Notes: a model not told the origin generated them from the sequence alone. A stretch of 64,000 bases of DNA from Nitrospira sp. (GCA_024760545.1 CP060501.1:3922036-3986035), one strand, 5' to 3'. Shown: positions 1 to 64,000, numbered from the stretch's first letter. Numbers and translations are program-made.

Positions 1-809
1 GTCATATGACCGTGGCGGAGAATGTCGCGTTTGGGCTGAGCGTACTGCCTCGGACACAACGGCCTTCCGCAGCCCGCATCCAGGACAAGGTCCATGAACT
101 GCTCACGCTTGTGCAGCTGCAGGCAATGGCCGATCGGTATCCCAGCCAGTTGTCGGGCGGCCAACGACAGCGCGTTGCGCTGGCCAGAGCGCTGGCCGTG
201 GAACCGAAGCTCCTTCTGCTGGATGAACCCTTTGGGGCATTGGATGCGAAGGTCCGTAAAGAACTCCGCCGCTGGCTCCGGCGGCTCCACGACGACTTGC
301 ATATTACGAGCATCTTAGTAACCCATGACCAAGAAGAAGCTCTTGAAGCGGCTCATCGTGTCGTCGTGATGCATCAGGGGAATATCGAGCAGGTGGGTAC
401 GCCGGATGAAGTCTATGAAAATCCGGCAACTCCCTTCGTGTATCAATTCCTCGGCGATGTCAATGTCTTTCACGGGCGCATGGCACATGACCGACTCCTG
501 GACAGAGAAGCCGGTGAACGGGCGCAGGCCGATGGAGATGCTTCCGATCATAAGGAAGTGACGTTCGTGCGGCCTCATGATTTTGAGCTCAGCCCGACTC
601 GGACGGCACCGACACAACTCGAGGCGACCGTCCAGTTTCTCATTACGGCCGGCGCGCGAGTTCACGTGGAACTGGTGTCGAAAGAATCGTCTGAAATTAT
701 CGCGGTCGAGTTGACGAAGGAACGGTATCGTGAGTTGAAATTACAGCAAGGTGATGTCGTCTTTGTGCACCCGAAGCAGTTGCAGGTGTTCAAAGTGCCT
801 CATGCTTAA
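1..809 (+). CDS. cysA: Sulfate/thiosulfate ABC transporter ATP-binding protein (5' truncated)
   Basis: ATPase subunit that would power sulfate import through a CysTW-type permease. The reading frame is open through the window edge (a His codon precedes the first visible Met at 6), and the Walker A loop is missing, so the N-terminal part lies outside the window. Visible are the ABC signature [15 protein letters not shown], Walker [13 protein letters not shown] and the H-loop [13 protein letters not shown], followed by a C-terminal regulatory extension of about 130 residues as in CysA/PotA-type importers. The [10 protein letters not shown] segment is typical of CysA. It opens the sulfur gene chain that runs to 7335, which supports sulfate rather than another anion as substrate. 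The family is certain; the substrate is inferred from context. Confidence 0.85.
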
Positions 810-852
810 TTCCGCTCTGCCAGATTGATTGTCGATATATGAAGGTCAAACC

Positions 853-1272
853 ATGACACAGCAACCTCGTTTTGTCGTGTTTGCGCACAATGCGACCTAT
901 GACAAACTCCACCAGGTGGCAACGCTCGGCATGACCGCAGCTGCAATGGGGAAGGATGTCATCATCGTGCTGCTCTTCTGGACGATCAAGAAACTTGCGG
1001 AAGGGAAAAGCGATGAAGTGGATTTTCCTCCGGAGTATGCCTCTGTGTCCGGTGAGGTCTCACGTTTGTTGCGGGAGAAAAAAGTTCCAAAGATTTCTGA
1101 GATGTTTGCAGATGCCAAGCTGGTGGGCAAGCTCCGATTGATCGCCTGTAGCGCAGGGCTTGAGTACATGGGTGTGGAAGAAGAAGCGGTCACGACACGG
1201 GTGGATGCGGTGATGGGATTGCCGGCTATCCTGACATTGACCGCCGGCGCCGAAACCACATTGTTCATCTAG
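853..1272 (+). CDS. DsrE/F-like small sulfur-relay family protein
   Basis: 139-residue protein with the alpha/beta fold expected of DsrE/DsrF/peroxiredoxin-like proteins, which bind or pass sulfur or serve as small cytoplasmic accessory proteins. The pattern seen is FVVFAHNATYDKLHQVATLG at the N-terminus, a hydrophobic strand VIIVLLFWTIKKL, and one cysteine in IACSAGLEYMG at the position where DsrE-like proteins often carry the active cysteine. I chose the ATG at 853, preceded by GAAGGT, over a TTG 24 bases upstream. It lies 43 bases after the ABC ATPase and 29 bases before the sulfur-carrier gene, so a role in sulfur trafficking is likely but not shown. Confidence 0.75.
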   Translation: MTQQPRFVVFAHNATYDKLHQVATLGMTAAAMGKDVIIVLLFWTIKKLAEGKSDEVDFPPEYASVSGEVSRLLREKKVPKISEMFADAKLVGKLRLIACSAGLEYMGVEEEAVTTRVDAVMGLPAILTLTAGAETTLFI

Positions 1273-1301
1273 CGGTCCGGAGGCGGGAGTGAACACTCGG
1301 C

Positions 1302-1502
1302 ATGGTGATCACGGTTAATGGAAAGCCTGAAGACATTCAGGCGTCGGTTCTCTTGGATCTTCTGAATGTCAAGCGGATTGAACCTCAAATGGTTGCCGTG
1401 GAATTGAACGATGTCATGATCGCACAGGACCAGTTGGCCGGCACGCCGCTCAAGGAGGGCGACCGTGTCGAGTTCTTGTTTTACATGGGAGGCGGTCGGT
1501 GA
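1302..1502 (+). CDS. ThiS/MoaD/CysO-like sulfur carrier protein
   Basis: 66-residue ubiquitin-fold protein. It begins MVITVNGKPEDI and ends in YMGGGR. Family members carry sulfur as a C-terminal Gly-Gly thiocarboxylate. Here an arginine follows the glycines, so the usual free Gly-Gly end is not encoded directly. The stop codon overlaps the GTG start of the cysteine synthase gene (GTGA), indicating translational coupling. This resembles the CysO-CysM pairing of actinobacteria, in which CysM uses protein-bound sulfur. It is therefore more likely a cysteine-pathway carrier than a thiamine one; no thiG or thiF lies nearby. Confidence 0.85.
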   Translation: MVITVNGKPEDIQASVLLDLLNVKRIEPQMVAVELNDVMIAQDQLAGTPLKEGDRVEFLFYMGGGR

Positions 1503-2431
1503 CCGGTCGACGGCATAACAATGCGACGGAATTGATCGGGAATACTCCACTCGTTCGGCTGAATCGGCTTTCGCCCAAAGGCGGTGCAACGATCTATGCG
1601 AAGGTGGAATATGCGAACCCCGGCGGGAGTGTAAAGGACAGAATTTGCCTCAATATGATCGATGAGGCGGAGCGGAGCGGGCGGCTGAAGCCCGGCGCGA
1701 CGATCGTCGAGCCAACCAGTGGGAACACCGGCATCGGCCTGGCGCTTGTCGCAGCGGTACGAGGGTACAAATTGATCCTAGTCATGCCGGAAACCATGAG
1801 TCTGGAACGGGCCAGTCTCTTATCGTCGTATGGAGCGGAATTGGTGTGCACCGCCGGTTGGGAAGGGATGTTGGGTTCAATTAGAGAAGCCGACCGCATT
1901 GTGAGCCGTAACCCGTCATACTTCAAACCGGATCAATTCTCCAACCCCGCAAATCCGGCGATCCATCGGAGAACGACGGCTGAGGAGATTTGGAATGCGT
2001 TGGACGGGCGGATCGACGCGTTCGTTGCCGGCGTCGGCACCGGCGGCACGATCACGGGTTGCGGCGAAGTGTTCAAGGAGCGGAACCAAGCGGTTCGCAT
2101 CATTGCCGTTGAACCAAGCGCCTCGCCGGTTCTTTCTGGAGGCCCTCCTGGACCGCACAAGATTCAGGGTATCGGTGCGGGATTTGTGCCGGACGTCTTG
2201 AATCAAAAGATCCTTGACCGGGTAATTGCCATCACGGACGACGAGGCGTATCGCACCTCTAAAATCCTGGCGAGCCAAGAAGGTTTGTTCGGAGGAATTT
2301 CTTCCGGCGCGAACGTGGCTGCAGCCCAGCGCGTAGCGGCCGAGTTGGGGCGCGATCAAACGGTCGTCACGATACTTTGTGATACCGGCGAACGATATCT
2401 CAGCATGGGAAAGTATTTCGCTGAACATTGA
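1499..2431 (+). CDS. cysM: Cysteine synthase, CysM/CysK type (PLP-dependent)
   Basis: Makes cysteine from O-acetylserine (or an activated serine) and sulfide, thiosulfate or a protein thiocarboxylate. The 310 residues show the PLP lysine in NPGGSVKDRI (Lys46), the substrate loop EPTSGNTGIGLALVAA, the PLP-phosphate loop GVGTGGTITG and the late motif GISSGANVAAA. The GTG start overlaps the carrier stop codon. CysM-type assignment rather than CysK rests on the adjacent ThiS-like carrier. The acceptor substrate can be supplied by the serine O-acetyltransferase encoded four genes downstream. The family is certain; the sulfur donor is inferred. Confidence 0.92.
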   Translation: MTGRRHNNATELIGNTPLVRLNRLSPKGGATIYAKVEYANPGGSVKDRICLNMIDEAERSGRLKPGATIVEPTSGNTGIGLALVAAVRGYKLILVMPETMSLERASLLSSYGAELVCTAGWEGMLGSIREADRIVSRNPSYFKPDQFSNPANPAIHRRTTAEEIWNALDGRIDAFVAGVGTGGTITGCGEVFKERNQAVRIIAVEPSASPVLSGGPPGPHKIQGIGAGFVPDVLNQKILDRVIAITDDEAYRTSKILASQEGLFGGISSGANVAAAQRVAAELGRDQTVVTILCDTGERYLSMGKYFAEH

Positions 2432-2531
2432 TGCTGATCGGAATCAAATTTGCCGACGAACAGATCACGTGAGGCGATAAGTCTCCATACAGGCGGGTAT
2501 CATGCCCGTCCATTTTAGAAAGGATAAGCCA

Positions 2532-3491
2532 ATGAGTCCAAGCGATACCCGAACCAGCTTGAGCGCCCAAGCGGCGCGTAATCTCGCAACCGCCACGGTC
2601 ACTGTCCCGCAGATGCTGGAGATCACTCCGCGCTGGCTGCACAAACTGCTGCCTTGGGTGGATGTCGATGGGGGCGTCTACCGCCTCAATCGTGTGGCCA
2701 AAGCCAAAGGGAGACAGGCGAACGAATCCGGTGAAGTGAAAGTGGAACTGTTGACGGTCGATACCGGCGAGCCACAACTGCCGAACACGTTCGTCGATTA
2801 CGAGTTGGATCCGCGTGAATATCATTTGAGTACCATCCAGACCATCGTGCACACGCATACACGCGTCACCGACTTGTACAGCAACCGCATCGATCAGCTC
2901 CGCGAACAGGTGCGCTTGACGGTTGAGGCGGTGAAGGAGCGCGAGGAGTGGGAACTCCTGAATCACCCGAAATTCGGTCTGCTGAACGAAGTGGTGCCTG
3001 GACAGCGCATCGATGCCCGTAAGGGGACCCCCACGCCGGACGATCTGGATGAACTCTTGACTCTGGTTTGGAAGAAACCGGCGTTCTTCTTGGCGCATCC
3101 CAAAGCGATTGCCGCCTTCGGGCGTGAAGCGACCAGGCGGGGCGTACCGCCTGCCACCGTGCAGCTGTTCGGGTCTCCGTTCATTACCTGGCGTGGCATT
3201 CCGCTGATTCCGAGCAACAAGCTGGAAGTTGATAAGGCGGGCAAGACCAGCATCCTGTTGTTACGTGTGGGTGAGCCGCAGCAGGGCGTCGTTGGCCTAC
3301 AAAAAGCTGGTGTCGCCGGCGAACTCGAGCCCGGTCTCTCTGTCCGCTACATGGGGACCAACGATCACGGCATCGCCTCCCATCTCATTACACGGTATTT
3401 TTCAACCGCCGTGCTGACGGAGGACGCGATCGGCCGTCTCGACAATGTTTCGATCAAGTTCTATCACGAGTATGTCTATCCGAAGGGATGA
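2532..3491 (+). CDS. srpI: Family 2A encapsulin shell protein (SrpI-like)
   Basis: Self-assembling HK97-fold shell protein of a cytoplasmic nanocompartment. The 319 residues run from MSPSDTRTSLSAQAARNLAT through PQMLEITPRWLHKLLPWVDV and the helical segment LYSNRIDQLREQVRLTVEAV to the C-terminal FSTAVLTEDAIGRLDNVSI and HEYVYPKG. Size and layout match family 2A encapsulins, without the cyclic-nucleotide-binding insertion of family 2B. The ATG at 2532 follows AGAAAGGAT with good spacing and is preferred to an ATG at 2502. The next gene, four bases downstream, is a cysteine desulfurase with a long disordered N-terminus, the known cargo type of family 2A. In that family the shell has been linked to sulfur metabolism and storage. 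I see no phage genes nearby, which argues against a prophage capsid. Confidence 0.92.
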   Translation: MSPSDTRTSLSAQAARNLATATVTVPQMLEITPRWLHKLLPWVDVDGGVYRLNRVAKAKGRQANESGEVKVELLTVDTGEPQLPNTFVDYELDPREYHLSTIQTIVHTHTRVTDLYSNRIDQLREQVRLTVEAVKEREEWELLNHPKFGLLNEVVPGQRIDARKGTPTPDDLDELLTLVWKKPAFFLAHPKAIAAFGREATRRGVPPATVQLFGSPFITWRGIPLIPSNKLEVDKAGKTSILLLRVGEPQQGVVGLQKAGVAGELEPGLSVRYMGTNDHGIASHLITRYFSTAVLTEDAIGRLDNVSIKFYHEYVYPKG

Positions 3492-3495
3492 CACC

Positions 3496-5262
3496 ATGAC
3501 TACCGCGCACAATCCGATCAGTCATGACGACGATTCATTCGACACGGCGTTGATTACACGACTCGCGAATGAGTTGTACAGGGATTCCGCCATCACGCCC
3601 CAATCATCGTCACCGACTCCCGGAGGGCCACCTGTGTTGCCGGGTATTCCCACAGCGCTCGCTGGAATACCGGGAGGATTACCGGGTATCAGCGAAACAC
3701 TCTCGGCATTCCCGACCTCGTTTGCCACTTTCCCGACCGACAAGCCGGACAATCCCGGTTTAGCAGGCGGGTATCCTTTGGCTACCACGACGACCCATCT
3801 GCCGGTGCATGCCGCGCAGACAGAATCCCCTGATGTGTCATCTCCCGAAAAAGCGTTCGGCTCCGGTGAGCATAAAGCTGACTCCGACGAGGTGTACCCA
3901 TTCGGGGAGCCTCGTTGCAACGGCAGCTTCAGTGCGCGAGAAGTTTACACCAAGGCCATCGACGCGGCTCCGGCATACTACTTTCTACGTGAAGGCGGTT
4001 CACGCCCCGGTTCCATAGCCCGCGAGCCCGCAGCCGGTTCCACATTGTCGAGACTGGAGGTGGATGCCATCCGGCGGGATTTCCCTGTGCTTCACCAACG
4101 CGTGCACGGTCACCCGCTCATCTGGTTCGACAACGCCGCGACCACTCAGAAGCCTCGGAGCGTCATCGATGCCACGTCGCGCTTCTACAGCCGTGACAAT
4201 TCCAACATCCATCGTGCCGCCCATGCCTTGGCGGCACGCGCAACGGATGTGTATGAAGGTGGGCGTGAAAAAGTTCGACAGTTCATCGGCGCGGCCGATA
4301 CCAAGGAAATTGTCTTTGTGCGTGGCACCACAGAGGCCGTCAACTTAGTTGCTCAGACCTATGGACGCGCCCATATCGGCCGCGGCGACGAAATCCTCCT
4401 CACCGTAATGGAGCATCACGCGAACATTGTGCCCTGGAAAATCCTGGCAGAGGAGACGGGAGCTCAGATTCGAGTTGCGCCGATCAACGACGCCGGGGAA
4501 TTGATTCTCGAGCAGTTCGCCCCGCTGCTGGGACCACGCACCAAACTGGTGGCAGTTACACAGGTCTCGAACGCCTTGGGTACGATCAACCCGGTTGAGA
4601 CGATCATTGGTATGGCCCATGCTCAAGGGGTACCCGTCCTAGTAGACGGCGCCCAGTCCGCGCCGCATCTCCCGATCAATGTGCAGGCCATGGATTGCGA
4701 CTTCTTCGTGTTTTCAGGACACAAAGTTTTCGGGCCGACCGGCATCGGAGTGTTGTACGGCAAAGCCGCTCTGTTGGAAAAGATGCCACCCTATCAAGGG
4801 GGTGGCAATATGATCAAAGACGTCACCTTTGAGAAAACGACTTATCAAGGAATTCCACAAAAGTTCGAAGCGGGCACTCCGGATATCGCCGGAGTCGTGG
4901 GCCTTGGCGCGGCGATCGACTACCTCACGCACATCGGCATGCCTGCCATTGCCGCGTATGAGCACGAGTTGCTGGAGTACGCGACTCAGGCGCTTTCGGC
5001 CGTTCGCGGGCTCCGTCCCATCGGGACGGCTTCCGTCAAGGCCAGTGTACTGTCGTTCGTCATGGACGGGCTTTCCAACGAGCAGGTCGCCAGGCACTTG
5101 GATCATCGTGGGATTGCCGTGCGAGCGGGACACCATTGTGCCCAACCCACAGTACGTCGGTTCGGCTTGGAAGGAACCGTGCGCCCGTCGCTGGCCTTCT
5201 ACAATACACACGATGAAATCGACGTACTGGTCAATGCATTGCATGAATTGCGGAGGACATGA
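3496..5262 (+). CDS. Encapsulated SufS-like cysteine desulfurase with disordered cargo-loading domain
   Basis: Removes sulfur from cysteine to give alanine and an enzyme persulfide. The 588 residues have two parts. Residues 1-185 are Pro/Gly/Ser-rich and probably disordered, with three similar elements LPGIP, LAGIP and LPGIS at 48-65 and a second patterned stretch near 133-168. Residues 186-588 are a SufS/CsdA aminotransferase-fold domain, with the PLP lysine in FSGHKVFGPTGIG (Lys410) and the persulfide cysteine in RAGHHCAQP (Cys548). Ordinary SufS is about 405-420 residues, so the long N-terminus is the distinguishing mark of encapsulin cargo. I chose the ATG at 3496, after GAAGGGA, over an upstream in-frame ATG at 3445 inside the shell gene. 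Confidence 0.93.
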   Translation: MTTAHNPISHDDDSFDTALITRLANELYRDSAITPQSSSPTPGGPPVLPGIPTALAGIPGGLPGISETLSAFPTSFATFPTDKPDNPGLAGGYPLATTTTHLPVHAAQTESPDVSSPEKAFGSGEHKADSDEVYPFGEPRCNGSFSAREVYTKAIDAAPAYYFLREGGSRPGSIAREPAAGSTLSRLEVDAIRRDFPVLHQRVHGHPLIWFDNAATTQKPRSVIDATSRFYSRDNSNIHRAAHALAARATDVYEGGREKVRQFIGAADTKEIVFVRGTTEAVNLVAQTYGRAHIGRGDEILLTVMEHHANIVPWKILAEETGAQIRVAPINDAGELILEQFAPLLGPRTKLVAVTQVSNALGTINPVETIIGMAHAQGVPVLVDGAQSAPHLPINVQAMDCDFFVFSGHKVFGPTGIGVLYGKAALLEKMPPYQGGGNMIKDVTFEKTTYQGIPQKFEAGTPDIAGVVGLGAAIDYLTHIGMPAIAAYEHELLEYATQALSAVRGLRPIGTASVKASVLSFVMDGLSNEQVARHLDHRGIAVRAGHHCAQPTVRRFGLEGTVRPSLAFYNTHDEIDVLVNALHELRRT

Positions 5263-5265
5263 TCC

Positions 5266-6240
5266 ATGGATGTCAACGCGCTGGATGGGAAAGAGACTGT
5301 GACGACAACCTGGAATCTCGACGAGATTGTGACGGAACTCCGAGCGTCGCGCGAAATGGCGCACAATATCAGGCTGCACGGACGGAGTTGCGAATTGCCG
5401 TCTCGGCAGGCGTTGCGGAGCATCGTGGAGAACCTATGCGCCGCATTGTTCCCGACCCACTACGGCCGTGCGGATTTGAACGAGACGAACATCGATTATT
5501 TTGTCGGGCACATCTTAAACCAAACCTTGTCTCTCTTGCAGGATCAAATCAGAAAAGGATTGCTGTTCGCCGCCGGCCCAGTCGAATTAGGACAAGCGCC
5601 GCTCGACCGTAGGGCTGCAGAAATGACCGGTGTCTTTGCGCGACAGCTCCCGACAATCCGGGCTCTCCTGTTCACTGATTTGCAGGCTGCCTATCAAGGC
5701 GATCCGGCGGCCACCAGCGCCTCTGAAATTCTGCTCTGCTATCCAGGCATGACCGCCGTGATCTATTACCGCATCGCGCATGCCTTGTATGATTTGGGCA
5801 CGCCCCTGGTTGCTCGTTTGATTTCGGACATCGCGCATTCGTCCACCGGCATTGATATTCATCCAGGCGCTGAGATCGGCAGTCATTTTTTCATCGATCA
5901 CGGAACCGGTGTGGTCATCGGTGAAACGACTGTCATCGGCCGGCGCGTCCGTCTCTATCAGGCTGTTACGCTCGGCGCGAAGCGCTTCACGGAGGGTGAA
6001 CACGGCGTGCTCGTCAAGGGAGAATCTCGCCATCCGATCGTCGAGGACGACGTCGTCATCTACGCCGGGGCTACGGTCCTGGGACGGATCACGATCGGGC
6101 GAGGCTCGGTCATTGGGGGCAATGTGTGGCTGACGCAGAGCGTTCCGGCCGGCAGCGAAGTCGTTCAGGCGCAAATGCGTACGTCGGCGATGATCCAGCC
6201 AAAGGCGCTCGAGCAACGCATCGGGCAATGGACCATTTAA
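5266..6240 (+). CDS. cysE: Serine O-acetyltransferase
   Basis: Acetylates serine with acetyl-CoA to form O-acetylserine, the carbon skeleton for cysteine. The 324 residues comprise an alpha-helical N-terminal half (about 1-190) and a left-handed beta-helix with hexapeptide repeats (DIHPGAEIGSHFFIDHGTG, VVIGETTVIGRRVRLYQ, VIYAGATVLGRITIG). It resembles the longer serine acetyltransferases (EpsC/SAT type) that precede encapsulin cargo enzymes in other bacteria. The start lies three bases after the desulfurase stop with GGAGGA eight bases upstream. With the cysteine synthase it closes the route from serine to cysteine, and with the desulfurase it feeds the shell. The catalytic family is clear. 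Confidence 0.92.
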   Translation: MDVNALDGKETVTTTWNLDEIVTELRASREMAHNIRLHGRSCELPSRQALRSIVENLCAALFPTHYGRADLNETNIDYFVGHILNQTLSLLQDQIRKGLLFAAGPVELGQAPLDRRAAEMTGVFARQLPTIRALLFTDLQAAYQGDPAATSASEILLCYPGMTAVIYYRIAHALYDLGTPLVARLISDIAHSSTGIDIHPGAEIGSHFFIDHGTGVVIGETTVIGRRVRLYQAVTLGAKRFTEGEHGVLVKGESRHPIVEDDVVIYAGATVLGRITIGRGSVIGGNVWLTQSVPAGSEVVQAQMRTSAMIQPKALEQRIGQWTI

Positions 6241-6258
6241 CCGTTCACTGAGTCAAGC

Positions 6259-7335
6259 ATGCGCAGCTCTGCCACATTTCCGATTCAGATCGACATGGCC
6301 CCGAATTCGCATGCGCTGGATCTGTCCGCTCGTGCGAGTTGTTTGGTATTCGAGGACCAGGCTTCCAGGTCGCTTCTGGTTGAAGTTCAACATATCGCGC
6401 CTAGCGACGCGACGGTGCTCATCATCGGTGAGACCGGGACGGGCAAGGAGTTGATTGCCCGCCATATTCACGAATTGAGCAACCGCCGAGGTGGTCCATT
6501 CGTTGCGGTGAACTGTGCCGCCATCAGCGAGTCGCTCATGGAAAGTGAATTATTCGGTCATGAGCGCGGCGCCTTTACCGGCGCTGTCGGCGATAAAGCA
6601 GGATGGTTTGAAGCTGCTCAGGGGGGCTCATTATTCCTGGACGAGATCGGAGACCTTCCCTTCTTGTTGCAAGCCAAATTGCTGCGAGTGATCCAAGAAC
6701 GGGAAGTCGTCCGTGTCGGTTCACGACGCCCTATTTCAATCGATACACGATTGATCGCTGCGACCAACGTGAAGCTCGACGAGGCCGCAAGTGCCGGCCG
6801 GTTTCGGAGCGATCTCTATTACCGGCTAAAAGTGGCATCGATTGATTTGCCTCCGCTCCGGAAACGTCCCGGAGATATCATGCCGCTGGTTCGGCATTTT
6901 TTGAATCTCTATGGGGCGAGACTCGGTTATGCCAAGGTTGAACTTACCCCTGAAACCGTGCAGATCCTCCTGTCGTATCCATGGCCTGGCAACATTCGTG
7001 AACTTGAAAACTCCATCCACCATGCGCTCCTCGTCTGCTCGGGGACGAGCATATGTCCAGAAGACCTGCGTCTGCCGGTTTCTCCTCCGCAGGAATCAGG
7101 GACGCTGGAGGTGGCGCTGCTGCCAGCGCTCGAATCGGTTCTGAACCATTTGTTCTCGAGCAAGAATGCCGTACCGGATCTGTATCGGTCGATTGATGAG
7201 ACAGTCATTCGCACGGCGTATGGCTATTGTGAGGAAAATCAGCTTCGTACCGCGCGGCTTCTTGGCATCAGCAGAAATGTGGTTCGCGATCGCTTGATCC
7301 GGTACGGGATGCTCGGCTCTCAGGCCGTGAAATAA
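6259..7335 (+). CDS. Sigma-54-dependent transcriptional activator without sensor domain
   Basis: Enhancer-binding AAA+ activator of sigma-54 RNA polymerase. Of 358 residues, about 45-270 are the AAA+ domain with Walker A GETGTGKE (57-64), the sigma-54 contact loop GAFTGA (104-109), Walker B LFLDEIGDL and WPGNIRELEN. A Fis-type helix-turn-helix closes the C-terminus (ENQLRTARLLGISRNVVRDR). No receiver, GAF or PAS domain precedes the AAA+ part; only about 40 residues do, so control must come from a short N-terminal segment, a partner protein or its own synthesis. It follows the serine acetyltransferase by 18 bases and is the likely local regulator of the sulfur genes. No -24/-12 promoter was found inside the chain; one may lie upstream of the window. 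Confidence 0.9.
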   Translation: MRSSATFPIQIDMAPNSHALDLSARASCLVFEDQASRSLLVEVQHIAPSDATVLIIGETGTGKELIARHIHELSNRRGGPFVAVNCAAISESLMESELFGHERGAFTGAVGDKAGWFEAAQGGSLFLDEIGDLPFLLQAKLLRVIQEREVVRVGSRRPISIDTRLIAATNVKLDEAASAGRFRSDLYYRLKVASIDLPPLRKRPGDIMPLVRHFLNLYGARLGYAKVELTPETVQILLSYPWPGNIRELENSIHHALLVCSGTSICPEDLRLPVSPPQESGTLEVALLPALESVLNHLFSSKNAVPDLYRSIDETVIRTAYGYCEENQLRTARLLGISRNVVRDRLIRYGMLGSQAVK

Positions 7336-7493
7336 TCATCGCGACGATGCCGCCTCTCTGCCGGACCATGAACGTGAGAACGGAGATGGGGGAGGAAACG
7401 AAACTGGTTCCAACGGCACCGGGGGCCCGAGGAGTACGATAGGGCCAGTTCTCTACTATTGAATTGCCTCGCTGCTGATCGCTCAGCTGAGTT

Positions 7494-7513
7494 CCGGCTC
7501 CTAGAGGAGCCGG
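7494..7513. terminator. Perfect hairpin at convergent gene ends
   Basis: An eight-base perfect stem (CCGGCTCC and GGAGCCGG) with a four-base loop lies between the activator gene and the stop codon of the convergent small gene, which falls inside it. No clear T-run follows on either strand, so it is a weak candidate for a shared bidirectional terminator. Confidence 0.4.
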
Positions 7514-7755
7514 TGATTTGGCGGTAACACCCACAGGAGATACTCTCCCTTTTGAGGCGGACCTATCGCAATCTTCCCTGACCGGCTGAGTCGATCGATC
7601 GCGAACAGCAGTTGTGCGCTTCCAATGTGAAGCAGCTCGCTTTCGAGTTGACCCAACGTCCTCGCGCCTTGCCGATTCAAGATATCCAGAACGTGTGTTT
7701 CCACTGCAGTACTCTGAGTCTTTACGTGATTATGTTCGACGGTTTCCAACATCAT
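7501..7755 (-). CDS. Small winged-helix-like hypothetical protein
   Basis: 84-residue protein of unrecognised family. The pattern THVLDILNRQGARTLGQLES, then AQLLFAIDRLSRSGKIAIG, then a strand GEYLLWV reads like a winged helix-turn-helix: two helices, a recognition helix and a hairpin. The start ATG at 7755 (or 7752) is preceded by GAGGTG. It is encoded alone, convergent with the activator gene. DNA binding is inferred from the pattern only. Confidence 0.6.
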   Translation of the reverse strand: MMLETVEHNHVKTQSTAVETHVLDILNRQGARTLGQLESELLHIGSAQLLFAIDRLSRSGKIAIGPPQKGEYLLWVLPPNHRLL

Positions 7756-8091
7756 GTTTCACCTCTTCGGTAGAGTAGCTATAGGGTATGGTCACATCTG
7801 CCTGATCAGTGTTGTCCTTCTTGCATCGGCTCTGCAGAATGTGTGCCGTTGTTTCGTGGGGGATTTCAGGTCTAGTCAGCGCACAATGCTGCCGGTTCAG
7901 CAATGATCGCAGGGGAGGAGTTTCCCCAGAAGCAGATCAGTACGTGTCTGCACACTAGCTGGAAGCCTGCAAGGGCGTTCCACACTCGTGCTGCGTGAGA
8001 TCTCGCCCGCCATCGTGTATATGTGGCGGGCGAGAACACCGTAGGTAACGTCAGTGGTATGAGGACAGAGCTGACCCGTCGCCGCCCTCAT
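7756..8091. other. Gene-free intergenic stretch
   Basis: No convincing gene. A 64-codon minus-strand frame at 7897-8091 has no ribosome binding site and no family pattern. The one structured element is the long inverted repeat at 8001-8035, listed separately. The stretch lies upstream of the small winged-helix-like gene (minus strand) and downstream of the YHS gene. Confidence 0.5.
8001..8035. repeat. Twelve-base perfect inverted repeat
   Basis: TCTCGCCCGCCA at 8001-8012 is matched exactly by its reverse complement at 8024-8035, around an 11-base spacer. The stem is GC-rich but lacks a T-run, so it could be a factor-independent terminator remnant for the YHS gene, an operator or a mobile-element end. 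No second copy was noticed in the window. Confidence 0.55.
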
Positions 8092-8262
8092 TCACATAGT
8101 TTGCTTCGCATAGCGTTCGGGGTCTAGTTGAAACGCGCTATGGCAAACTGCGTTGCAGAAGTAATATTGGTGGTTCTGATAATCTTCCCGCTCGACCGCC
8201 TCGTCAGGATCGATCTCCATTAGGCACACCGGGTCCTTAACCGTCTTGGAAGTGGGTGTCAT
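8092..8262 (-). CDS. YHS-domain protein
   Basis: 56-residue protein consisting of one YHS domain, a short metal-binding-like module found alone and in copper ATPases and related proteins. Visible are DPVCLMEIDPDEAV, the aromatic stretch YQNHQYYFC and NAVCHSAFQLDPERYA. The cysteines of VCLM and FCNAVC are candidate metal ligands. I chose the ATG at 8262, preceded by GGGAGC, because the upstream extension of the frame is not domain-like. Role unknown; metal handling is the usual suggestion. Confidence 0.8.
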   Translation of the reverse strand: MTPTSKTVKDPVCLMEIDPDEAVEREDYQNHQYYFCNAVCHSAFQLDPERYAKQTM

Positions 8263-8401
8263 GGTATGCTCCCTTTGTTCATATCCGAAGTACATTTCTA
8301 CTGATCTTAATTGTGGTGGAAGATCGACCTTTGTCCGAACTGGGCAGATCCCTAGTCCATCCATCGCGCGCAGTCACATTCTATGAGTGTTTATAGGAGC
8401 A

Positions 8402-8959
8402 TCATCGCAATCCTTTTTCCAACCTACAGCGCCATACAGAGTGAACCGCGCGAAGAATCAGGTATATCCCGATCGTAGGAAGCCAAATCCACTTGATCTC
8501 ACTGGTGAGGATACGCAGGGCATCGATGCTGAAAAACTCGCTGAGACCGATCGGAGACACCGCAACCGGTCGAACAGTGAAGAAATATCGGTTTGTGTCG
8601 AACGGGGAGAGGAACGCCACACCCAATCCTCCGTTGGTCATGGCATCCAGCACGCCGTGAGAAGCGGTGCAGAGAAAGAAATAGGCAAAAAGACACACCT
8701 TTGTCTATGCTGATCTGTTCCGGTAGAACAGACCTATGAGGGCGGCGCTTAGCAAACCGGCGAAGAAGATGGAATGCGTCATGCCGCGATGCCCCCAAAG
8801 ATCGCCGTATTGGATGCCAAAGGAGAAGCCGATGACATCGAAATCTGGAACAATCGAGCAGACCGCGCCCAGCAACAAAACAGGCGGAGTCATGCCGGGA
8901 TGTTGAGGAGCTTTGCCCAAAGCCAGGGCGACGAACGCATGAGAGAAGGCAGAGGCCAT
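8402..8959 (-). pseudogene. YdjM-like membrane-bound metal-dependent hydrolase gene with in-frame amber codon
   Basis: The frame from the ATG at 8959 reads MASAFSHAFVALALG, PDFDVIGFSFGI and HRGMTHSIFFAGLL, which is the conserved N-terminal part of the YdjM family with its His/Asp pattern. It stops at a TAG at 8705-8707. Two codons later the same frame resumes with CLFAYFFLCTASHGVLDAMT and NGGLGVAFLSPFDTNRYFF, the conserved C-terminal part. Together they span one full-length protein of about 185 residues, broken by a single nonsense codon. It is most simply a recent pseudogene or a sequencing error. Translation as two pieces from GTG 8698 is possible but that start has no good ribosome binding site. 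Confidence 0.75.
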
Positions 8960-9137
8960 GTGTTACTCTATGCTCATCCAAACCGACGACAGCTCACTTT
9001 CTATTATTAGGATGCCGGTAGAAATTCGAGAATGGCAACAACTTGTCCATTCTATGGAATCAGTCGATGTCCGCACATCAAACCTTCTCATCCCTTGCAA
9101 ACATGTTTCGCTGGGCTATAGTGAGCCATACTCCATC

Positions 9138-10047
9138 ATGTCCCTCCCACAGCGACCGAACAGCTGCTCCTTTCGCTGGAGGACTGTATCGAGCGTTATA
9201 TTGCCGAACGACGCAGCCGCATTGAGCCATTTGTCCACAGCCATTTTTCCCTTGAAGAAACAATCAGGCTTCAGAGACGCTCGCTCCTAAGCGACTTGGC
9301 ATGCTATCCGATCAATACTTTATGGGCGATCCCCTATGTGTTCATGAAAAAATCAGGGAATCTTTTGCCAAAATGGGATGGACCACCGCCCACAGTTTTC
9401 TGTCTATTGTGCCGTCCGGCATGAAGCGCCGTTACCAAAAAGACATTGAGACCGCTGTCCGAAACGAGATCTTGGAGTGGCCGATTGACTGGCCTTCTGA
9501 TACGGACAACCGTCACGGTCTACTCCAAGTCCTGAAAAATGAGGAGCGCGTCGCCCCTCTTTTGGCCACGCCGCAATTTGCGAGCCAGCTTGACCTCGCA
9601 GTAGCTGATGTCAATCGCCTTATCGAATCTTATGGTGCCAATCGCACACTCGCTTCAGATCTTGTGGGATCGTTCCTAACGCTTGCTACGGGCTGGTTGA
9701 TGTTCGGCGACCATTCTCTCGGTGTCGGAGGGATCGGAGAACAGCTGGCAAACAAGAGGGCAAAAGAAAGAGCCGCCTCGTCTTTCATTCTGGGATCCGG
9801 CTTGGGCTCGATGTTTTATTCCGTATTCCCGCCGAAGCCGTCCCTATGGGAAGTCGTGCTCGCGACGGCGGTAGTAGGCCTTCTACTCACGATCTGCGGG
9901 ATGATCATCGGAGTTTTCGCTGATCCGGTCTTGAAACGACTCGGTCTCCATTGCCGCCAGTTGCATGCTCTGCTCGACGATATCGAGGATCGCCTCCATC
10001 TTCTGAGAAGACGGATCAAGCCGGCCGTCAAGCAACTCGCAGCTTAG
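9138..10047 (+). pseudogene. DUF6635-like gene broken by frameshift
   Basis: Two frames each hold part of one protein. In the frame running from about 9140 to 9421 the translation contains LEDCIERYIAERRSRIEPFV and HSHFSLEETIRLQRRSLLSD, the N-terminal pattern of DUF6635-type membrane proteins. The frame open from 9301 to 10047 continues with VPSGMKRRYQKDIETAVRNE, a hydrophobic region (DLVGSFLTLATGWLMFG, VVLATAVVGLLLTICGMIIG) and a basic C-terminal helix. The switch falls near 9350-9400. No clean start codon belongs to the first frame; the ATG at 9138 is in a third frame, which suggests a second shift. The family name is from memory and moderate; the broken state is well supported by the two frames. 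Confidence 0.65.
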
Positions 10048-10120
10048 CCCGTTCGAGAACCGCTTGGTCAATAGAACAAGGATAGGATCTAGATCAGAAG
10101 AACAATCTGCTGCTCTTCCG

Positions 10121-10585
10121 TCACCTGTTCGATCCGAATCCGATCTGCCGCCAAGCTTCGTACACCACGACCGCCACAGTATTGGAGAGATTCAAGCTTC
10201 TGCTGTCGGGCATCATGGGGAGACGAATCCGCTGTTGTTCGGAAACGGCTTCCAACAATTCGGCCGGCAAGCCTCGGCTTTCCGGTCCGAAGAGGAACAC
10301 GTCGTTTGTAGCGTACGCGATCAGATCGTAGCGTTGAGTGCCTCTGGTGGAAACGGCAAATAGCCGGCAGCCAGCAAACCGTGTTGCGCACGCAGCCCAG
10401 CTGTCGTAGACCTGAAGCGTGGCAAACTCGTGGTAATCCAGCCCGGCGCGTGTCAGTTGCTTATCGTCCATCGAAAAACCCAGCGGCTTCACGAGATGCA
10501 ATCTCGCGCCGGTGTTAGCGCACAGGCGGATGATGTTGCCTGTGTTGGGTGGGATCTCGGGTTGATAAAGAATCACGTCGAACAT
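10121..10585 (-). CDS. trmL: tRNA (cytidine(34)-2'-O)-methyltransferase
   Basis: SPOUT-class methyltransferase that modifies the wobble base of leucine tRNAs. The 154 residues begin MFDVILYQPEIPPNTGNIIR, the classic TrmL opening, and contain LVKPLGFSMDDKQLTRAGLD, FLFGPESRGLP and the knot motif SLNLSNTVAVVVYEAWRQ that binds S-adenosylmethionine. Length is normal for the family. It stands alone, divergent from the TPR gene at 10720. Confidence 0.93.
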   Translation of the reverse strand: MFDVILYQPEIPPNTGNIIRLCANTGARLHLVKPLGFSMDDKQLTRAGLDYHEFATLQVYDSWAACATRFAGCRLFAVSTRGTQRYDLIAYATNDVFLFGPESRGLPAELLEAVSEQQRIRLPMMPDSRSLNLSNTVAVVVYEAWRQIGFGSNR

Positions 10586-10719
10586 CGGGGGAGGGAGTGT
10601 ATCACGGAGCGGGTGGTTTCACGATGCAGCCCGATGCGCCGAGAAGGACACACAAGCAGTCGGCTCATTTCGCCGTCGCTGGCTTCTTGATATAGTGAGT
10701 TTTCTGAAGGAAAACCAGG

Positions 10720-12477
10720 ATGATTCGAACTCGATTCTTGTCCGCATGGGCGCAATGGTTTACAGGCCAGCCGATCAAGTGCTTGATTGTCCAGGTCGTT
10801 GGCATGCCGCTGATCCTGACGCTCAGCACAGGTTTCTCCGTGTTGGCTGGCGAGCACTCGCTTGGTTCAGACGAGCAAATTGCTCAGCATGCCGAGGCCG
10901 CATGGGAGAGTGGCGCGATCGCGACGGCGCTTGAGATTCTTGATCGCGGCGTGAGTACTCATCCGAATGCGGTTTCCCTGTACAAACTTCGGGGAGATAT
11001 TCTTTCCACCTTTCGAGATCCCAAGGAAGCCATTCAAGCGTACGACCGGGCTCTTGCCGTACAGCCAACGGCATTGGATATCCGTTGGGCCAAGTGGGGC
11101 CTCTTGGCGCGGTGGGGACAAGACGAGGGCGGGATCGAAGAATTATATGAGATCGCCCGGATCGAAGAGAACAATCCGTTGATTTACTGGCGTCTGGCGC
11201 AAGAACTCCGAAAGCTCGACCGCTTGGAGGAATCTCTGGATGCGTACAAGCGGGCCGTAGCACTCATGCCGGGCTTGTTAGGTTGGAGACTGGCGCTGGC
11301 TCGTGCGCGCTTCGACGTCCTCGATTATCAAGGAGCCGACACGGATTTGCATTATGTGCTGCAACATGTGCCACCGGGTTCCCCACTCGAGATTCCGGCC
11401 AGGAATCAGCTTGCACAGCTGTATGAATCGATGGAACGGGGGCGGCGATTCAAGCCGGCACCGACGCCTCAGGCCGCCGAGTCTCAACTGAAGGAATGGG
11501 CCGCCATTCGTTCGGATGCTTGGAAACTGTTCGAAGCAGGTCGGTATCGGCAAGCCGAACCGATGTATCGCAAGTTGCTGAGCCTCAATCCCTATGATTC
11601 CCTTGCCACCCATCAGTTGGGCCTGACTCTCATGCAATTAGGCCGATGCGAAGATGCGCTCGCCGTGTTCGGCAACATGTCGAATCTGAACCCAAGTGAG
11701 GAAGACTTCGCGGACACGACCTATCGCATGGGCCAGTGCTATGTGGAGTTGGAACGATGGGATGAAGCCTTTGTCCACTTTCAGATGTTGTATGATGCCG
11801 CGGTTGAGTTTGAACAGGCCAACAAGGATGTCCCGATACCGGCCGGAACGCGAGTGCTGGCTAAAGAGAAGATTGGCCGCTGGCTCGACAAAGTGCGGCC
11901 CCATGTCCCGGAGTTGGTGAAGCTGAAAGAAGAGGAAGCGAAAAGGGCCGATAGCCCACGAGATTCTTCATCTCCGCTGCCGGAAGAAGCTGTCTACGCA
12001 GGAGCCCTCGAAAAGATAGAGCCGCAGAAGACGCTGGAGACAGGAGTGGCGATTGCGGGTCGTGATGCTGATTTCAGCTGGTTTCGCTTCGTGATTCCAG
12101 CCGCCAAAGTTGTGCGGGACGACTTTCCGACCGGGGCCCACGAGTTCATCCCGCTGAATCCGGGAGATACGTTTCTCGCCACTCAACCCGAAATCTACTT
12201 GGTCTTTAAACTGGTGTCGGATTCATTCGACAGCGTGTCGCTGACGGCACGATGTTCACCGGAAGTGCCTGAGATGATCGAAGATCCGCAAACGACAGTA
12301 CAGGACCGAGTCATGACCACCATGAACGATCGCTCCGGCTATTTCCTCTTGAACCGCCCAAAAACCGGCTGGACGCCGGGTCTCTATCGCTGCGGGTTAT
12401 TTGCGGGTGAGCGAGCCTCCGCTTACACCTATGTGGATGAAGTCCGATTCCGGATCGTTCAAGCGGGTAGGCCCTGA
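10720..12477 (+). CDS. Exported or membrane-anchored TPR-repeat protein
   Basis: 585-residue protein of unrecognised function. A hydrophobic segment at about 24-44 (IVQVVGMPLILTLSTGFSVL) acts as signal peptide or anchor. Tetratricopeptide-like helices cover about 50-240 (ALEILDRGVSTHPNAVSLYK, AIQAYDRALAVQPTALDIRW) and 265-400 (YRKLLSLNPYDSLATHQLGL). A C-terminal domain of about 130 residues appears to be beta-rich (DADFSWFRFVIPAAKVV, PGDTFLATQPEIYLVFKLV), perhaps Ig-like. The start ATG has GAAGGA upstream. TPRs suggest protein binding in the envelope; nothing more can be said. Confidence 0.8.
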   Translation: MIRTRFLSAWAQWFTGQPIKCLIVQVVGMPLILTLSTGFSVLAGEHSLGSDEQIAQHAEAAWESGAIATALEILDRGVSTHPNAVSLYKLRGDILSTFRDPKEAIQAYDRALAVQPTALDIRWAKWGLLARWGQDEGGIEELYEIARIEENNPLIYWRLAQELRKLDRLEESLDAYKRAVALMPGLLGWRLALARARFDVLDYQGADTDLHYVLQHVPPGSPLEIPARNQLAQLYESMERGRRFKPAPTPQAAESQLKEWAAIRSDAWKLFEAGRYRQAEPMYRKLLSLNPYDSLATHQLGLTLMQLGRCEDALAVFGNMSNLNPSEEDFADTTYRMGQCYVELERWDEAFVHFQMLYDAAVEFEQANKDVPIPAGTRVLAKEKIGRWLDKVRPHVPELVKLKEEEAKRADSPRDSSSPLPEEAVYAGALEKIEPQKTLETGVAIAGRDADFSWFRFVIPAAKVVRDDFPTGAHEFIPLNPGDTFLATQPEIYLVFKLVSDSFDSVSLTARCSPEVPEMIEDPQTTVQDRVMTTMNDRSGYFLLNRPKTGWTPGLYRCGLFAGERASAYTYVDEVRFRIVQAGRP

Positions 12478-12542
12478 AGACTGATGCGGCGTATGCACCT
12501 ATAAGTCATTCGACACACCAGGACAAAGTGAAGCTCCAGCAA

Positions 12543-12723
12543 TTAGTTCCTTTTGCCCCGTCGCGCTGGACGTTTGATTTGTGTTGATCGAAGAGTTCTT
12601 CTCTTTGCCTTAGCTTTAGTCCGTAACTTTCGCTTCACTGCCCCCATGTGGGTAGAGCAATTAAAGCTCTGAACCGAAACGTTAGGAATATTTTCGAACG
12701 CGCTCTTCACCTCAATCAAGTTC
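12543..12723 (-). other. Basic coding-like tail adjoining the insertion sequence
   Basis: Outside the left IS end, one minus-strand frame reads NLIEVKSAFENIPNVSVQSF and then a very basic tail beginning MGAVKRKLRTKAKAKRRTLR, ending at 12543. It looks like the C-terminus of a small basic protein whose 5' part was lost or displaced by the insertion; an internal ATG at 12647 would give a 34-residue peptide but has no ribosome binding site. No gene family is recognised. Confidence 0.3.
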
Positions 12724-12750
12724 TGTACTGCCCCATCTAATTTTGGACAG
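12724..12750. repeat. IS3-family terminal inverted repeat, left
   Basis: 27 bases starting TGTACTGCCCCA and ending TTTTGGACAG. It matches the reverse complement of the right end at 13955-13982 with four mismatches and one single-base gap. Confidence 0.85.
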
Positions 12751-13642
12751 GTAGGGTTTTGGTTTTGACGACCCACTCGGCATAGCACTCGGCCGGGGAC
12801 CGCATCTTCAGCGCGCTGTGCGGGGCCTGGTGATTGTAGTGCTCGATCCACGCCGGTAGCAGCTGCGCCACTTTCTCTAACGTCTCCAGGCAGGCTTGAT
12901 ACACATAATCCCGTTTGAAGCTGCCAAAGAAGGCCTCGGCGAGGCCGTTTGACTCCGGACTCCGCCGAGGCGTGTGACAGGGGATCAGTCCCATCGCACG
13001 GACGAACGGCCGGAATCGGTGCGACGTGTACTCCGGTCCATTGTCGCTGAGGAACTCGATGCCCTGGGCCTGAGCGCGGGTCTCGCCGAACCGTCGGAAG
13101 ATCGCCTCGCGCAGCATCTCGGCGAGATCCGTGGCGGTCATGCGTGAGGCAAAGCGCCAGGACAAGATCATCCGGTCTGCACAGTCGATGATGATGGCCA
13201 AGCGGCCCTTGCGGCCATCCCATGCCCGAATGCCGGTGATATCGGAGGCCCAGCGCCGATTGGAATCGGCCACCCGTACCTGACCGGTATGCGGTCGTCC
13301 GAGTCGTGGCCCGCGATGACGACTGGTGGAGAGCCAACCCCGCCGCTGCAAGACCCGCCACACTGTTTTGGGATTGCACGACACCCCACGTCGTTTGAGC
13401 AACGCATGAATTCGCCGATACCCATAAGAGGTCGGACTGCCGGCCACCAGGTGCTGAATGAGCAGCTCGATGTCGGGTCGCCGGAGTCGACGCGCATGCT
13501 TCGCGCGCCGCCGATAGTACCACCAACTCCGTGGCTTGCCGAGGACTCGGCAGACCATGGCGAGCGAGCAGCCTGTCATGCGGACTAGCCACCGTATATC
13601 CCCTCGGGTGATTTGAGCCCTTTGAGCTCGAAGGCTTTTTTT
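12737..13642 (-). CDS. IS3-family transposase OrfB (DDE integrase core)
   Basis: About 300 residues encoded in the -1 frame relative to orfA and made as the second half of an OrfAB fusion. The first half has an HTH_21-like region (LAMVCRVLGKPRSWWYYRRR, SYGYRRIHALLKRRGVSCNP). The rve integrase core follows, with acidic residues in WASDITGIRAW, LSDNGPEYTS and ESNGLAEAFFGSFKRDYVY, the D-D-E triad. There is no credible independent start; the frame is entered through the A7 run at 13636-13642. Catalyses excision and integration of the element. Confidence 0.9.
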   Translation of the reverse strand, partial: KKSLRAQRAQITRGDIRWLVRMTGCSLAMVCRVLGKPRSWWYYRRRAKHARRLRRPDIELLIQHLVAGSPTSYGYRRIHALLKRRGVSCNPKTVWRVLQRRGWLSTSRHRGPRLGRPHTGQVRVADSNRRWASDITGIRAWDGRKGRLAIIIDCADRMILSWRFASRMTATDLAEMLREAIFRRFGETRAQAQGIEFLSDNGPEYTSHRFRPFVRAMGLIPCHTPRRSPESNGLAEAFFGSFKRDYVYQACLETLEKVAQLLPAWIEHYNHQAPHSALKMRSPAECYAEWVVKTKTLPVQN

Positions 13643-13932
13643 AACACATCGACCTCTAAGGCCTTCCGGCCTAATGCCCGTTCGAGCTCCTCGATGCGCT
13701 TCTGGAGCCCACCCACCACATTCTTCGGGACCATCTCTCCGGAGTCCTTCAGCCCCTGGTCCAGACTGCGCTTCCATCGATACATCTGTGCCGCATTCAC
13801 CGCGTATTTCCGACAGATCTCTTCCAGCGGGACACCAGTCTGCCACTCCTGCAACACCGCCAGCTTCTGCTCACCACTCCACCGCCGCCGTCGCCCTCGA
13901 CCATTCTGACCAGGTTTCATCGTGGTTTCCAT
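13585..13932 (-). CDS. IS3-family transposase OrfA
   Basis: 115-residue DNA-binding half of the transposase. It shows RRWSGEQKLAVLQEWQTGVP and LEEICRKYAVNAAQMYRWKR, a helix-turn-helix, then a heptad-like coiled coil (VVGGLQKRIEELERALGRKA). The ATG at 13932 is preceded by GGGAGGGAGC. Translation to its own stop gives OrfA; slippage at the A7 run gives the OrfAB transposase. Confidence 0.9.
   Translation of the reverse strand: METTMKPGQNGRGRRRRWSGEQKLAVLQEWQTGVPLEEICRKYAVNAAQMYRWKRSLDQGLKDSGEMVPKNVVGGLQKRIEELERALGRKALEVDVLKKAFELKGLKSPEGIYGG
13636..13642 (-). other. Programmed -1 frameshift slippery run (A7)
   Basis: Seven adenines on the minus strand near the end of orfA (TTA AAA AAA GCC in the orfA frame). 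A -1 slip here gives AAA AAA AGC in the orfB frame and joins the two reading frames, as is usual for IS3 elements. Confidence 0.8.
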
Positions 13933-13954
13933 TGCTCCCTCCCGACTTCTGGTG

Positions 13955-13982
13955 CTGTCCAAATATTAAGTGGGGCACAACA
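13955..13982. repeat. IS3-family terminal inverted repeat, right
   Basis: 28 bases whose reverse complement begins TGTTGTGCCCCA and ends ATTTGGACAG, pairing with the left end at 12724-12750. Confidence 0.85.
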
Positions 13983-14130
13983 AAAGGGGAATGGCGTGGT
14001 TGGATCTTTAGCGCAGAGATTGAAATGGAAGCCTAGCTTAGAACTATCCGTGTCCATGAACGACAGCTCCGACAAATCTCTGAGGCTATCGTCTCTAGAT
14101 AATCTTAGCGAGATCTGCGGCGGTGCTTCC

Positions 14131-15123
14131 TCAATGCGCCACCGGCTGCTGATAGTCCACTTCGATTGTGAAGCCGAGATCTTTGATCATGCCCCAGACT
14201 TCCGGAGCCGGAGCGCCCGGGGTCGTCAGATATCCGTTCACGAAGACGGAGTCAGCAGGATAGAGCGCGAGAGGTTGCAAGCTGCGTAGGTTGTGTTCTC
14301 GACCACCCGCGATGCGAATTTCAGTGCGGGGGTGAAGAAAGCGGAAGAGACAGAGCACTTTCAGGCAACGTTGAGGCGTGAGGTGGTCGCAATTCTCCAA
14401 TGGGGTGCCGGCTACCGGATGGAGTGTGTTGAGGGGGATCGAATCCGGCTTTACCTCGCGCAGAGCCATCGCTAGTTCGATCAAATCCTCGTCTTTTTCT
14501 CCCATGCCGACAATTCCACCCGAGCAGATCTCTAACCCTGCTGCGCGGGCGTTCCTGATCGTCGCCAGCCGGTCTTGAAATGTATGGGTCGTGCAAATCG
14601 AAGCGTGAAACGCCTCGCTGGTGTTCAAGTTGTGGTTCACCCGATCGACGCCTGCTGCTTTCAGTCTCTTGGCTTGGGATTCGTTCATTATTCCAAGCGA
14701 ACAACAGATTTGAATCGGGACTTCCTGCTTGATGGCGCGCACAGCTCCGGCGATTTCGTCGATTTCACGATCCAATGGACTGCGTCCGCTGATGACGATG
14801 CAGTAGCGCTGGGCTTTTGAAGCGGCCGCTTGCCGGGCGCCAGCGATCATTTGTTTCTGTGGAAGGAGATTGTAGCGCTCGATCGGTGCCGTCGAGATGG
14901 AGGATTGCGAACAGTAGTGGCAGTCTTCTTGACACGCTCCGCTCTTCGCATTTTGGAGCATCTGCAGGCGAACGGTGCGGCCGAAGTATTTCGATCGGAC
15001 TTGAAAGGCCGCGTGCAACACTGAAAGCAATTCGTCGTCCGGCGCACTCAAGACGGAATGGCATTCTGCTTCGGTCAAGAGTTCGTCATTGAGGGCTTTG
15101 TCTGCCAATGTCATATAGGTCAT
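14131..15123 (-). CDS. bioB: Biotin synthase
   Basis: Radical SAM enzyme that inserts sulfur into dethiobiotin. The 330 residues carry the [4Fe-4S]/SAM motif CQEDCHYC (Cys64, 68, 71) and the additional conserved cysteines in CCSLGIMNESQ and EICSGGIVGMGE, with the arginine-containing RIAGGREHNLRSLQ that holds the [2Fe-2S] cluster. Length is normal. GAGG lies just before the ATG at 15123. No other biotin genes are in the window, and the IS3 element sits about 150 bases downstream. Confidence 0.95.
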   Translation of the reverse strand: MTYMTLADKALNDELLTEAECHSVLSAPDDELLSVLHAAFQVRSKYFGRTVRLQMLQNAKSGACQEDCHYCSQSSISTAPIERYNLLPQKQMIAGARQAAASKAQRYCIVISGRSPLDREIDEIAGAVRAIKQEVPIQICCSLGIMNESQAKRLKAAGVDRVNHNLNTSEAFHASICTTHTFQDRLATIRNARAAGLEICSGGIVGMGEKDEDLIELAMALREVKPDSIPLNTLHPVAGTPLENCDHLTPQRCLKVLCLFRFLHPRTEIRIAGGREHNLRSLQPLALYPADSVFVNGYLTTPGAPAPEVWGMIKDLGFTIEVDYQQPVAH

Positions 15124-15240
15124 AGAATCCTCAAAAACAGTGAAGTGGTGATGAGGCGCTTCGTTTCCGATCGGTTGAATCGAGGAGCAAGACTTCTCGA
15201 ACCTGTCAGATCAAATTATCTACAAACGCCGGCGGGAAAC

Positions 15241-16641
15241 CTACACGGTTTCAAACGGAGAAGCAATGCCTTGGTACGGAACTGCGGGCACGGAAGAGGG
15301 CTCGGCATCCGAGTGTGCAGCGGCTTGGCCGGCTTCGAGCCAGGGGAGCGCGGTGAGCGTATTCCACTTGGCGCAACGGCGGCAACGGCCGGACCACTCG
15401 ACGGACTCCTGCTGGCACTGAGTGCAGATATAGGGCACCACCACACGCTTCTTGAAGCTGAGGGCTTTTTTCAATTCGATGATGGCTTCCTCAAAATGCT
15501 GCTTGCGCAAGAAGAGATTGGCCATGATCTTGTGATAGTCCAAGAGGTGATCTTGAGGTCCCTCTATGGTCGAAAGCAGGTCGAACGCCTCATCCACCAT
15601 TTCCAGCCGATAGTAAAGTTTGCCCAGGTAGAATTGGAGGATCGGATTCTGCGGGTTTTGCTGCAAGGCCTCCTGATAGATTCTGATGATCTCGCTGGGC
15701 TCGCCTTGATCCAAGAAGAGTTCTTCCAGCCGATGCAGAATGATCACGCTACGTGTTCGTGTATACACCTTCTTTAGGATTTCCACAGCGTCTTTGGTTT
15801 TGCCTTCGTGGAGCAGAATTTCACCCATCCCAATATAGGCGGGGAGGAAACTGCGGTCCTTCTTGATGGCGCCTCGGAAGTATCGCCGAGCTTTGTCGGG
15901 ATGCCCGCGTTCGAGCAGTTGCCGCCCGACTTCGTACATGCATCCGACCAGCAACGCCGCTTCCGCCTGCTTTTCGGGAGCGGGGAGATTGGCTTTGAGT
16001 AAGCGGTGCTGAATCTCAAGCGCTTCGCTCCATCTCTCCATGCGGATGTTGAGGTCCCGTTTTCGGATGAGGGCCGTCAGGTTGTCGGGCTCAATCTTGA
16101 GAATTTTCTGGAGGGCTTGAAGCGCCTCTTCATACCGTTTGGCGTCTTCCAAATCCTTGCCCAACTCCAACAAGACCTCGATGTTCCGATCATCGACGCG
16201 ATGCGCATGTTGATGGAGCCGGACGGCTTCGGGGAAATTCTGTTCCGCCCGGTAGATATTCCCCAGCCAAAGAAGCGAATCGACGCGATTGGGATCGATG
16301 GCCAGGGCTTTTTCAAAGAGCGTAATCGCTTCCAAGGTGCGTTTCGACATGAACGCATGGGTTCCGTCTCGATGGAGGGTGTCGACCTTCTCCTTCCGAC
16401 GCACCAGTCGGTTGCTGCGCCAATTCAAGATCAAATGCGCCGTTTGTTGCAGCCCCACGACAAACGTGGCGAGCACCGCGCCGAATGCCATGGAGATCAA
16501 GACGAGTGTGACGGGACTGAGCTCAAACTCTGCGCCTGGGCCGGTGTGCACCACGACGGTCCCCGGGTTGAGCTCGCGGAAATAACTGTAGATGAATACC
16601 CCGGCGCTGATGACGAAAATGGTGATCAGCAGTTTGAACAT
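15241..16641 (-). CDS. lapB: LapB/YciM-like TPR protein with C-terminal zinc ribbon
   Basis: 466-residue inner-membrane-anchored TPR protein. Two N-terminal membrane segments (FKLLITIFVISAGVFIYSYF; LSPVTLVLISMAFGAVLATF) precede a long array of TPR helices (about 95-400), and the C-terminus has a rubredoxin-like ribbon YICTQCQQESVEW and GRCRRCAKW (two CxxC pairs). This is the LapB/YciM architecture, a regulator of LpxC degradation and lipopolysaccharide assembly in enterobacteria, although E. coli LapB has a single membrane helix and about 390 residues. Role here is inferred from architecture. It ends the rplU-to-lapB minus-strand series, three bases after rsfS. Confidence 0.75.
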   Translation of the reverse strand: MFKLLITIFVISAGVFIYSYFRELNPGTVVVHTGPGAEFELSPVTLVLISMAFGAVLATFVVGLQQTAHLILNWRSNRLVRRKEKVDTLHRDGTHAFMSKRTLEAITLFEKALAIDPNRVDSLLWLGNIYRAEQNFPEAVRLHQHAHRVDDRNIEVLLELGKDLEDAKRYEEALQALQKILKIEPDNLTALIRKRDLNIRMERWSEALEIQHRLLKANLPAPEKQAEAALLVGCMYEVGRQLLERGHPDKARRYFRGAIKKDRSFLPAYIGMGEILLHEGKTKDAVEILKKVYTRTRSVIILHRLEELFLDQGEPSEIIRIYQEALQQNPQNPILQFYLGKLYYRLEMVDEAFDLLSTIEGPQDHLLDYHKIMANLFLRKQHFEEAIIELKKALSFKKRVVVPYICTQCQQESVEWSGRCRRCAKWNTLTALPWLEAGQAAAHSDAEPSSVPAVPYQGIASPFETV

Positions 16642-16644
16642 GGC

Positions 16645-17019
16645 CTACACCGACTTCTGCGAATCCGTCTTCCGGGTCACGCGCCGCTTCGGGGCGATCG
16701 TTGGGGCCGGCGCTTCGTCAGGAATAGGAACATGCCGTGCATCGCTCCACAGACGCTCAATCGCATAGTGCGACCGAGAGTCCTGCCTGAATACATGGGC
16801 CACGACATCGCCAAAATCGAGGAGAACCCACTGGCCCGAGGTTGTCCCTTCAATACTCAGCGGCCGTTGGCCCACGCGAGAGAGTGCGTCGACAATGGAG
16901 TCAGCGACCGCGCGTGTTTGTCTGTCGGATTCCGCCGACCCGATGACCAGGTAATCAGCGATTGAGGTGAGCGGGGCCACGTGGAGGACTTGGACATCGA
17001 GGGCCTTCTTGTCAGACAT
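16645..17019 (-). CDS. rsfS: Ribosomal silencing factor RsfS
   Basis: Binds ribosomal protein L14 and blocks subunit joining under starvation. Core motifs DKKALDVQVLHVAPLTSIAD, SDRQTRAVADSIVDAL, GQWVLLDFGDVVAHVF and HYAIERLW are all present. The listed ATG start drops the first helix of the family. In-frame codons upstream encode ATALAVARA directly before it and reach an ATC codon at 17064, six bases after an ideal AGGAGG at 17071-17076, so the protein may really begin there. A basic tail of about 25 residues follows the core. Confidence 0.9.
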   Translation of the reverse strand: MSDKKALDVQVLHVAPLTSIADYLVIGSAESDRQTRAVADSIVDALSRVGQRPLSIEGTTSGQWVLLDFGDVVAHVFRQDSRSHYAIERLWSDARHVPIPDEAPAPTIAPKRRVTRKTDSQKSV

Positions 17020-17047
17020 AGCCCTAGCTACGGCAAGGGCGGTGGCC

Positions 17048-17782
17048 TTAGATGCGCGTACGATTACTGCCCTCCTGATAAAGATTATGGTGAAGTATAT
17101 AAGATTCTACTGAGGGGGGCAACATATTTGCCAGCGGCAGCCCGGACCGAATCCTCTGCCTGATTTCCGATGCGGAGGTCGGATGGGGTGGGAGGGACAA
17201 GCAGGTGATCCCAGGAGAGGCGGGGACGGCGATATCCACTTTGCTCACCGCACCGGCGTCGAGCCGTGCAAGCATCTGTGGATCGAGATGGGGAAACAAG
17301 GAAATCTTGGCTAGAGCACTGAAAGATTGTCCCGGCCTGGGAACCACGACGAAACGGCAGATCTTCAAGATCTGCTCCGGTGTTTTCCACATAGGAAAGT
17401 CGAGAAACGCGTCCAGCCCAATGATAAAGAACAGCTCTGTGGAAGGGCCAACCTGTTCCTGTAGTTCAAGAACCGTATCAATGGAGTACGATTTCCCCTT
17501 TCGCCGCAGTTCGAGGTCGGTGACGTCAAAAGCCGGGATTCCGGCGGTCGCCAGACGCACCATTTCGAGCCGAGCGTACGCTGGTGCGAGTGATTGGTCC
17601 TGCTTATGCGGTGGGTCGCCGGTTGGAATGAAGAGGATTCGAGAGAGCTGCATCCGATCATGCACGTCATGCGCAATGGCCAGGTGGCCGTTGTGAATGG
17701 GGTTGAAACTGCCGCCGAATAAGCCCAGACGAAGTGAAGCCGAGCGCTGAGTGCTGCGTACTGAGGGTTGAGGAGCATTCAT
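17048..17782 (-). CDS. nadD: Nicotinate-nucleotide adenylyltransferase
   Basis: Adenylates nicotinic acid mononucleotide in NAD synthesis. The 244 residues have the nucleotidyltransferase motif LGLFGGSFNPIHNGHLAIAH near residues 18-37 and the C-terminal SASEIRQRIRSGLP. It overlaps the possible extended start of rsfS downstream, a frequent neighbour in bacteria, and follows proB after 30 bases. Family length is somewhat long because of an N-terminal extension of about 17 residues, so a later start is possible. Confidence 0.93.
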   Translation of the reverse strand: MNAPQPSVRSTQRSASLRLGLFGGSFNPIHNGHLAIAHDVHDRMQLSRILFIPTGDPPHKQDQSLAPAYARLEMVRLATAGIPAFDVTDLELRRKGKSYSIDTVLELQEQVGPSTELFFIIGLDAFLDFPMWKTPEQILKICRFVVVPRPGQSFSALAKISLFPHLDPQMLARLDAGAVSKVDIAVPASPGITCLSLPPHPTSASEIRQRIRSGLPLANMLPPSVESYILHHNLYQEGSNRTRI

Positions 17783-17812
17783 AACGCAGGATTCAGTACT
17801 GGAGACTCGGGA

Positions 17813-18934
17813 CTAGAGGATCACAAGATTGTCTCGATGGATGACTTCCTCATATTCTTGAGGGCCGAACTGTTCTTGAATATCGGCTGTCTTGAGCCCT
17901 TTCATTCGGTTTAATGAGTCGGACGAACAGTTCACCAAGCCTTTGGCGAATTCCTTTCCGTCCGTATCAAGACAATTGACCGGATCCCCGGCTTCAAATG
18001 ATCCCGTGACCTGGAGGACGCCCGAAGCCAATAGACTTTTCCCTCGCTTCGTCAGTGCATCGACTGCTCCTTGGTCGAGGTGTATCTGGCCGCGGGCGCG
18101 AAGCGTGAAGGCGATCCAATGTTTGCGACTGTTGAGGCGACGCTCCCTGGCAAGAAAGAGACTTCCGCCTGGCTCACCGGCGAGAACCTTCGGCAGGAGT
18201 CCGGCCCGTTCGCCGTTGAGAATCAGGGTAGAGATTCCATACTCTCCGACTTTTTTGGCGGCTCGTAGCTTGGTTGCCATTCCCCCGGTGCCTTCAAATG
18301 TGCTGGACACTCCCGCCCGGCGCTCAATATCTTGGGTAATCTCCGGAATGAGTGGAATCAGAGTGGCGGACGGATTTTTGCGCGGATCTTCAGTATACAG
18401 ACCGTCGACGTCCGAGAGAATCACCAGCAGGTCTGCATCCGCCAGGTGAGCCACTTCGCTTGCAAGGGTGTCGTTGTCGCCGACTCTGATCTCATCAACC
18501 GCGACGGTATCATTTTCGTTGATGATCGGCAGGATGCCGAACCCAATGAGCGCCGAAAGGGTATGGCGGGCATTGAGAAAACGGCGTCGATCAGCGAGAT
18601 CCTGGTGGGTGAGGAGAATCTGCGCCACTTGAATCCCCAGGCGCTCGAAGGCCTTTTCATAGGCCCACATCAGTCGGCTTTGCCCCACAGCCGCCGCAGC
18701 CTGCTTGACTGGAAGGCTTTTGGGATAGTCTTTCAGCTGTAACTTTCGAATACCGGAGACGATGGCACCCGAGGAGACGATCAGGACTTCACGATCCTGA
18801 GTTCGGAGAGAAGCAATTTCATCGGCCAATCTCTCGATTTGGTGGGGGCGTAAACCCTCCGCACGCGAAGCGATCAGGCTGCTGCCGATCTTGATGACGA
18901 TCCGTTTGGCCTGTGCTAAGAGCGTGTCTCGCAT
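17813..18934 (-). CDS. proB: Glutamate 5-kinase with PUA domain
   Basis: Phosphorylates glutamate, the first step of proline synthesis. Of 373 residues, the N-terminal two thirds are an amino acid kinase fold (RIVIKIGSSLIASRAEGLRP, EVLIVSSGAIVSGIRKL, INENDTVAVDEIRVGDNDTL, LLVILSDVDGLYTEDPR) and about 275-373 are a PUA domain (DQGAVDALTKRGKSLLASGV). The start lies 19 bases inside the end of obgE, so the two are coupled. No proA follows directly. Confidence 0.95.
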   Translation of the reverse strand: MRDTLLAQAKRIVIKIGSSLIASRAEGLRPHQIERLADEIASLRTQDREVLIVSSGAIVSGIRKLQLKDYPKSLPVKQAAAAVGQSRLMWAYEKAFERLGIQVAQILLTHQDLADRRRFLNARHTLSALIGFGILPIINENDTVAVDEIRVGDNDTLASEVAHLADADLLVILSDVDGLYTEDPRKNPSATLIPLIPEITQDIERRAGVSSTFEGTGGMATKLRAAKKVGEYGISTLILNGERAGLLPKVLAGEPGGSLFLARERRLNSRKHWIAFTLRARGQIHLDQGAVDALTKRGKSLLASGVLQVTGSFEAGDPVNCLDTDGKEFAKGLVNCSSDSLNRMKGLKTADIQEQFGPQEYEEVIHRDNLVIL

Positions 18935-19941
18935 GGGATCGTTCGCAACGTCTCCATCTGCTTCCCGACGTAAATGATCAGGTTATCGAGCCCCTGATTG
19001 GTGGCGGCCGAAATCGCCAAGCAGGGATAGCCTTGCTGCCGGCAATAGGTCTGCAGCCGAGCCAGCCGCTCACTTTGGCCGATCACATCGATCTTTGTCG
19101 CAACGATGGCAAATGGGCGGTGGGTGAGTGTCGGGTCGTAGGCAGAAAGTTCCTGCCGCAGAGTTTCGAAACTGGCGACCGGATCTTCAGCGGCCCATTC
19201 TGAGACATCGATCAGGTGGAGTAAGAAAGCGGTGCGTTCGATATGACGGAGGAACTGTACCCCCAGACCTTTTCCTTCGTGGGCACCCTCGATCAAGCCG
19301 GGGATATCGGCCACGACAAAGCTGCGGTCGGATCCCCACCGAACAACGCCGAGATTCGGAACCAGCGTGGTAAAGGGATAATCAGCGATCTTGGGACGCG
19401 CCGCTGAAATAGCGGCAATGAGCGTTGATTTCCCGGCGTTCGGAAATCCCAGCAGCCCAACGTCGGCAAGCAGTTTGAGCTCAAGCCGCAATGTCCGCTC
19501 TTCTCCCGGAGTGCCGGGAGTGCATTTTGTCGGTACTCGATTGACGGAGGTGGCGAAGTTGCTGTTCCCTTTCCCGCCCCGCCCTCCTTGTGCAATCACG
19601 GCTGTTTGGCCATCCTCGATGAAATCGACGACTATTTCTTTCGTCTGGTCATCGTAGACGATGGTACCGACGGGAACGGTGATGGTGACGTCTTCTCCCG
19701 AGCGGCCTGTGCAATTGGACCCACCGCCGTGGCGCCCATCTTGGGCCTCATACTGCTTCTGGTAGCGGAGGTCGAGTAGAGTCGTCAATCGATGGGACGC
19801 GGTCATGATGATATCGCCGCCATCGCCGCCGTCGCCGCCGTCCGGACCTCCGCGTGGAACGAACATCTCCCTTCGGAAGCTGCAGATGCCGTTTCCGCCG
19901 CGGCCGGCTCGCACCATGATGTGTACTTCATCGACGAACAT
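18916..19941 (-). CDS. obgE: Obg family GTPase
   Basis: Essential ribosome-associated GTPase. The 341 residues comprise the glycine-rich Obg domain (about 1-158: VDEVHIMVRAGRGGNGICSF, GGDGGDGGDI) and the G domain with G1 GFPNAGKSTLIAAIS, G3 VADIPGLIEGAHEGKGLG and G4 FAIVATKIDVI. The C-terminal OCT domain of some Obg proteins is absent, as in most short versions. It lies downstream of rpmA, the standard rplU-rpmA-obgE order. Confidence 0.96.
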   Translation of the reverse strand: MFVDEVHIMVRAGRGGNGICSFRREMFVPRGGPDGGDGGDGGDIIMTASHRLTTLLDLRYQKQYEAQDGRHGGGSNCTGRSGEDVTITVPVGTIVYDDQTKEIVVDFIEDGQTAVIAQGGRGGKGNSNFATSVNRVPTKCTPGTPGEERTLRLELKLLADVGLLGFPNAGKSTLIAAISAARPKIADYPFTTLVPNLGVVRWGSDRSFVVADIPGLIEGAHEGKGLGVQFLRHIERTAFLLHLIDVSEWAAEDPVASFETLRQELSAYDPTLTHRPFAIVATKIDVIGQSERLARLQTYCRQQGYPCLAISAATNQGLDNLIIYVGKQMETLRTIPCETRS

Positions 19942-20064
19942 AGGCTGGTAAACCCTATAGACGGTTTGATTAAGAGATGAGAAAGTATACCTGACCCTGA
20001 GCCGAGGAGGGGAGGGAGAATTTACCCAACCATGATCGTTAGGGAAGCGAGCGGAAAACGAGAA

Positions 20065-20328
20065 TCAGGACTTGGTTGGAACGGGGTACACGCTGACCTT
20101 TCGTCTGCCGCGTCCACCCTCAAACTTGACCACGCCGCTCATTTTGGCGAACAAGGTATGGTCCCTCCCAAGGTCCACATTGAACCCAGGAAAAAACTTG
20201 GTACCACGCTGGCGGACGATAATGCTGCCGGCGGTAACCGTTTGACCGCCATAGGCCTTCACACCTAAATATTGAGGATTGCTGTCGCGGCCGTTACGTG
20301 ATGATCCGCCGCCTTTGTTTGTCGCCAT
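20065..20328 (-). CDS. rpmA: 50S ribosomal protein L27
   Basis: 87-residue large-subunit protein near the peptidyl transferase centre. It starts [20 protein letters not shown] and contains [20 protein letters not shown] and the [10 protein letters not shown] motif. It lacks the cleavable N-terminal extension found in Firmicutes. It follows rplU by 21 bases. Confidence 0.97.
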
Positions 20329-20349
20329 GGTAGGTCCTTCTCGTCTTAA

Positions 20350-20664
20350 TTAGGCCGTTGCAATGTTCGTGATCAACAGCTTGGTGAATCCTTGTCGGTG
20401 TCCACGGGTGCGGCGGTAGTTCTTACGGCGTTTCTTCTTAAACACGGTGATCGATCGAGTCCGTCCGTGCCGCACGATTTCGGCTGTGACTTTGGCACCG
20501 CTCAGTAGCGGTTGTCCGATCATGACACCGGCATCGCCGTGCACGAGATGAACCTGGTCGAGTTCGACCTGAGCCCCGACGTCTCCGGCCAGGCTTTGAA
20601 CCTGAATCGTAGAACCTGTTTCGACCCGATATTGTTTACCACCCGTTTCAACGATTGCGTACAT
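20350..20664 (-). CDS. rplU: 50S ribosomal protein L21
   Basis: 104-residue 23S rRNA-binding protein. Motifs YAIVETGGKQYRVETGSTIQ, HGRTRSITVFKKKRRKNYRR and RGHRQGFTKLLI are diagnostic. I chose the ATG at 20664, eight bases after GGAG. The longer frame from 20703 cannot be translated from the promoter at 20695-20723, because that ATG lies inside the promoter spacer. Confidence 0.96.
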   Translation of the reverse strand: MYAIVETGGKQYRVETGSTIQVQSLAGDVGAQVELDQVHLVHGDAGVMIGQPLLSGAKVTAEIVRHGRTRSITVFKKKRRKNYRRTRGHRQGFTKLLITNIATA

Positions 20665-20694
20665 ATCCATATCTCCACGCTTGAGGAACGGTTC

Positions 20695-20723
20695 ATTTAA
20701 CATGGGGGTATGAGGGGTGTCAA
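20695..20723 (-). promoter_or_regulatory. Sigma-70-type promoter for rplU-rpmA-obgE
   Basis: On the minus strand TTGACA (20718-20723) is followed after 17 bases by TTAAAT (20695-20700). The predicted transcript starts about 24 bases before the rplU ATG. Confidence 0.65.
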
Positions 20724-20873
20724 GCCGAGCGCCTCATAAATCAGCGATCGCCTGCAAGCCCCCTCTTTCGTGGGCTAGGACGTCGGCCCCGCCCGCACGT
20801 ATGCTGAGCGCCACCAAGAGATAGCACCGATCCGGTGCTTCTACAGTACAGACAGGGAGATGACAACGAGATC

Positions 20874-21218
20874 ATGCCTGCTACCAACAAATTTGTGATT
20901 CGTACGTATCACCGGATTCCGGTTCGCTGCGAGGTGTACTACCTGGGCGGAGATTTTCTCGGAAAGGGAACCGTGATGAACCTGTGTCGTAACGGATTCC
21001 GTGTGCTGGGCGATCATCAAGTGGTGCCCGGGATGGAGCTTGTCATTCGGCTCACCCTTCCTGACAGAGATGAGCCGGTCGAAATCCAGCGTGTTATTGT
21101 TCGATGGGTGCGTGGTCTGTTGTTTGGGGCCAAAGTGGTGACCATGAGCCCGGATGGGGAAGATCGAGTCGGAACGTTTCTGAGTTCCCGCCTTCGCGCC
21201 TATTGCGCCTCTTCGTAA
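20874..21218 (+). CDS. PilZ-domain protein
   Basis: 114-residue single-domain protein resembling PilZ, a c-di-GMP-binding fold. It shows the arginine-rich lead TYHRIPVRCEVYYL, the NLCRNGFRV segment in the place of the usual (D/N)xSxxG motif (Cys in place of Ser), and a following beta barrel (GMELVIRLTLPD, IQRVIVRWVRGLLFG). The altered motif makes c-di-GMP binding uncertain. The ATG at 20874 was preferred to an upstream alternative-codon start at 20835. It is divergent from rplU. Confidence 0.75.
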   Translation: MPATNKFVIRTYHRIPVRCEVYYLGGDFLGKGTVMNLCRNGFRVLGDHQVVPGMELVIRLTLPDRDEPVEIQRVIVRWVRGLLFGAKVVTMSPDGEDRVGTFLSSRLRAYCASS

Positions 21219-21271
21219 GCGATCGCGTCACCCGGCGAGCATGCTTCCAGGCTAAGTACCGGTCCGTTTGC

Positions 21272-21300
21272 TTGACCCCCGTACAGCCTCACGCTATAGT
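21272..21300 (+). promoter_or_regulatory. Sigma-70-type promoter for ilvE
   Basis: TTGACC (21272-21277), 17-base spacer, TATAGT (21295-21300), 54 bases before the ilvE start codon. Confidence 0.6.
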
Positions 21301-21354
21301 CGTTCTCGTTGATCGAGCCGGGATTGCACCATCCTGAACGGGAGATTGCCTCCA

Positions 21355-22269
21355 ATGCTGGAACCAGTTGAAAAAATCTGGATGGACGGAAAGTTTGTGG
21401 CGTGGGAGGAGGCCAACGTCCATGTCCTGACTCATTCGTTACACTATGGTTTGGCAGCGTTTGAAGGACTCCGGTGTTACAAAGGCAAATCGGGATCCGC
21501 AATTTTCCGGCTGCAGGAGCATGTCGATCGACTATTTGATTCGGCCCATATCGCCATGATGGTCATGCCGTATGACAAGAAACAGATTGCCGACGCCATT
21601 GTGGAAACAGTTCGCATCAATCGTCTCGATGCCTGTTATATTCGCCCCTTGGTCTACATCGGGTACGGTGCGATGGGCGTGCACCCGGGCGACAATCCGA
21701 TACGGATGGCCATTGCGGCTTGGAAATGGGGCGCTTACCTGGGTGACGATGCGCTGGCCAATGGGATGCGTGCGTGTGTTTCTTCCTTCACCAGGCACCA
21801 TGTGAATGTGTCCATGACCAGAGGAAAAATATCCGGGTACTATGTGAACTCCATCATGGCCAAGCGACAGGCCAAGGCCGACGGATATGACGAAGCGATT
21901 CTTCTCGACCCCGAGGGCTACGTAGCCGAGGGAACCGGAGAGAATGTGTTTATCGTTCGCCGGGGCGTTCTCAAAACGACGCCGCTCACGTCGGTGCTGG
22001 AAGGGATCACGAGAAACTCCGTCATGCAATTGGCCCAAGAGCGAAAAATCACTGTGGCCGAAGAACGATTCACGCGCGATGAAATGTACATCGCCGACGA
22101 AGTGTTCGTAACCGGCACTGCCGCCGAATTGACCCCGGTTCGAGAAATCGACAATCGGCGAATCGGAAATGGCGCGCCCGGACCGATTACGCGTGCCCTC
22201 CAACATGCCTTCTTTTCGATTGTGCGTGGGGAAGATCCTGCCCACGAATCCTGGCTGACCCGGGTCTGA
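21355..22269 (+). CDS. ilvE: Branched-chain amino acid aminotransferase
   Basis: PLP enzyme making the last step of leucine, isoleucine and valine synthesis. The 304 residues contain VHVLTHSLHYGLAAFEGLRC, YIRPLVYIGYGAMGV, the PLP lysine region GYYVNSIMAKRQAKADGYDE and LDPEGYVAEGTGENVFIVRR, all standard for class IV aminotransferases. The ATG at 21355 follows GGGAG; a TTG nine bases upstream is less likely. Convergent with secG. Confidence 0.95.
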   Translation: MLEPVEKIWMDGKFVAWEEANVHVLTHSLHYGLAAFEGLRCYKGKSGSAIFRLQEHVDRLFDSAHIAMMVMPYDKKQIADAIVETVRINRLDACYIRPLVYIGYGAMGVHPGDNPIRMAIAAWKWGAYLGDDALANGMRACVSSFTRHHVNVSMTRGKISGYYVNSIMAKRQAKADGYDEAILLDPEGYVAEGTGENVFIVRRGVLKTTPLTSVLEGITRNSVMQLAQERKITVAEERFTRDEMYIADEVFVTGTAAELTPVREIDNRRIGNGAPGPITRALQHAFFSIVRGEDPAHESWLTRV

Positions 22270-22362
22270 CGATCGAAAGCACCGTAGAACGATCATTGAC
22301 CGGGGAGCGGCCTCGCCGCGATATTCCCGTTTGAAGAAAAACGCGAAGCTGATTTCGTCCGG

Positions 22363-22719
22363 TTAGTGGCCGGCTGCCGGAGTGTCCCCTGACGGATGCG
22401 ATTCCGAGGGTGGCTGGGAGGATGGCCCTGACGGAGGTGCCGCCGGTTCGCTTTTTTGCTGCAGGTCAATCACTGTCGAGGAAAAGTTCCGTTGCTTGGC
22501 CAAAATTGCCAGCGTGAGCGACGTGACCATGAATACGGCCGCGACGATGACGGTAAACTTGCTCAGGAAGTTGGCAGGTCCCCGGCTTCCAAACACCGTC
22601 TGACTGGAGCCGCCGAATGCGGCACCGATCTCCGCTCCCTTCCCTGATTGCAGAAGAATCGCCCCGATCATCAGAAAACATATCAGCACGTGGACTACGA
22701 CAATCAGCGTATACAGCAT
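22363..22719 (-). CDS. secG: Preprotein translocase subunit SecG
   Basis: 118-residue membrane subunit of the SecYEG channel. Two membrane helices (YTLIVVVHVLICFLMIGAIL and FTVIVAAVFMVTSLTLAILA) flank the conserved loop GKGAEIGAAFGGSSQTVFGS. A Pro/Ser-rich tail of about 35 residues follows. It is seven bases downstream of tpiA, the common gap-pgk-tpiA-secG order. Confidence 0.95.
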   Translation of the reverse strand: MLYTLIVVVHVLICFLMIGAILLQSGKGAEIGAAFGGSSQTVFGSRGPANFLSKFTVIVAAVFMVTSLTLAILAKQRNFSSTVIDLQQKSEPAAPPSGPSSQPPSESHPSGDTPAAGH

Positions 22720-22725
22720 GAGATT

Positions 22726-23508
22726 TCAGACTCCGATTGACTTCGTGACGGAAGCGATCTTGGCGATTGTAGCAAAGGAATCAACCTGGAGACAAGCTCC
22801 GCCGATGAGTGCGCCATCGATCTGGTCAGAGGATAACAACGATTCTGCATTTTGAGGCGTGACGCTCCCTCCATAGAGAATCCTCGTGGATTCGGCGATC
22901 GTGGGCGACCATGTGACGGCAAGGACTTGTCGAATCGTGCGGTGGGCGGCGACGGCTTGGTCCGCTGTCGCTGCTTTGCCGGTGCCGATCGCCCATACCG
23001 GCTCATAGGCGATGATGAAGTCGGCCATTGCGTCGGAGGGAATGCCGGACAGACTTTCCTGGAGTTGGTGGGTCAGCACGGTGTCGGTCGTCCCGCCGTC
23101 TCGTTGGGCCAGCGATTCCCCGATGCAGAGGATGGGGCGCAGCCCATGTTTGAGCGCTGCGCGAATCTTCTTGTGGATGCCGTCGTTCTGCTCGCCGAAA
23201 AGAGTTCGCCGCTCAGAATGGCCTAGGATGACATAGCGGCAGCCGAGGTCTTTGAGCATCGGCGCGGAGACTTCTCCCGTAAAGGCGCCGCTATCTTCCC
23301 AAAACATATTCTGGGCGCCGAGCTGAATCGGAGACGATGGGCCCAAGGCGTTGCGGACCGATTCCAGCGCAGTGAATGGGGGAGCAATGGCCAGTTCAAC
23401 GGTTGTGGATGGAGCAGGAAGGCGCTCTTTCAGCTCACGCACGAAGGAGACCGCTTCGGACGCGGTCTTATTCAGCTTCCAGTTGCCGACGATCAGGACT
23501 CTGCGCAC
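22726..23508 (-). CDS. tpiA: Triosephosphate isomerase
   Basis: Interconverts dihydroxyacetone phosphate and glyceraldehyde 3-phosphate. The 260-residue TIM barrel shows the N-terminal VGNWKLNKT (catalytic Lys), the His of YVILGHSERR and the catalytic Glu motif FIIAYEPVWAIGTGKAAT, with the phosphate loop ILYGGSVTPQN. Member of the gap-pgk-tpiA-secG operon. Confidence 0.97.
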   Translation of the reverse strand: MRRVLIVGNWKLNKTASEAVSFVRELKERLPAPSTTVELAIAPPFTALESVRNALGPSSPIQLGAQNMFWEDSGAFTGEVSAPMLKDLGCRYVILGHSERRTLFGEQNDGIHKKIRAALKHGLRPILCIGESLAQRDGGTTDTVLTHQLQESLSGIPSDAMADFIIAYEPVWAIGTGKAATADQAVAAHRTIRQVLAVTWSPTIAESTRILYGGSVTPQNAESLLSSDQIDGALIGGACLQVDSFATIAKIASVTKSIGV

Positions 23509-23544
23509 CGCGATTCCCGGTCTCTATTCTTTGAGGGTTATCGA

Positions 23545-24744
23545 TCAGTTCGGGCGGTCAGGCAGCGCCGCAAGGCCGGGAAGTGTTTTGCCTTCGAGTA
23601 ATTCCAGGGCCGCGCCACCTCCGGTGGAGATGAACGACATATTCTCCGAGACGCCGGCTCGATGAACGGCCAGACTCGTTTCGCCGCCGCCGACTATCGT
23701 GAGGGCGTATGCATCGGCGATCGCGTGAGCCATGGCAAACGTGCCCCTGGCATAGGCGTCGATTTCGAACACACCCATCGGGCCGTTCCACAGGATGGTT
23801 TTCGCATTTTGAACCGCTTCATTGAACAGCTTGACGGAGGCCGGACCGATGTCGAGGGCATACCATCCTTTGGGAATCTCCTGCACAGGAACAATCTTGG
23901 TTTCAGCGCCCACCTCTCGGCTGGCCGCAACCACACAATCGACGGGTAGGTAAAATTTGACTCCTCGTGAGAGCGCGTGGTCTTCGATTCCCCGGGCAAA
24001 ATCCAACATGTCCATTTCGACGAGGGAATTACCGATCTCCATGCCCTTTGCCTTCAAGAACGTAAACGCCATCCCGCCGCCGATGATGACTTTATCGACT
24101 TTCTTCCCCAGGTTTTCGATGACGCCGATCTTTCCGGATACCTTCGCGCCTCCCAGAATGGCGGCAAACGGCCGAACGGGGTTGGCGACAGCGCCCTCGA
24201 GGTACTCGATTTCCTTCTTCAGCAGCGCGCCTGCGGCCGCGTCAGCAATGAACTTCGTGATCCCGACGGTCGACGCGTGAGCCCGATGCGCTGCTCCGAA
24301 GGCGTCGTTGATGAAGACGTCGCCGAGCGAAGCCAGGGCCTTGGCGAAGGCGTCGTCGTTCTTCTCCTCGCCTTCGTGAAAGCGGAGATTTTCCAGCAAG
24401 AGCACATCTCCGTCCTTCATCTTGGCGACCAGCTTCTCGACGGCCGGGCCAATACAGTCCGGCGCGAAGATCACTTCTTTACCGAGCAGCCGGCCCAGGC
24501 GTTTTGCGACAGGCGCCAGGCTATACTTGGGCTCAAAGGCACCCTTCGGCCGACCGAGGTGAGAGCAGAGAATAACTTTGGCGCCCTCGTCGACGACGCG
24601 ATTGATGGTCGGCAAGGTCGAGCGAATGCGGGTGTCGTCGGTAATTTGCAGCGCTTCATCGAGCGGGACGTTGAAATCGGCGCGGATGATGACGCGCTTG
24701 CCACGAAGTTGCACATCGTCGATCGTTTTCTTGTGCAAGTTCAT
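23545..24744 (-). CDS. pgk: Phosphoglycerate kinase
   Basis: Transfers phosphate between 1,3-bisphosphoglycerate and ADP in glycolysis or gluconeogenesis. The 399 residues include the substrate site VIIRADFNVPLDEALQITDD, SHLGRPKGAFEPKYSLAPVA, FGAAHRAHASTVG, the hinge and nucleotide site AILGGAKVSGKIGVIENL and the terminal TIVGGGETSLAVHRAGVSEN. Length is normal. Lies between gap and tpiA. Confidence 0.97.
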   Translation of the reverse strand: MNLHKKTIDDVQLRGKRVIIRADFNVPLDEALQITDDTRIRSTLPTINRVVDEGAKVILCSHLGRPKGAFEPKYSLAPVAKRLGRLLGKEVIFAPDCIGPAVEKLVAKMKDGDVLLLENLRFHEGEEKNDDAFAKALASLGDVFINDAFGAAHRAHASTVGITKFIADAAAGALLKKEIEYLEGAVANPVRPFAAILGGAKVSGKIGVIENLGKKVDKVIIGGGMAFTFLKAKGMEIGNSLVEMDMLDFARGIEDHALSRGVKFYLPVDCVVAASREVGAETKIVPVQEIPKGWYALDIGPASVKLFNEAVQNAKTILWNGPMGVFEIDAYARGTFAMAHAIADAYALTIVGGGETSLAVHRAGVSENMSFISTGGGAALELLEGKTLPGLAALPDRPN

Positions 24745-24827
24745 GGCGAGGCTCCTTCAGCTAGGTTCGGCCAAAACGGGTTAGATGAATTCGTTAGACG
24801 CCTATCCCACCTTCACGCTCGGGGCAC

Positions 24828-25946
<1,119 letters not shown>

Positions 25947-26061
25947 TCAAAATGTCACAACTACGGGGGACGCTCGTGGGCACCGGACCCGTTGGCGCGC
26001 TTTTGGTTCCGGTACGTGGCTGTGGAGTCCAAAGTACAGGCAGGCAATTTTGGAGACACAT

Positions 26062-28479
26062 GTGAGCGAGACATTATCTGAACAGGCGGCACAGGCATTG
26101 GAGTGGCCTCGGTTACTGGAACTCCTCGCGCAACATGCGCGGTCGGTGATCGGAATGGCTCAATGCCGGTCTCTTCCCCTGTCGGGTGACCTCGCGGAGG
26201 CATGCCTCCAGCAACAAGAGACGACGGAAATGGTGAGATTACTGGAAGGGAGTGATCCGGTGCCGACGCTGTCATTTCCCGATATTCGTGAGCAACTGAC
26301 TCGATCGAGCAAGGGTGGAGAGCTTGAACCCGTTGAATTGCGAGATTGCGCGATGGTCCTGACACTGATGACTGAAGTGGAGCAATACGCAAAGTCCCAT
26401 ACAGTCGAGACGCGGACTCTGGCGAGGGTTCTGGAGCCGCTTCATGTCACGAAGAGTCTGCAGGGCCTCCTGAGGGCTATTGAGAGAGTCATCCAAACGG
26501 ACGGGTCGATTAAGGATTCGGCGTCGCCGGAGCTCCAGCGTCTGACAAGTCAGGCACAGGAGCTCAAGCATGAAATGCGTCAGCATCTCGAGCGGATCTT
26601 GCATTCCAAAAGATATGAAGACGTGCTCCAAGAGTCGTATTTTGCACAACGAGAAGGCCGCTACGTCGTGCCCGTAAAGGCGGACATGCGGGGGAGAGTT
26701 CCCGGGATCGTCCACGACGTGTCGGCCAGCGGCGCAACCGTCTTTGTGGAGCCTCGCGAATTGGTCGAACTGAACAATTCTATTAAAGTGGCGGATTTGG
26801 AGATCGAGCGGGAGGTGCATCGCATCTTGCGAGAGCTCAGCGGGTTGGTGGCTTCCAAAGCGAACGATATCGGTCAGGGAATCGAAGCGTTGGCCGAATG
26901 CGATGTCATCAAAGCGAAAGCCGAGGTGAGTCGTCGGCTGAAATGTAATCCGGTCGCGTTGAATGAGCAGGGACGTGTGGTCCTGAAGCAGGCACGGCAT
27001 CCGCTGCTGCTCATCGCGAAAGATCACGTTGTGGCCAATGACATTCACATGGAAGAAGCGATCCGGGTTCTGGTGATCTCCGGACCGAATACGGGAGGGA
27101 AGACCGTCACACTGAAGATCCTTGGGCTGTTCGCGCTCATGGTGCGGGCAGGACTGCATCTCCCTTGCGCTCCGGAATCCGAGATGGCGCTCTTCACGGA
27201 TCTCTACGCCGACATCGGGGATGCACAGGACTTGAGCCGCGATCTGTCCAGTTTTTCGGCCCACATGACCCATATGATCCGATTGCTTTCCGAGAGCGCT
27301 GCCGGACCGACACCAGACGAATGCTCCATGCCGTGTTCGCTGGTGCTTCTTGATGAGCCGGTGACCTCGACCGATCCGCAAGAAGGGGCAGCCTTGGCAG
27401 AGGCGCTTCTGTGCCGCTTGTTCGAAATGAACATGAAGGTGGTGGCGACGACGCATTATGGCGCGCTCAAAGAGCTGGCACAGACGACTCCTGGTTTCGC
27501 CAACGCCAGCGTGGAATTCGACGTGGAGCGCTTTGCGCCGACCTATCGATTGTTCGCAGGGATCCCGGGTGGTTCATCTGCCTTGGAGATCGCCGGCCGA
27601 CTTGGGATGGATGAACGTATCGTGAACGACGCGCGAACGCGGCTCCACCGCGATAATCAACGGCTCGACGAACTCATGGCCGATTTGCAACGGAAGCAGC
27701 GCCAACTGGCTGAAGATAGCGTCCGGATCCAGAGAGCCAGGCAAGAAGCCGAGCAAGCGGCTCGGGAAGCGCAAGCGCTCCGGGCGCAATTGGAAGCGGC
27801 CGAGCAGGAAGCTCGACGAGGGCTCAAGAAGAAACTTGGCGAGCAGTTTCAACGCGCACGAGCGGAGGTCCAGGCCACCGTCGATTCCCTGAAGCGCGAG
27901 CAGAAGCTGATCAAGGCGAAAGAAACCAAGGAGCGCTTGCGCGAATTGGAAACGCGAACCAGAGAGGAACTTGCTCCGACCGGCAAGCCGATTCCACTTG
28001 AGCAGCTTGGGATCGGCGATACGGTGGAAATCGTCGGGTTGGCCATGACCGGAAGTTTGCTGGAAACGCCTCAAGGGAAAAAACGCGTTCGTGTCAAAGT
28101 CGGCGAGGGGGAAATCCTGGCGACTGTCTCGAGCCTTGTCGGTCTCGCGCACGAAACAGGTGCAGAAGCGGCACCATCGACATCAACCGTTACAACTCCC
28201 CGACGAGTTTCGACGAGCAATGGATTGGGGCTGGATGAACAGACAGTGGTAGACGTACGAGGGCAGGCGGCAGATGACGCACTCGATCAGGTCGTCGCGG
28301 CGTTAGATCGGGCGGCTCTGAGCGGCGCCCCGTACCTCCGTATCATCCATGGGCATGGGACTGGTCGTCTCAAATCTGTCCTGCGCGAGTACCTGGAAGA
28401 GTCGCCCTATGTAGCGGAGTTTCGCCCTGGTGATCGCGCCGAAGGAGGGGATGGAGTGACGGTGGCGAAATTGTGCTGA
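26062..28479 (+). CDS. mutS2: MutS2 endonuclease / ribosome-rescue ATPase
   Basis: MutS-family ATPase with a C-terminal Smr domain, linked in other bacteria to suppression of recombination and to splitting of collided ribosomes. The 805 residues show a MutS core with the clamp motif YVVPVKADMRGRVPGIVHDV, Walker A LVISGPNTGGKTVTLKILG, signature DLSRDLSSFSAHMTHMIRLL and Walker B LVLLDEPVTSTDPQEGAAL, a long coiled coil (about 520-610) and the Smr domain with VDVRGQAADDALDQVV and LRIIHGHGTGRLKSVLREYL. I chose GTG 26062, after GGAG, over TTG 26050. Divergent from gap. Confidence 0.95.
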   Translation: MSETLSEQAAQALEWPRLLELLAQHARSVIGMAQCRSLPLSGDLAEACLQQQETTEMVRLLEGSDPVPTLSFPDIREQLTRSSKGGELEPVELRDCAMVLTLMTEVEQYAKSHTVETRTLARVLEPLHVTKSLQGLLRAIERVIQTDGSIKDSASPELQRLTSQAQELKHEMRQHLERILHSKRYEDVLQESYFAQREGRYVVPVKADMRGRVPGIVHDVSASGATVFVEPRELVELNNSIKVADLEIEREVHRILRELSGLVASKANDIGQGIEALAECDVIKAKAEVSRRLKCNPVALNEQGRVVLKQARHPLLLIAKDHVVANDIHMEEAIRVLVISGPNTGGKTVTLKILGLFALMVRAGLHLPCAPESEMALFTDLYADIGDAQDLSRDLSSFSAHMTHMIRLLSESAAGPTPDECSMPCSLVLLDEPVTSTDPQEGAALAEALLCRLFEMNMKVVATTHYGALKELAQTTPGFANASVEFDVERFAPTYRLFAGIPGGSSALEIAGRLGMDERIVNDARTRLHRDNQRLDELMADLQRKQRQLAEDSVRIQRARQEAEQAAREAQALRAQLEAAEQEARRGLKKKLGEQFQRARAEVQATVDSLKREQKLIKAKETKERLRELETRTREELAPTGKPIPLEQLGIGDTVEIVGLAMTGSLLETPQGKKRVRVKVGEGEILATVSSLVGLAHETGAEAAPSTSTVTTPRRVSTSNGLGLDEQTVVDVRGQAADDALDQVVAALDRAALSGAPYLRIIHGHGTGRLKSVLREYLEESPYVAEFRPGDRAEGGDGVTVAKLC

Positions 28480-28567
28480 TTATTTTGGCGGAGGATACGT
28501 GCCGAGATAATTCTCAGGCCACTCGATGTGGCCAAGAAATTCCCTCCTACTCTTGGGCCTCGCCCCG

Positions 28568-28610
28568 ATGACGCCCAATGCTGAGTCCATGATGACCGAT
28601 CTGGCGTCAT
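28568..28610. repeat. Inverted repeat between convergent genes
   Basis: ATGACGCC (28568-28575) pairs with GGCGTCAT (28603-28610) across 27 bases, in the 156-base gap between mutS2 and the convergent catalase-like gene. A shorter hairpin (GGCCAC/GTGGCC) lies nearby at about 28517-28533. Possibly termination-related; no T-run. Confidence 0.3.
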
Positions 28611-28635
28611 GGCTGTCGCCTGCGAGAGTGCCTAA

Positions 28636-29874
28636 TCAAAACGTTTCATCCCCAGTCGGCTCATAGTGCGGCTCAGCGTTCATGTCGTGTCGCAACTTCG
28701 ATAACTCGAAATACATTCGGCGCCGTGCCCGGCTTTGATTGCCGAGCGGGCGGTGCTCGGCGATGCAGTGCCACGGGTTGTAGGATAGGCGTCGCGCGAA
28801 CGCGATCTGCGCCGGTGCGTCAAACTTCTGTTTTGGGATGCGCAAGGTGGCCACCGAGACCCGGGGCGACAGTCGCTCCGGCCACAGCACCGCATTGTTT
28901 TCGATCGGCATCAGATGAGGATCGGTCTGTAACTGCAAGCGAATATCCAGCTCGACATCGCCCTGATCGAGCGCGGCGACCATGGCCTTGCGCAGGTAGT
29001 CATCAGGCGGCCGCAGCGGCAGGCGTGGGATTGGGGTTTTCTTGTTTGATTTCGGCCACACCGAATACTGCATCGCCTGCCCTTCTCCCAGCAGATAGGG
29101 CACACAACTGAAGTACGGCGCCTCGAACGGGCTACTCTGCGTCTTGATCCACAATCCCTGCATGATGAAGTCCAACAGGTGGGGACGGCGAAGATTGAAA
29201 AAGTAGAACATCTGCGCATTCTTCAGGCTCTCAAGTTGCAACTGAGCATTCGCGCGCGTGTCCGGCGTGACAAAGGTCGGCGTGGACACGCCAAACATAT
29301 CCTGCGTGAATTTCTCCTCGTCCATTAATTTTGGACCGGGAACTCCCATCAGCTTGATGCTGATGCTCATGAACCCCACGTCGTCGATGTCCGGCGTCAC
29401 GTAGGGCCCGGGCCCGGAAAAGCGGACCCATGCGCGATAGGTTTTGGGTTGCGCGTAGATACCGTGTCGGAACCGAGACGGCAGGCCGTCATGGACGATG
29501 AACTCCGCGCGCACGATGCCGTGGGTCTTGGTATTTCCGCCGCGTTCGAATCCGCCCGGCTTCCACAGCCCGCGCATCTGCTTCCGGAAGGTATCGATGA
29601 TCGATTGGAGCGAACTTTCTTCGTCTGGTTGCACCCGTTCCTCGGCAATCTTCAGCCCTTCGTCCCGACGCTGCCAGTTGATCAGGGCGGTGGTCAGACT
29701 CGTGATCGGGTCTCGCAGCACCGCATCGAAGGCCGGACGCATCCAGGGATCGATGCGCCGCTGCAGTTGCACCAGTCGCAGGGACGTATCGCTGATCCAA
29801 TTGAGAACTGCCGAACCCGTATTGGAAGGCGGCACCGGGCGGCTCGTGTTTGAACCCAACACGTTCCTTGTCAT
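28636..29874 (-). CDS. Catalase-superfamily heme protein (y4iL/SrpA-like)
   Basis: 412-residue protein resembling the minimal catalase-related family rather than true catalases. It shows THGIVRAEFIVHDGLP, a likely distal-heme strand with His, then TYRAWVRFSGPGPYVTPDID, VGFMSISIKLMGVPG and FGVSTPTFVTPD, and the C-terminal NPWHCIAEHRPLGNQSRARR, which matches the conserved end of the family. Members act as peroxidases or as hydroperoxide-converting enzymes such as allene oxide synthases. The ATG at 29874 follows AAAGGGG; the frame upstream overlaps the peroxidase gene and is not used. Last gene of the heme cluster, 11 bases after the DyP gene. Confidence 0.82.
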   Translation of the reverse strand: MTRNVLGSNTSRPVPPSNTGSAVLNWISDTSLRLVQLQRRIDPWMRPAFDAVLRDPITSLTTALINWQRRDEGLKIAEERVQPDEESSLQSIIDTFRKQMRGLWKPGGFERGGNTKTHGIVRAEFIVHDGLPSRFRHGIYAQPKTYRAWVRFSGPGPYVTPDIDDVGFMSISIKLMGVPGPKLMDEEKFTQDMFGVSTPTFVTPDTRANAQLQLESLKNAQMFYFFNLRRPHLLDFIMQGLWIKTQSSPFEAPYFSCVPYLLGEGQAMQYSVWPKSNKKTPIPRLPLRPPDDYLRKAMVAALDQGDVELDIRLQLQTDPHLMPIENNAVLWPERLSPRVSVATLRIPKQKFDAPAQIAFARRLSYNPWHCIAEHRPLGNQSRARRRMYFELSKLRHDMNAEPHYEPTGDETF

Positions 29875-29885
29875 GGTGACCCCTT

Positions 29886-31397
29886 TCAGCGCGCCGTGGC
29901 GAGGTACCGCAATGCGCGAATACCGGGCAGGAAAAAGTAGGCGCCGCCTTGCACGGTGACGAACCGTGGCAGGCCGGTCAGCCGTCGATCCGGACCATCG
30001 GCTTGCGGAATCGAGAAGCCGTCGGTGGGAGAATCTCCGGGGTCCGGCAATCGATGGCCGAGCAGTGGGTCGCTTTCGCCGGTGAGCCCGGCAAACTTGC
30101 TCCCGATCAACCACGCGCTTTGCACGAACTCGAACTGGCGCTTGATATTGGCCACAAGGCAGATGAAATAGATCCCGGTCTCCGTGCAGGGCGAGGATTG
30201 CGTCGCAGACAGCTCAGGCGTTACGCCTGCACCGAATGTTCGTCCACGGCGAAGCAGGCGATGAAAGCGTGTCGATGCGACCAAATCCTGTTCCAGCGCC
30301 GCTGCGTTGAATCCCAACATGCGCCACAGACGCGAGAGGATTCCCCCCGGGCCGCCCGGCAAATCCGCATTGCGCGGATTGGTCCGGCGAATGTGAGCAC
30401 CCAACGGGCAGCGCAGCCCTCGCGGATCAGCTCCGTAGGTGAAGTCGTTCAGTTTTGATTGCTGCGCGGCAGCGTCGCCGGCGACTGAGTCCTCGCTTGG
30501 CGCGACCAGAGGTTCGCCATTCTTCTTCCGGCCAACCATCGCGGCGGCTAGTCGCTCGCGCAAGTCCGTATTGCCTTCCGCTTGCCGGTCCAGTTCGCGC
30601 CAGAAGCCTTGCACGTCCTGGTGAAGTTGACGCAACACGAGATAGCAGCCGTTGCGTCCGAGGTCGGCTTGGTCCGGCGCGTCTTCGGCTCTCGGCAGGA
30701 GAGCATCGGGGTCACGCCGTGGAGTAAGCAGCGGACGCGGTGTGTAGAGCCCGTATTCGTTGGGATAGCCGAGCAGGAACTCGCCGAGGCAACTCACGTT
30801 GCTGTACTCGAGCTGGTCCTGGTCGCGCACCGGGCGCTTGCGCTCCCAATCGATTTGCGGTTGCGAAATGCCGTCGACGAATCCAAACGGTTCCACGCCA
30901 TGTAAATCGGATGTCGACAGGCGTTCGATGCGCACGAATCCGGCCCCGCATTGCGCTTCGATCTCCTGTTCCCATGTCGCCAGTCGCCCGGAACGGGCAT
31001 ACAGAAGCACGGCGACGTGCGGCACCCGCTCCCCGGCGCCCCAATGCCAACCGCTTGGATCATTGGCGCCGATATCTCCCAGACGGCGCGCACGTGCGGC
31101 ATCACTCGCCACGCCGGCGACAAATTCAGCTGAAAACTCCGCGAGCAGGTCGGGGGCGAACTCCAATGCACGCAGTCCCTCGCTCGTGAGGGCGACGTGG
31201 AGCGCAGTCTCGGGCAGTGGATCGGCCTTGACGGCGCTCGTGACCGGCGCCTGCGCCAGCCACGCGCGCGCAGCGGCCGGATCCTTGACGCGCAGTAGGA
31301 GAAAACAAGCTTCCGTCAGGTGCTTGTACCCGAACCGCACCAGGCCCTGAACGTCGTCCAGTTCCACAGACCGCCCCTGACTCAGGATTGTGCTCAT
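29886..31397 (-). CDS. DyP-type heme peroxidase
   Basis: 503-residue dye-decolorising peroxidase. Diagnostic are the distal GFVDGISQP motif (Asp175), the proximal heme histidine in RCPLGAHIRRTNPR (His335) and the terminal FVTVQGGAYFFLPGIRAL. It is longer than bacterial A/B-type enzymes (about 300-350), matching the larger C/D-like class. There is no signal peptide and no C-terminal encapsulin-docking tail. Its start overlaps the stop of the upstream membrane-protein gene (ATGA), so they are coupled, which suggests the two act together. Substrate unknown. Confidence 0.92.
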   Translation of the reverse strand: MSTILSQGRSVELDDVQGLVRFGYKHLTEACFLLLRVKDPAAARAWLAQAPVTSAVKADPLPETALHVALTSEGLRALEFAPDLLAEFSAEFVAGVASDAARARRLGDIGANDPSGWHWGAGERVPHVAVLLYARSGRLATWEQEIEAQCGAGFVRIERLSTSDLHGVEPFGFVDGISQPQIDWERKRPVRDQDQLEYSNVSCLGEFLLGYPNEYGLYTPRPLLTPRRDPDALLPRAEDAPDQADLGRNGCYLVLRQLHQDVQGFWRELDRQAEGNTDLRERLAAAMVGRKKNGEPLVAPSEDSVAGDAAAQQSKLNDFTYGADPRGLRCPLGAHIRRTNPRNADLPGGPGGILSRLWRMLGFNAAALEQDLVASTRFHRLLRRGRTFGAGVTPELSATQSSPCTETGIYFICLVANIKRQFEFVQSAWLIGSKFAGLTGESDPLLGHRLPDPGDSPTDGFSIPQADGPDRRLTGLPRFVTVQGGAYFFLPGIRALRYLATAR

Positions 31398-32704
31398 AGC
31401 AGCTGTAACCAGGCTTGAGCCTGCGTATCAGTCACGTGCGCAAGCTCCAGCCCTTCCCTGATGCGCTGGTTGCGCTTGAGGTTGACCAGGGCCAGGCCCG
31501 GGTAGGCCTGGTACCAGACCTGTGTCGGCAACTGATGGCGCCGCTGGTAGTGCTTGAACTTGTTTTCAATGCGTGCGCCGCGCGCGACCAGCCAACGCGT
31601 GCGCGGCCAGCCCACGCCGTGGCTGAAAGCGAGATTCAGGCCCCACGCCACCTTGTTGATGAAGTCATCCATGTAGGCCTCGTGGCCTCCGTCATAGTTG
31701 CTGGTGAAGACGAGCCGACGATTGTCATCGAGAAAGGCCCAGAACGCGAAGTGAATCGTCTGCACGCGTGCGAGAAAACCGCGCGTGAAGACATGGCGAC
31801 AGGTATAGTCGATCAGCACCAGCAGCACCGTCACGAGCCAGCGGCGAAATAGCCCCGGCTTGACCGAGCCGAACGCCGTGTATTGGTTGGTCACGTCGTA
31901 GTCTTCCAGATGTTGCAATTCCAGGAGCGCCGCGCGGTCCGGGGGCGGGCATATTTCGGCGTCGCTGTTCTCTTTCGTTCGCAAGACGAGGATCAAGAGC
32001 GGCGACAGGACAATCAGAAACGGCAGCAGGATCAGGCCCGCCAGCGGAATCGTAACGAGATGGAGGAACTTGGCGATGTGCCAGCGCAGTGGTGTCGGCT
32101 CCGGCGGCGTCAGGCCAAGCCTCCCGGCGCTGACTTCAGCATCGACGAAGTCGATCAACTCGCGCCGGAGTTGCTGAGCTTGCACGGCCGATGCGATCGC
32201 CGCGCGCGGCACTCTCGCGGCGAGAGCACGTTGCAGTGCGCTTTCCTCCTTGACTTGCCGTACCGTGCGACCGACCCAGTTGATGTAGTTGGCAGCGAGT
32301 CGATGTTGATGCGCTTGCATCCAGGGTAGTAGATCCTCATCCGCGTTGAAGCCGTCGCAGTGCATGAAGATTCGGCGCAACCCCGTGTCCGCGCGCCGAG
32401 CCAGATCCGCGATGCACTCGCCTGCTGATCCGTCACAGCTACCGATAAACGCAAGGTAGACGGGTAGGCTCGGGCGTGGGACACCGTGCGCTTCGATGTC
32501 GCCGAGCGTGGGATCGTCCAGCACCACCAGCCGCGCAAAATGAAGGCGTTCGAACTGCCCGAATGGCAAGACCGCGTTCGTTGGGTCGGCCATACCTGGC
32601 TTCGAATTCATCGTGTTCAGCAGTTCCCGCAGACCGCGTTCCCGACCTGGCGTGACCGGTGCCACCAGCATGAATTGGGACTGCGGAGTCACGGCATCAC
32701 CCAT
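31394..32704 (-). CDS. Membrane protein with duplicated ferredoxin-like module, linked to the peroxidase
   Basis: 436-residue protein of unknown function. Two similar modules flank a membrane region: LHFARLVVLDD (54-64) with FIGSCDG (86-92), and IHFAFWAFLDD (317-327) with FTSNYDG (333-339) and a following YMDDFINKVAWGLN. The spacing and pattern suggest a duplicated alpha/beta barrel domain of the DyP/EthD (dimeric ferredoxin-like) kind, which is inference. Membrane helices are likely at about 214-241 (HLVTIPLAGLILLPFLIVLS) and weakly at 286-300. It is coupled to the DyP gene by an ATGA overlap. Confidence 0.75.
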   Translation of the reverse strand: MGDAVTPQSQFMLVAPVTPGRERGLRELLNTMNSKPGMADPTNAVLPFGQFERLHFARLVVLDDPTLGDIEAHGVPRPSLPVYLAFIGSCDGSAGECIADLARRADTGLRRIFMHCDGFNADEDLLPWMQAHQHRLAANYINWVGRTVRQVKEESALQRALAARVPRAAIASAVQAQQLRRELIDFVDAEVSAGRLGLTPPEPTPLRWHIAKFLHLVTIPLAGLILLPFLIVLSPLLILVLRTKENSDAEICPPPDRAALLELQHLEDYDVTNQYTAFGSVKPGLFRRWLVTVLLVLIDYTCRHVFTRGFLARVQTIHFAFWAFLDDNRRLVFTSNYDGGHEAYMDDFINKVAWGLNLAFSHGVGWPRTRWLVARGARIENKFKHYQRRHQLPTQVWYQAYPGLALVNLKRNQRIREGLELAHVTDTQAQAWLQLL

Positions 32705-32728
32705 CTCGTGGCAGTCTTGGCTGTTGGC

Positions 32729-34702
32729 CTATCCATGGTGTGCTCCCGCTCCCGACGCCACGGTTGGTTCACGACGGGGTGCGAGGCAGGCCGGTAAGGT
32801 GTCGTAGTCCTGTCGCAGCAAATCTTCCGCGTCAAAGGTTGCACCCCGTGTTCGGTGGATCGCTGCCACTGTTTCTTTGCGAAGCATCTGCAGATCTGGA
32901 TGACTCTTCCACTGGTCCAGGCTCACTCGGTGATGCAATAGATGCATGGCCGGCGGCATCGGCGCTTCCAGCTGTGCGGGACCGGCAAGATCCCACATGC
33001 CTAACCGCACGAAGATCCGATCGGCACATTGCGTTAAATTCGTCTCGACCTCGGCGGGAGACCCATGGAGAAAGTTCGGGGGGAAACTATCCTCTCCATG
33101 ATGGCAGGCACCACAATACTGATGGAACGTCTTGTGTTCGCCGATCAGTGAAGCCTCGTGTGCCACGCCTGGTCTGGGATGAGAGGCAACTTCGTCGTCC
33201 ACCGGCAGGGGCATGCCACGATCATCCAGACAGCAGCGAGCGACGACCGGAACGCCCAATTGCTGATCGAGTGCCGCCAAGAGTGTCACACGGCGGAACG
33301 GCTGGTTTGCGAACACATCAGTTCGGCTCATCAAGGTCTCTCGTGCCACGGCGCTTACCGCATGTTTGAACCGCTCAGGTTGCCGATGTGCCACGTGTTT
33401 CAGTCGATCGAGATCCACTGGAGTGAAAAACTGCGCGAACGTAGTCAGGACTCGTTCGAGTGTCTGTGGAGTATCGGGGACGGTCCACACTTCCAGTGGT
33501 TCTCGCGGCAGCGTCGGTTCGTGCGGTCCGCGAAACAAGGATCGTGGTTCTCCTCCCTCCAGGGCAGTGGCTTCTACCTCACTGAGCCCTGGAAACTCGC
33601 TTACCGCCACATACCGAAACGGATTGCGGTTGGGGATATCCGGATTGGGAATGGACAGCCCTCGCGGCCAGCGTGCTCGCCACGTGGCAAGGAAGGATGG
33701 TGGCTCCACGTGGGGATCTCCAGTTTGCCAATCCTGGACCGATCCTTTTGACATCGCATACCGGAGCACCCGCTCGATCAGTTCGGCTCGACACCTGATC
33801 GACTGTTCCGGTCGATCGGCCTGTTCGCATCCCTCGCGCCAGAGCAGGTGGGCCAGCGAAATCTCGTTGGCTCGGTCGGTGGCATCATCGAAGGCCTGTA
33901 GCACACCCACCCCTTGTCGAATGGGAAAGCCGTGATATTGGCGGCGTTGATGCGCAATGAGCGCGGCGATTTTGGGATTGACGTTGGTTTCATCCCACAT
34001 GGGTCGGGAAAAGATGGGGCTCTGATTCTGGTGGCAGGCGGTGCAGAGTGCACGGTTGGCATACCGAACAGTCGGCGTGCCGCCGGCCAGATAGTTGCTG
34101 ACAATTTGAAACTCGAACCGGCCCGCCGCCTCGTTATAGCTGATGATCTCCAATACAGCCGTCTTTTCGTGGTAGCCGATGAAGAGCCGATCTTTGAGAT
34201 GTAGGCTCGATGCGCCTAAGGCCGAATCGGCTTCCGTATCGACAGCGAGCACAGCTCGCGGATAGGTAAAGTACTCGCCGTCGCCGGCCCGCCGCTGCAG
34301 CGAGCGATTGACGGGAATCAGCAATCGTTTCAGGGCCGGCTGTGCGTGTTCGGGATGGAGGTGCGATTCGATGCGAGCCAACAGAGCGGAAAACGGAAAT
34401 GGAATGTCATAGATCTTCTTACCGTTCACGTTCTTTGTAATAAGGAAATCGAACAGAGATCGCCCAATCGGTGGAAGGTTCGTCCCTGGTTCGGTCGGAT
34501 CGACAACCCATGGTGGTATCGTGGAGCTGGGAGGCGAAAGAGCAGTAGATTGTGCAACCTTGGCAGGCCGTTGGTCAGCAGACGTTCCTGCATCTCGGGG
34601 ATCACATCCTGAAACCAATACCGTGATCATGACCATACATCCCAATCTCGTCGCCCACAGTCTGGCCATTCGTCGCATGGTTTGTCCGGTTGACATTCGC
34701 AA
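32729..34702 (-). CDS. Diheme c-type cytochrome lipoprotein
   Basis: 657-residue exported protein. A signal peptide ends in the lipobox LVSGC near residue 33, so it is probably lipid-anchored at the envelope. Two c-heme sites are seen, CTACH (220-224) and CGACH (530-534), about 310 residues apart. The order and distance do not match short cytochromes c or classical diheme peroxidases. The start is uncertain: TTG 34702 lies directly after the upstream stop codon, ATG 34696 and ATG 34678 are alternatives. Probably passes electrons to or from the other heme proteins of the cluster. Confidence 0.82.
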   Translation of the reverse strand: MRMSTGQTMRRMARLWATRLGCMVMITVLVSGCDPRDAGTSADQRPAKVAQSTALSPPSSTIPPWVVDPTEPGTNLPPIGRSLFDFLITKNVNGKKIYDIPFPFSALLARIESHLHPEHAQPALKRLLIPVNRSLQRRAGDGEYFTYPRAVLAVDTEADSALGASSLHLKDRLFIGYHEKTAVLEIISYNEAAGRFEFQIVSNYLAGGTPTVRYANRALCTACHQNQSPIFSRPMWDETNVNPKIAALIAHQRRQYHGFPIRQGVGVLQAFDDATDRANEISLAHLLWREGCEQADRPEQSIRCRAELIERVLRYAMSKGSVQDWQTGDPHVEPPSFLATWRARWPRGLSIPNPDIPNRNPFRYVAVSEFPGLSEVEATALEGGEPRSLFRGPHEPTLPREPLEVWTVPDTPQTLERVLTTFAQFFTPVDLDRLKHVAHRQPERFKHAVSAVARETLMSRTDVFANQPFRRVTLLAALDQQLGVPVVARCCLDDRGMPLPVDDEVASHPRPGVAHEASLIGEHKTFHQYCGACHHGEDSFPPNFLHGSPAEVETNLTQCADRIFVRLGMWDLAGPAQLEAPMPPAMHLLHHRVSLDQWKSHPDLQMLRKETVAAIHRTRGATFDAEDLLRQDYDTLPACLAPRREPTVASGAGAHHG

Positions 34703-35617
34703 TCACTGGGTTTCCGCTACCCGGGCATGTTGGTTGCCCGGCTTGTTGGTCATCGCCGTCATGCGTTGATTACCGATCCAACAGTCTTCATTGATGGACC
34801 CAGAGCCGACAAAGCCAGGTGCCTCCTTCTCCGCGACCGCCTTATTGTAGAGGGTGAAATTCAATGCGAAGACCTTTCTGATGTAGGCACGCCCAAGATA
34901 GAACCCGGGGCGAACCATGCGAATCTCGTCGCGTATCTCCAAGCCTTCCCGTCCGGCCAGCACGTCCGGCATCTCGCGGTAGCCAGGCAGGTCGTCCGTA
35001 AAGGCATAGTCGATGATGATGGATTCTCGACGCCCATCCAGCAGGCTCTGACCACAATAGAGTTTCGCGGGGAACAACAACCAGGCGTCCTTGCCGTCTA
35101 CGTCCAGTTTTTGGATCTGCTCGATGTCGGGACCCACAATCGGCTTCAGGATGCGCAGATCCTCAATGCGATTTCGAAGTACTCCTTCGCTGCGATAGAA
35201 GACCTTCCCTTTCCAGATAAATTCACCGACGTGCTCGAGTGTGGCGGCCTTGAGGTCGACGATGAATCCTTTGATGCCTCCTCCGACGATTTCGGCAAGG
35301 CGGGCCCGTTCGCTCGATCCCTTCGGGAAAAACATTTGCCCATCGTAAACCCCGTCCGGAACCGGGCCGGCTGTCAGGCGGGCATAGATCTGATCGATCT
35401 GTTCCTGAGTGGCCCCCTTGAGATTGTCCGGCGTGACCTTCATGAGATCGGCCGGCTTGAGGGGGGACTCGTGCTCCAGTCGGGCCAAGTCGATCTTGTC
35501 GGAATATCGTTCGCCGCCCTGGGCGAAGGGAATCGGCGGCGGATCTGGGTTACAGCCGAGGAGAACGGTTTGGCTTACCATCAAGCCGATTGCTATCAAC
35601 CATCGTGTGCGTCTCAT
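34703..35617 (-). CDS. Lipoprotein of unknown function in the heme cluster
   Basis: 304 residues with a signal peptide (WLIAIGLMVSQTVLLGC) and lipobox cysteine at 22. The mature part contains PDGVYDGQMFFPKGSS, FIWKGKVFYRSEGVLRNRIE and YRESIIIDYAFTDD-like segments; no family is recognised and no heme motif is present. Its stop codon directly abuts the start of the downstream cytochrome, and GAGGT precedes its ATG. Context suggests an envelope partner of the cytochromes, possibly binding a lipid-like ligand. Confidence 0.75.
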   Translation of the reverse strand: MRRTRWLIAIGLMVSQTVLLGCNPDPPPIPFAQGGERYSDKIDLARLEHESPLKPADLMKVTPDNLKGATQEQIDQIYARLTAGPVPDGVYDGQMFFPKGSSERARLAEIVGGGIKGFIVDLKAATLEHVGEFIWKGKVFYRSEGVLRNRIEDLRILKPIVGPDIEQIQKLDVDGKDAWLLFPAKLYCGQSLLDGRRESIIIDYAFTDDLPGYREMPDVLAGREGLEIRDEIRMVRPGFYLGRAYIRKVFALNFTLYNKAVAEKEAPGFVGSGSINEDCWIGNQRMTAMTNKPGNQHARVAETQ

Positions 35618-35647
35618 CGTGATTACCTCTTCCCAGGGTTCATGCCA

Positions 35648-38086
35648 TCAGAGTGTCGCGAGGAACGCTGTCAGCGCATCCTTCTCCTGATCCGAAAGAT
35701 CTTCGCCGAATCGGTGCCCATCGTTTTCGATGACCGCGAGACTGTTGCTGTAGATCTCGCGCAATTCCGCTCCGGCCTCGAGTATCGATCCCGGTTTCGC
35801 GAGCAACTCCGTTCCCTTGTCTTGGATCGTTTTGGCGATCCGTTCGCCTTTTTCTGCTCCATACCGGTCGGCGTACTTGGCTTTCAGTTTGTCGAAATTT
35901 ACCCGTGCCATGACGAGGTCTCCCACCAGCTCCTTGTGACGGAAGTTCCCAATGCGCGCGGCCGGCGTGCCGACCGGAAAGCGAATGGCCGTGTCAATAA
36001 AACGTTCCAGCTTGCCGTCACCCAGCTTCGGGAACAGCCGAATGGTTACGTCGGAATTGAACCCGGTCACTTTTGGAATTCGTTGGGATGGGTTGAGGAG
36101 CTCTTTCATCGACGCTTTGTAGAGCGTGAATCGACCCTCTACGCTGGGATCGAAGACCCAACAGGGCGGCGGGCTGGCCAGCGGCTTCCCATCTTTATCG
36201 ACATATGGCGGGTAGTAGTGTTCGTCCAATGGGCCACCGCAGACTTCAGGGCCCACTGCGTTATCGTGCATGAATGGCGCATAGGCCCATAGGCTGAGCA
36301 AGGATATGTTTCGGTAGTAGCCCCGTCCACCGTCGGAGGGTTCCTTGAGTTGAGGATCACCGGGTTTTGCCCGTAAGGTTTCCGAGGCGTACTCTTCCCA
36401 AACATGGCCTTTCATGTGATTGGAATGGAGGGAGCGAGAACGGTTTGTGCCTACCTCACTCACGGGGATGAGCTTGTCGTTCCCGAGCCAATCGACGCGA
36501 ATGCCTTTGTCCTTTGGATCTGTGGAAACCGTTCGAAAGTCTCGATTCTCGAACGGTCCGCTCTGGCTGGAATGGCACGAAGCGCATTTGCTCGCGAAAA
36601 TCGTGCGGCCCTTCTCGACTGCCCCTTTACCGAATTCCTTATTGAGTTGTTCGACAAGCGCGGCGTTGTTCTTCAACCCACGCGCTTGGTACAGATCGGC
36701 CGGGGCTCCAGTTAGCAAGAACTGAGCGATTTCGCCCAAGCGATCTTCAATCGCCCGGAATTGCGAACAGTCCCGGCGAACCTGTCCGATGTCGAACGGC
36801 GTCTGCCCAAAGCCGCGCATCGTGGGATCGAGTTGGCGCATATCCGTAAGATGGTTGACCCACCCTTCCTCGGAGCAGCTTCCGATGTTGAAGTACACAC
36901 GTTGAATTGCTTCGAGTGTCCCGATACTGTCTTCTCCACCTTTCAAAATATGGTGAACGAACTCTTTCTTTCGGCCCCGCTCCCAGCACTTGCCGTCCTT
37001 GCCCGGCTCGCACCAACAGGTCCGCTCGTCTCCTCCAGCCGGACATTGGTTGGTCTTGCGCCATTTGATGATGTCTTCCTCAAAGGTCGGCCGCTTGGCC
37101 AGATTGATAATTGCGTTCATCGTGCCGGCATTGTTGACCTGATCGTTGGGAATCGCGGAGGTATCGACGGCACCCGGCCTAGAATGTCCGTATATTTGGT
37201 ATTCAATGGTGTTTGGCGCCATTCCCGACCCTAAGATCTGCGCAAATCGGCCGTATTGATTGCCGACCGTACCGGAGAGATTCTCCCATTTCGGATGGGC
37301 GGGATCTTTAGGAGGATGGAGTGGGTCAAAGGCGATGTGGCAGGCTCCGCAGGACATGCCGATGCGATAGGGCGGTTCAATGGAGCCATCGACTAAATGA
37401 CTCTTCGCTGGCGCTTCGCGGTCCTTCCGCGGTGCCACTTTGGCCGTATAGCCGTCCCACGAGTCCAAGTGCCCGCCGTTAATCTTCAGCCATTTCACCT
37501 TGTCGAACTTTGGATTGGGAAATTTTCGCAACCCCAGTGCTCCGGTCGACGTACCGAATTCGAGGTCGCAGGCTGACTGACGCATATCTTTGGGACCGTG
37601 CGGATCATCTTTGGCGAGTGGAACATCCTTCAAATCGCAGGCGGGATCGCGATAGCCAGGCTTCCCGACATGCTTGAGCAATTCGTCATCGCCCGGGCAA
37701 TAGTCAAACCCATAGGTCTCGTCATAACTCTTCGCCGGACACTGAGGATCGCCCGGTGTACAGCAGTCCGGATCGTTGATGAGACCCCACCGATGGAAGC
37801 GTTCCGCGCGCGTGTCGCTGCGCAAGACCCGATACCAGTCAATCATGACGCCGAGCCGTTGCTGATAGACGTAGGTAAAGAAACGCGCATTGCCGGCCGT
37901 GGCGTTGAACCAAATGTCCGCTCCGACTCGCTCGGCCTCCGTCAGATTCTTGCCATATTGGAACGGTGAAGTGATGGGGGTGTTGCTCGCGGCATTTACC
38001 GGTCCATCGTGTAGGGCGAATGAACCGACAAACAAAGCCAGGCCGAGCATGATGGTAAGCACTGCGTGTGTCCGTCGTATGACCAT
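35648..38086 (-). CDS. Large periplasmic diheme cytochrome c (RoxA/MauG-like family possible)
   Basis: 812 residues with a signal peptide (LTIMLGLALFVGSFALHDG, cleavage likely after NAA). Two heme-attachment sites, MSCGACH (246-250) and SKCASCH (501-505), lie 255 residues apart, with a cysteine-rich insert (CWCEPGKDGKCW) and extra Cys-containing loops near 108-150. The size, spacing and C-terminal layout recall RoxA/MauG-type diheme enzymes, which oxidise organic substrates with oxygen or peroxide; this is a tentative fold assignment. It is the first gene of the six-gene cluster, with AGGAGG six bases before the ATG. Confidence 0.82.
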   Translation of the reverse strand: MVIRRTHAVLTIMLGLALFVGSFALHDGPVNAASNTPITSPFQYGKNLTEAERVGADIWFNATAGNARFFTYVYQQRLGVMIDWYRVLRSDTRAERFHRWGLINDPDCCTPGDPQCPAKSYDETYGFDYCPGDDELLKHVGKPGYRDPACDLKDVPLAKDDPHGPKDMRQSACDLEFGTSTGALGLRKFPNPKFDKVKWLKINGGHLDSWDGYTAKVAPRKDREAPAKSHLVDGSIEPPYRIGMSCGACHIAFDPLHPPKDPAHPKWENLSGTVGNQYGRFAQILGSGMAPNTIEYQIYGHSRPGAVDTSAIPNDQVNNAGTMNAIINLAKRPTFEEDIIKWRKTNQCPAGGDERTCWCEPGKDGKCWERGRKKEFVHHILKGGEDSIGTLEAIQRVYFNIGSCSEEGWVNHLTDMRQLDPTMRGFGQTPFDIGQVRRDCSQFRAIEDRLGEIAQFLLTGAPADLYQARGLKNNAALVEQLNKEFGKGAVEKGRTIFASKCASCHSSQSGPFENRDFRTVSTDPKDKGIRVDWLGNDKLIPVSEVGTNRSRSLHSNHMKGHVWEEYASETLRAKPGDPQLKEPSDGGRGYYRNISLLSLWAYAPFMHDNAVGPEVCGGPLDEHYYPPYVDKDGKPLASPPPCWVFDPSVEGRFTLYKASMKELLNPSQRIPKVTGFNSDVTIRLFPKLGDGKLERFIDTAIRFPVGTPAARIGNFRHKELVGDLVMARVNFDKLKAKYADRYGAEKGERIAKTIQDKGTELLAKPGSILEAGAELREIYSNSLAVIENDGHRFGEDLSDQEKDALTAFLATL

Positions 38087-38948
38087 GTCTTCCTCCTGTC
38101 CTTACGTGCGGATTCCCCAAGGAGCCCGTCGCTCTTGGTGTACTACCTACGTGTGGTCAGCTCGTCGAGAGCTGCCGAAGAGGGTATAAGACCGGTATTC
38201 CTCCTCTCGCGATTCTGGTAATTGTGAGGATTAGTTGTCGTTCGACGGCTCACGGAGGTCTCCTTCCGACAGAAACCGTCCATAGTCAATGAACCTGGAC
38301 GGCAAGATACCTAACGACTGTCCAAAGAGCAAATAGGCAAAGAGCTTGCCGAACCGCGGGCCGGAAATGACCATCCAGATTTGTGGAGATAGTAGAAGGA
38401 GCTCAAGAGTTAAACTCTTAGACGAGTATCGAATCGGATACCGAAGAAGACAGAAAGATACGAGCGAAGAAGATTTTTCGACTTGTCGGGACGGACTCTA
38501 GTAAAAGTAACGAGTCCGTAGGACAGTGGCGCGCATGTTAGGCGGAGCGATCTCACGGTATGCAGCTTGAGAAGAATCTTCTCTCGGAGCGTACGCTGTT
38601 GCGACAGTGTGTACATAGTAGGTTGGTTTTGATTATTTTGTGATGATGGAAGAAGAACTCGAAGGTTGTGTATCTCCTCCGACACCGACTGGGGCGAGAG
38701 ATCAGCCGATTTCGCTCATACCATGATGTAGAGTTGCCATATCGTCACGGAGGGAACATACGGAAGTTCAATCGCCCCACCATACAGGCGTGATAAACAA
38801 GATATCCTGAATCTTGCCGCCTCTCGAACTGCAAGCCATTGATCTAGAGGGCTTGTTCCTTGACAGGTGAAAAGCATTCTTGCTAGCTTGGCTAGTTATT
38901 TCTTAAAGTAAGCGTCTGATCATCTCTCCCGACCAGGCTATAGGTTCA
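38087..38948. other. Gene-free intergenic region between divergent operons
   Basis: About 860 bases between the heme cluster (minus) and glyQ (plus), locally richer in A and T than its surroundings. A 91-codon minus-strand frame at 38410-38685 shows no ribosome binding site or family pattern. Short inverted repeats (AAGAGT/ACTCTT near 38404-38418) occur. It should contain the promoters of both operons. No tRNA fold was recognised. Confidence 0.5.
38860..38889 (+). promoter_or_regulatory. Possible promoter for glyQ
   Basis: TTGACA (38860-38865) with a weak TAGCTT (38884-38889) after 18 bases, about 60 bases before the glyQ start. The -35 is perfect, the -10 poor. Confidence 0.35.
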
Positions 38949-39842
38949 GTGACTTTCCAAGAACTCATTCTTGCCCTTCATCGATTCTGGGCCGATCAAG
39001 GGTGTGTCATTCATCAACCCTATGACATGGAAATGGGTGCCGGCACCTTTCATCCGGCCACATTTCTGCGATCACTCGGACCGGAACCCTGGCGGTCGGC
39101 CTATGCCCAACCCTGCCGCCGCCCGACCGATGGCCGTTATGGTGAAAACCCGAACCGTCTTCAACACTATTACCAATACCAAGTCGTGCTGAAGCCCTCT
39201 CCGGACAACATTCAAGAGCTGTATCTGGACAGTCTGGCTCGGCTGGGGATCAACCCGAAACACCACGACATCCGCTTCATCCAAGACGATTGGGAATCGC
39301 CGACGCTGGGGGCCTGGGGATTGGGATGGGAAGTGAGACTGGACGGAATGGAGATCACTCAGTTTACGTACTTTCAGGAGATCGGCGGGATAGAACTGAG
39401 CCCGATCACCGGCGAAATCACCTATGGCACGGAACGCATTGCGATGTATCTCCAGGGAGTCGACAACGTCTTTGATCTCGCCTGGACCGACCGTGTCACA
39501 TATCGAGACATCCATCACGAGACCGAAGTACAAGGGTCGCGCTATAACTTCGAGCAGGCGGACGTGGCCATGCTCATGCAAGCGTTCCAGGCGAATGAAG
39601 CGGAGTGCAAACGATTGCTTGCGCAGACCGATCAGCGTCTGACGCTGTCGGCCTACGATTACTGCATCAAATCATCCCACCTGTTCAACCTGCTGGATGC
39701 CCGAGGGGCGATCAGCGTCGCTGAACGGACGGGCTACATCGCTCGGGTGCGGGCTCTCGCCAGGCAGTGCGCCGAGCGCTATCGCGATGAGCGGGCGGCG
39801 ATGGGACATCCGTTGATGAAGGCGCAGGTCACGCATCGATGA
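38949..39842 (+). CDS. glyQ: Glycyl-tRNA synthetase alpha subunit
   Basis: Catalytic subunit of the heterotetrameric glycyl-tRNA synthetase. The 297 residues contain [60 protein letters not shown] and [20 protein letters not shown], all signature segments. It begins with GTG at 38949, with only a weak ribosome binding site. Its stop overlaps the glyS start (ATGA). Confidence 0.97.
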
Positions 39843-42010
39843 GCCGCACACTGGTCAAGAAACGGCAACAACGGACGCTGCCGGCCAAGGTTCACGCCGA
39901 GTTATTGTTCGAGATCGGCACTGAGGAGCTGCCGTTCGAATTTATCGTTCCAGCCGTGGCATCTCTTCGAGAAAGTGCCGACCGTCTCTTGCGGGACGCG
40001 CGATTGACCTTCGAATCGATCAACACCTATGCGACACCTCGACGGCTGGTCTTGACTGTCGATCGCTTGGCCACCCATCAAATAGCCGTCGTCAAGGAAA
40101 CAATGGGGCCGTCGAGAATGGTGGCGTTCGACCAAGCCGGCCAGCCCACGAAGGCGGCGATGGGGTTTGCTGCGGGCCAGGGTGTTCCAGTCGAGAGCTT
40201 GGAGATTCGTGAAACGCCGAAAGGCGAGTATCTTTTCGCGGTCAAGCGTGACGCGGGGCGATCGACTGCGGCGCTTCTTCCTGAATTGCTGCCACAACTG
40301 ATCGAAAAAATGTCGTTTCCGAAAGCCATGAAATGGAACGAAACGGGTCTACGGTTCGCGAGGCCCGTGCGATGGATCGTTGCCTTGTTTGGAGGGAAGG
40401 TGGTGCCGGTGCAGGTGGCCGGCATCAAAGCCGGCAATCGGACATACGGGCATCGCGTGATGGGCAACGGAAAGCCCATTACTGTGAAGGATTTCACGAC
40501 CTACACCCAGGGGCTTGAGCGGCAGGGAGTGATCATAGATCCCGACCGCCGTCGCACAACGATTCGCGAGCAAATCGACCGTCTGTGCGCCAAAGCCGGT
40601 GTTGGGTTGAATGCCGATGACACCCTGCTTGATCAGGCGGTGTATACGACCGAATGGCCCTGTGCCGTCCTGGGCAACTTCAAACCGGAGTATTTGGCAG
40701 TTCCCCAAGAGGTCTTGATGACGTCGATGAAAGAACATCAAGGATTCTTCTCGGTCAGGGACAAGAAGTCCGGTAAGCTGGCGCCGCATTTCATCGCCGT
40801 CGTCAACAATGAGCTTAAGAATATGTCGCTGATTCGGACGGGAAACGAGCGAGTATTGGCGGCTCGCTTGGCGGACGCGAAGTTTTTCTTCGATGAAGAC
40901 CGGAAAGTGAAGCTGGAGGAACGGGGGAAAAAACTCACCGGCGTCACGTTCCATCAGAAACTCGGTACGATGGCCCAGAAGCAGGAGCGAATCAGAAAAC
41001 TGGCTGTCTTGATCGCCGCTCACCTGGATCCTGGACAGGATGCGTTACGGCAAGTTTGTGATCGGGCGGCGGCTTTGTCCAAAGCCGATCTGCTGGCGGG
41101 GATTGTGGGTGAGTTCCCTGAACTGCAAGGCATCATGGGGGGCGAGTACGCCCTGCATGATGGAGAATCGACTGCGGTGGCCCAGGCCATTCGGGAGCAA
41201 TATCTGCCCAAGGCGATCGAAGGAGAATTGCCCAAAACGTTGGCAGGGCAGATTCTTTCCCTGGCAGATCGGCTGGATTCTATCGCCGCATTTTTCCATG
41301 TGGGTATTGTCCCGACGGGATCGGAAGATCCCTTTGCATTGCGCCGTCACGCCACCGCGATCGTGAGGATCGTGCTTGAGGGGAACCTTCGAATCAATCT
41401 CCGAACATGTATCGATCATGCCATGGATATTGTGGCAAAGGACGGATTCAAAGGCGCTCCGGGATCGGAACGGGAAGCACGCCTGCGCATCACAGAGTTT
41501 ATCTTTGAGCGGGTTCGCCACTACGGTCGGATCGTGTATGCCTTGCGCGATGACGTCATCGAGTCGGTTTTGAAGCCGGCGCATGACAACGCGATTGACC
41601 TCGTCGATCTCGTCCAGAAGATGAAGGCGCTTGAAGCCGTGACGAAAAAGCCAGAGTTCGATCCCTTGATCGTGGGCTTCAAGCGAGCCCATCGACTGGT
41701 GGAAAAAGAACAGTGGGAACAAGGGCCGGTCGAGGAGGCCAGGTTTCAGCATCCATCGGAATCGGCGCTTCACAAGGCGGTTGGGAAAGAACGAGATAAG
41801 ATAGCCTCGGCCCTGGTGGTCGGTGAGTACAGCAAGGCGCTGGATTCCTTGGTAGGGCTCAAGCCCGGGATTGACGCCTTTTTCGAGGCTGTGATGGTGA
41901 ATGCCGAGGACAAGGCCGTTCGCAGCAACCGGTTGTCGTTGCTCAAAGAGGTCGATGGGCTGTTCATGTCATTCGCGGACTTTTCCCAGATTGTGGTACA
42001 AGGACGGTAG
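39839..42010 (+). CDS. glyS: Glycyl-tRNA synthetase beta subunit
   Basis: tRNA-binding subunit pairing with GlyQ. The 723 residues start with a short basic leader before [20 protein letters not shown], then contain [34 protein letters not shown], the HD-like stretch and a C-terminal DALR-type anticodon domain ([20 protein letters not shown]). Length fits the family (about 690-720). Confidence 0.97.
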
Positions 42011-42072
42011 GTCAAATCGGACCAAGAGACAGGCATCCGGCCGGCGAGGTGTAAGGCAAGACTGGAGGTGCC

Positions 42073-42564
42073 ATGGATCAGCCGATGACGGACAGCCGCC
42101 GTCGGGCGGACAAGGTCCGGCGATTTTCCCTGGCAGTCTCGCTGGCCTTGATGGTGCTCTGCAATGCGATCCTTCTCGCCGGGCTCAGACTCAGCGGTAT
42201 CAACTTGGATGACTTGGTGAAGACGCCCGATCTGTTCAATGCCAAACAGGATGTGTGTCTTCGGCTGACGTGGCAGTCATTGCCCGGCGCGAGTGAGCCT
42301 GTTCAGCTCTGTTCGGAATGGCTCAATCTCGCCGATCCTAGTGGAAAGACCCATTATCTTCAGTCTGACACAAAGCTCAAAAAGGGGTCGGATGGTCAAT
42401 ACCATGTCGATGAAGGTATTCAAGCGGATTACCGGTTATTGATGCTGATGCTGTTTGTCATCGTCATTATCGTCGGTGGCGTCAGGGCGAAGTGGTTCCT
42501 CGTGAACCGGTATCGGCTCCGTCTGGAATCAACCGATAGTCGGGGCGCGTCGCCCGCTCATTGA
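42073..42564 (+). CDS. Membrane protein of unknown function between glyS and ppdK
   Basis: 163 residues with membrane helices at about 18-40 (FSLAVSLALMVLCNAILLAG) and 120-142 (LLMLMLFVIVIIVGGVRAKW) around an outer domain with two cysteines (QDVCLRLTW, VQLCSEWLNL). GGAGG precedes the first ATG; the ATG at 42085 is an alternative. No family recognised. Confidence 0.7.
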   Translation: MDQPMTDSRRRADKVRRFSLAVSLALMVLCNAILLAGLRLSGINLDDLVKTPDLFNAKQDVCLRLTWQSLPGASEPVQLCSEWLNLADPSGKTHYLQSDTKLKKGSDGQYHVDEGIQADYRLLMLMLFVIVIIVGGVRAKWFLVNRYRLRLESTDSRGASPAH

Positions 42565-42593
42565 TACGCATTCTTCCTGGAAGGAGAAGTCAC

Positions 42594-45392
42594 GTGGCAA
42601 AGAAATACGTCTACTATTTCGGCGATGGCAAAGCCGAGGGCACCTCGAACATGAAGGAGTTGCTCGGTGGAAAAGGCGCAGGGCTGGCCGAGATGACCAA
42701 TTTGGGTATCTCAGTCCCGCCGGGGTTTACGATTTCTACCGAAGCCTGCGTCGAGTATTACAGGATCGGCAAGCAATACCCTCAGGGAATGTGGGATGCC
42801 ACGTTGAAGGCGCTCAAACGTGTCGAACGATCGATGGGCATGGGATTCGGGAATCCTGAACGGCCGTTGCTGGTCTCAGTTCGATCCGGGGCGCGAGCCT
42901 CGATGCCGGGCATGATGGACACCGTGCTGAACGTCGGCCTGACGACGAAGACCGTGGAAGGGTTGGCGGCAAAAACGCGGAACGATCGGTTCGCCCAGGA
43001 CAGCTATCGGAGATTCGTGTCGATGTTCGGCAGTATCGTGATGGGCGTGCCTCGCGAACATTTCGAAGCCATCCTCAAACACAAGAAAGCCGAAGTCGGG
43101 GTCGCGCACGAGACGCATTTGGATGCCAGGCATCTCCGCGAATTGGTTGCAAGTTTCAAAGCCCTCATCAAGGAAGAAACGAAAAAAGATTTTCCGGATG
43201 AGCCGCTCGAGCAACTGGAGCTGGCGATCAACGCCGTCTTTTCGTCCTGGTTCGGCGCGCGCGCCATTACCTACCGCCGGTTGTACGGCATTCCCGATTC
43301 CTGGGGAACCGCAGTGAACGTCGTGGCGATGGTCTTCGGGAATATGGGGGAGACAAGCGGCACGGGGGTGGCCTTTACGCGGAGCCCGAGTTCCGGCGAT
43401 CGGGCCTTCTTCGGTGAATGTCTGATGAATGCGCAAGGCGAGGATGTCGTCGCGGGGATTCGAACCCCTCTTCCGGTGAGTGCCCTCGCGAAGAATGTCC
43501 CTGATGCTTACAAGGACCTCGAACATACGTATAAGAAGCTCGAAAAGCACTACCGGGATATGCTTGACCTCGAATTTACCATCCAAGAGGGCAAGCTCTA
43601 TATGCTGCAAACTCGTGTCGGCAAGCGGACGGGGATTGCGGCGGTGAAGATCGCTGTGGATATGGTGAAAGAAGGGGTCATTTCCAAGCAGGAAGCGGTG
43701 CAGCGTATCGGGGCCGATCAACTCGCGCAGTATCTCTATCCGATTTTCGACTCCAAAGAAGAATCGAAATCGAACCCGCTGGGGAAGGGGTTGCCGGCCG
43801 GACCGGGCGCAGCTGCGGGGAAGATTGCGCTGACCCCTGATCGCGCGGTTGAACTGAGAGCGGCGGGCAATCGCGTCGTACTCGTCAGGCAGGAGACCAG
43901 CCCGGATGATATTCACGGCATGAATGCGGCGGCCGGTTTCTTGACGGCGCGCGGCGGGATGACGTCTCATGCCGCTGTGGTCGCTCGGCAGATGGGCAAG
44001 GTCTGTGTCGCAGGGTGTGACGCGGTCGAGGTGTTGGACAGCCAAACGGTGAAGATCGGCGCCAAGACGTTCAGGGAGGGAGATTATCTCTCGATCAACG
44101 GATCGACCGGCAATGTGTATGAGGGCGATATCCCGGTCGTCGAATCAGAAATCATTCAAGTCATTCAGGGGAAGCTCGATCCAAAAAAGTCCGACAAATA
44201 TCAACGGTTCGCGACGATTCTGTCCTGGGCCGACGGTTTCCGCAGGCTTCGCGTCCGTGCGAACGCCGACGTGCCGGACCAGGCGAAGATTGCCAGAGGG
44301 TTCGGCGCGGAGGGCATCGGCTTGTGCCGGACCGAACACATGTTCTTCGCCGAGGATCGCATTCTGATCATGCAGAAGATGATCCTGGCCCGAACGAAAG
44401 AAGAGCGTGAAAAATACCTGGATCAGCTGCTGCCTCTGCAGAAGCAAGATTTCGTCGGACTCTACCGAGAGATGAAGGGCTATCCCGTGACGATTCGCTT
44501 GCTCGATCCGCCGCTCCATGAGTTTTTGCCCAAGCGGGAAGAGCTGATGGTCGAGATCGCCCAGCTGGAATTGACGGGAAATGACGGGGCCAAGCTGGAA
44601 GAACAGCGTCGGCTTCTGGCCCGAGTCGAGGAACTGCACGAGTTTAATCCGATGCTCGGTCTTCGCGGATGCCGGTTGGGGATCACCATGCCGGAGATCA
44701 CGCGCATGCAAGCCAGAGCGATCATGGAGGCCGCCTGCGAGCTGGCGAAAGAAGGCGTGAAGATCGTCCCCGAGATCATGATTCCGCTCGTGGGCATGGT
44801 CTCGGAGATGAAGTCGCAGAAAGATCTGATCCGTGAAGTGGCTCAAGAAACGACGAAGCGCTACGATGTGAAACTGTCGTACCTGATCGGGACGATGATC
44901 GAATTGCCCCGTGCAGCCGTCACCGCCGAACACATCGCCAAAGAAGCCGAATTCTTTTCGTTCGGGACGAACGATCTGACGCAAACCACGTTTGGCTTTT
45001 CGCGCGATGATGCGGCGAAATTCATCGACCATTATCGAACCATCAATATTATGGAATCGGATCCGTTCGCCGTGTTGGACCGGGAGGGGGTTGGATCGCT
45101 GATGCGCCAGGCCATCGCCGGAGGCCGGCAAACCAGGCCCGATATCAAATTGGGCATATGTGGCGAGCACGGAGGCGATCCGAGTTCTGTGGAGTTCTGC
45201 CATGAACTGGGCTTGGATTACGTGAGCTGTTCGCCGTATCGAGTGGCGATCGCCAGATTGGCCGCTGCGCATGCCGCTCTGGCGGAAGCAGATGCCAAGA
45301 AGTCCGCTCAACCCGCTACGTCGTCACGAGTGCGGTCGACTAGGACACGACCAAGTCGCCGTCGATCCCGCGTGGCCCGCAAGGCACGGTGA
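42594..45392 (+). CDS. ppdK: Pyruvate, phosphate dikinase
   Basis: Interconverts pyruvate, ATP and phosphate with phosphoenolpyruvate, AMP and pyrophosphate. The 932 residues show the ATP-grasp N-domain (KELLGGKGAGLAEMTNLGIS, SVRSGARASMPGMMDTVLNV), the swivelling phosphohistidine domain with the catalytic His in ARGGMTSHAAVVARQMGK (about 456) and the PEP-binding barrel (GIGLCRTEHMFF, SFGTNDLTQTTFGFSRDDAA, GICGEHGGDPSSVEFCHELG). The start is GTG 42594 after AAGGAGAAG. A basic tail of about 35 residues follows the barrel. Fits gluconeogenesis from an rTCA or acetyl-CoA route. Confidence 0.97.
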   Translation: MAKKYVYYFGDGKAEGTSNMKELLGGKGAGLAEMTNLGISVPPGFTISTEACVEYYRIGKQYPQGMWDATLKALKRVERSMGMGFGNPERPLLVSVRSGARASMPGMMDTVLNVGLTTKTVEGLAAKTRNDRFAQDSYRRFVSMFGSIVMGVPREHFEAILKHKKAEVGVAHETHLDARHLRELVASFKALIKEETKKDFPDEPLEQLELAINAVFSSWFGARAITYRRLYGIPDSWGTAVNVVAMVFGNMGETSGTGVAFTRSPSSGDRAFFGECLMNAQGEDVVAGIRTPLPVSALAKNVPDAYKDLEHTYKKLEKHYRDMLDLEFTIQEGKLYMLQTRVGKRTGIAAVKIAVDMVKEGVISKQEAVQRIGADQLAQYLYPIFDSKEESKSNPLGKGLPAGPGAAAGKIALTPDRAVELRAAGNRVVLVRQETSPDDIHGMNAAAGFLTARGGMTSHAAVVARQMGKVCVAGCDAVEVLDSQTVKIGAKTFREGDYLSINGSTGNVYEGDIPVVESEIIQVIQGKLDPKKSDKYQRFATILSWADGFRRLRVRANADVPDQAKIARGFGAEGIGLCRTEHMFFAEDRILIMQKMILARTKEEREKYLDQLLPLQKQDFVGLYREMKGYPVTIRLLDPPLHEFLPKREELMVEIAQLELTGNDGAKLEEQRRLLARVEELHEFNPMLGLRGCRLGITMPEITRMQARAIMEAACELAKEGVKIVPEIMIPLVGMVSEMKSQKDLIREVAQETTKRYDVKLSYLIGTMIELPRAAVTAEHIAKEAEFFSFGTNDLTQTTFGFSRDDAAKFIDHYRTINIMESDPFAVLDREGVGSLMRQAIAGGRQTRPDIKLGICGEHGGDPSSVEFCHELGLDYVSCSPYRVAIARLAAAHAALAEADAKKSAQPATSSRVRSTRTRPSRRRSRVARKAR

Positions 45393-46507
45393 CCAAGAGC
45401 GATCACGACCTTCGCTATATGACCCTGGCCCTTCGCCTGGCCGCGAAGGGCCGGGGAACGGCAAGCCCAAATCCGATGGTTGGAGCCTTGGTGGTTCGTC
45501 AAGGCCGCATCATCGGACAGGGCTTTCATCTTCGGCCTGGAACCCCCCACGCAGAAATTCTCGCGCTGCGACAAGCAGGGCATCGTGCCCGAGGGGCGAC
45601 GCTCTATGTCACCCTCGAGCCTTGTTGCCACCTGAAAAAACGCACGCCTCCTTGTGTCCCTGAAATCGTCCGGTCCGGGGTCTGCCGCGTGGTCATCGCG
45701 ATGCATGATCCCAATCCCTCGGTGAAAGGAAGAGGGATCAAACAGCTTCGGCAGAGCGGGATCTCCGTCACGATTGGAGTGGCACGGCCGGAAGCGGAAG
45801 AGCTGAACAAAGCCTACGGCCATTTCATGAAGACCGGCCGCCCCTATGTGATACTCAAGGCTGGTATGACCCTTGATGGAAAGCTGGCCACGGCGACAGG
45901 GGAGTCGCGGTGGATGACGGGTGTGCCGTCTCGCAGAGAGGCGCACCAGCTTCGCCGCGATGTCGATGCCGTGTTGGTTGGGGTCGGAACAGTTCTGGCC
46001 GATGATTCTTCGCTGACCGCGAGAACCGGGGCGCAGTTAGAGACGTTGGCGGCACGGCAACCTATCCGGATCGTCGTGGACAGCCTGCTGCGCACTCCGC
46101 TCAAGGCACGGATCCTGACACAACAAGACAGAGCAAAAACCATTATTGCCACAACGGCCGCGGCTCCACGAGTGCGCCGCTCGGCTTTTGAAAAGAAGGG
46201 CATAGAGGTCCTCACCCTTCCCTCCGTGCGGGGCCGTGTGTCGTTGACTGTTCTGCTCAAGCTACTCGGTCGGCGCGGTATGATGTCTGTATTGGTGGAA
46301 GGCGGAGGTGAAGTGAACGCCGCGATGCTGAGAAGTAAGGTCGTCGATCATATTCGTCTCTACATGGCGCCGGTGCTTCTTGGCGGTCAAGATGCCAAAG
46401 GCATCATCGGTGGGAAAAGTCCGGCTCGGCTCGCAGGAACGATCAAGCTGCGTCATATGGTGACACGATCCGTTGGTGATGACATCGTGGTGGAAGGAGA
46501 TCTGTGA
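45389..46507 (+). CDS. ribD: Bifunctional diaminohydroxyphosphoribosylaminopyrimidine deaminase / reductase
   Basis: Deaminates then reduces the riboflavin precursor. The N-terminal deaminase domain has the zinc motif TPHAEILALRQAG and LEPCCHLKKRTPPCVPEIV; the C-terminal reductase has ILKAGMTLDGKLATATGESR and MSVLVEGGGEVNAAMLRSKV. Length (372) is normal. The GTG start overlaps the ppdK stop (GTGA) and its own stop overlaps the next gene. Riboflavin synthase lies about 3.4 kb downstream in the same chain. Confidence 0.96.
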   Translation: MTKSDHDLRYMTLALRLAAKGRGTASPNPMVGALVVRQGRIIGQGFHLRPGTPHAEILALRQAGHRARGATLYVTLEPCCHLKKRTPPCVPEIVRSGVCRVVIAMHDPNPSVKGRGIKQLRQSGISVTIGVARPEAEELNKAYGHFMKTGRPYVILKAGMTLDGKLATATGESRWMTGVPSRREAHQLRRDVDAVLVGVGTVLADDSSLTARTGAQLETLAARQPIRIVVDSLLRTPLKARILTQQDRAKTIIATTAAAPRVRRSAFEKKGIEVLTLPSVRGRVSLTVLLKLLGRRGMMSVLVEGGGEVNAAMLRSKVVDHIRLYMAPVLLGGQDAKGIIGGKSPARLAGTIKLRHMVTRSVGDDIVVEGDL

Positions 46508-47793
46508 CGGCACGGATCAGCATGCTCATCCTGTCAGTGTTGCTTACGGTCGGCATGGGCTCCGGTTTCGCGGAGGTCTCGGAACCATCCACCAAGACAC
46601 TTGCTTCGCTGATCGATAGATTTCTCGATACGGACAATAGTGATGAGGCGGAACGCTTACTCTTGAGCATTCTTTCCGATAAGAATGCGTCCATCGAGTC
46701 GGTATCTCAGATCTTAAAAGCGGGACGAACCTATCAGAGCCAACCTGTCGGCACGCTTCCCGACGAACAGATCGTGGTCCGGGGACGGACGTACCCGCTG
46801 TCGATGCTGATTCCGACGACGTATCAGGCGTCGAGAAGCTATGCCTTAGTCGTGTGTCTACATGGATACGGGTTTACTGGAGAAGAGTATTTGGAACGGT
46901 GGCGAGCACGGTTGAGCAATGACTATCTGTTGGCCTGTCCCACCTATCCCTCCGGCGCGTGGTTTACAAGGCAGGCCGAAGATTTAGTGCTGGAAACGAT
47001 CCGGCAAGCTCGCCGACGGTATCATATCGACCCGGATCGGATTTTTCTCACCGGCATGTCGAACGGGGGGATCGGTGCCTGGCTGATCGGCATGCATCAT
47101 GCGCCGCTGTTTGCGGGGCTTGCGCCTATGGCCAGCGGACTGGATAACGTGCTGATGCCTTTTCTGGCGAATCTCCGCAACACTCCGGTCTATATCATTC
47201 ATGGAGCGAAGGATCAGGTCATGCCCGTAGACCTCAGCCGGTCGATCGCCCGAGAACTTGATGGGCTTGGCTATCCGTACGTGTACCGTGAGCATGAGCG
47301 CGAGCATCCCATGGCCGGAGGCCACTATTTCCCGAAAGAAGAACTGCCGGACCTTGTTGCCTGGTTCAATAGCCGGCGCCGTGAGCCGCTGCCGTCGAGA
47401 CTGACTCTCGTGCGCGACGCCAGCCACTTTCAGCCGTTCAACTGGGTGCGATTGGAATCGACCGACCCCATCGCTGCGTTTTCAGAAGACTTGGTCGACA
47501 AACGTGATGAACGAATCAAGCGTCGTGAATATGCCAAGATCGATGCGGCGATTACCGGAAATAACCGTATCGAGGTGACTGCCGAGCGCGTCCAGCGGTA
47601 CAGCTTGTTTTTGAACGATCAGCTGATCGATTTCTCCACACCACTGACGGTGATGACGAACGGCCGTCTCTCGTTCGAGGGAATGGTCTCGCCGTCGGTT
47701 GAAACCTTGCTGCGGCAAGCCAGATTACGGCAGGACCCTGAGCGGCTCTTTCCTGTCCATCTCACGATCGCTATAGAGAAGCCGGCTTCATGA
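46504..47793 (+). CDS. Exported alpha/beta-hydrolase (esterase/depolymerase-like)
   Basis: 429-residue secreted serine hydrolase. A signal peptide (ISMLILSVLLTVGMGSGFA) is followed by a small helical domain and an alpha/beta-hydrolase domain with the oxyanion region VVCLHGYGFTGEEYLERW, the nucleophile elbow FLTGMSNGGIGAWL (Ser), the acid region IIHGAKDQVMPV and the His in EHPMAGGHYFPKE. The C-terminus is an extra beta-rich domain of about 130 residues. It resembles the LpqC/PHB-depolymerase and carboxylesterase group. The natural ester is unknown. Confidence 0.82.
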   Translation: MTARISMLILSVLLTVGMGSGFAEVSEPSTKTLASLIDRFLDTDNSDEAERLLLSILSDKNASIESVSQILKAGRTYQSQPVGTLPDEQIVVRGRTYPLSMLIPTTYQASRSYALVVCLHGYGFTGEEYLERWRARLSNDYLLACPTYPSGAWFTRQAEDLVLETIRQARRRYHIDPDRIFLTGMSNGGIGAWLIGMHHAPLFAGLAPMASGLDNVLMPFLANLRNTPVYIIHGAKDQVMPVDLSRSIARELDGLGYPYVYREHEREHPMAGGHYFPKEELPDLVAWFNSRRREPLPSRLTLVRDASHFQPFNWVRLESTDPIAAFSEDLVDKRDERIKRREYAKIDAAITGNNRIEVTAERVQRYSLFLNDQLIDFSTPLTVMTNGRLSFEGMVSPSVETLLRQARLRQDPERLFPVHLTIAIEKPAS

Positions 47794-48605
47794 GCTCCAC
47801 GCGGCAACTCACACCGCGACACGTAGCGAGCATATTCGCCGTCGTGCTCGGAGCGGGGATTGTTTTGTCGGCTGGACATGGGCAGTCCGAATCCTGTTCA
47901 TTATCGGCGGTTCATGCTGGACTGGCGTTTCCCGTTCAGCGAGTGGATCCGAGCTGGACGTGCAGGCTGCAAGCCATTATACAGGACCATACAACTGAAA
48001 GCAGAGTAGGCCCGGTCCGAGCCGCTCTCTCTGAATCGATGTATCGGCATCTGCTGGACCACCCTCCATTTACCGCGGCGTTGATGAGGCGCCTCAAGCT
48101 TGGGTTATACCAGTCAGAGGGCCGAGGCCCAGGTCGCTTCTGGGGTGATGATGGTGAGGGGACCAAAGGCATCGTGGAGCTTGTGTATGAGGATGCCACG
48201 TCCCGTATTTATTATCTCGAAGGATCGCACGAGAGCCGGCTGCTCCCGCATGTCACAGGAAAAGCGGTCGTCTTTCTCCGGGCGGACGCCGTGAGCAATG
48301 CGAATCGCGAAGAAATGATGGACAGCACATTGGTCGCGTATACGAGGCTGGACAATCGTTTCCTCTCAGGGTTGGTTTCTCTGCTGCATCCGCTTGTCAC
48401 CCGCATTGTCAAAAGCAGGTTGCAAAAAGGGGTGGAGACCGTCAATAGATTGGGTTTGGCGATGAGACGAGACCCCCAACGCGTATTGGTAGCGGCCATG
48501 GATCCGCCACCATTACAAGAGCACCACGTGGCCTTCTTGAAAACGGCGCTCATTCCCCTTCAAGATATCGACAAGGCGATTTCCCGCGACAGATCCATCC
48601 CATGA
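47790..48605 (+). CDS. Exported protein of unknown function
   Basis: 271 residues, N-terminal signal segment (VASIFAVVLGAGIVLSAGHG), then a soluble domain with a Trp-Cys motif (DPSWTCRLQAIIQDHTTESR) and a tract FWGDDGEGTKGIVELVYED. The middle part is reminiscent of a small ligand-binding barrel, but I recognise no family. Overlaps both neighbouring genes by four bases. Confidence 0.72.
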   Translation: MSSTRQLTPRHVASIFAVVLGAGIVLSAGHGQSESCSLSAVHAGLAFPVQRVDPSWTCRLQAIIQDHTTESRVGPVRAALSESMYRHLLDHPPFTAALMRRLKLGLYQSEGRGPGRFWGDDGEGTKGIVELVYEDATSRIYYLEGSHESRLLPHVTGKAVVFLRADAVSNANREEMMDSTLVAYTRLDNRFLSGLVSLLHPLVTRIVKSRLQKGVETVNRLGLAMRRDPQRVLVAAMDPPPLQEHHVAFLKTALIPLQDIDKAISRDRSIP

Positions 48606-49771
48606 CCACTGCTCGTAGTTTCGCGCTGCTCTGCACCGTCGGTGTATTCTGCTTTATCAGCTACAACATGGTGCGCATGCCGGTGTTGGCGTTGTTCGCG
48701 GAATCACTGGGCGCCGGACCCGAGCGAATCGGACTGATTGTCTCGGTTTCGACCTTGACCGGCGTCTTTCTGAAGCTTCCGTCCGGGGCATTGTCCGATA
48801 TCTATGGGCGACGGTTGCTCCTGCAGATAGGGGTCATCGCGTTCGGTGTGCCGCCATTTATCTACCCGTTCGTGTCGGACTTGAACGTCCTGACGGCTCT
48901 CCGGATGTTTCATGGTTTGGCGACGGCCATCTTTGCCCCCAGCGCCTTGGCGACCGTGGCGGATTTGTACCGGGAACGGCGCGGTGCCGCGTTGGGCACG
49001 TACACCGCTTGCACACAATCCGGTGCGCTGCTCGGGCCGTTCATCGGCGGCTATCTTGTCTATCAAGCGGGCTTCCCTTCAGCATTCGTCACAGCCGGGG
49101 TGTTCGGCTGTGTAGCCGGCATCATTTTCTACAGCCTTCACCTCACGCCACCGCCTCCGAGACTCCAAGAAAAAGGGTTAGCCCCTGTGCTGGCCGAAAT
49201 GTGGAGAGGTTTTGCCGTGGTCGTGCGGAACAAGAAGGTCTTGGTGACCAGTTCCACGGATGCGGCCAAGATGATTGCCAATGGCGCCCTGATGGCGTTC
49301 CTGCCGCTGTACGGTATCTCCGTTGGGCTCAACCCGGGAGAGGTGGGAACACTGTTCACGGTCCAGGCTTTCACGTCATTTTTTTCCAAGCCGATTATGG
49401 GCCGGATATCCGACCGAGTCGGCCGCCAACCGCTGATCGTTCTCGGCCTGCTGATTTGTGCCGGAACCTTTGTTCTTATCCCGCAGGTTTCGATGTTTCC
49501 TCTTATGCTCGTGTTGTCTGCCGGCTTTGGTTTCGGCGAGGCGGTCGTGTCTTCATCTTCATCAGCGCTTGTCGCAGACAGTTCCGAGTTCAAGACACTC
49601 GGGGCGGGTATGGGGATGCAGGGGACGATCATGGATATCGGGCACGCCAGTGGACCGTTATTGGCGGGCGTGCTGATTGCGAACCTGAGTTATCCCATGG
49701 CTTTCGCCATCATTGCCGGGATGCAACTGGTGGCAGCGGGCGTGTTCTGGGTGGCGATGAAGCGAATGTAA
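48602..49771 (+). CDS. Major facilitator superfamily transporter
   Basis: 389-residue carrier with twelve hydrophobic helices. The N-terminal half has the loop-2 motif GALSDIYGRRLLLQIG (GxxxDxxGRR) and the C-terminal half its repeat GRISDRVGRQPLIVLG. FVTAGVFGCVAGIIF and MQGTIMDIGHASGPLLAGVL are typical. Drug or metabolite export is the usual role; no substrate is indicated by sequence. It follows the exported unknown by four-base overlap. Confidence 0.9.
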   Translation: MTTARSFALLCTVGVFCFISYNMVRMPVLALFAESLGAGPERIGLIVSVSTLTGVFLKLPSGALSDIYGRRLLLQIGVIAFGVPPFIYPFVSDLNVLTALRMFHGLATAIFAPSALATVADLYRERRGAALGTYTACTQSGALLGPFIGGYLVYQAGFPSAFVTAGVFGCVAGIIFYSLHLTPPPPRLQEKGLAPVLAEMWRGFAVVVRNKKVLVTSSTDAAKMIANGALMAFLPLYGISVGLNPGEVGTLFTVQAFTSFFSKPIMGRISDRVGRQPLIVLGLLICAGTFVLIPQVSMFPLMLVLSAGFGFGEAVVSSSSSALVADSSEFKTLGAGMGMQGTIMDIGHASGPLLAGVLIANLSYPMAFAIIAGMQLVAAGVFWVAMKRM

Positions 49772-49813
49772 ACGCTGCTATCTCGATGACGGCTGCGATA
49801 TAATTGGCGCGTG

Positions 49814-49930
49814 ATGAGAGAGATTGCGGTTGAAAATCTTGTGATCGGCACGCTGGCTGGTCTGGGGGTCGTTGTGTTGCTTGTGCTGTTCGTCTATGTG
49901 GTGAAGCAGATCATTATGAGGAAAGACTGA
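49814..49930 (+). CDS. 38-residue single-helix membrane peptide overlapping ribE
   Basis: An ATG at 49814 opens a 38-codon frame, ending in TGA at 49928-49930 that overlaps the ATG of ribE (TGATG). The product is an almost pure transmembrane helix (VIGTLAGLGVVVLLVLFVYV) with a positively charged end (KQIIMRKD). The coupled arrangement and clean membrane profile suggest a real small protein, perhaps an unannotated membrane peptide; an alternative start is GTG 49811. Confidence 0.6.
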   Translation: MREIAVENLVIGTLAGLGVVVLLVLFVYVVKQIIMRKD

Positions 49931-50583
49931 TGTTCTCCGGCATCGTCGAAGAAATGGGCGCAATCACCTCCCTGGGGAAAACGCTTGCGGGAACCAAGCT
50001 CACGATCCTCGCCTCGACTGTGATGAGCGATCTCAAGATCGGTGACAGTGTCAGCGTGAATGGAACCTGTCTCACAGTAGTATCGACAAACGAGCGCGAC
50101 TTTTCCGTGGAAGTCTCGCCTGAAACACTCTCCATGACGACGCTCGGTAGCTTTGCAGTGGGAATGCCTGTGAACCTTGAGCGAGCCATGAGGCTCAACG
50201 AACGCATCGGCGGGCATCTGGTGGCCGGCCATGTGGATGGGGTCGGCACTATCCGGGGACGACATCAGGACGCCAACGCGATTGTTTTCACGATCGAAGC
50301 CCCTCCGCACATCTTGAGGTACTGTGTCGTGAAAGGCTCGGTGACCGTCGACGGTATCAGCCTGACGGTGAACGAGGTGAGCGACAAAAGCTTTTCAGTG
50401 ACGATCATTCCACATACGGCGAAAGTGACAACGCTCGGTCTCAAACAGGTCAACGATCTTGTGAATCTTGAATCAGATCTCATCGGGAAGTATGTCGAGC
50501 GCCTGCTCCAAGAGCGTGATCAGCTTCCTAAACCCACTATCAGCATCGATAAAGACTACCTGCAGAAACGCGGACTGATCTAA
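49930..50583 (+). CDS. ribE: Riboflavin synthase alpha chain
   Basis: Condenses two dimethylribityllumazines into riboflavin. The 217-residue tandem-barrel protein begins MFSGIVEEMGAITSLGKTLA, has GDSVSVNGTCLTVVSTNERD, LNERIGGHLVAGHVDGVGTI and the second repeat VKGSVTVDGISLTVNEVSDK. It closes the glyQ-ribE chain. Length is normal. Confidence 0.96.
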   Translation: MFSGIVEEMGAITSLGKTLAGTKLTILASTVMSDLKIGDSVSVNGTCLTVVSTNERDFSVEVSPETLSMTTLGSFAVGMPVNLERAMRLNERIGGHLVAGHVDGVGTIRGRHQDANAIVFTIEAPPHILRYCVVKGSVTVDGISLTVNEVSDKSFSVTIIPHTAKVTTLGLKQVNDLVNLESDLIGKYVERLLQERDQLPKPTISIDKDYLQKRGLI

Positions 50584-50629
50584 TTCCACATTACTGAGCA
50601 AACGACGAAGTGGCGGAGTCCGGCTCCAT

Positions 50630-50851
50630 CTAAGGCTGGTTCTTGGCGGAAGCACGGAAGGCAACATGAAGCGCGAGCCCGAGAATGATGGACACGAAAA
50701 GCCCAACCCCTAACTGGGCATCGAAGCTTATCGGCCCGATGTAGATCTTGTACAATTGTAAGCCGATGAGGGGGAATGCCACGGCCAGAACGAGACTCAG
50801 CAGGTGCCACCTCAGATAGATCGGCTCACCTGGTTTTCTTCCCCACTTCAT
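50630..50851 (-). CDS. Small two-helix membrane protein
   Basis: 73-residue protein with two hydrophobic stretches (WHLLSLVLAVAFPLIGLQLY and AQLGVGLFVSIILGLALHVA), of unknown function. It is convergent with ribE and precedes the TIG-domain gene's stop. The ATG at 50851 gives MKWGRKPGEP as the cytoplasmic start. Confidence 0.6.
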   Translation of the reverse strand: MKWGRKPGEPIYLRWHLLSLVLAVAFPLIGLQLYKIYIGPISFDAQLGVGLFVSIILGLALHVAFRASAKNQP

Positions 50852-50877
50852 GCCGAAAGACTCGCCGCGCGGTTCTG

Positions 50878-51330
50878 CTACTTGAGCAAGAATGCTTTGG
50901 AATCTTCGCCGGAAGCTGTTGTGACGGTCACAATCACAAGACCCTTACGACTGATGGTCGGGACGGTGGCCACGATCGTGGACTCGTTGCGCATCGTAAA
51001 CACGGCGGCTTGACCCGGGCCGAATGACACGCCACGCAAACATTCGGGCGAGCCGAACTGCATGCCCTTGATGGTCACTTTGGCGCCAGGCTTTCCTTCA
51101 TCAGGAACCAGCTTGGCGATCTGCGGAGCCATGCCGAAGCAGGCTTTCGCCTTTGCGGCGGTTTCGGCCGAGTGAAATTTTGGATCCGCCTTCGGTTTGA
51201 CGCTCTTGGATTGTGGTGTGGCTTTTGGTTTCTGGTCTTCGGCAAGCGTGAGGTCTGGGGCGATGACTTGCCACGGTAGGGTGAGTGCACCGAACAAGAG
51301 TGCTGCTATAAAAATGGTTGGTTGCGCCAT
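50878..51330 (-). CDS. Exported IPT/TIG-domain protein
   Basis: 150-residue secreted protein with a signal peptide (TIFIAALLFGALTLPWQVIA), a Lys-rich linker, and an immunoglobulin-like IPT/TIG domain in the C-terminal half (ISRKGLVIVTVTTASGE, PGAKVTIKGMQFGSPECLRG). TIG domains bind protein or sugar surfaces. The ATG at 51330 was chosen because GAAGGGA precedes it. A disulfide between the two cysteines is plausible. Confidence 0.75.
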   Translation of the reverse strand: MAQPTIFIAALLFGALTLPWQVIAPDLTLAEDQKPKATPQSKSVKPKADPKFHSAETAAKAKACFGMAPQIAKLVPDEGKPGAKVTIKGMQFGSPECLRGVSFGPGQAAVFTMRNESTIVATVPTISRKGLVIVTVTTASGEDSKAFLLK

Positions 51331-51382
51331 TGTGATTCCCTTCAATCAGTTCAGGATAGATCGTGTGTAACTGGTCTGTACG

Positions 51383-53272
51383 TTACTCCTCGATAGTCGA
51401 AATATCTCCCGGGTCTTGTCCCAGCTCTTTTGCTTTGAGCACTCGCCGCATGATTTTCCCGGACCGCGTTTTCGGGAGCGAAGCCACGATGTCGATTTCA
51501 GACGGGACACCGATCTTGCCCAATTCCTTCAGGACCTGATCCTTGATTGACTTAATCAAAGCGGGGCTTTCGCTTTCTCCTTGTTTCAGGATGATGAAGG
51601 CTTTGATCGACTCGCCGACTGTCTTGTGGGGTTTGCCGATCACGGCAGCTTCCGCGACGGCGGGATGGCTGACTAACGCGCTTTCGACTTCGGCGGTGCC
51701 AAGCCGGTTTCCGGCTACCTTAATCACGTCATCCGCGCGACCCATGAACCACAGATAGCCGTCTGCGTCCTTGTGGCAGACATCGCCGGCGGTATAGCAA
51801 TTGGGGATGGTGGTCCAGTAAGTTTTGTAGCGTTCAGGATCTTTATAAATCGTGCGCATCATGGCGGGCCAGGGTTTCTTGATGACGGCGAAACCACCGG
51901 CATTGACAGGGAGGGAATTCCCCTCACGATCGACGACATCGGCTTCAATCCCGAAAAACGGTCGCGTGGCCGAGCCGGGTTTCAGCGGCACGGTGGGGAG
52001 AGGGGTGATCAAGATCGAGCCTGTTTCGGTCTGCCACCAGGTGTCCATGATGGGTTTGTCCTCGCCCGTGACACGATGAAACCATTCCCAGGCTTCCGGG
52101 TTGATCGGTTCTCCCACGCTCCCAAGGATGCGGAGCGTCGAGAGGTCGAATTTCTTCGGCCAGTCTTCGCCGTAGCGCATGAGCAGGCGGATGGCAGTCG
52201 GGGTCGTATAGAAAATCGATACGCCATACCGTTCAATGAGATCCCACCATCGGCCGGGATTCGGATAGTCCGGCTTGCCTTCCGCGGTCAAAATCGTTGC
52301 GCCGTTGAGCAGCGGGCCATAGACGATATAGCTGTGGCCTGTAACCCAGCCTGGGTCGGCCACGCAGAAGTATACGTCGTCGTCTTTCAGATCGAACACA
52401 TACTTCGTCGTCACATAGGTGCCGACCATATATCCACCATGCACATGGACGACGCCCTTTGGCCTCCCGGTGGTGCCGGACGTATAGAGAATATAGAGCG
52501 GGGTTTCGGCGTCCAACGGCTCTGCTTCACAAATGGGTCGCTCAGAAGCTAGCCATTCATTCCAGTCAATTTCCTTTGGGGCAGAAAGGGGCGGATTTTG
52601 AGTTTGGCGCTGGACGACAACGACGTGGTTGACCGTCGGGCAGGTCTTGAGTGCCTCGTCCACGACGGGTTTCAAGTGGATGGCCTTGCCGCGATCGAAC
52701 CCGACATCGGCCGTAATCACAACCTTGGTTTCCGCGTCGTTGATACGGCTGGCAAGGGCCGGAGCGCTGAAACCCGAATAGACGACGCTGTGGATCAGAC
52801 CGATCCTGGCGCAGGCCAGCATGGCGACGACCTGTTCGGGGATTTTGGGCAGGTAGATGGTGACGCGGTCACCTTTCTGGAGACCCAGCTTTTTGAGGGC
52901 GTTTGCGCAGCGGTTGACCTGCCGATAGAGTTCGCTATATGTGAAAATTCGTTCCTGATCGTTTTCGCCCACCCAGATCAGTGCGACTTTATTCCTACGC
53001 CAGGTCTTCACGTGACGGTCCAGGCAGTTATAGGCAATGTTACATCGTGCCCCGACAAACCATTTGGCCCATGGATAGTCCCATTCGAGGACCTTGTCCC
53101 AAGGAGAGAACCACTCGAGCTCCCTTGCGGCCTCACTCCAAAACCCTTCCGGGTCGGCGATGGATTTCTTGTATTCGGTTTCGTAGTCTTTGATGTAGGC
53201 TGCGGCTATTGTCTTGGGTGTCGGCCGGTACGTCCGACTTTCCTTCAAAAGGGTTTCGATCTTGTCGCTCAT
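51383..53272 (-). CDS. acs: Acetyl-CoA synthetase
   Basis: Activates acetate to acetyl-CoA using ATP. The 629 residues contain the AMP-binding signature LYILYTSGTTGRPKGVVHVH, GSVGEPINPEAWEWFHRV, MDTWWQTETGSILITPLPTV and the acetylatable-lysine motif PKTRSGKIMRRVLKAK. The ATG at 53272, after GAAGGAGA, defines a normal length. The longer frame upstream (to 54118) runs antisense to the caspase-like gene and is not protein-like. Confidence 0.96.
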   Translation of the reverse strand: MSDKIETLLKESRTYRPTPKTIAAAYIKDYETEYKKSIADPEGFWSEAARELEWFSPWDKVLEWDYPWAKWFVGARCNIAYNCLDRHVKTWRRNKVALIWVGENDQERIFTYSELYRQVNRCANALKKLGLQKGDRVTIYLPKIPEQVVAMLACARIGLIHSVVYSGFSAPALASRINDAETKVVITADVGFDRGKAIHLKPVVDEALKTCPTVNHVVVVQRQTQNPPLSAPKEIDWNEWLASERPICEAEPLDAETPLYILYTSGTTGRPKGVVHVHGGYMVGTYVTTKYVFDLKDDDVYFCVADPGWVTGHSYIVYGPLLNGATILTAEGKPDYPNPGRWWDLIERYGVSIFYTTPTAIRLLMRYGEDWPKKFDLSTLRILGSVGEPINPEAWEWFHRVTGEDKPIMDTWWQTETGSILITPLPTVPLKPGSATRPFFGIEADVVDREGNSLPVNAGGFAVIKKPWPAMMRTIYKDPERYKTYWTTIPNCYTAGDVCHKDADGYLWFMGRADDVIKVAGNRLGTAEVESALVSHPAVAEAAVIGKPHKTVGESIKAFIILKQGESESPALIKSIKDQVLKELGKIGVPSEIDIVASLPKTRSGKIMRRVLKAKELGQDPGDISTIEE

Positions 53273-53461
53273 GGCAGAAGGGTCTCCTTCTTCAAGGCCG
53301 TCAATCGCAAAGCCATAATTATGGACAAACCTGAGAGCTCCTGCAACCATCCATTTTCTCAGGGACTCTACGTTCGGGCCGCGCCCGGCCTCCCTCTGGC
53401 GTTTCTTGACACATGTCGAAGCCGGGGATAGGCTGATTTGACCGACGATGCAAGGCATTGT

Positions 53462-54835
53462 ATGAAACCCCGCGGGATCAATGTGTTGGGCCTTTTTCTG
53501 CTGATTGCTCACGTGTTCTGTATTTTCTCGGTCGGCGCCCCCTCCACCGCTGAAGCTCAGTTGGGAAAACCGGAGGGTCTCTACTACAAATCCTGGGCGA
53601 TCATTATCGGAATCGAGAACTATGTTCTCGCGCCGTCCATTCCGGGAGCGATCAACGACGCCAAGAAAGTCGCCGAGGCATTTCGGCGATTGGGGTTCGA
53701 CGAGGTGGTCGAACTGTACGACAAAGATGCAAGCGGCCGACGTCTGCATCAGCTGTTGAACGACATGTTGCCGAGAAAAGTAGGGCGCATGGACCGGCTC
53801 GTTCTTTTCTATGTGGGTCATGCCGGGTCGATACAAGATGCTGACGGGCAAGATCGCGGATACCTGGTTCCATTGGACGCACAACTCAATAACGCAGCCA
53901 AGTCGATCACAGTCGAGCATCTCAAGGAGTTTACAAGGAGGTCGGCTTCGAAACACACGCTCCTCATTTTGGATGCGCCGGTCTATGGGTGGGAAACAAC
54001 CGAACCACAGGGACTCTCCTTGGAAGGACGAGTTGGCCCGGAGTCGGACACCGAGCGCCGGGCGGTTCAGGTCATCAGCGCGGCTAGTAGAGGAGAAGCC
54101 TCCGTCCGCCTCTATCACAGTAGCCGCTTTGTTCAGACGCTGTTGGCCGGACTTTCAGGGTCTGCAGATCTGGACGGAAACGGCTGGCTCATGGCCTCCG
54201 AGCTCGGTACCTATATTGTGCAACAGGTCGGTGCGGTCTCCAATGGATCACAACATCCGACAAGTCTACGAATCGATGGTGATGGCGACACCGTATTGAT
54301 CGAAGGAAAAAAGTCGGCATTTACACTTGGAGCCGGACCCCGGACTCCTTCCGAACGGCAACAGGAGGCAAAGGCTCAATACGAACGTGCCTTTGCGCTG
54401 CTGCAGGAAGGAAAGTCGACGGAAGAAGCGGTCGAGCGGTTGGACCGGGCGATTGGGTATGATCCGACCTACGGTGATGCCTACGTGCTGAAGAGTTATG
54501 TCCTGTTAGAGGTGATGCCGAACCTTGATGAGGCCCTGAAAGCGGGTCTTCTTGCGGTCAAATACGCACCGGACAACCCGGATTCTTTCTATACGCTGGG
54601 ATTGATTCACGAAAAACGGAGGGAGTTTGCTGATGCTGAGGCGGCCCTTCAGCAAGCAGTGCGCGTGAACAATGGGTATCAAGACGTCTACTTTGCGTTG
54701 GGGACGCTGTACGCTGATCATCTCAATGACCAGCCCAAGTCCGTGGAGGCGTTTCGTCGGTACGTGGAGCTGGGCGGCACACATGCTCGGGCTCATGCCG
54801 CCGTCAATCAGGCCGATCACGGTCCGAGGCCCTAG
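53462..54835 (+). CDS. Caspase-fold (C14) pseudoenzyme with TPR domain, exported
   Basis: 457 residues: signal peptide (FLLIAHVFCIFSVGAPSTA), caspase-like domain (about 40-285) and TPR helices (about 305-450). The domain keeps the start WAIIIGIENYVLAPSIPGAI and the catalytic-His region LVLFYVGHAGSI with His120. The nucleophile site, normally DACYSG, reads LLILDAPVYGWE: residue 173 is Pro, not Cys. The protein should therefore be inactive as a peptidase, or rely on a shifted residue, and may act as a scaffold. ATG 53462 follows AAGG. It is upstream of an envelope lipoprotein series. Confidence 0.82.
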   Translation: MKPRGINVLGLFLLIAHVFCIFSVGAPSTAEAQLGKPEGLYYKSWAIIIGIENYVLAPSIPGAINDAKKVAEAFRRLGFDEVVELYDKDASGRRLHQLLNDMLPRKVGRMDRLVLFYVGHAGSIQDADGQDRGYLVPLDAQLNNAAKSITVEHLKEFTRRSASKHTLLILDAPVYGWETTEPQGLSLEGRVGPESDTERRAVQVISAASRGEASVRLYHSSRFVQTLLAGLSGSADLDGNGWLMASELGTYIVQQVGAVSNGSQHPTSLRIDGDGDTVLIEGKKSAFTLGAGPRTPSERQQEAKAQYERAFALLQEGKSTEEAVERLDRAIGYDPTYGDAYVLKSYVLLEVMPNLDEALKAGLLAVKYAPDNPDSFYTLGLIHEKRREFADAEAALQQAVRVNNGYQDVYFALGTLYADHLNDQPKSVEAFRRYVELGGTHARAHAAVNQADHGPRP

Positions 54836-55002
54836 TCGGTCTCACCACCCTTGAGATATCCGAGGCCGATCTTAACGGCTCGCCGTGTGATCTCCGCCCA
54901 GCGCTCTTGAGGATAGGCCGAAAGTACTGCGGCGGTTCTTGGATCTTGGATATCAAGGTTAAGAATTCTAATGATGCCGTCTTCAATCTGGATCTCTGCC
55001 AC
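54832..55002 (-). CDS. Small hypothetical protein
   Basis: 56-residue acidic-then-basic protein beginning (M)AEIQIEDGIIRILNLDIQ and ending AVKIGLGYLKGGETD. A GTG at 55002 is preceded by AGGAGAAG. It is encoded alone on the minus strand and its stop touches the end of the caspase-like gene. Pattern suggests a strand-turn-helix module; no family is recognised. Confidence 0.55.
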   Translation of the reverse strand: MAEIQIEDGIIRILNLDIQDPRTAAVLSAYPQERWAEITRRAVKIGLGYLKGGETD

Positions 55003-55148
55003 AGAGTCTTCTCCTTGTCGATAGCGAGGCCGCACGAAGCGCGCGTTGCGTTGACTGCCCAAAAAACGCATGCTAGCATGATTCGAACGTTTTTGCGCGG
55101 GATGTTATACGTACAGCAATTATACTTATTCACCCTAAGGAGGATTGT

Positions 55149-55715
55149 ATGATCAGGTCACAAGCGATTCGTTCAAGACTGGTCGGATCCGGTCTTGCTG
55201 TCCTTCTCATCATGGGACTTGTGGCTTGTGGTGGTCCTCCCAAATGGGTTCAGCAGGGGTCAGGGGCATTTAACGAGAAAGATACGAAGGCATTCTATGG
55301 CGTGGGGGCGGTAGCCGGGGTACGGAATGCGCCGCTCGCCTGGGACACGGCGGAAAACCGCGGCAGGGCGGAAATTGCCAGGACGTTTGAGACCTATACC
55401 GGATATCTGATGAGAGACTACGCCGCTTCGACCACTGCGGGGGATTTCACCAGAAATACTGAAGAGCAGAATGTCGAGAGAGCCATCAAGACCATCACGA
55501 CCACGACACTCAGCGGAGTCCGTAAGATCGATCAGTATATGGATCCCAAGACCAATACCTATTACGTCTTGACCAAGTTGAGCTTGGAGGACATGAAGAA
55601 TAATTTGGAGCAGGCCAAAGAACTCAATTCCCAAGTCCGGGATTTCGTGCGGAAGAACGCCGATCGTCTGTTTGAACGGTTGGAGAAGGAAGAAGAAAAG
55701 CGCGGTGTACACTAA
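55149..55715 (+). CDS. LPP20-like lipoprotein
   Basis: 188-residue lipoprotein. A signal peptide (LVGSGLAVLLIMGLVACGG) ends in a lipobox cysteine; the mature part matches LPP20-type outer-membrane proteins (PPKWVQQGSGAFN, AFYGVGAVAGVRNAPLAWDT, AENRGRAEIARTFETYTGYL). A perfect AAGGAGG precedes the ATG. First of four consecutive envelope lipoprotein genes. Confidence 0.82.
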   Translation: MIRSQAIRSRLVGSGLAVLLIMGLVACGGPPKWVQQGSGAFNEKDTKAFYGVGAVAGVRNAPLAWDTAENRGRAEIARTFETYTGYLMRDYAASTTAGDFTRNTEEQNVERAIKTITTTTLSGVRKIDQYMDPKTNTYYVLTKLSLEDMKNNLEQAKELNSQVRDFVRKNADRLFERLEKEEEKRGVH

Positions 55716-55759
55716 TCTCGACGCATGAGACATCTATTCCTTCCCGGAGGCCTATAGTG

Positions 55760-56368
55760 ATGCGAACATGTCGTCCTTCTCTCGTCGTCATGCTGAGTGC
55801 GGCCCTCGCTTTGTTCGGATGCGGACAGGCAACGAAGGTGACTCGTGTCGACGCAGGGGTCGTGACTGATTTGAGCGGCAGGTGGAACGATACGGATTCC
55901 AGGATGGTGGCGGAGGCGATGGTCAAAGAGGCGTTGCAATATCCCTGGCTCGGGAATTTTGAAAAGGCGAACCAGCGGCAGCCTGTCGTCGTCGTGGGGA
56001 CGGTGTTGAACAGCAGCCATGAACATATCAGCGTGCAGACGTTTATTACGGATCTGGAACGGGAGCTCACCAATTCTCAAAAAGTCACCTTCGTGGCAGG
56101 CAAGAGTGAGCGCGACGAAGTTCGAACCGAGCGGAAAGAGCAAGCCATTTATGCTCGCGAAGAAACGCAGAAAGCCCCCGGAAAAGAGATCGGGGCGGAT
56201 TTCATGATGAAGGGTACGATCGCCACCATTCTTGACGAAGTCGACGGAACCAAAGCGGTGTTTTACCAGGTGGATCTTCAGATGATCGACCTGGAGAACA
56301 ATGCCAAGGTTTGGTACGGACAGAAGAAGATCAAGAAAGTGGTGGAGAAGAAACGCACGGTCTTTTAG
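55760..56368 (+). CDS. LpoB-like penicillin-binding-protein activator lipoprotein
   Basis: 202 residues. A signal peptide ends in LALFGCGQ (lipobox). The domain reads TDLSGRWNDTDSRMVAEAMV, VVVVGTVLNSSHEHISVQTF and ADFMMKGTIATILDEVDGTK, the LpoB/CsgG-like strand and helix pattern of COG3417. In enterobacteria LpoB stimulates PBP1b; that activity here is inferred. GGAGG precedes the ATG. Confidence 0.85.
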   Translation: MRTCRPSLVVMLSAALALFGCGQATKVTRVDAGVVTDLSGRWNDTDSRMVAEAMVKEALQYPWLGNFEKANQRQPVVVVGTVLNSSHEHISVQTFITDLERELTNSQKVTFVAGKSERDEVRTERKEQAIYAREETQKAPGKEIGADFMMKGTIATILDEVDGTKAVFYQVDLQMIDLENNAKVWYGQKKIKKVVEKKRTVF

Positions 56369-56383
56369 GTTCCACGGACGCTG

Positions 56384-57871
56384 TTGAGCCCACTCTTCCC
56401 ACGCTTCGTCCACAGTGGTTCGGTGCGGGTGCGCATTACCCTCCCAATCTCCCTGGCCCTATTCCTTGCCGTCCTTGTGCTCTCCACCGGGTGCGGTCCT
56501 TCCGTCAATCGCTACCTTCTTATCGAACAAAGCCTCGTTGCCGGTGATCCCCAGCGGGCGGCGGCGATTGTCGAGCAGACCCAGAAGGAATATGGGGCCA
56601 AAGGGCGGCTGCTGTACGAGATGGATCGTGGCATGGTTCTGCAGTTAGCGGGCCAGTATCAGCAAAGTTGTGACGTGTTTGAGCGCGCCGAGGAGGAAGT
56701 TGAACGTCTCTACACCAGGAGTATCCGTTCGGAAACCGCCGCTTTTTTAACCAATGACAACGCCTTGCCATATGAGGGAGATGCCTACGAGCACGTGATG
56801 ATCAACGTGGTCAACGCCCTCAACTATGCGGCACAGGGACAACTTCAGGAAGCACTGGTAGAGGCGCGTCGCGTCGATCATCGCCTCAACATGCTGGGTG
56901 ACAGAGTCACGGATACCGGCAAATACCGAAACGACGGGTTTGCTCGGTACCTCAGCGGCATCTTGTACGAAGCGGCCGGCGACCTCAATAACGCATTTAT
57001 CGCGTATCGCAACGCGTATGAAGCCTATGGCGCCATGCGGGGATGGTTGAGAATGTCGTCTCCACCTTCTTTGCGCGGAGATCTCTTGCGCACGGCGGAG
57101 GCGCTTAATCTGACGACCGAGTTCGAGTCCTACCGGCAAGCATTCCCTGATGCGGCGTGGCAGCCGCTCTCATCCCTGGAGCAACTCGCTCAAGTCGTGA
57201 TGATCAGTTATAATGGGCGCGCTCCACGAAAAGAGGATCTGTACTTGGATCTACCTATCAGTCTGGATGCGCTGCAGTTGGTCTTGATCAATCGTGGGGT
57301 TTTCCAGTCCCCCTATCCGCGAAATCACGCAATGGACGGCGTGCTCTATGGACTCAACGGACGGGTCGTCCGCGTTGCGCTCCCCAGGTTGGTTCCGCAA
57401 AAAACGCGGGTGGCGTTTGAAAATATGACACTGACCGATTCGGCCGGCCACTCGGTCACCGTGCGATCGGAACTTGCGCATAATGTGACGGCCCTCGCCG
57501 AGAAGAGCCTGTCGGAACGTTTGCCGGCGATCACCGCGAAGGCTCTCGCTCGAGCGGCCACGAAATTCGCGATGGCGGAGGGAGTGACTAGAGGAGCTCA
57601 GCATGCCGCAGGCAAGGATGCCGCTCCATGGGTCGGACTACTTGTTGAGTTGTTGGCCAAGGGGTTGGCGGTGGCGTCTGAGGAAGCCGACAAGCGAAGT
57701 TGGCAGACCTTACCGGACGAAATTCATGTCGCCAGGACATGGGTGCCGCCGGGTCAGTACCGAGTGTCCATTCAGCCGTCGGGATCGGGAGTGGCCATGG
57801 AGCAGAACGGGCAACCGCTCTCGCTTACCGCCGGGCAGACGACGTTCATCATCCAGCGTGTGATGCAATGA
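56384..57871 (+). CDS. COG3014-type lipoprotein with TPR-like repeats
   Basis: 495 residues from TTG 56384; GTG 56423 is an alternative start, and neither has a strong ribosome binding site. A signal peptide ends in LVLSTGC. The N-terminal half has TPR-like helices (GQYQQSCDVFERAEEEVERL, QGQLQEALVEARRVDHRLNM), the C-terminal half a beta-rich and helical region (LVELLAKGLAVASEEADKRS, WVPPGQYRVSIQPSGSGVAM). It often neighbours LpoB/LPP20 genes in Gram-negative bacteria, which fits here. Its stop overlaps the next gene. Confidence 0.78.
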   Translation: MSPLFPRFVHSGSVRVRITLPISLALFLAVLVLSTGCGPSVNRYLLIEQSLVAGDPQRAAAIVEQTQKEYGAKGRLLYEMDRGMVLQLAGQYQQSCDVFERAEEEVERLYTRSIRSETAAFLTNDNALPYEGDAYEHVMINVVNALNYAAQGQLQEALVEARRVDHRLNMLGDRVTDTGKYRNDGFARYLSGILYEAAGDLNNAFIAYRNAYEAYGAMRGWLRMSSPPSLRGDLLRTAEALNLTTEFESYRQAFPDAAWQPLSSLEQLAQVVMISYNGRAPRKEDLYLDLPISLDALQLVLINRGVFQSPYPRNHAMDGVLYGLNGRVVRVALPRLVPQKTRVAFENMTLTDSAGHSVTVRSELAHNVTALAEKSLSERLPAITAKALARAATKFAMAEGVTRGAQHAAGKDAAPWVGLLVELLAKGLAVASEEADKRSWQTLPDEIHVARTWVPPGQYRVSIQPSGSGVAMEQNGQPLSLTAGQTTFIIQRVMQ

Positions 57872-59007
57872 CGCCCAGTCGCGGATCGGCCTTCAGGCAA
57901 ACCCTGGCGGTCTTCATCAGTCTGTGCTGCCTCATATCCATATCGGCTGGGTGTGCGTGGTTCGCCGGAAAGGGAAAGCCGGAGTGGGTCGAGGGCCGGA
58001 GTTCGGAGTATCCATCTACCCAGTACCTGACCGGCGTCGGCCAAGCCGACAGTCGAAACAGCGCAACGGACCAGGCCTATGCGGCCGTCGCCCGCATCTT
58101 CAAAGCGGAAGTCGCGGCGCAGGCGAAAGACTGGGAATCCTATTTAGTCGTTGAGAATCGCGGTGTCTCCAACGCCGAACGACGGTTGGCGATCGACAAC
58201 GTGACGAAAGTCTCGACCGACAAAGTGCTCGAAAACGTGAGCATCATGGATGCGTGGTACGACACGAACGAAGGAATACACTATGCCCTGGCGGTGATGA
58301 GCCGTTCCCAGGCTGAGTCATCGTTAATGGACAAGGTCTCGACGCTGGATCGCGCGATCGACGCCGATGTCGCTGAGGCCCGGCAGACAACCGACAAGCT
58401 TGCCAAGGTTCACGCCCTTCGGCGGGCCGGTCGCAATTTGGTGCTGCGCGAGGTCTACAACACAGATTTGCGTGTGATTCGCGTGAGTGGACGAGGAATC
58501 CCGTCCGCCTATCGGGTCAACGAATTGTCCGGCGAGCTGGAGCAATTTCTTGCCACGAATCTGGTGCTTGCGGTACAAGTGTCGGGTGATCATGCAGAGC
58601 CAGTGGGACGGGCACTTGCAGAAGGGCTTGTCCGTGAAGGATTTCACGTGACGACCAAGACGGCAAGCACGGAAACTGGTTCTGCGGAATTGGTCGTTCG
58701 AGGCACGGTCCGGCTGTTTCCCATCGATGTCCATGATCCCTACTTCAAGTATGTCCGATGGTGCAGTGATTTCGAGATTATGGATCCGGTGGCGCAGCGG
58801 GTCGTCGGGGCAGTGGCACGAGGTGGAAAGGAAGGGCACCTAACGGAGCGCGAAGCGACCGCAAAGACACTCCGTGTTATTCAACAGGAATTGTCGTCGG
58901 ATGTGGCCAGGGCGATCGCCTCGCATATCTTCGGCGAGGGCGCGTTGCCCGAGACGGCAGTGATGCCGGCCGGTTGCCCACGAGAAGAATCATCGGTGAG
59001 GCGGTAA
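57868..59007 (+). CDS. LPP20-domain lipoprotein
   Basis: 379 residues, signal peptide ending in SISAGCAW (lipobox), then an LPP20-like domain (KPEWVEGRSSEYPSTQYLTG, VGQADSRNSATDQAYAAVAR) and a C-terminal domain of about 150 residues (QFLATNLVLAVQVSG, AELVVRGTVRLFPIDVHDPY) resembling the second domain of LpoB/FlgT-like proteins. The ATG at 57868 overlaps the upstream stop codon. Four genes in a row encode such envelope proteins. Confidence 0.8.
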   Translation: MTPSRGSAFRQTLAVFISLCCLISISAGCAWFAGKGKPEWVEGRSSEYPSTQYLTGVGQADSRNSATDQAYAAVARIFKAEVAAQAKDWESYLVVENRGVSNAERRLAIDNVTKVSTDKVLENVSIMDAWYDTNEGIHYALAVMSRSQAESSLMDKVSTLDRAIDADVAEARQTTDKLAKVHALRRAGRNLVLREVYNTDLRVIRVSGRGIPSAYRVNELSGELEQFLATNLVLAVQVSGDHAEPVGRALAEGLVREGFHVTTKTASTETGSAELVVRGTVRLFPIDVHDPYFKYVRWCSDFEIMDPVAQRVVGAVARGGKEGHLTEREATAKTLRVIQQELSSDVARAIASHIFGEGALPETAVMPAGCPREESSVRR

Positions 59008-59038
59008 ACGAACATTCTTTCATGAGGAGGCGGCGATT

Positions 59039-59308
59039 GTGAAAAAGTCGGATGAACTATCAGCAAGTCGAGCTCCACGGAGCAGGGGACGGGGATTGAC
59101 CAAGTCCGGGCAAAAAGTTTCGAGCCGGCTGGCGAAGCGTCGATTGAATGATCGCCTGAAGGAAGACACCGTGTCTTTCAATAACGGCAATCTAGCCGAT
59201 ACCTTGCGAAAAGAAGGGTATGAAGAGGTGCCGCTCGACGAGCTGCAAGATCGGCTCTCCAAGCTCCAAGGGCCGCTCGCCGAAATCATTCTGAAAGGGA
59301 GGGTGTAA
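59039..59308 (+). CDS. Putative antitoxin
   Basis: 89-residue basic protein (SRAPRSRGRGLTKSGQKVSS, then an acidic C-terminal half, LPLDELQDRLSKLQGPLAE-like). No DNA-binding fold is clear, but position and size directly before a PIN-domain gene indicate the antitoxin of a VapBC-type pair. GTG start at 59039 with GAGGAGG upstream. Confidence 0.6.
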   Translation: MKKSDELSASRAPRSRGRGLTKSGQKVSSRLAKRRLNDRLKEDTVSFNNGNLADTLRKEGYEEVPLDELQDRLSKLQGPLAEIILKGRV

Positions 59309-59312
59309 CGGG

Positions 59313-59756
59313 ATGCCATACTACTATTTTGACTCAACCGCGCTCATCAAGCGGTACAGCATGGAGCGGGGTACCCGCATCGTGAACAAGCTGATGGTGA
59401 AACGAGGAAAAGTGGCGATCGTTCCGACGTGGTCAGTGACGGACTTCTATTCGATCCTGTGTGCGCGGGCGCAGGAGGGGCAGATTACGCGGGATGATTG
59501 CTATTCCGTTCTCTACAAGTTCGAGATTGAATCCAAGCAAGGGCTCTACCAGTTCATTGCGCCGAAGATGGAGACCTACTTGGCCACCAAGGAATTGGCC
59601 TTGGAGTATCCGTTCCTACGATCGCCTCAGGTCATGCACCTTGCGCTGGCGTTGGAACTGAAACCGTTGAGGTTGACCGTCGTCAGCGCGGATATACAAC
59701 TGTTGGCCGCGTCCAAGACCGCAGGGTTGCACATTATCAATCCGGCGGAAGACTAG
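59313..59756 (+). CDS. PIN-domain protein (VapC-like toxin, altered active site)
   Basis: 147 residues of the PIN RNase fold. The first acidic residue is present (YYFDSTALIKRY, Asp7), with Asp44 in SVTDFYSILC and Asp127 in VVSADIQLLAAS. The third canonical position, usually Asp in a D..H-L-A motif, is Gln106 in RSPQVMHLALALEL. Activity is therefore doubtful. It follows the small gene by four bases, with GGGAGGG upstream. Confidence 0.8.
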   Translation: MPYYYFDSTALIKRYSMERGTRIVNKLMVKRGKVAIVPTWSVTDFYSILCARAQEGQITRDDCYSVLYKFEIESKQGLYQFIAPKMETYLATKELALEYPFLRSPQVMHLALALELKPLRLTVVSADIQLLAASKTAGLHIINPAED

Positions 59757-59784
59757 CACGTTCGTGCGCGTGGGGACGCCGCGA

Positions 59785-60660
59785 TCATGAGGCTCTGATA
59801 TTGGCCGATCGGCCGCGGGTTGTCTCGTCGGAGGCTTGGCGTAGAAGTTCCAGCACGGCATGGTTCCATCCGGCAGGACCGATTCCCGGCGCGCGAATGA
59901 GGTTCGGCAGATTGATGTCCGGGTCATACGAACCGTCTGGTTTTTGCACCAATACCGGGCGATCAACCGTCAGCAGGAGCGGAAGATCGTTCAAGCTATC
60001 GCCGATACCGATGGTTTCCACCTCGTCCGGCAGCTTGTGCAACCGTCCTTGCCGCTTATAACAGCGGAGAAGAATTTCCGCGGCTCGCCCTTTATCGTTG
60101 TTTCCGGTCAAGTGAAAGAAGCGCCCGCCTCTCGTCCAACAGAGACCGCGTGTCACGATCTGGCGACAGATTTCCTCGATCAGCTTGGGAGGCCCGTTGA
60201 CTAAAAAGGGCTCATCAAACTCCCGAAGCATGGCTCGCAGCGCATCTTCACGAGCAAGCCCCGTCTGCGCCATGACTTCGTCGACCGACAGGTCGCCGAA
60301 TCCTCGCAGCGGCGTCCCGACGGCCTCTTCGATTTGCCTCAGCACATCACGCAGGAGAGCGTAGGGCGTGCCCAGTTCGATGACATGATACGAAGAGCGG
60401 CGTCGAGACCGTTCCAATGGGAAGTCAAACGTGCCTTGAGGGACGAAAACCGCCGCTCCATTTTCGGCGATAAAGGGGTCATGGTGATCGAGGCGCTCCC
60501 GAAGGGGTTCGATTTCCGCGCGGGTTTTTCCCGAAACGAGAATGACCGGAATGTTCTGGGAGCGGAGAGCGGCAAGCGCCGGGCGTGCTTCGTCGAAAGA
60601 GTAGGTGTTGCCGTCTAGGAGACAGCCGTCCAGGTCTGTGAAGAGCAGGTAGCGTGACAT
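59785..60660 (-). CDS. HAD phosphatase, mannosyl/glucosyl-3-phosphoglycerate phosphatase type
   Basis: 291-residue HAD hydrolase of the MpgP group. Motif I is LFTDLDGCLLDGNTYSFDEA, followed by PVILVSGKTRAEIEPLRERL, FIAENGAAVFVPQG and motif IV VETIGIGDSLNDLPLLLTVD. It removes the phosphate from hexosyl-3-phosphoglycerate to release the compatible solute. In-operon position with a GpgS homologue supports glucosylglycerate or mannosylglucosylglycerate as product. Confidence 0.88.
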   Translation of the reverse strand: MSRYLLFTDLDGCLLDGNTYSFDEARPALAALRSQNIPVILVSGKTRAEIEPLRERLDHHDPFIAENGAAVFVPQGTFDFPLERSRRRSSYHVIELGTPYALLRDVLRQIEEAVGTPLRGFGDLSVDEVMAQTGLAREDALRAMLREFDEPFLVNGPPKLIEEICRQIVTRGLCWTRGGRFFHLTGNNDKGRAAEILLRCYKRQGRLHKLPDEVETIGIGDSLNDLPLLLTVDRPVLVQKPDGSYDPDINLPNLIRAPGIGPAGWNHAVLELLRQASDETTRGRSANIRAS

Positions 60661-60665
60661 AGTGA

Positions 60666-61373
60666 TTAGAGATGGCGTAAGTCTTCGTTGATCTGCGATC
60701 TAGAATGTCCGGCCAAGCGTCGCTCCAGAAAATCCTTCGCCAGATCCTTTCCGCCCAACCCAAGGGCGAGCGCCGCAGCCAGGACGAGGCCTCCCCAGGT
60801 AATGCCGAACCCGACGACCACGATGTGCTGCGCAATCCCCAACTGTTCAAGCGCCATCGCCACCGTCAATAATTGAATGCCCCAGCGTGTTCCCGCCGCG
60901 ATCCAGCGGGCCGGCGGTAATCCGGCATTCACGGCGGCGATAAGGACGGCTTGGGAGACAAAGTTTGAAACGAGATAGCCGATGATCCCGATGACCGCCG
61001 CAGTGACCAAATGAGGGATATATGACAACAGCGAGTGAGCCGCTTCATTGATCGGGGCGACGTCGAGCGCGCCCAGCGAAGCCGTGGTGGCGAAGATCAC
61101 GATCAGCCAGTACGTGATGCGACCGATGATATACGATGGATCGGATTTGATGCCTCCTCTCAGGAGGGCGCCGGCAATCCCGATTCGGTCGCAGAGCCGG
61201 TCCAAGCCGATGACACGAAGCAGTCGTTCCATCAAGTGTCCGGTTCCGTAAGCCACTGCCAGGCCGACTAATAGGAGGACCATCATGGCCATGATATTAG
61301 GAAGGATGGCGAGCACGCGTTCCCCGAGGGTGGTGACGGGTCCGAGTAAGGTATGTTCCCAGGTTGAAGTCAT
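60666..61373 (-). CDS. Membrane protein with repeated MscS-type TM helices
   Basis: 235 residues, four to five membrane helices. Two copies of the conserved TM-helix motif of mechanosensitive-channel relatives are seen (LPNIMAMMVLLLVGLAVAYG and YIPHLVTAAVIGIIGYLVSN). It lacks the MscS beta-domain and the pore glycine-alanine helix is not evident, so it is probably not a standard channel; an osmotic function is suggested by its neighbours. Start overlaps the upstream glycosyltransferase stop (ATGA). Confidence 0.72.
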   Translation of the reverse strand: MTSTWEHTLLGPVTTLGERVLAILPNIMAMMVLLLVGLAVAYGTGHLMERLLRVIGLDRLCDRIGIAGALLRGGIKSDPSYIIGRITYWLIVIFATTASLGALDVAPINEAAHSLLSYIPHLVTAAVIGIIGYLVSNFVSQAVLIAAVNAGLPPARWIAAGTRWGIQLLTVAMALEQLGIAQHIVVVGFGITWGGLVLAAALALGLGGKDLAKDFLERRLAGHSRSQINEDLRHL

Positions 61374-62695
61374 GGCTGACTCCTTTCAGGCCTTGCGCGA
61401 GCGGCACCGATGACTTCCCGCGCGTCATGAGACTGAAGCCAACGGGTGACAAGGTATTCTTTCTGTTTCTCGAACGTTCGGCAGAGACATTCGATGAGAT
61501 GCTCGGCTTCTGCCGTTGTTAGTCCCTGGGTATCGAGCACGAATGATGCGGTTTTCCCCAGATAGAGAGGGGTCAGCGCTTTCAGGAGATGTTCCTGCGG
61601 AAGCACGTGTCGATGGTGCGCCAGAGCGGCGTCATAAATGATCTGGGCCCACAGCGCATCAGGAATGCGAAAGTCCCGCATGGGCACGCCTCGGAGACGG
61701 GACAGCTGATCCAGTGAATCTTCCGAGAGAATGCGCGACCAAATATCGTGGAGATCTGTGAGCCCGAGGTGAAAGAAGTCCACCATCCGCTCGACATTGA
61801 CGTTGACCGGCTCGACTCCCACTTCATATTGGAAGCCGAATAGGGGAACCTTTCGAGAGCCGGTGATCGGTAGCCAACCGGAAGCATGGGACTCCATCAA
61901 GGCAAACAAGGCGCCGACGACCTGTCGCAACATGGATGAGAGGTCGGCGGCAGGATCCTTGGGGTCATGAATCTTGGCACCGAGAAAACTTTGACAGACC
62001 TTGGCGCCGCTCGTGATCGCTTCGGTCGTCATCCAGATATCGATGCCGAAACGTGCCACGTCAGATTCCCAGACATGTTTTTCAAGATAGTGTTGGGCCA
62101 GTTCTCCGGTGAAGCCGAAATCCCCGCCGATCGGTTGGCGAACTTCCTGCCCATACAGCGCGCGGGTGAGCGGGTAGGCGATGCTGTTGGTGATGGTCCC
62201 GTCGTACTTGTGACGTCGATAATATGGCGCCACATAGTCGTAACCTTCTTTGAGGATGGGGTGCAGGAGCAGTTCCATCCACTCAGGTGTGATGCTGCGC
62301 ACGTCCGAATCGACGACCGCGCAGGCCGTGACTTTCAATCGCCGAGCGATCTCAAAAATCGTGCGGAACGCGCTGCCCTTGCCGGGAATGCCGTGATAGG
62401 GCGTGACGATGCGCTGCAGCGTGCTTTGTCGATCGCTGATAAAGAGCGGCTCCAAATCGACCATGGTATGGGCCACGATCGCGGCGGTTCCATCGGTGGA
62501 GCCCCCGTCGGAGTTCACCAGAACGGCGCGATGGCCGCTAAAATATTTGGCCAAGCCCGCGCCGACCGCGCGGACGACATGGCCGACGGTCCCCGCATTG
62601 TTGAAGCTGGGAATACCGACCAGGATATCGGCGCTGCGCACCGTTTCCAGGAGAGATTCGGTCTCGGCTGTGAGTGGGATCAGACCGTTATTCAT
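61370..62695 (-). CDS. Second glycosyltransferase of the osmolyte operon (GT-A fold)
   Basis: 441-residue glycosyltransferase. It has the GT-A start DILVGIPSFNNAGTVGHVVR, the nucleotide region LVNSDGGSTDGTAAIVAHTM, the DxD-like VVDSDVRSITPEWMELLLHP and an acceptor region (YDYVAPYYRRHKYDGTITNS). By context it may extend the phosphoglycerate glycoside, as the mannosylglucosyl-3-phosphoglycerate synthase of Petrotoga does. The donor sugar is not deducible. Overlaps both neighbours by four bases. Confidence 0.78.
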   Translation of the reverse strand: MNNGLIPLTAETESLLETVRSADILVGIPSFNNAGTVGHVVRAVGAGLAKYFSGHRAVLVNSDGGSTDGTAAIVAHTMVDLEPLFISDRQSTLQRIVTPYHGIPGKGSAFRTIFEIARRLKVTACAVVDSDVRSITPEWMELLLHPILKEGYDYVAPYYRRHKYDGTITNSIAYPLTRALYGQEVRQPIGGDFGFTGELAQHYLEKHVWESDVARFGIDIWMTTEAITSGAKVCQSFLGAKIHDPKDPAADLSSMLRQVVGALFALMESHASGWLPITGSRKVPLFGFQYEVGVEPVNVNVERMVDFFHLGLTDLHDIWSRILSEDSLDQLSRLRGVPMRDFRIPDALWAQIIYDAALAHHRHVLPQEHLLKALTPLYLGKTASFVLDTQGLTTAEAEHLIECLCRTFEKQKEYLVTRWLQSHDAREVIGAARARPERSQP

Positions 62696-63936
62696 GGGAT
62701 CGGTTGCCGTGTTTCCGCTGTTGGGTCCCAGGCGTGATCTTGTTCGACGGCGTCCATGAGCCGATGAAAGATATCGGGTACGGCATGGGTGACCCGGCTC
62801 CAGTTAGAGATCATAGGTACGCCCAATGGGTCCCCGAGAAAGCTGTCGGTGGCCAACATCATCCCGCGGAGGAACACCTCAACCGCGCGCCGCTCTTCAT
62901 GGCGGTCAAAGCGCAGACTGTTGATCGCGGCATCATTCTCGTACCGGCTGATGGCTTCTTGGGCTGCCTGGAGGTAGGTGGCCCGCAAGGTCTTGAGCGT
63001 GCTTTCCGACAGGACCAACCCTTCGCTGGCCAAGTTGCGAAAGAGAGATTTCGTGATGTCGACGCACATTTTCAACAAGCCCGCATCCGGATTGTGCGTC
63101 GACAGCGTTTGATGCTTGTGCTCATACGCATCGGCGATATCCGCCTGGCAGATCCGCCGAAGCGCGCAATTGCGGTACACCTCGGCCAGCATGCCGATTT
63201 CCAGCCCCCAGTCACCGGGAATGCGATTGATCCACGCCAGATCACGCACCATCGCGAACTCGCCGGCAAGCGGATACCGAAAACTGTCGAGAAACGACAG
63301 GAGAGGATGCGGGCCGACCAGCAACTGCAGGCTGCGGATCAGCGGGGTAATGAAGAGGCGAGTGACACGGCCATGCATGCGGTCCGTCACCCGGCTGTAA
63401 TACCCCTTGCAGAACTCGTACGCGAGGTTCGGATTGGCCACGGGGTAGCAAAGGCGAGCGAGATACTGACGGTCATAGCTCACAATGTCGCAGTCATGAA
63501 GCGCCATCACCTGGCTTTCCCCTCGCGCCAGTACATAGCCATAGGCAGTCCAACATCCTCGCCCCTTGCCCTGTAGACCGACGTCGATCTCATGCGAAAC
63601 CAATATATTTAGAAGAGCTTGAATTCGAGTTCCGTCATTCCAGATGACACGGACGCGTTGGGGTAGTTGGGAAAAGAATTGCTTGGCCAGTCTGAATTCC
63701 AACGCAGAGGCCTGATCCAGGGAAATGACGATTTCATTGATATAACGAACCTCGCTCAGGGTCTCGACGATTCGCTTGAGAGCAGGACGTTCCAGCTCTG
63801 CATAGAGCGATGGAAGGACCAGTGCGATTGGAGTCGTCTTCGCATATCGTTCAAGCTCTTCCTCAAGTTGTTCAGTATTGGACTGCCCAAGACGATGCAG
63901 AACGGTCACAACGCCATTTTGATAAAAATCAGACAC
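62692..63936 (-). CDS. gpgS: Glucosyl-3-phosphoglycerate synthase
   Basis: 414 residues, GT81-like. Characteristic segments are VVTVLHRLGQ at the N-terminus, ALVLPSLYAELERPALKRIV, IVISLDQASALEFRLAK, the metal-binding VMALHDCDIVSYDRQYLARL and LLSFLDSFRYPLAGEFAMVR, which is diagnostic of GpgS. It transfers glucose from a nucleotide sugar to 3-phosphoglycerate. The GTG start at 63936 has GAGG six bases upstream. It leads the four-gene osmolyte operon. Confidence 0.88.
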   Translation of the reverse strand: MSDFYQNGVVTVLHRLGQSNTEQLEEELERYAKTTPIALVLPSLYAELERPALKRIVETLSEVRYINEIVISLDQASALEFRLAKQFFSQLPQRVRVIWNDGTRIQALLNILVSHEIDVGLQGKGRGCWTAYGYVLARGESQVMALHDCDIVSYDRQYLARLCYPVANPNLAYEFCKGYYSRVTDRMHGRVTRLFITPLIRSLQLLVGPHPLLSFLDSFRYPLAGEFAMVRDLAWINRIPGDWGLEIGMLAEVYRNCALRRICQADIADAYEHKHQTLSTHNPDAGLLKMCVDITKSLFRNLASEGLVLSESTLKTLRATYLQAAQEAISRYENDAAINSLRFDRHEERRAVEVFLRGMMLATDSFLGDPLGVPMISNWSRVTHAVPDIFHRLMDAVEQDHAWDPTAETRQPIP

Positions 63937-64000
63937 GGTGTCCTCTCTAGAGATCCCTAGTTCCGTGATTATTGCTGAACGCCGGTCGTAAAGCCAGCGG

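Follow-up and report, generated by a model that had tools for sequence, protein, structure and literature searches.

A predicted tandem-barrel protein with a probable membrane helix as a proposed dedicated partner of a DyP-type peroxidase in Nitrospira and other bacteria

What may be the function of a protein that carries two similar pairs of sequence motifs, one on each side of a hydrophobic segment, and that is encoded directly beside a DyP-type peroxidase? This question is raised by a gene at positions 31394..32704 (minus strand, stop codon counted) of the Nitrospira sp. window, the whole stretch of 64,000 nucleotides that was analyzed. The unbroken reading frame encodes a product of 436 amino acid (aa) residues, designated “FIND,” which no family in Pfam or NCBIfam matched. 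A sequence-only reading of the window had suggested an internal duplication of ferredoxin-like modules, in a fold also used by DyP enzymes, and had proposed that FIND might be an accessory to the peroxidase derived from the same fold.

The motif pairs are part of an N module (aa 8-165, 32210..32683), delimited by DSSP analysis of a structural model and a profile match to the other half, and a C module (aa 270-421, 31442..31897), delimited by DSSP; these features are on the minus strand. The N module contains the beta2 motif LHFARLVVLDD (aa 54-64, 32513..32545) and the beta3 motif FIGSCDG (aa 86-92, 32429..32449), the C module the beta2 motif IHFAFWAFLDD (aa 317-327, 31724..31756) and the beta3 motif FTSNYDG (aa 333-339, 31688..31708). 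The reported distance of 263 residues between the beta2 copies is correct (aa 54 and 317), and the beta3 copies are 247 residues apart (aa 86 and 333) because the beta2-beta3 loop of the N copy is longer. The only strong hydrophobic segment, peaking at aa 208-245, is located between the copies, as had been stated. When judged by itself, the Nitrospira sequence does not make the repeat convincing: a local BLOSUM alignment of both halves yielded a score of 40, which was reached in 57 of 2,000 shuffles, and this alignment was partly out of register.

Profiles built from 64 aligned FIND relatives gave a clear result. The profiles of the N and C halves matched each other in hhalign with an E value of 5.3e-8 and a probability of 94.8% (aa 9-162 with aa 273-420), and the score was 54.8, whereas none of 199 column shuffles exceeded 27.3 and a reversed profile yielded 17.2. 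By this self-alignment and its shuffle controls, the internal duplication is real; it emerged in the explicit N-versus-C run, while a comparison of the full profile with itself in hhalign gave no off-diagonal row. The family consensus contains HFAR-F/W-V-x-L-D in both halves, and H55, R58, D91, and G92 in the N module as well as H318, D338, and G339 in the C module are invariant in 64 of 64 relatives. The second copy in Nitrospira is atypical, with IHFAFWAFLD at the site of the IHFARWVFLD of the family; judging from the alignment, this protein represents the second repeat copy poorly, and the consensus displays the repeat better. The C module is the more conserved one and holds most of the invariant columns, among them the polar residues H318, W322, Y337, D338, D346, D347, N350, K351, R388, H390, and W397. 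A Pfam search with the 64 relatives returned 22 weak matches to no consistent family, none of them ABM or SchA.

An AlphaFold2 model calculated from the 64-row alignment reached a pLDDT of 90.3 and a pTM of 0.90. According to DSSP, both halves of this model display the order beta-alpha-beta-beta-alpha-beta, composed of beta8-17, alpha22-30, beta54-62, beta83-91, alpha94-113, beta136-141, and alpha148-162 in the N module, and of beta272-281, alpha285-304, beta317-325, beta330-338, alpha341-361, a helix at 369-390, beta396-399, and alpha406-420 in the C module. A ferredoxin-like module is predicted in each half, as had been suspected, and the two predicted halves share one fold instead of being unrelated. 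The top solved match of the model was WhiE-ORFI (9lmn; Z 14.0, 225 residues, rmsd 4.2), followed by the polyketide decarboxylase AbxO (9ltx; Z 11.3), to be compared with the best Z values of 7 to 8 that are usual for models without a clear structural match. Both structures superpose across aa 3-401 of the model and cover both FIND modules simultaneously. This whole-chain superposition on tandem barrels indicates that the modules, as modeled, pack into one intramolecular dimeric alpha+beta barrel (DABB). Among PDB sequences, the FIND profile retrieved chance-level matches only.

The assumption of a fold shared with DyP holds at the level of the broad class, since DyP units have also been described as dimeric alpha+beta barrels (PMC11168072); it does not hold for the nearest folds, which are tandem ABM/SchA-like. 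Descent of FIND from DyP was not borne out, with an hhalign probability of <1% for the DyP family profile against either half. The best-scoring structures listed for the model included no DyP peroxidase, which is no proof of different folds. The expectation of an accessory protein unlike DyP profiles was correct, for no DyP match appeared in Pfam, NCBIfam, or hhalign. FIND possesses no AHIRR-like string or recognizable DyP heme-ligand His motif, although the conserved histidine residues H318 and H390 exist, and is probably heme free. A GxxDG-like string, G88-x-x-D91-G92, ends beta3 of the N module, and the profile does not align the DyP motif there.

The neighboring gene (29886..31397, 503 aa) starts 4 bp inside the end of the FIND gene in an ATGA overlap. 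Its product contains the motifs GFVDG and AHIRRTNPR, scored above the cut-off of PF20628 and below that of TIGR01413 (E 4e-23), and matched the solved DyP structures 8re3 (E 4e-45) and 8re2 (E 1e-44). With the GxxDG motif, the proximal His, and the DyP profile all present, its sequence identifies it as a DyP-type peroxidase. The residues D175, H335, R337, R338, and R342, which represent the GxxDG, AHIRR, and Arg positions, are conserved in at least 93% of the DyP partners of FIND.

This neighborhood is not a peculiarity of Nitrospira. Genome loci were fetched in 80 cases, 78 of them with sufficient downstream room, and in all 78, from several phyla, the gene directly downstream of FIND was a DyP gene of the same orientation, the gap according to tblastn coordinates being -3 bp in the median; these loci were collected with FIND as bait, so that 78/78 says nothing about the share of DyPs without FIND. 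The pair occurs in Nitrospirota, several classes of Proteobacteria, Acidobacteriota, Verrucomicrobiota, and others. Pairwise FIND distances were correlated with the DyP distances at r = 0.94 over 72 loci (permutation maximum, 0.095) and with those of the catalase-like gene at r = 0.78 (permutation maximum, about 0.1). The coupling to DyP, for which co-occurrence had been named as a check, is stronger than the sequence-only reading had assumed. Obligate pairing, parallel divergence, and a natural fusion suggest that FIND is a dedicated partner of the DyP encoded downstream.

Some relatives of FIND contain a single module. Two of these, L013 (236 aa) and L008 (249 aa), come from Nitrospirales genomes, are devoid of a strongly hydrophobic helix, and are followed by a DyP gene, and both are matched by the N-module as well as by the C-module profile, in the case of L013 with E values of 8.5e-10 and 1.5e-21, respectively (nominal database of 100,000). 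The N-module profile also gives a weak match to the C half of L007, a diverged paralogue with two modules. The simple reading would be a homodimeric ancestor with one module that was later duplicated into a single chain. FIND may offer a clean case of such a transition from a probably homodimeric single-module protein to a fused pseudo-dimer, with single-module relatives persisting. At L102:7790-12701 and L103:3086-8374, single-module relatives are encoded next to a FadL-like gene and to DyPs of unusual length (942 and 994 aa). At L102, the genes beside the single-module form encode a FadL-type transporter and a protein with weak similarity to lipases, and a gene for a GAF histidine kinase follows.

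The fusion was found in alphaproteobacterial plasmid proteins of 1423 to 1620 aa, which contain the C module and are annotated as “cytochrome P450” or “Dyp-type peroxidase domain-containing.” Pfam placed a P450 at the start and a DyP at the end of these proteins and blastp placed FIND in between, so that they represent single P450-FIND-DyP polypeptides, encoded by plasmids of Novosphingobium, Pararhizobium, and Sulfitobacter (L098:3814-8142, L099:3832-8100, and L100:3778-8637). In the L099 protein, FIND covers residues 433-901 and DyP residues 926-1412 according to blastp. A Rhizobium protein of 780 aa (L101) combines FIND with the initial part of DyP. At two Nitrospira loci with diverged paralogues, L104 and L105, P450, FIND, and DyP are separate genes in the order of the fusion, and in L104 a gene for an LCAT-like lipase comes after DyP. 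The I-helix of a usual P450 carries an acid-threonine pair. The fused P450s contain GF-V/G-PT instead, which suggests that O2 may not be activated in the classical way by these P450s.

The segment between both modules (aa 206-247, 31964..32089) is a hydrophobic helix according to hydropathy and the model, and it contains Pro220, Pro228, and Pro235. These prolines are kept in 59 to 63 of the 64 relatives, and the maximum mean hydropathy over 19 residues of the linker is between 2.27 and 3.14 in 64 of 64. The helix is a probable membrane anchor, most likely in the cytoplasmic membrane. Its hydrophobic run of about 30 residues falls short of what a clear two-pass anchor requires. With a single pass, one module would be located on each side of the membrane, at variance with the modeled single intramolecular barrel. 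Since this packing needs both modules on one side, the helix would more probably be inserted in a kinked, monotopic, or hairpin manner than as a single pass.

The Nitrospira block comprises, all on the minus strand, the genes for RoxA-like, U304, CYTX, FIND, DyP, and the catalase-like protein, and is flanked by mutS2, a housekeeping gene, on one side and by what we take to be glycyl-tRNA synthetase genes, likewise housekeeping, on the other. Within the fetched stretches of the 80 loci, the catalase-like gene was present in 73, the RoxA-like gene in 65, and the U304 domain in 77. The catalase-like protein CAT, product of the third gene (28636..29880), had no match to Pfam Catalase, and its family profile found among solved structures the coral allene oxide synthase 1u5u (E 4.6e-6) as best match, followed by AOS-LOX 3dy5 (E 7e-5). 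The distal heme His67 of the coral enzyme pairs with Asn116 of CAT in a weak N-terminal alignment, with 6.4 bits for the stretch; this Asn is invariant in 60 of 60 sequences and conserved to >90% in alignment A3. In CAT, an Asn apparently replaces the distal His, a tentative assignment.

U304 (34703..35617) combines a lipoprotein-like signal, seen in Nitrospira, with a lipocalin/FABP-like barrel domain, which is conserved near FIND and exists elsewhere in short versions of about 145 aa. No Pfam family matched U304, and its model (mean pLDDT 69) had 4mve as top fold match (Z 10.5), while its Z values of about 5 with fatty-acid-binding proteins were within the background. The RoxA-like protein (35648..38086, 812 aa) is a diheme c-type cytochrome with two CxxCH motifs and weak matches to the NCBIfam families RoxA/RoxB and CytoC_perox. 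The cytochrome-like CYTX (32729..34702) also contains two CxxCH motifs. A full CYTX occurred among the fetched loci only as the Nitrospira cluster version and in one gammaproteobacterial MAG (L080). Pfam found GMC oxidoreductase genes in the two loci tested, from Rhodoferax (L032) and Nitrosomonas (L079). In Desulfopila (L096:2522-6498), genes for an animal-type heme peroxidase (PF03098) and a second catalase-like protein are located directly ahead of U304, FIND, DyP, and the catalase-like gene. Several of these matches are weak. Taken jointly, the allene oxide synthase-like CAT, the RoxA-like protein, lipases, FadL, the heme peroxidase, and U304 point to a lipid-type substrate, and these predicted neighbors favor a lipophilic hydroperoxide over general H2O2 defense. 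In separate comparisons, the profiles gave no support for a common origin of FIND with DyP, CAT, or U304.

To understand the biological meaning of this arrangement, FIND is tentatively regarded as a membrane-attached, non-heme substrate-handling partner of DyP in a cascade that processes hydroperoxides. FIND is built by duplication of one ferredoxin-like module, with both modules packed as one alpha+beta barrel in the model and the proline-rich helix between them most likely seated in the cytoplasmic membrane. A lipophilic substrate or intermediate may be bound in the cavity of the C module, the more conserved of the two, and FIND may dock DyP, plus the P450 where present, at the membrane. An upstream oxygenase would produce a lipid or isoprenoid hydroperoxide, which would be handed via FIND to DyP and to the catalase-like or P450 enzyme for conversion. 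This account starts from the duplication, the fold, the obligate gene pairing, the parallel divergence with DyP, and the P450-FIND-DyP fusion as documented above; we infer in addition that unfused FIND and DyP form a physical complex and that FIND handles the substrate rather than acting as a catalyst. A precedent for a noncatalytic ABM partner is ForS, which has been described as chaperone-like in a multienzyme complex (PMC6689052). In an extension of this account, rather unlikely as a whole, an oxylipin-type system would be widespread among bacteria, with lipid or isoprenoid hydroperoxides as the substrates of DyP. The duplicated-barrel adaptor would tether DyP to the membrane, where it would be arranged in a row with a hydroperoxide-converting enzyme of the catalase-like or P450 type; in some species, the P450, the adaptor, and DyP would form one polypeptide.

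The strongest rival to this account is that FIND itself may be a cofactor-free enzyme. It would be an ABM-type cofactor-independent cyclase, oxygenase, or decarboxylase with the active site in the C module, acting on what DyP or the catalase-like or P450 enzyme produces. This is possible, albeit somewhat less probable than a handling role. The closest folds of the model include cyclases, decarboxylases, and oxygenases, namely, WhiE-ORFI, AbxO, an anthrone oxidase-like protein, and the TcmF2 cyclase; however, a function cannot be deduced from a fold match, and noncatalytic roles are possible among ABM proteins (PMC6689052). The C module is far richer in invariant polar residues, as would be expected if, after a duplication, activity was retained at one of the two sites. 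Such residues could equally mark a catalytic site, which speaks against mere handling, but their invariance may also stem from contacts with DyP.

Alternatively, the block may provide a general defense against peroxide and oxidative stress at the membrane by DyP, the catalase-like protein, and cytochrome c peroxidase-like proteins, with FIND as a passive anchor of DyP. Several heme proteins in one block and the hydrophobic helix of FIND would fit. This explanation is nevertheless improbable, because CAT does not match Pfam Catalase, has an allene oxide synthase as its best solved relative, and carries an Asn, weakly aligned, at the position of the distal His, and because the P450 fusion, the lipases, FadL, and the animal heme peroxidase suggest a substrate pathway. 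Very improbable is a degenerate heme-free paralogue, derived from DyP and regulating it through pseudo-oligomerization, since the shared broad fold class (PMC11168072), the adjacent genes, and the GxxDG-like string in the N module are opposed by the lack of profile similarity to the DyP family (hhalign, <1%), by the ABM/SchA-like nearest folds, and by the location of that string at the end of beta3, unaligned with the DyP motif by profile.

In the literature searched, which covered few subscription papers, no description of the FIND gene block or of a P450-DyP fusion was found, which is not to say that they are novel. P450-peroxidase fusions of another kind are known, such as CYP5619 (PMC5919972). 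The fold class of FIND and its partner enzymes are known, and it is their arrangement for which no description was found. The physiological function of DyP peroxidases is described as still largely unknown (PMC11107159), and the clade of DyPs treated here has an obligate partner, a protein without a name so far. The natural P450-FIND-DyP fusion indicates that these proteins belong together, the neighbors narrow the probable substrate class, and DyP function becomes directly testable in cultured hosts, e.g., Variovorax or Nitrosomonas europaea.

Among known systems, the DyP peroxidases themselves (PF20628/PF21105, TIGR01413) have, like FIND, two ferredoxin-like modules per chain and are its strict gene partner, but neither half of FIND is similar to them by profile, and Pfam gives no DyP match. 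WhiE-ORFI, a SchA/CurD-like tandem ABM protein, and AbxO also contain two barrel modules per chain, and ABM-type proteins work inside multienzyme oxidative or cyclizing pathways, which resembles the setting of FIND. The identity to FIND is just 13% and 10%, respectively, FIND has no Pfam match, and in contrast to both proteins it possesses a hydrophobic helix between the modules and a DyP instead of a polyketide synthase as partner. ForS and accessory proteins of the ABM superfamily are likewise ferredoxin-like-barrel partners, proposed to be noncatalytic and chaperone-like in enzyme complexes, and ABM domains occur fused to pathway enzymes (PMC6689052); unlike FIND, ForS is a single-domain protein of a type II polyketide pathway without a heme enzyme partner. 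Finally, oxylipin cascades include the coral AOS-LOX, the fungal DOX-CYP, and the oomycete CYP5619 P450-peroxidase/dioxygenase fusions (PMC5617202, PMC13049297, PMC5919972). Neither a DyP nor a FIND-like tandem barrel partner is described for them; as in the FIND block, however, heme enzymes of hydroperoxide chemistry are fused or co-encoded, and catalase-like proteins and P450s are interchangeable.
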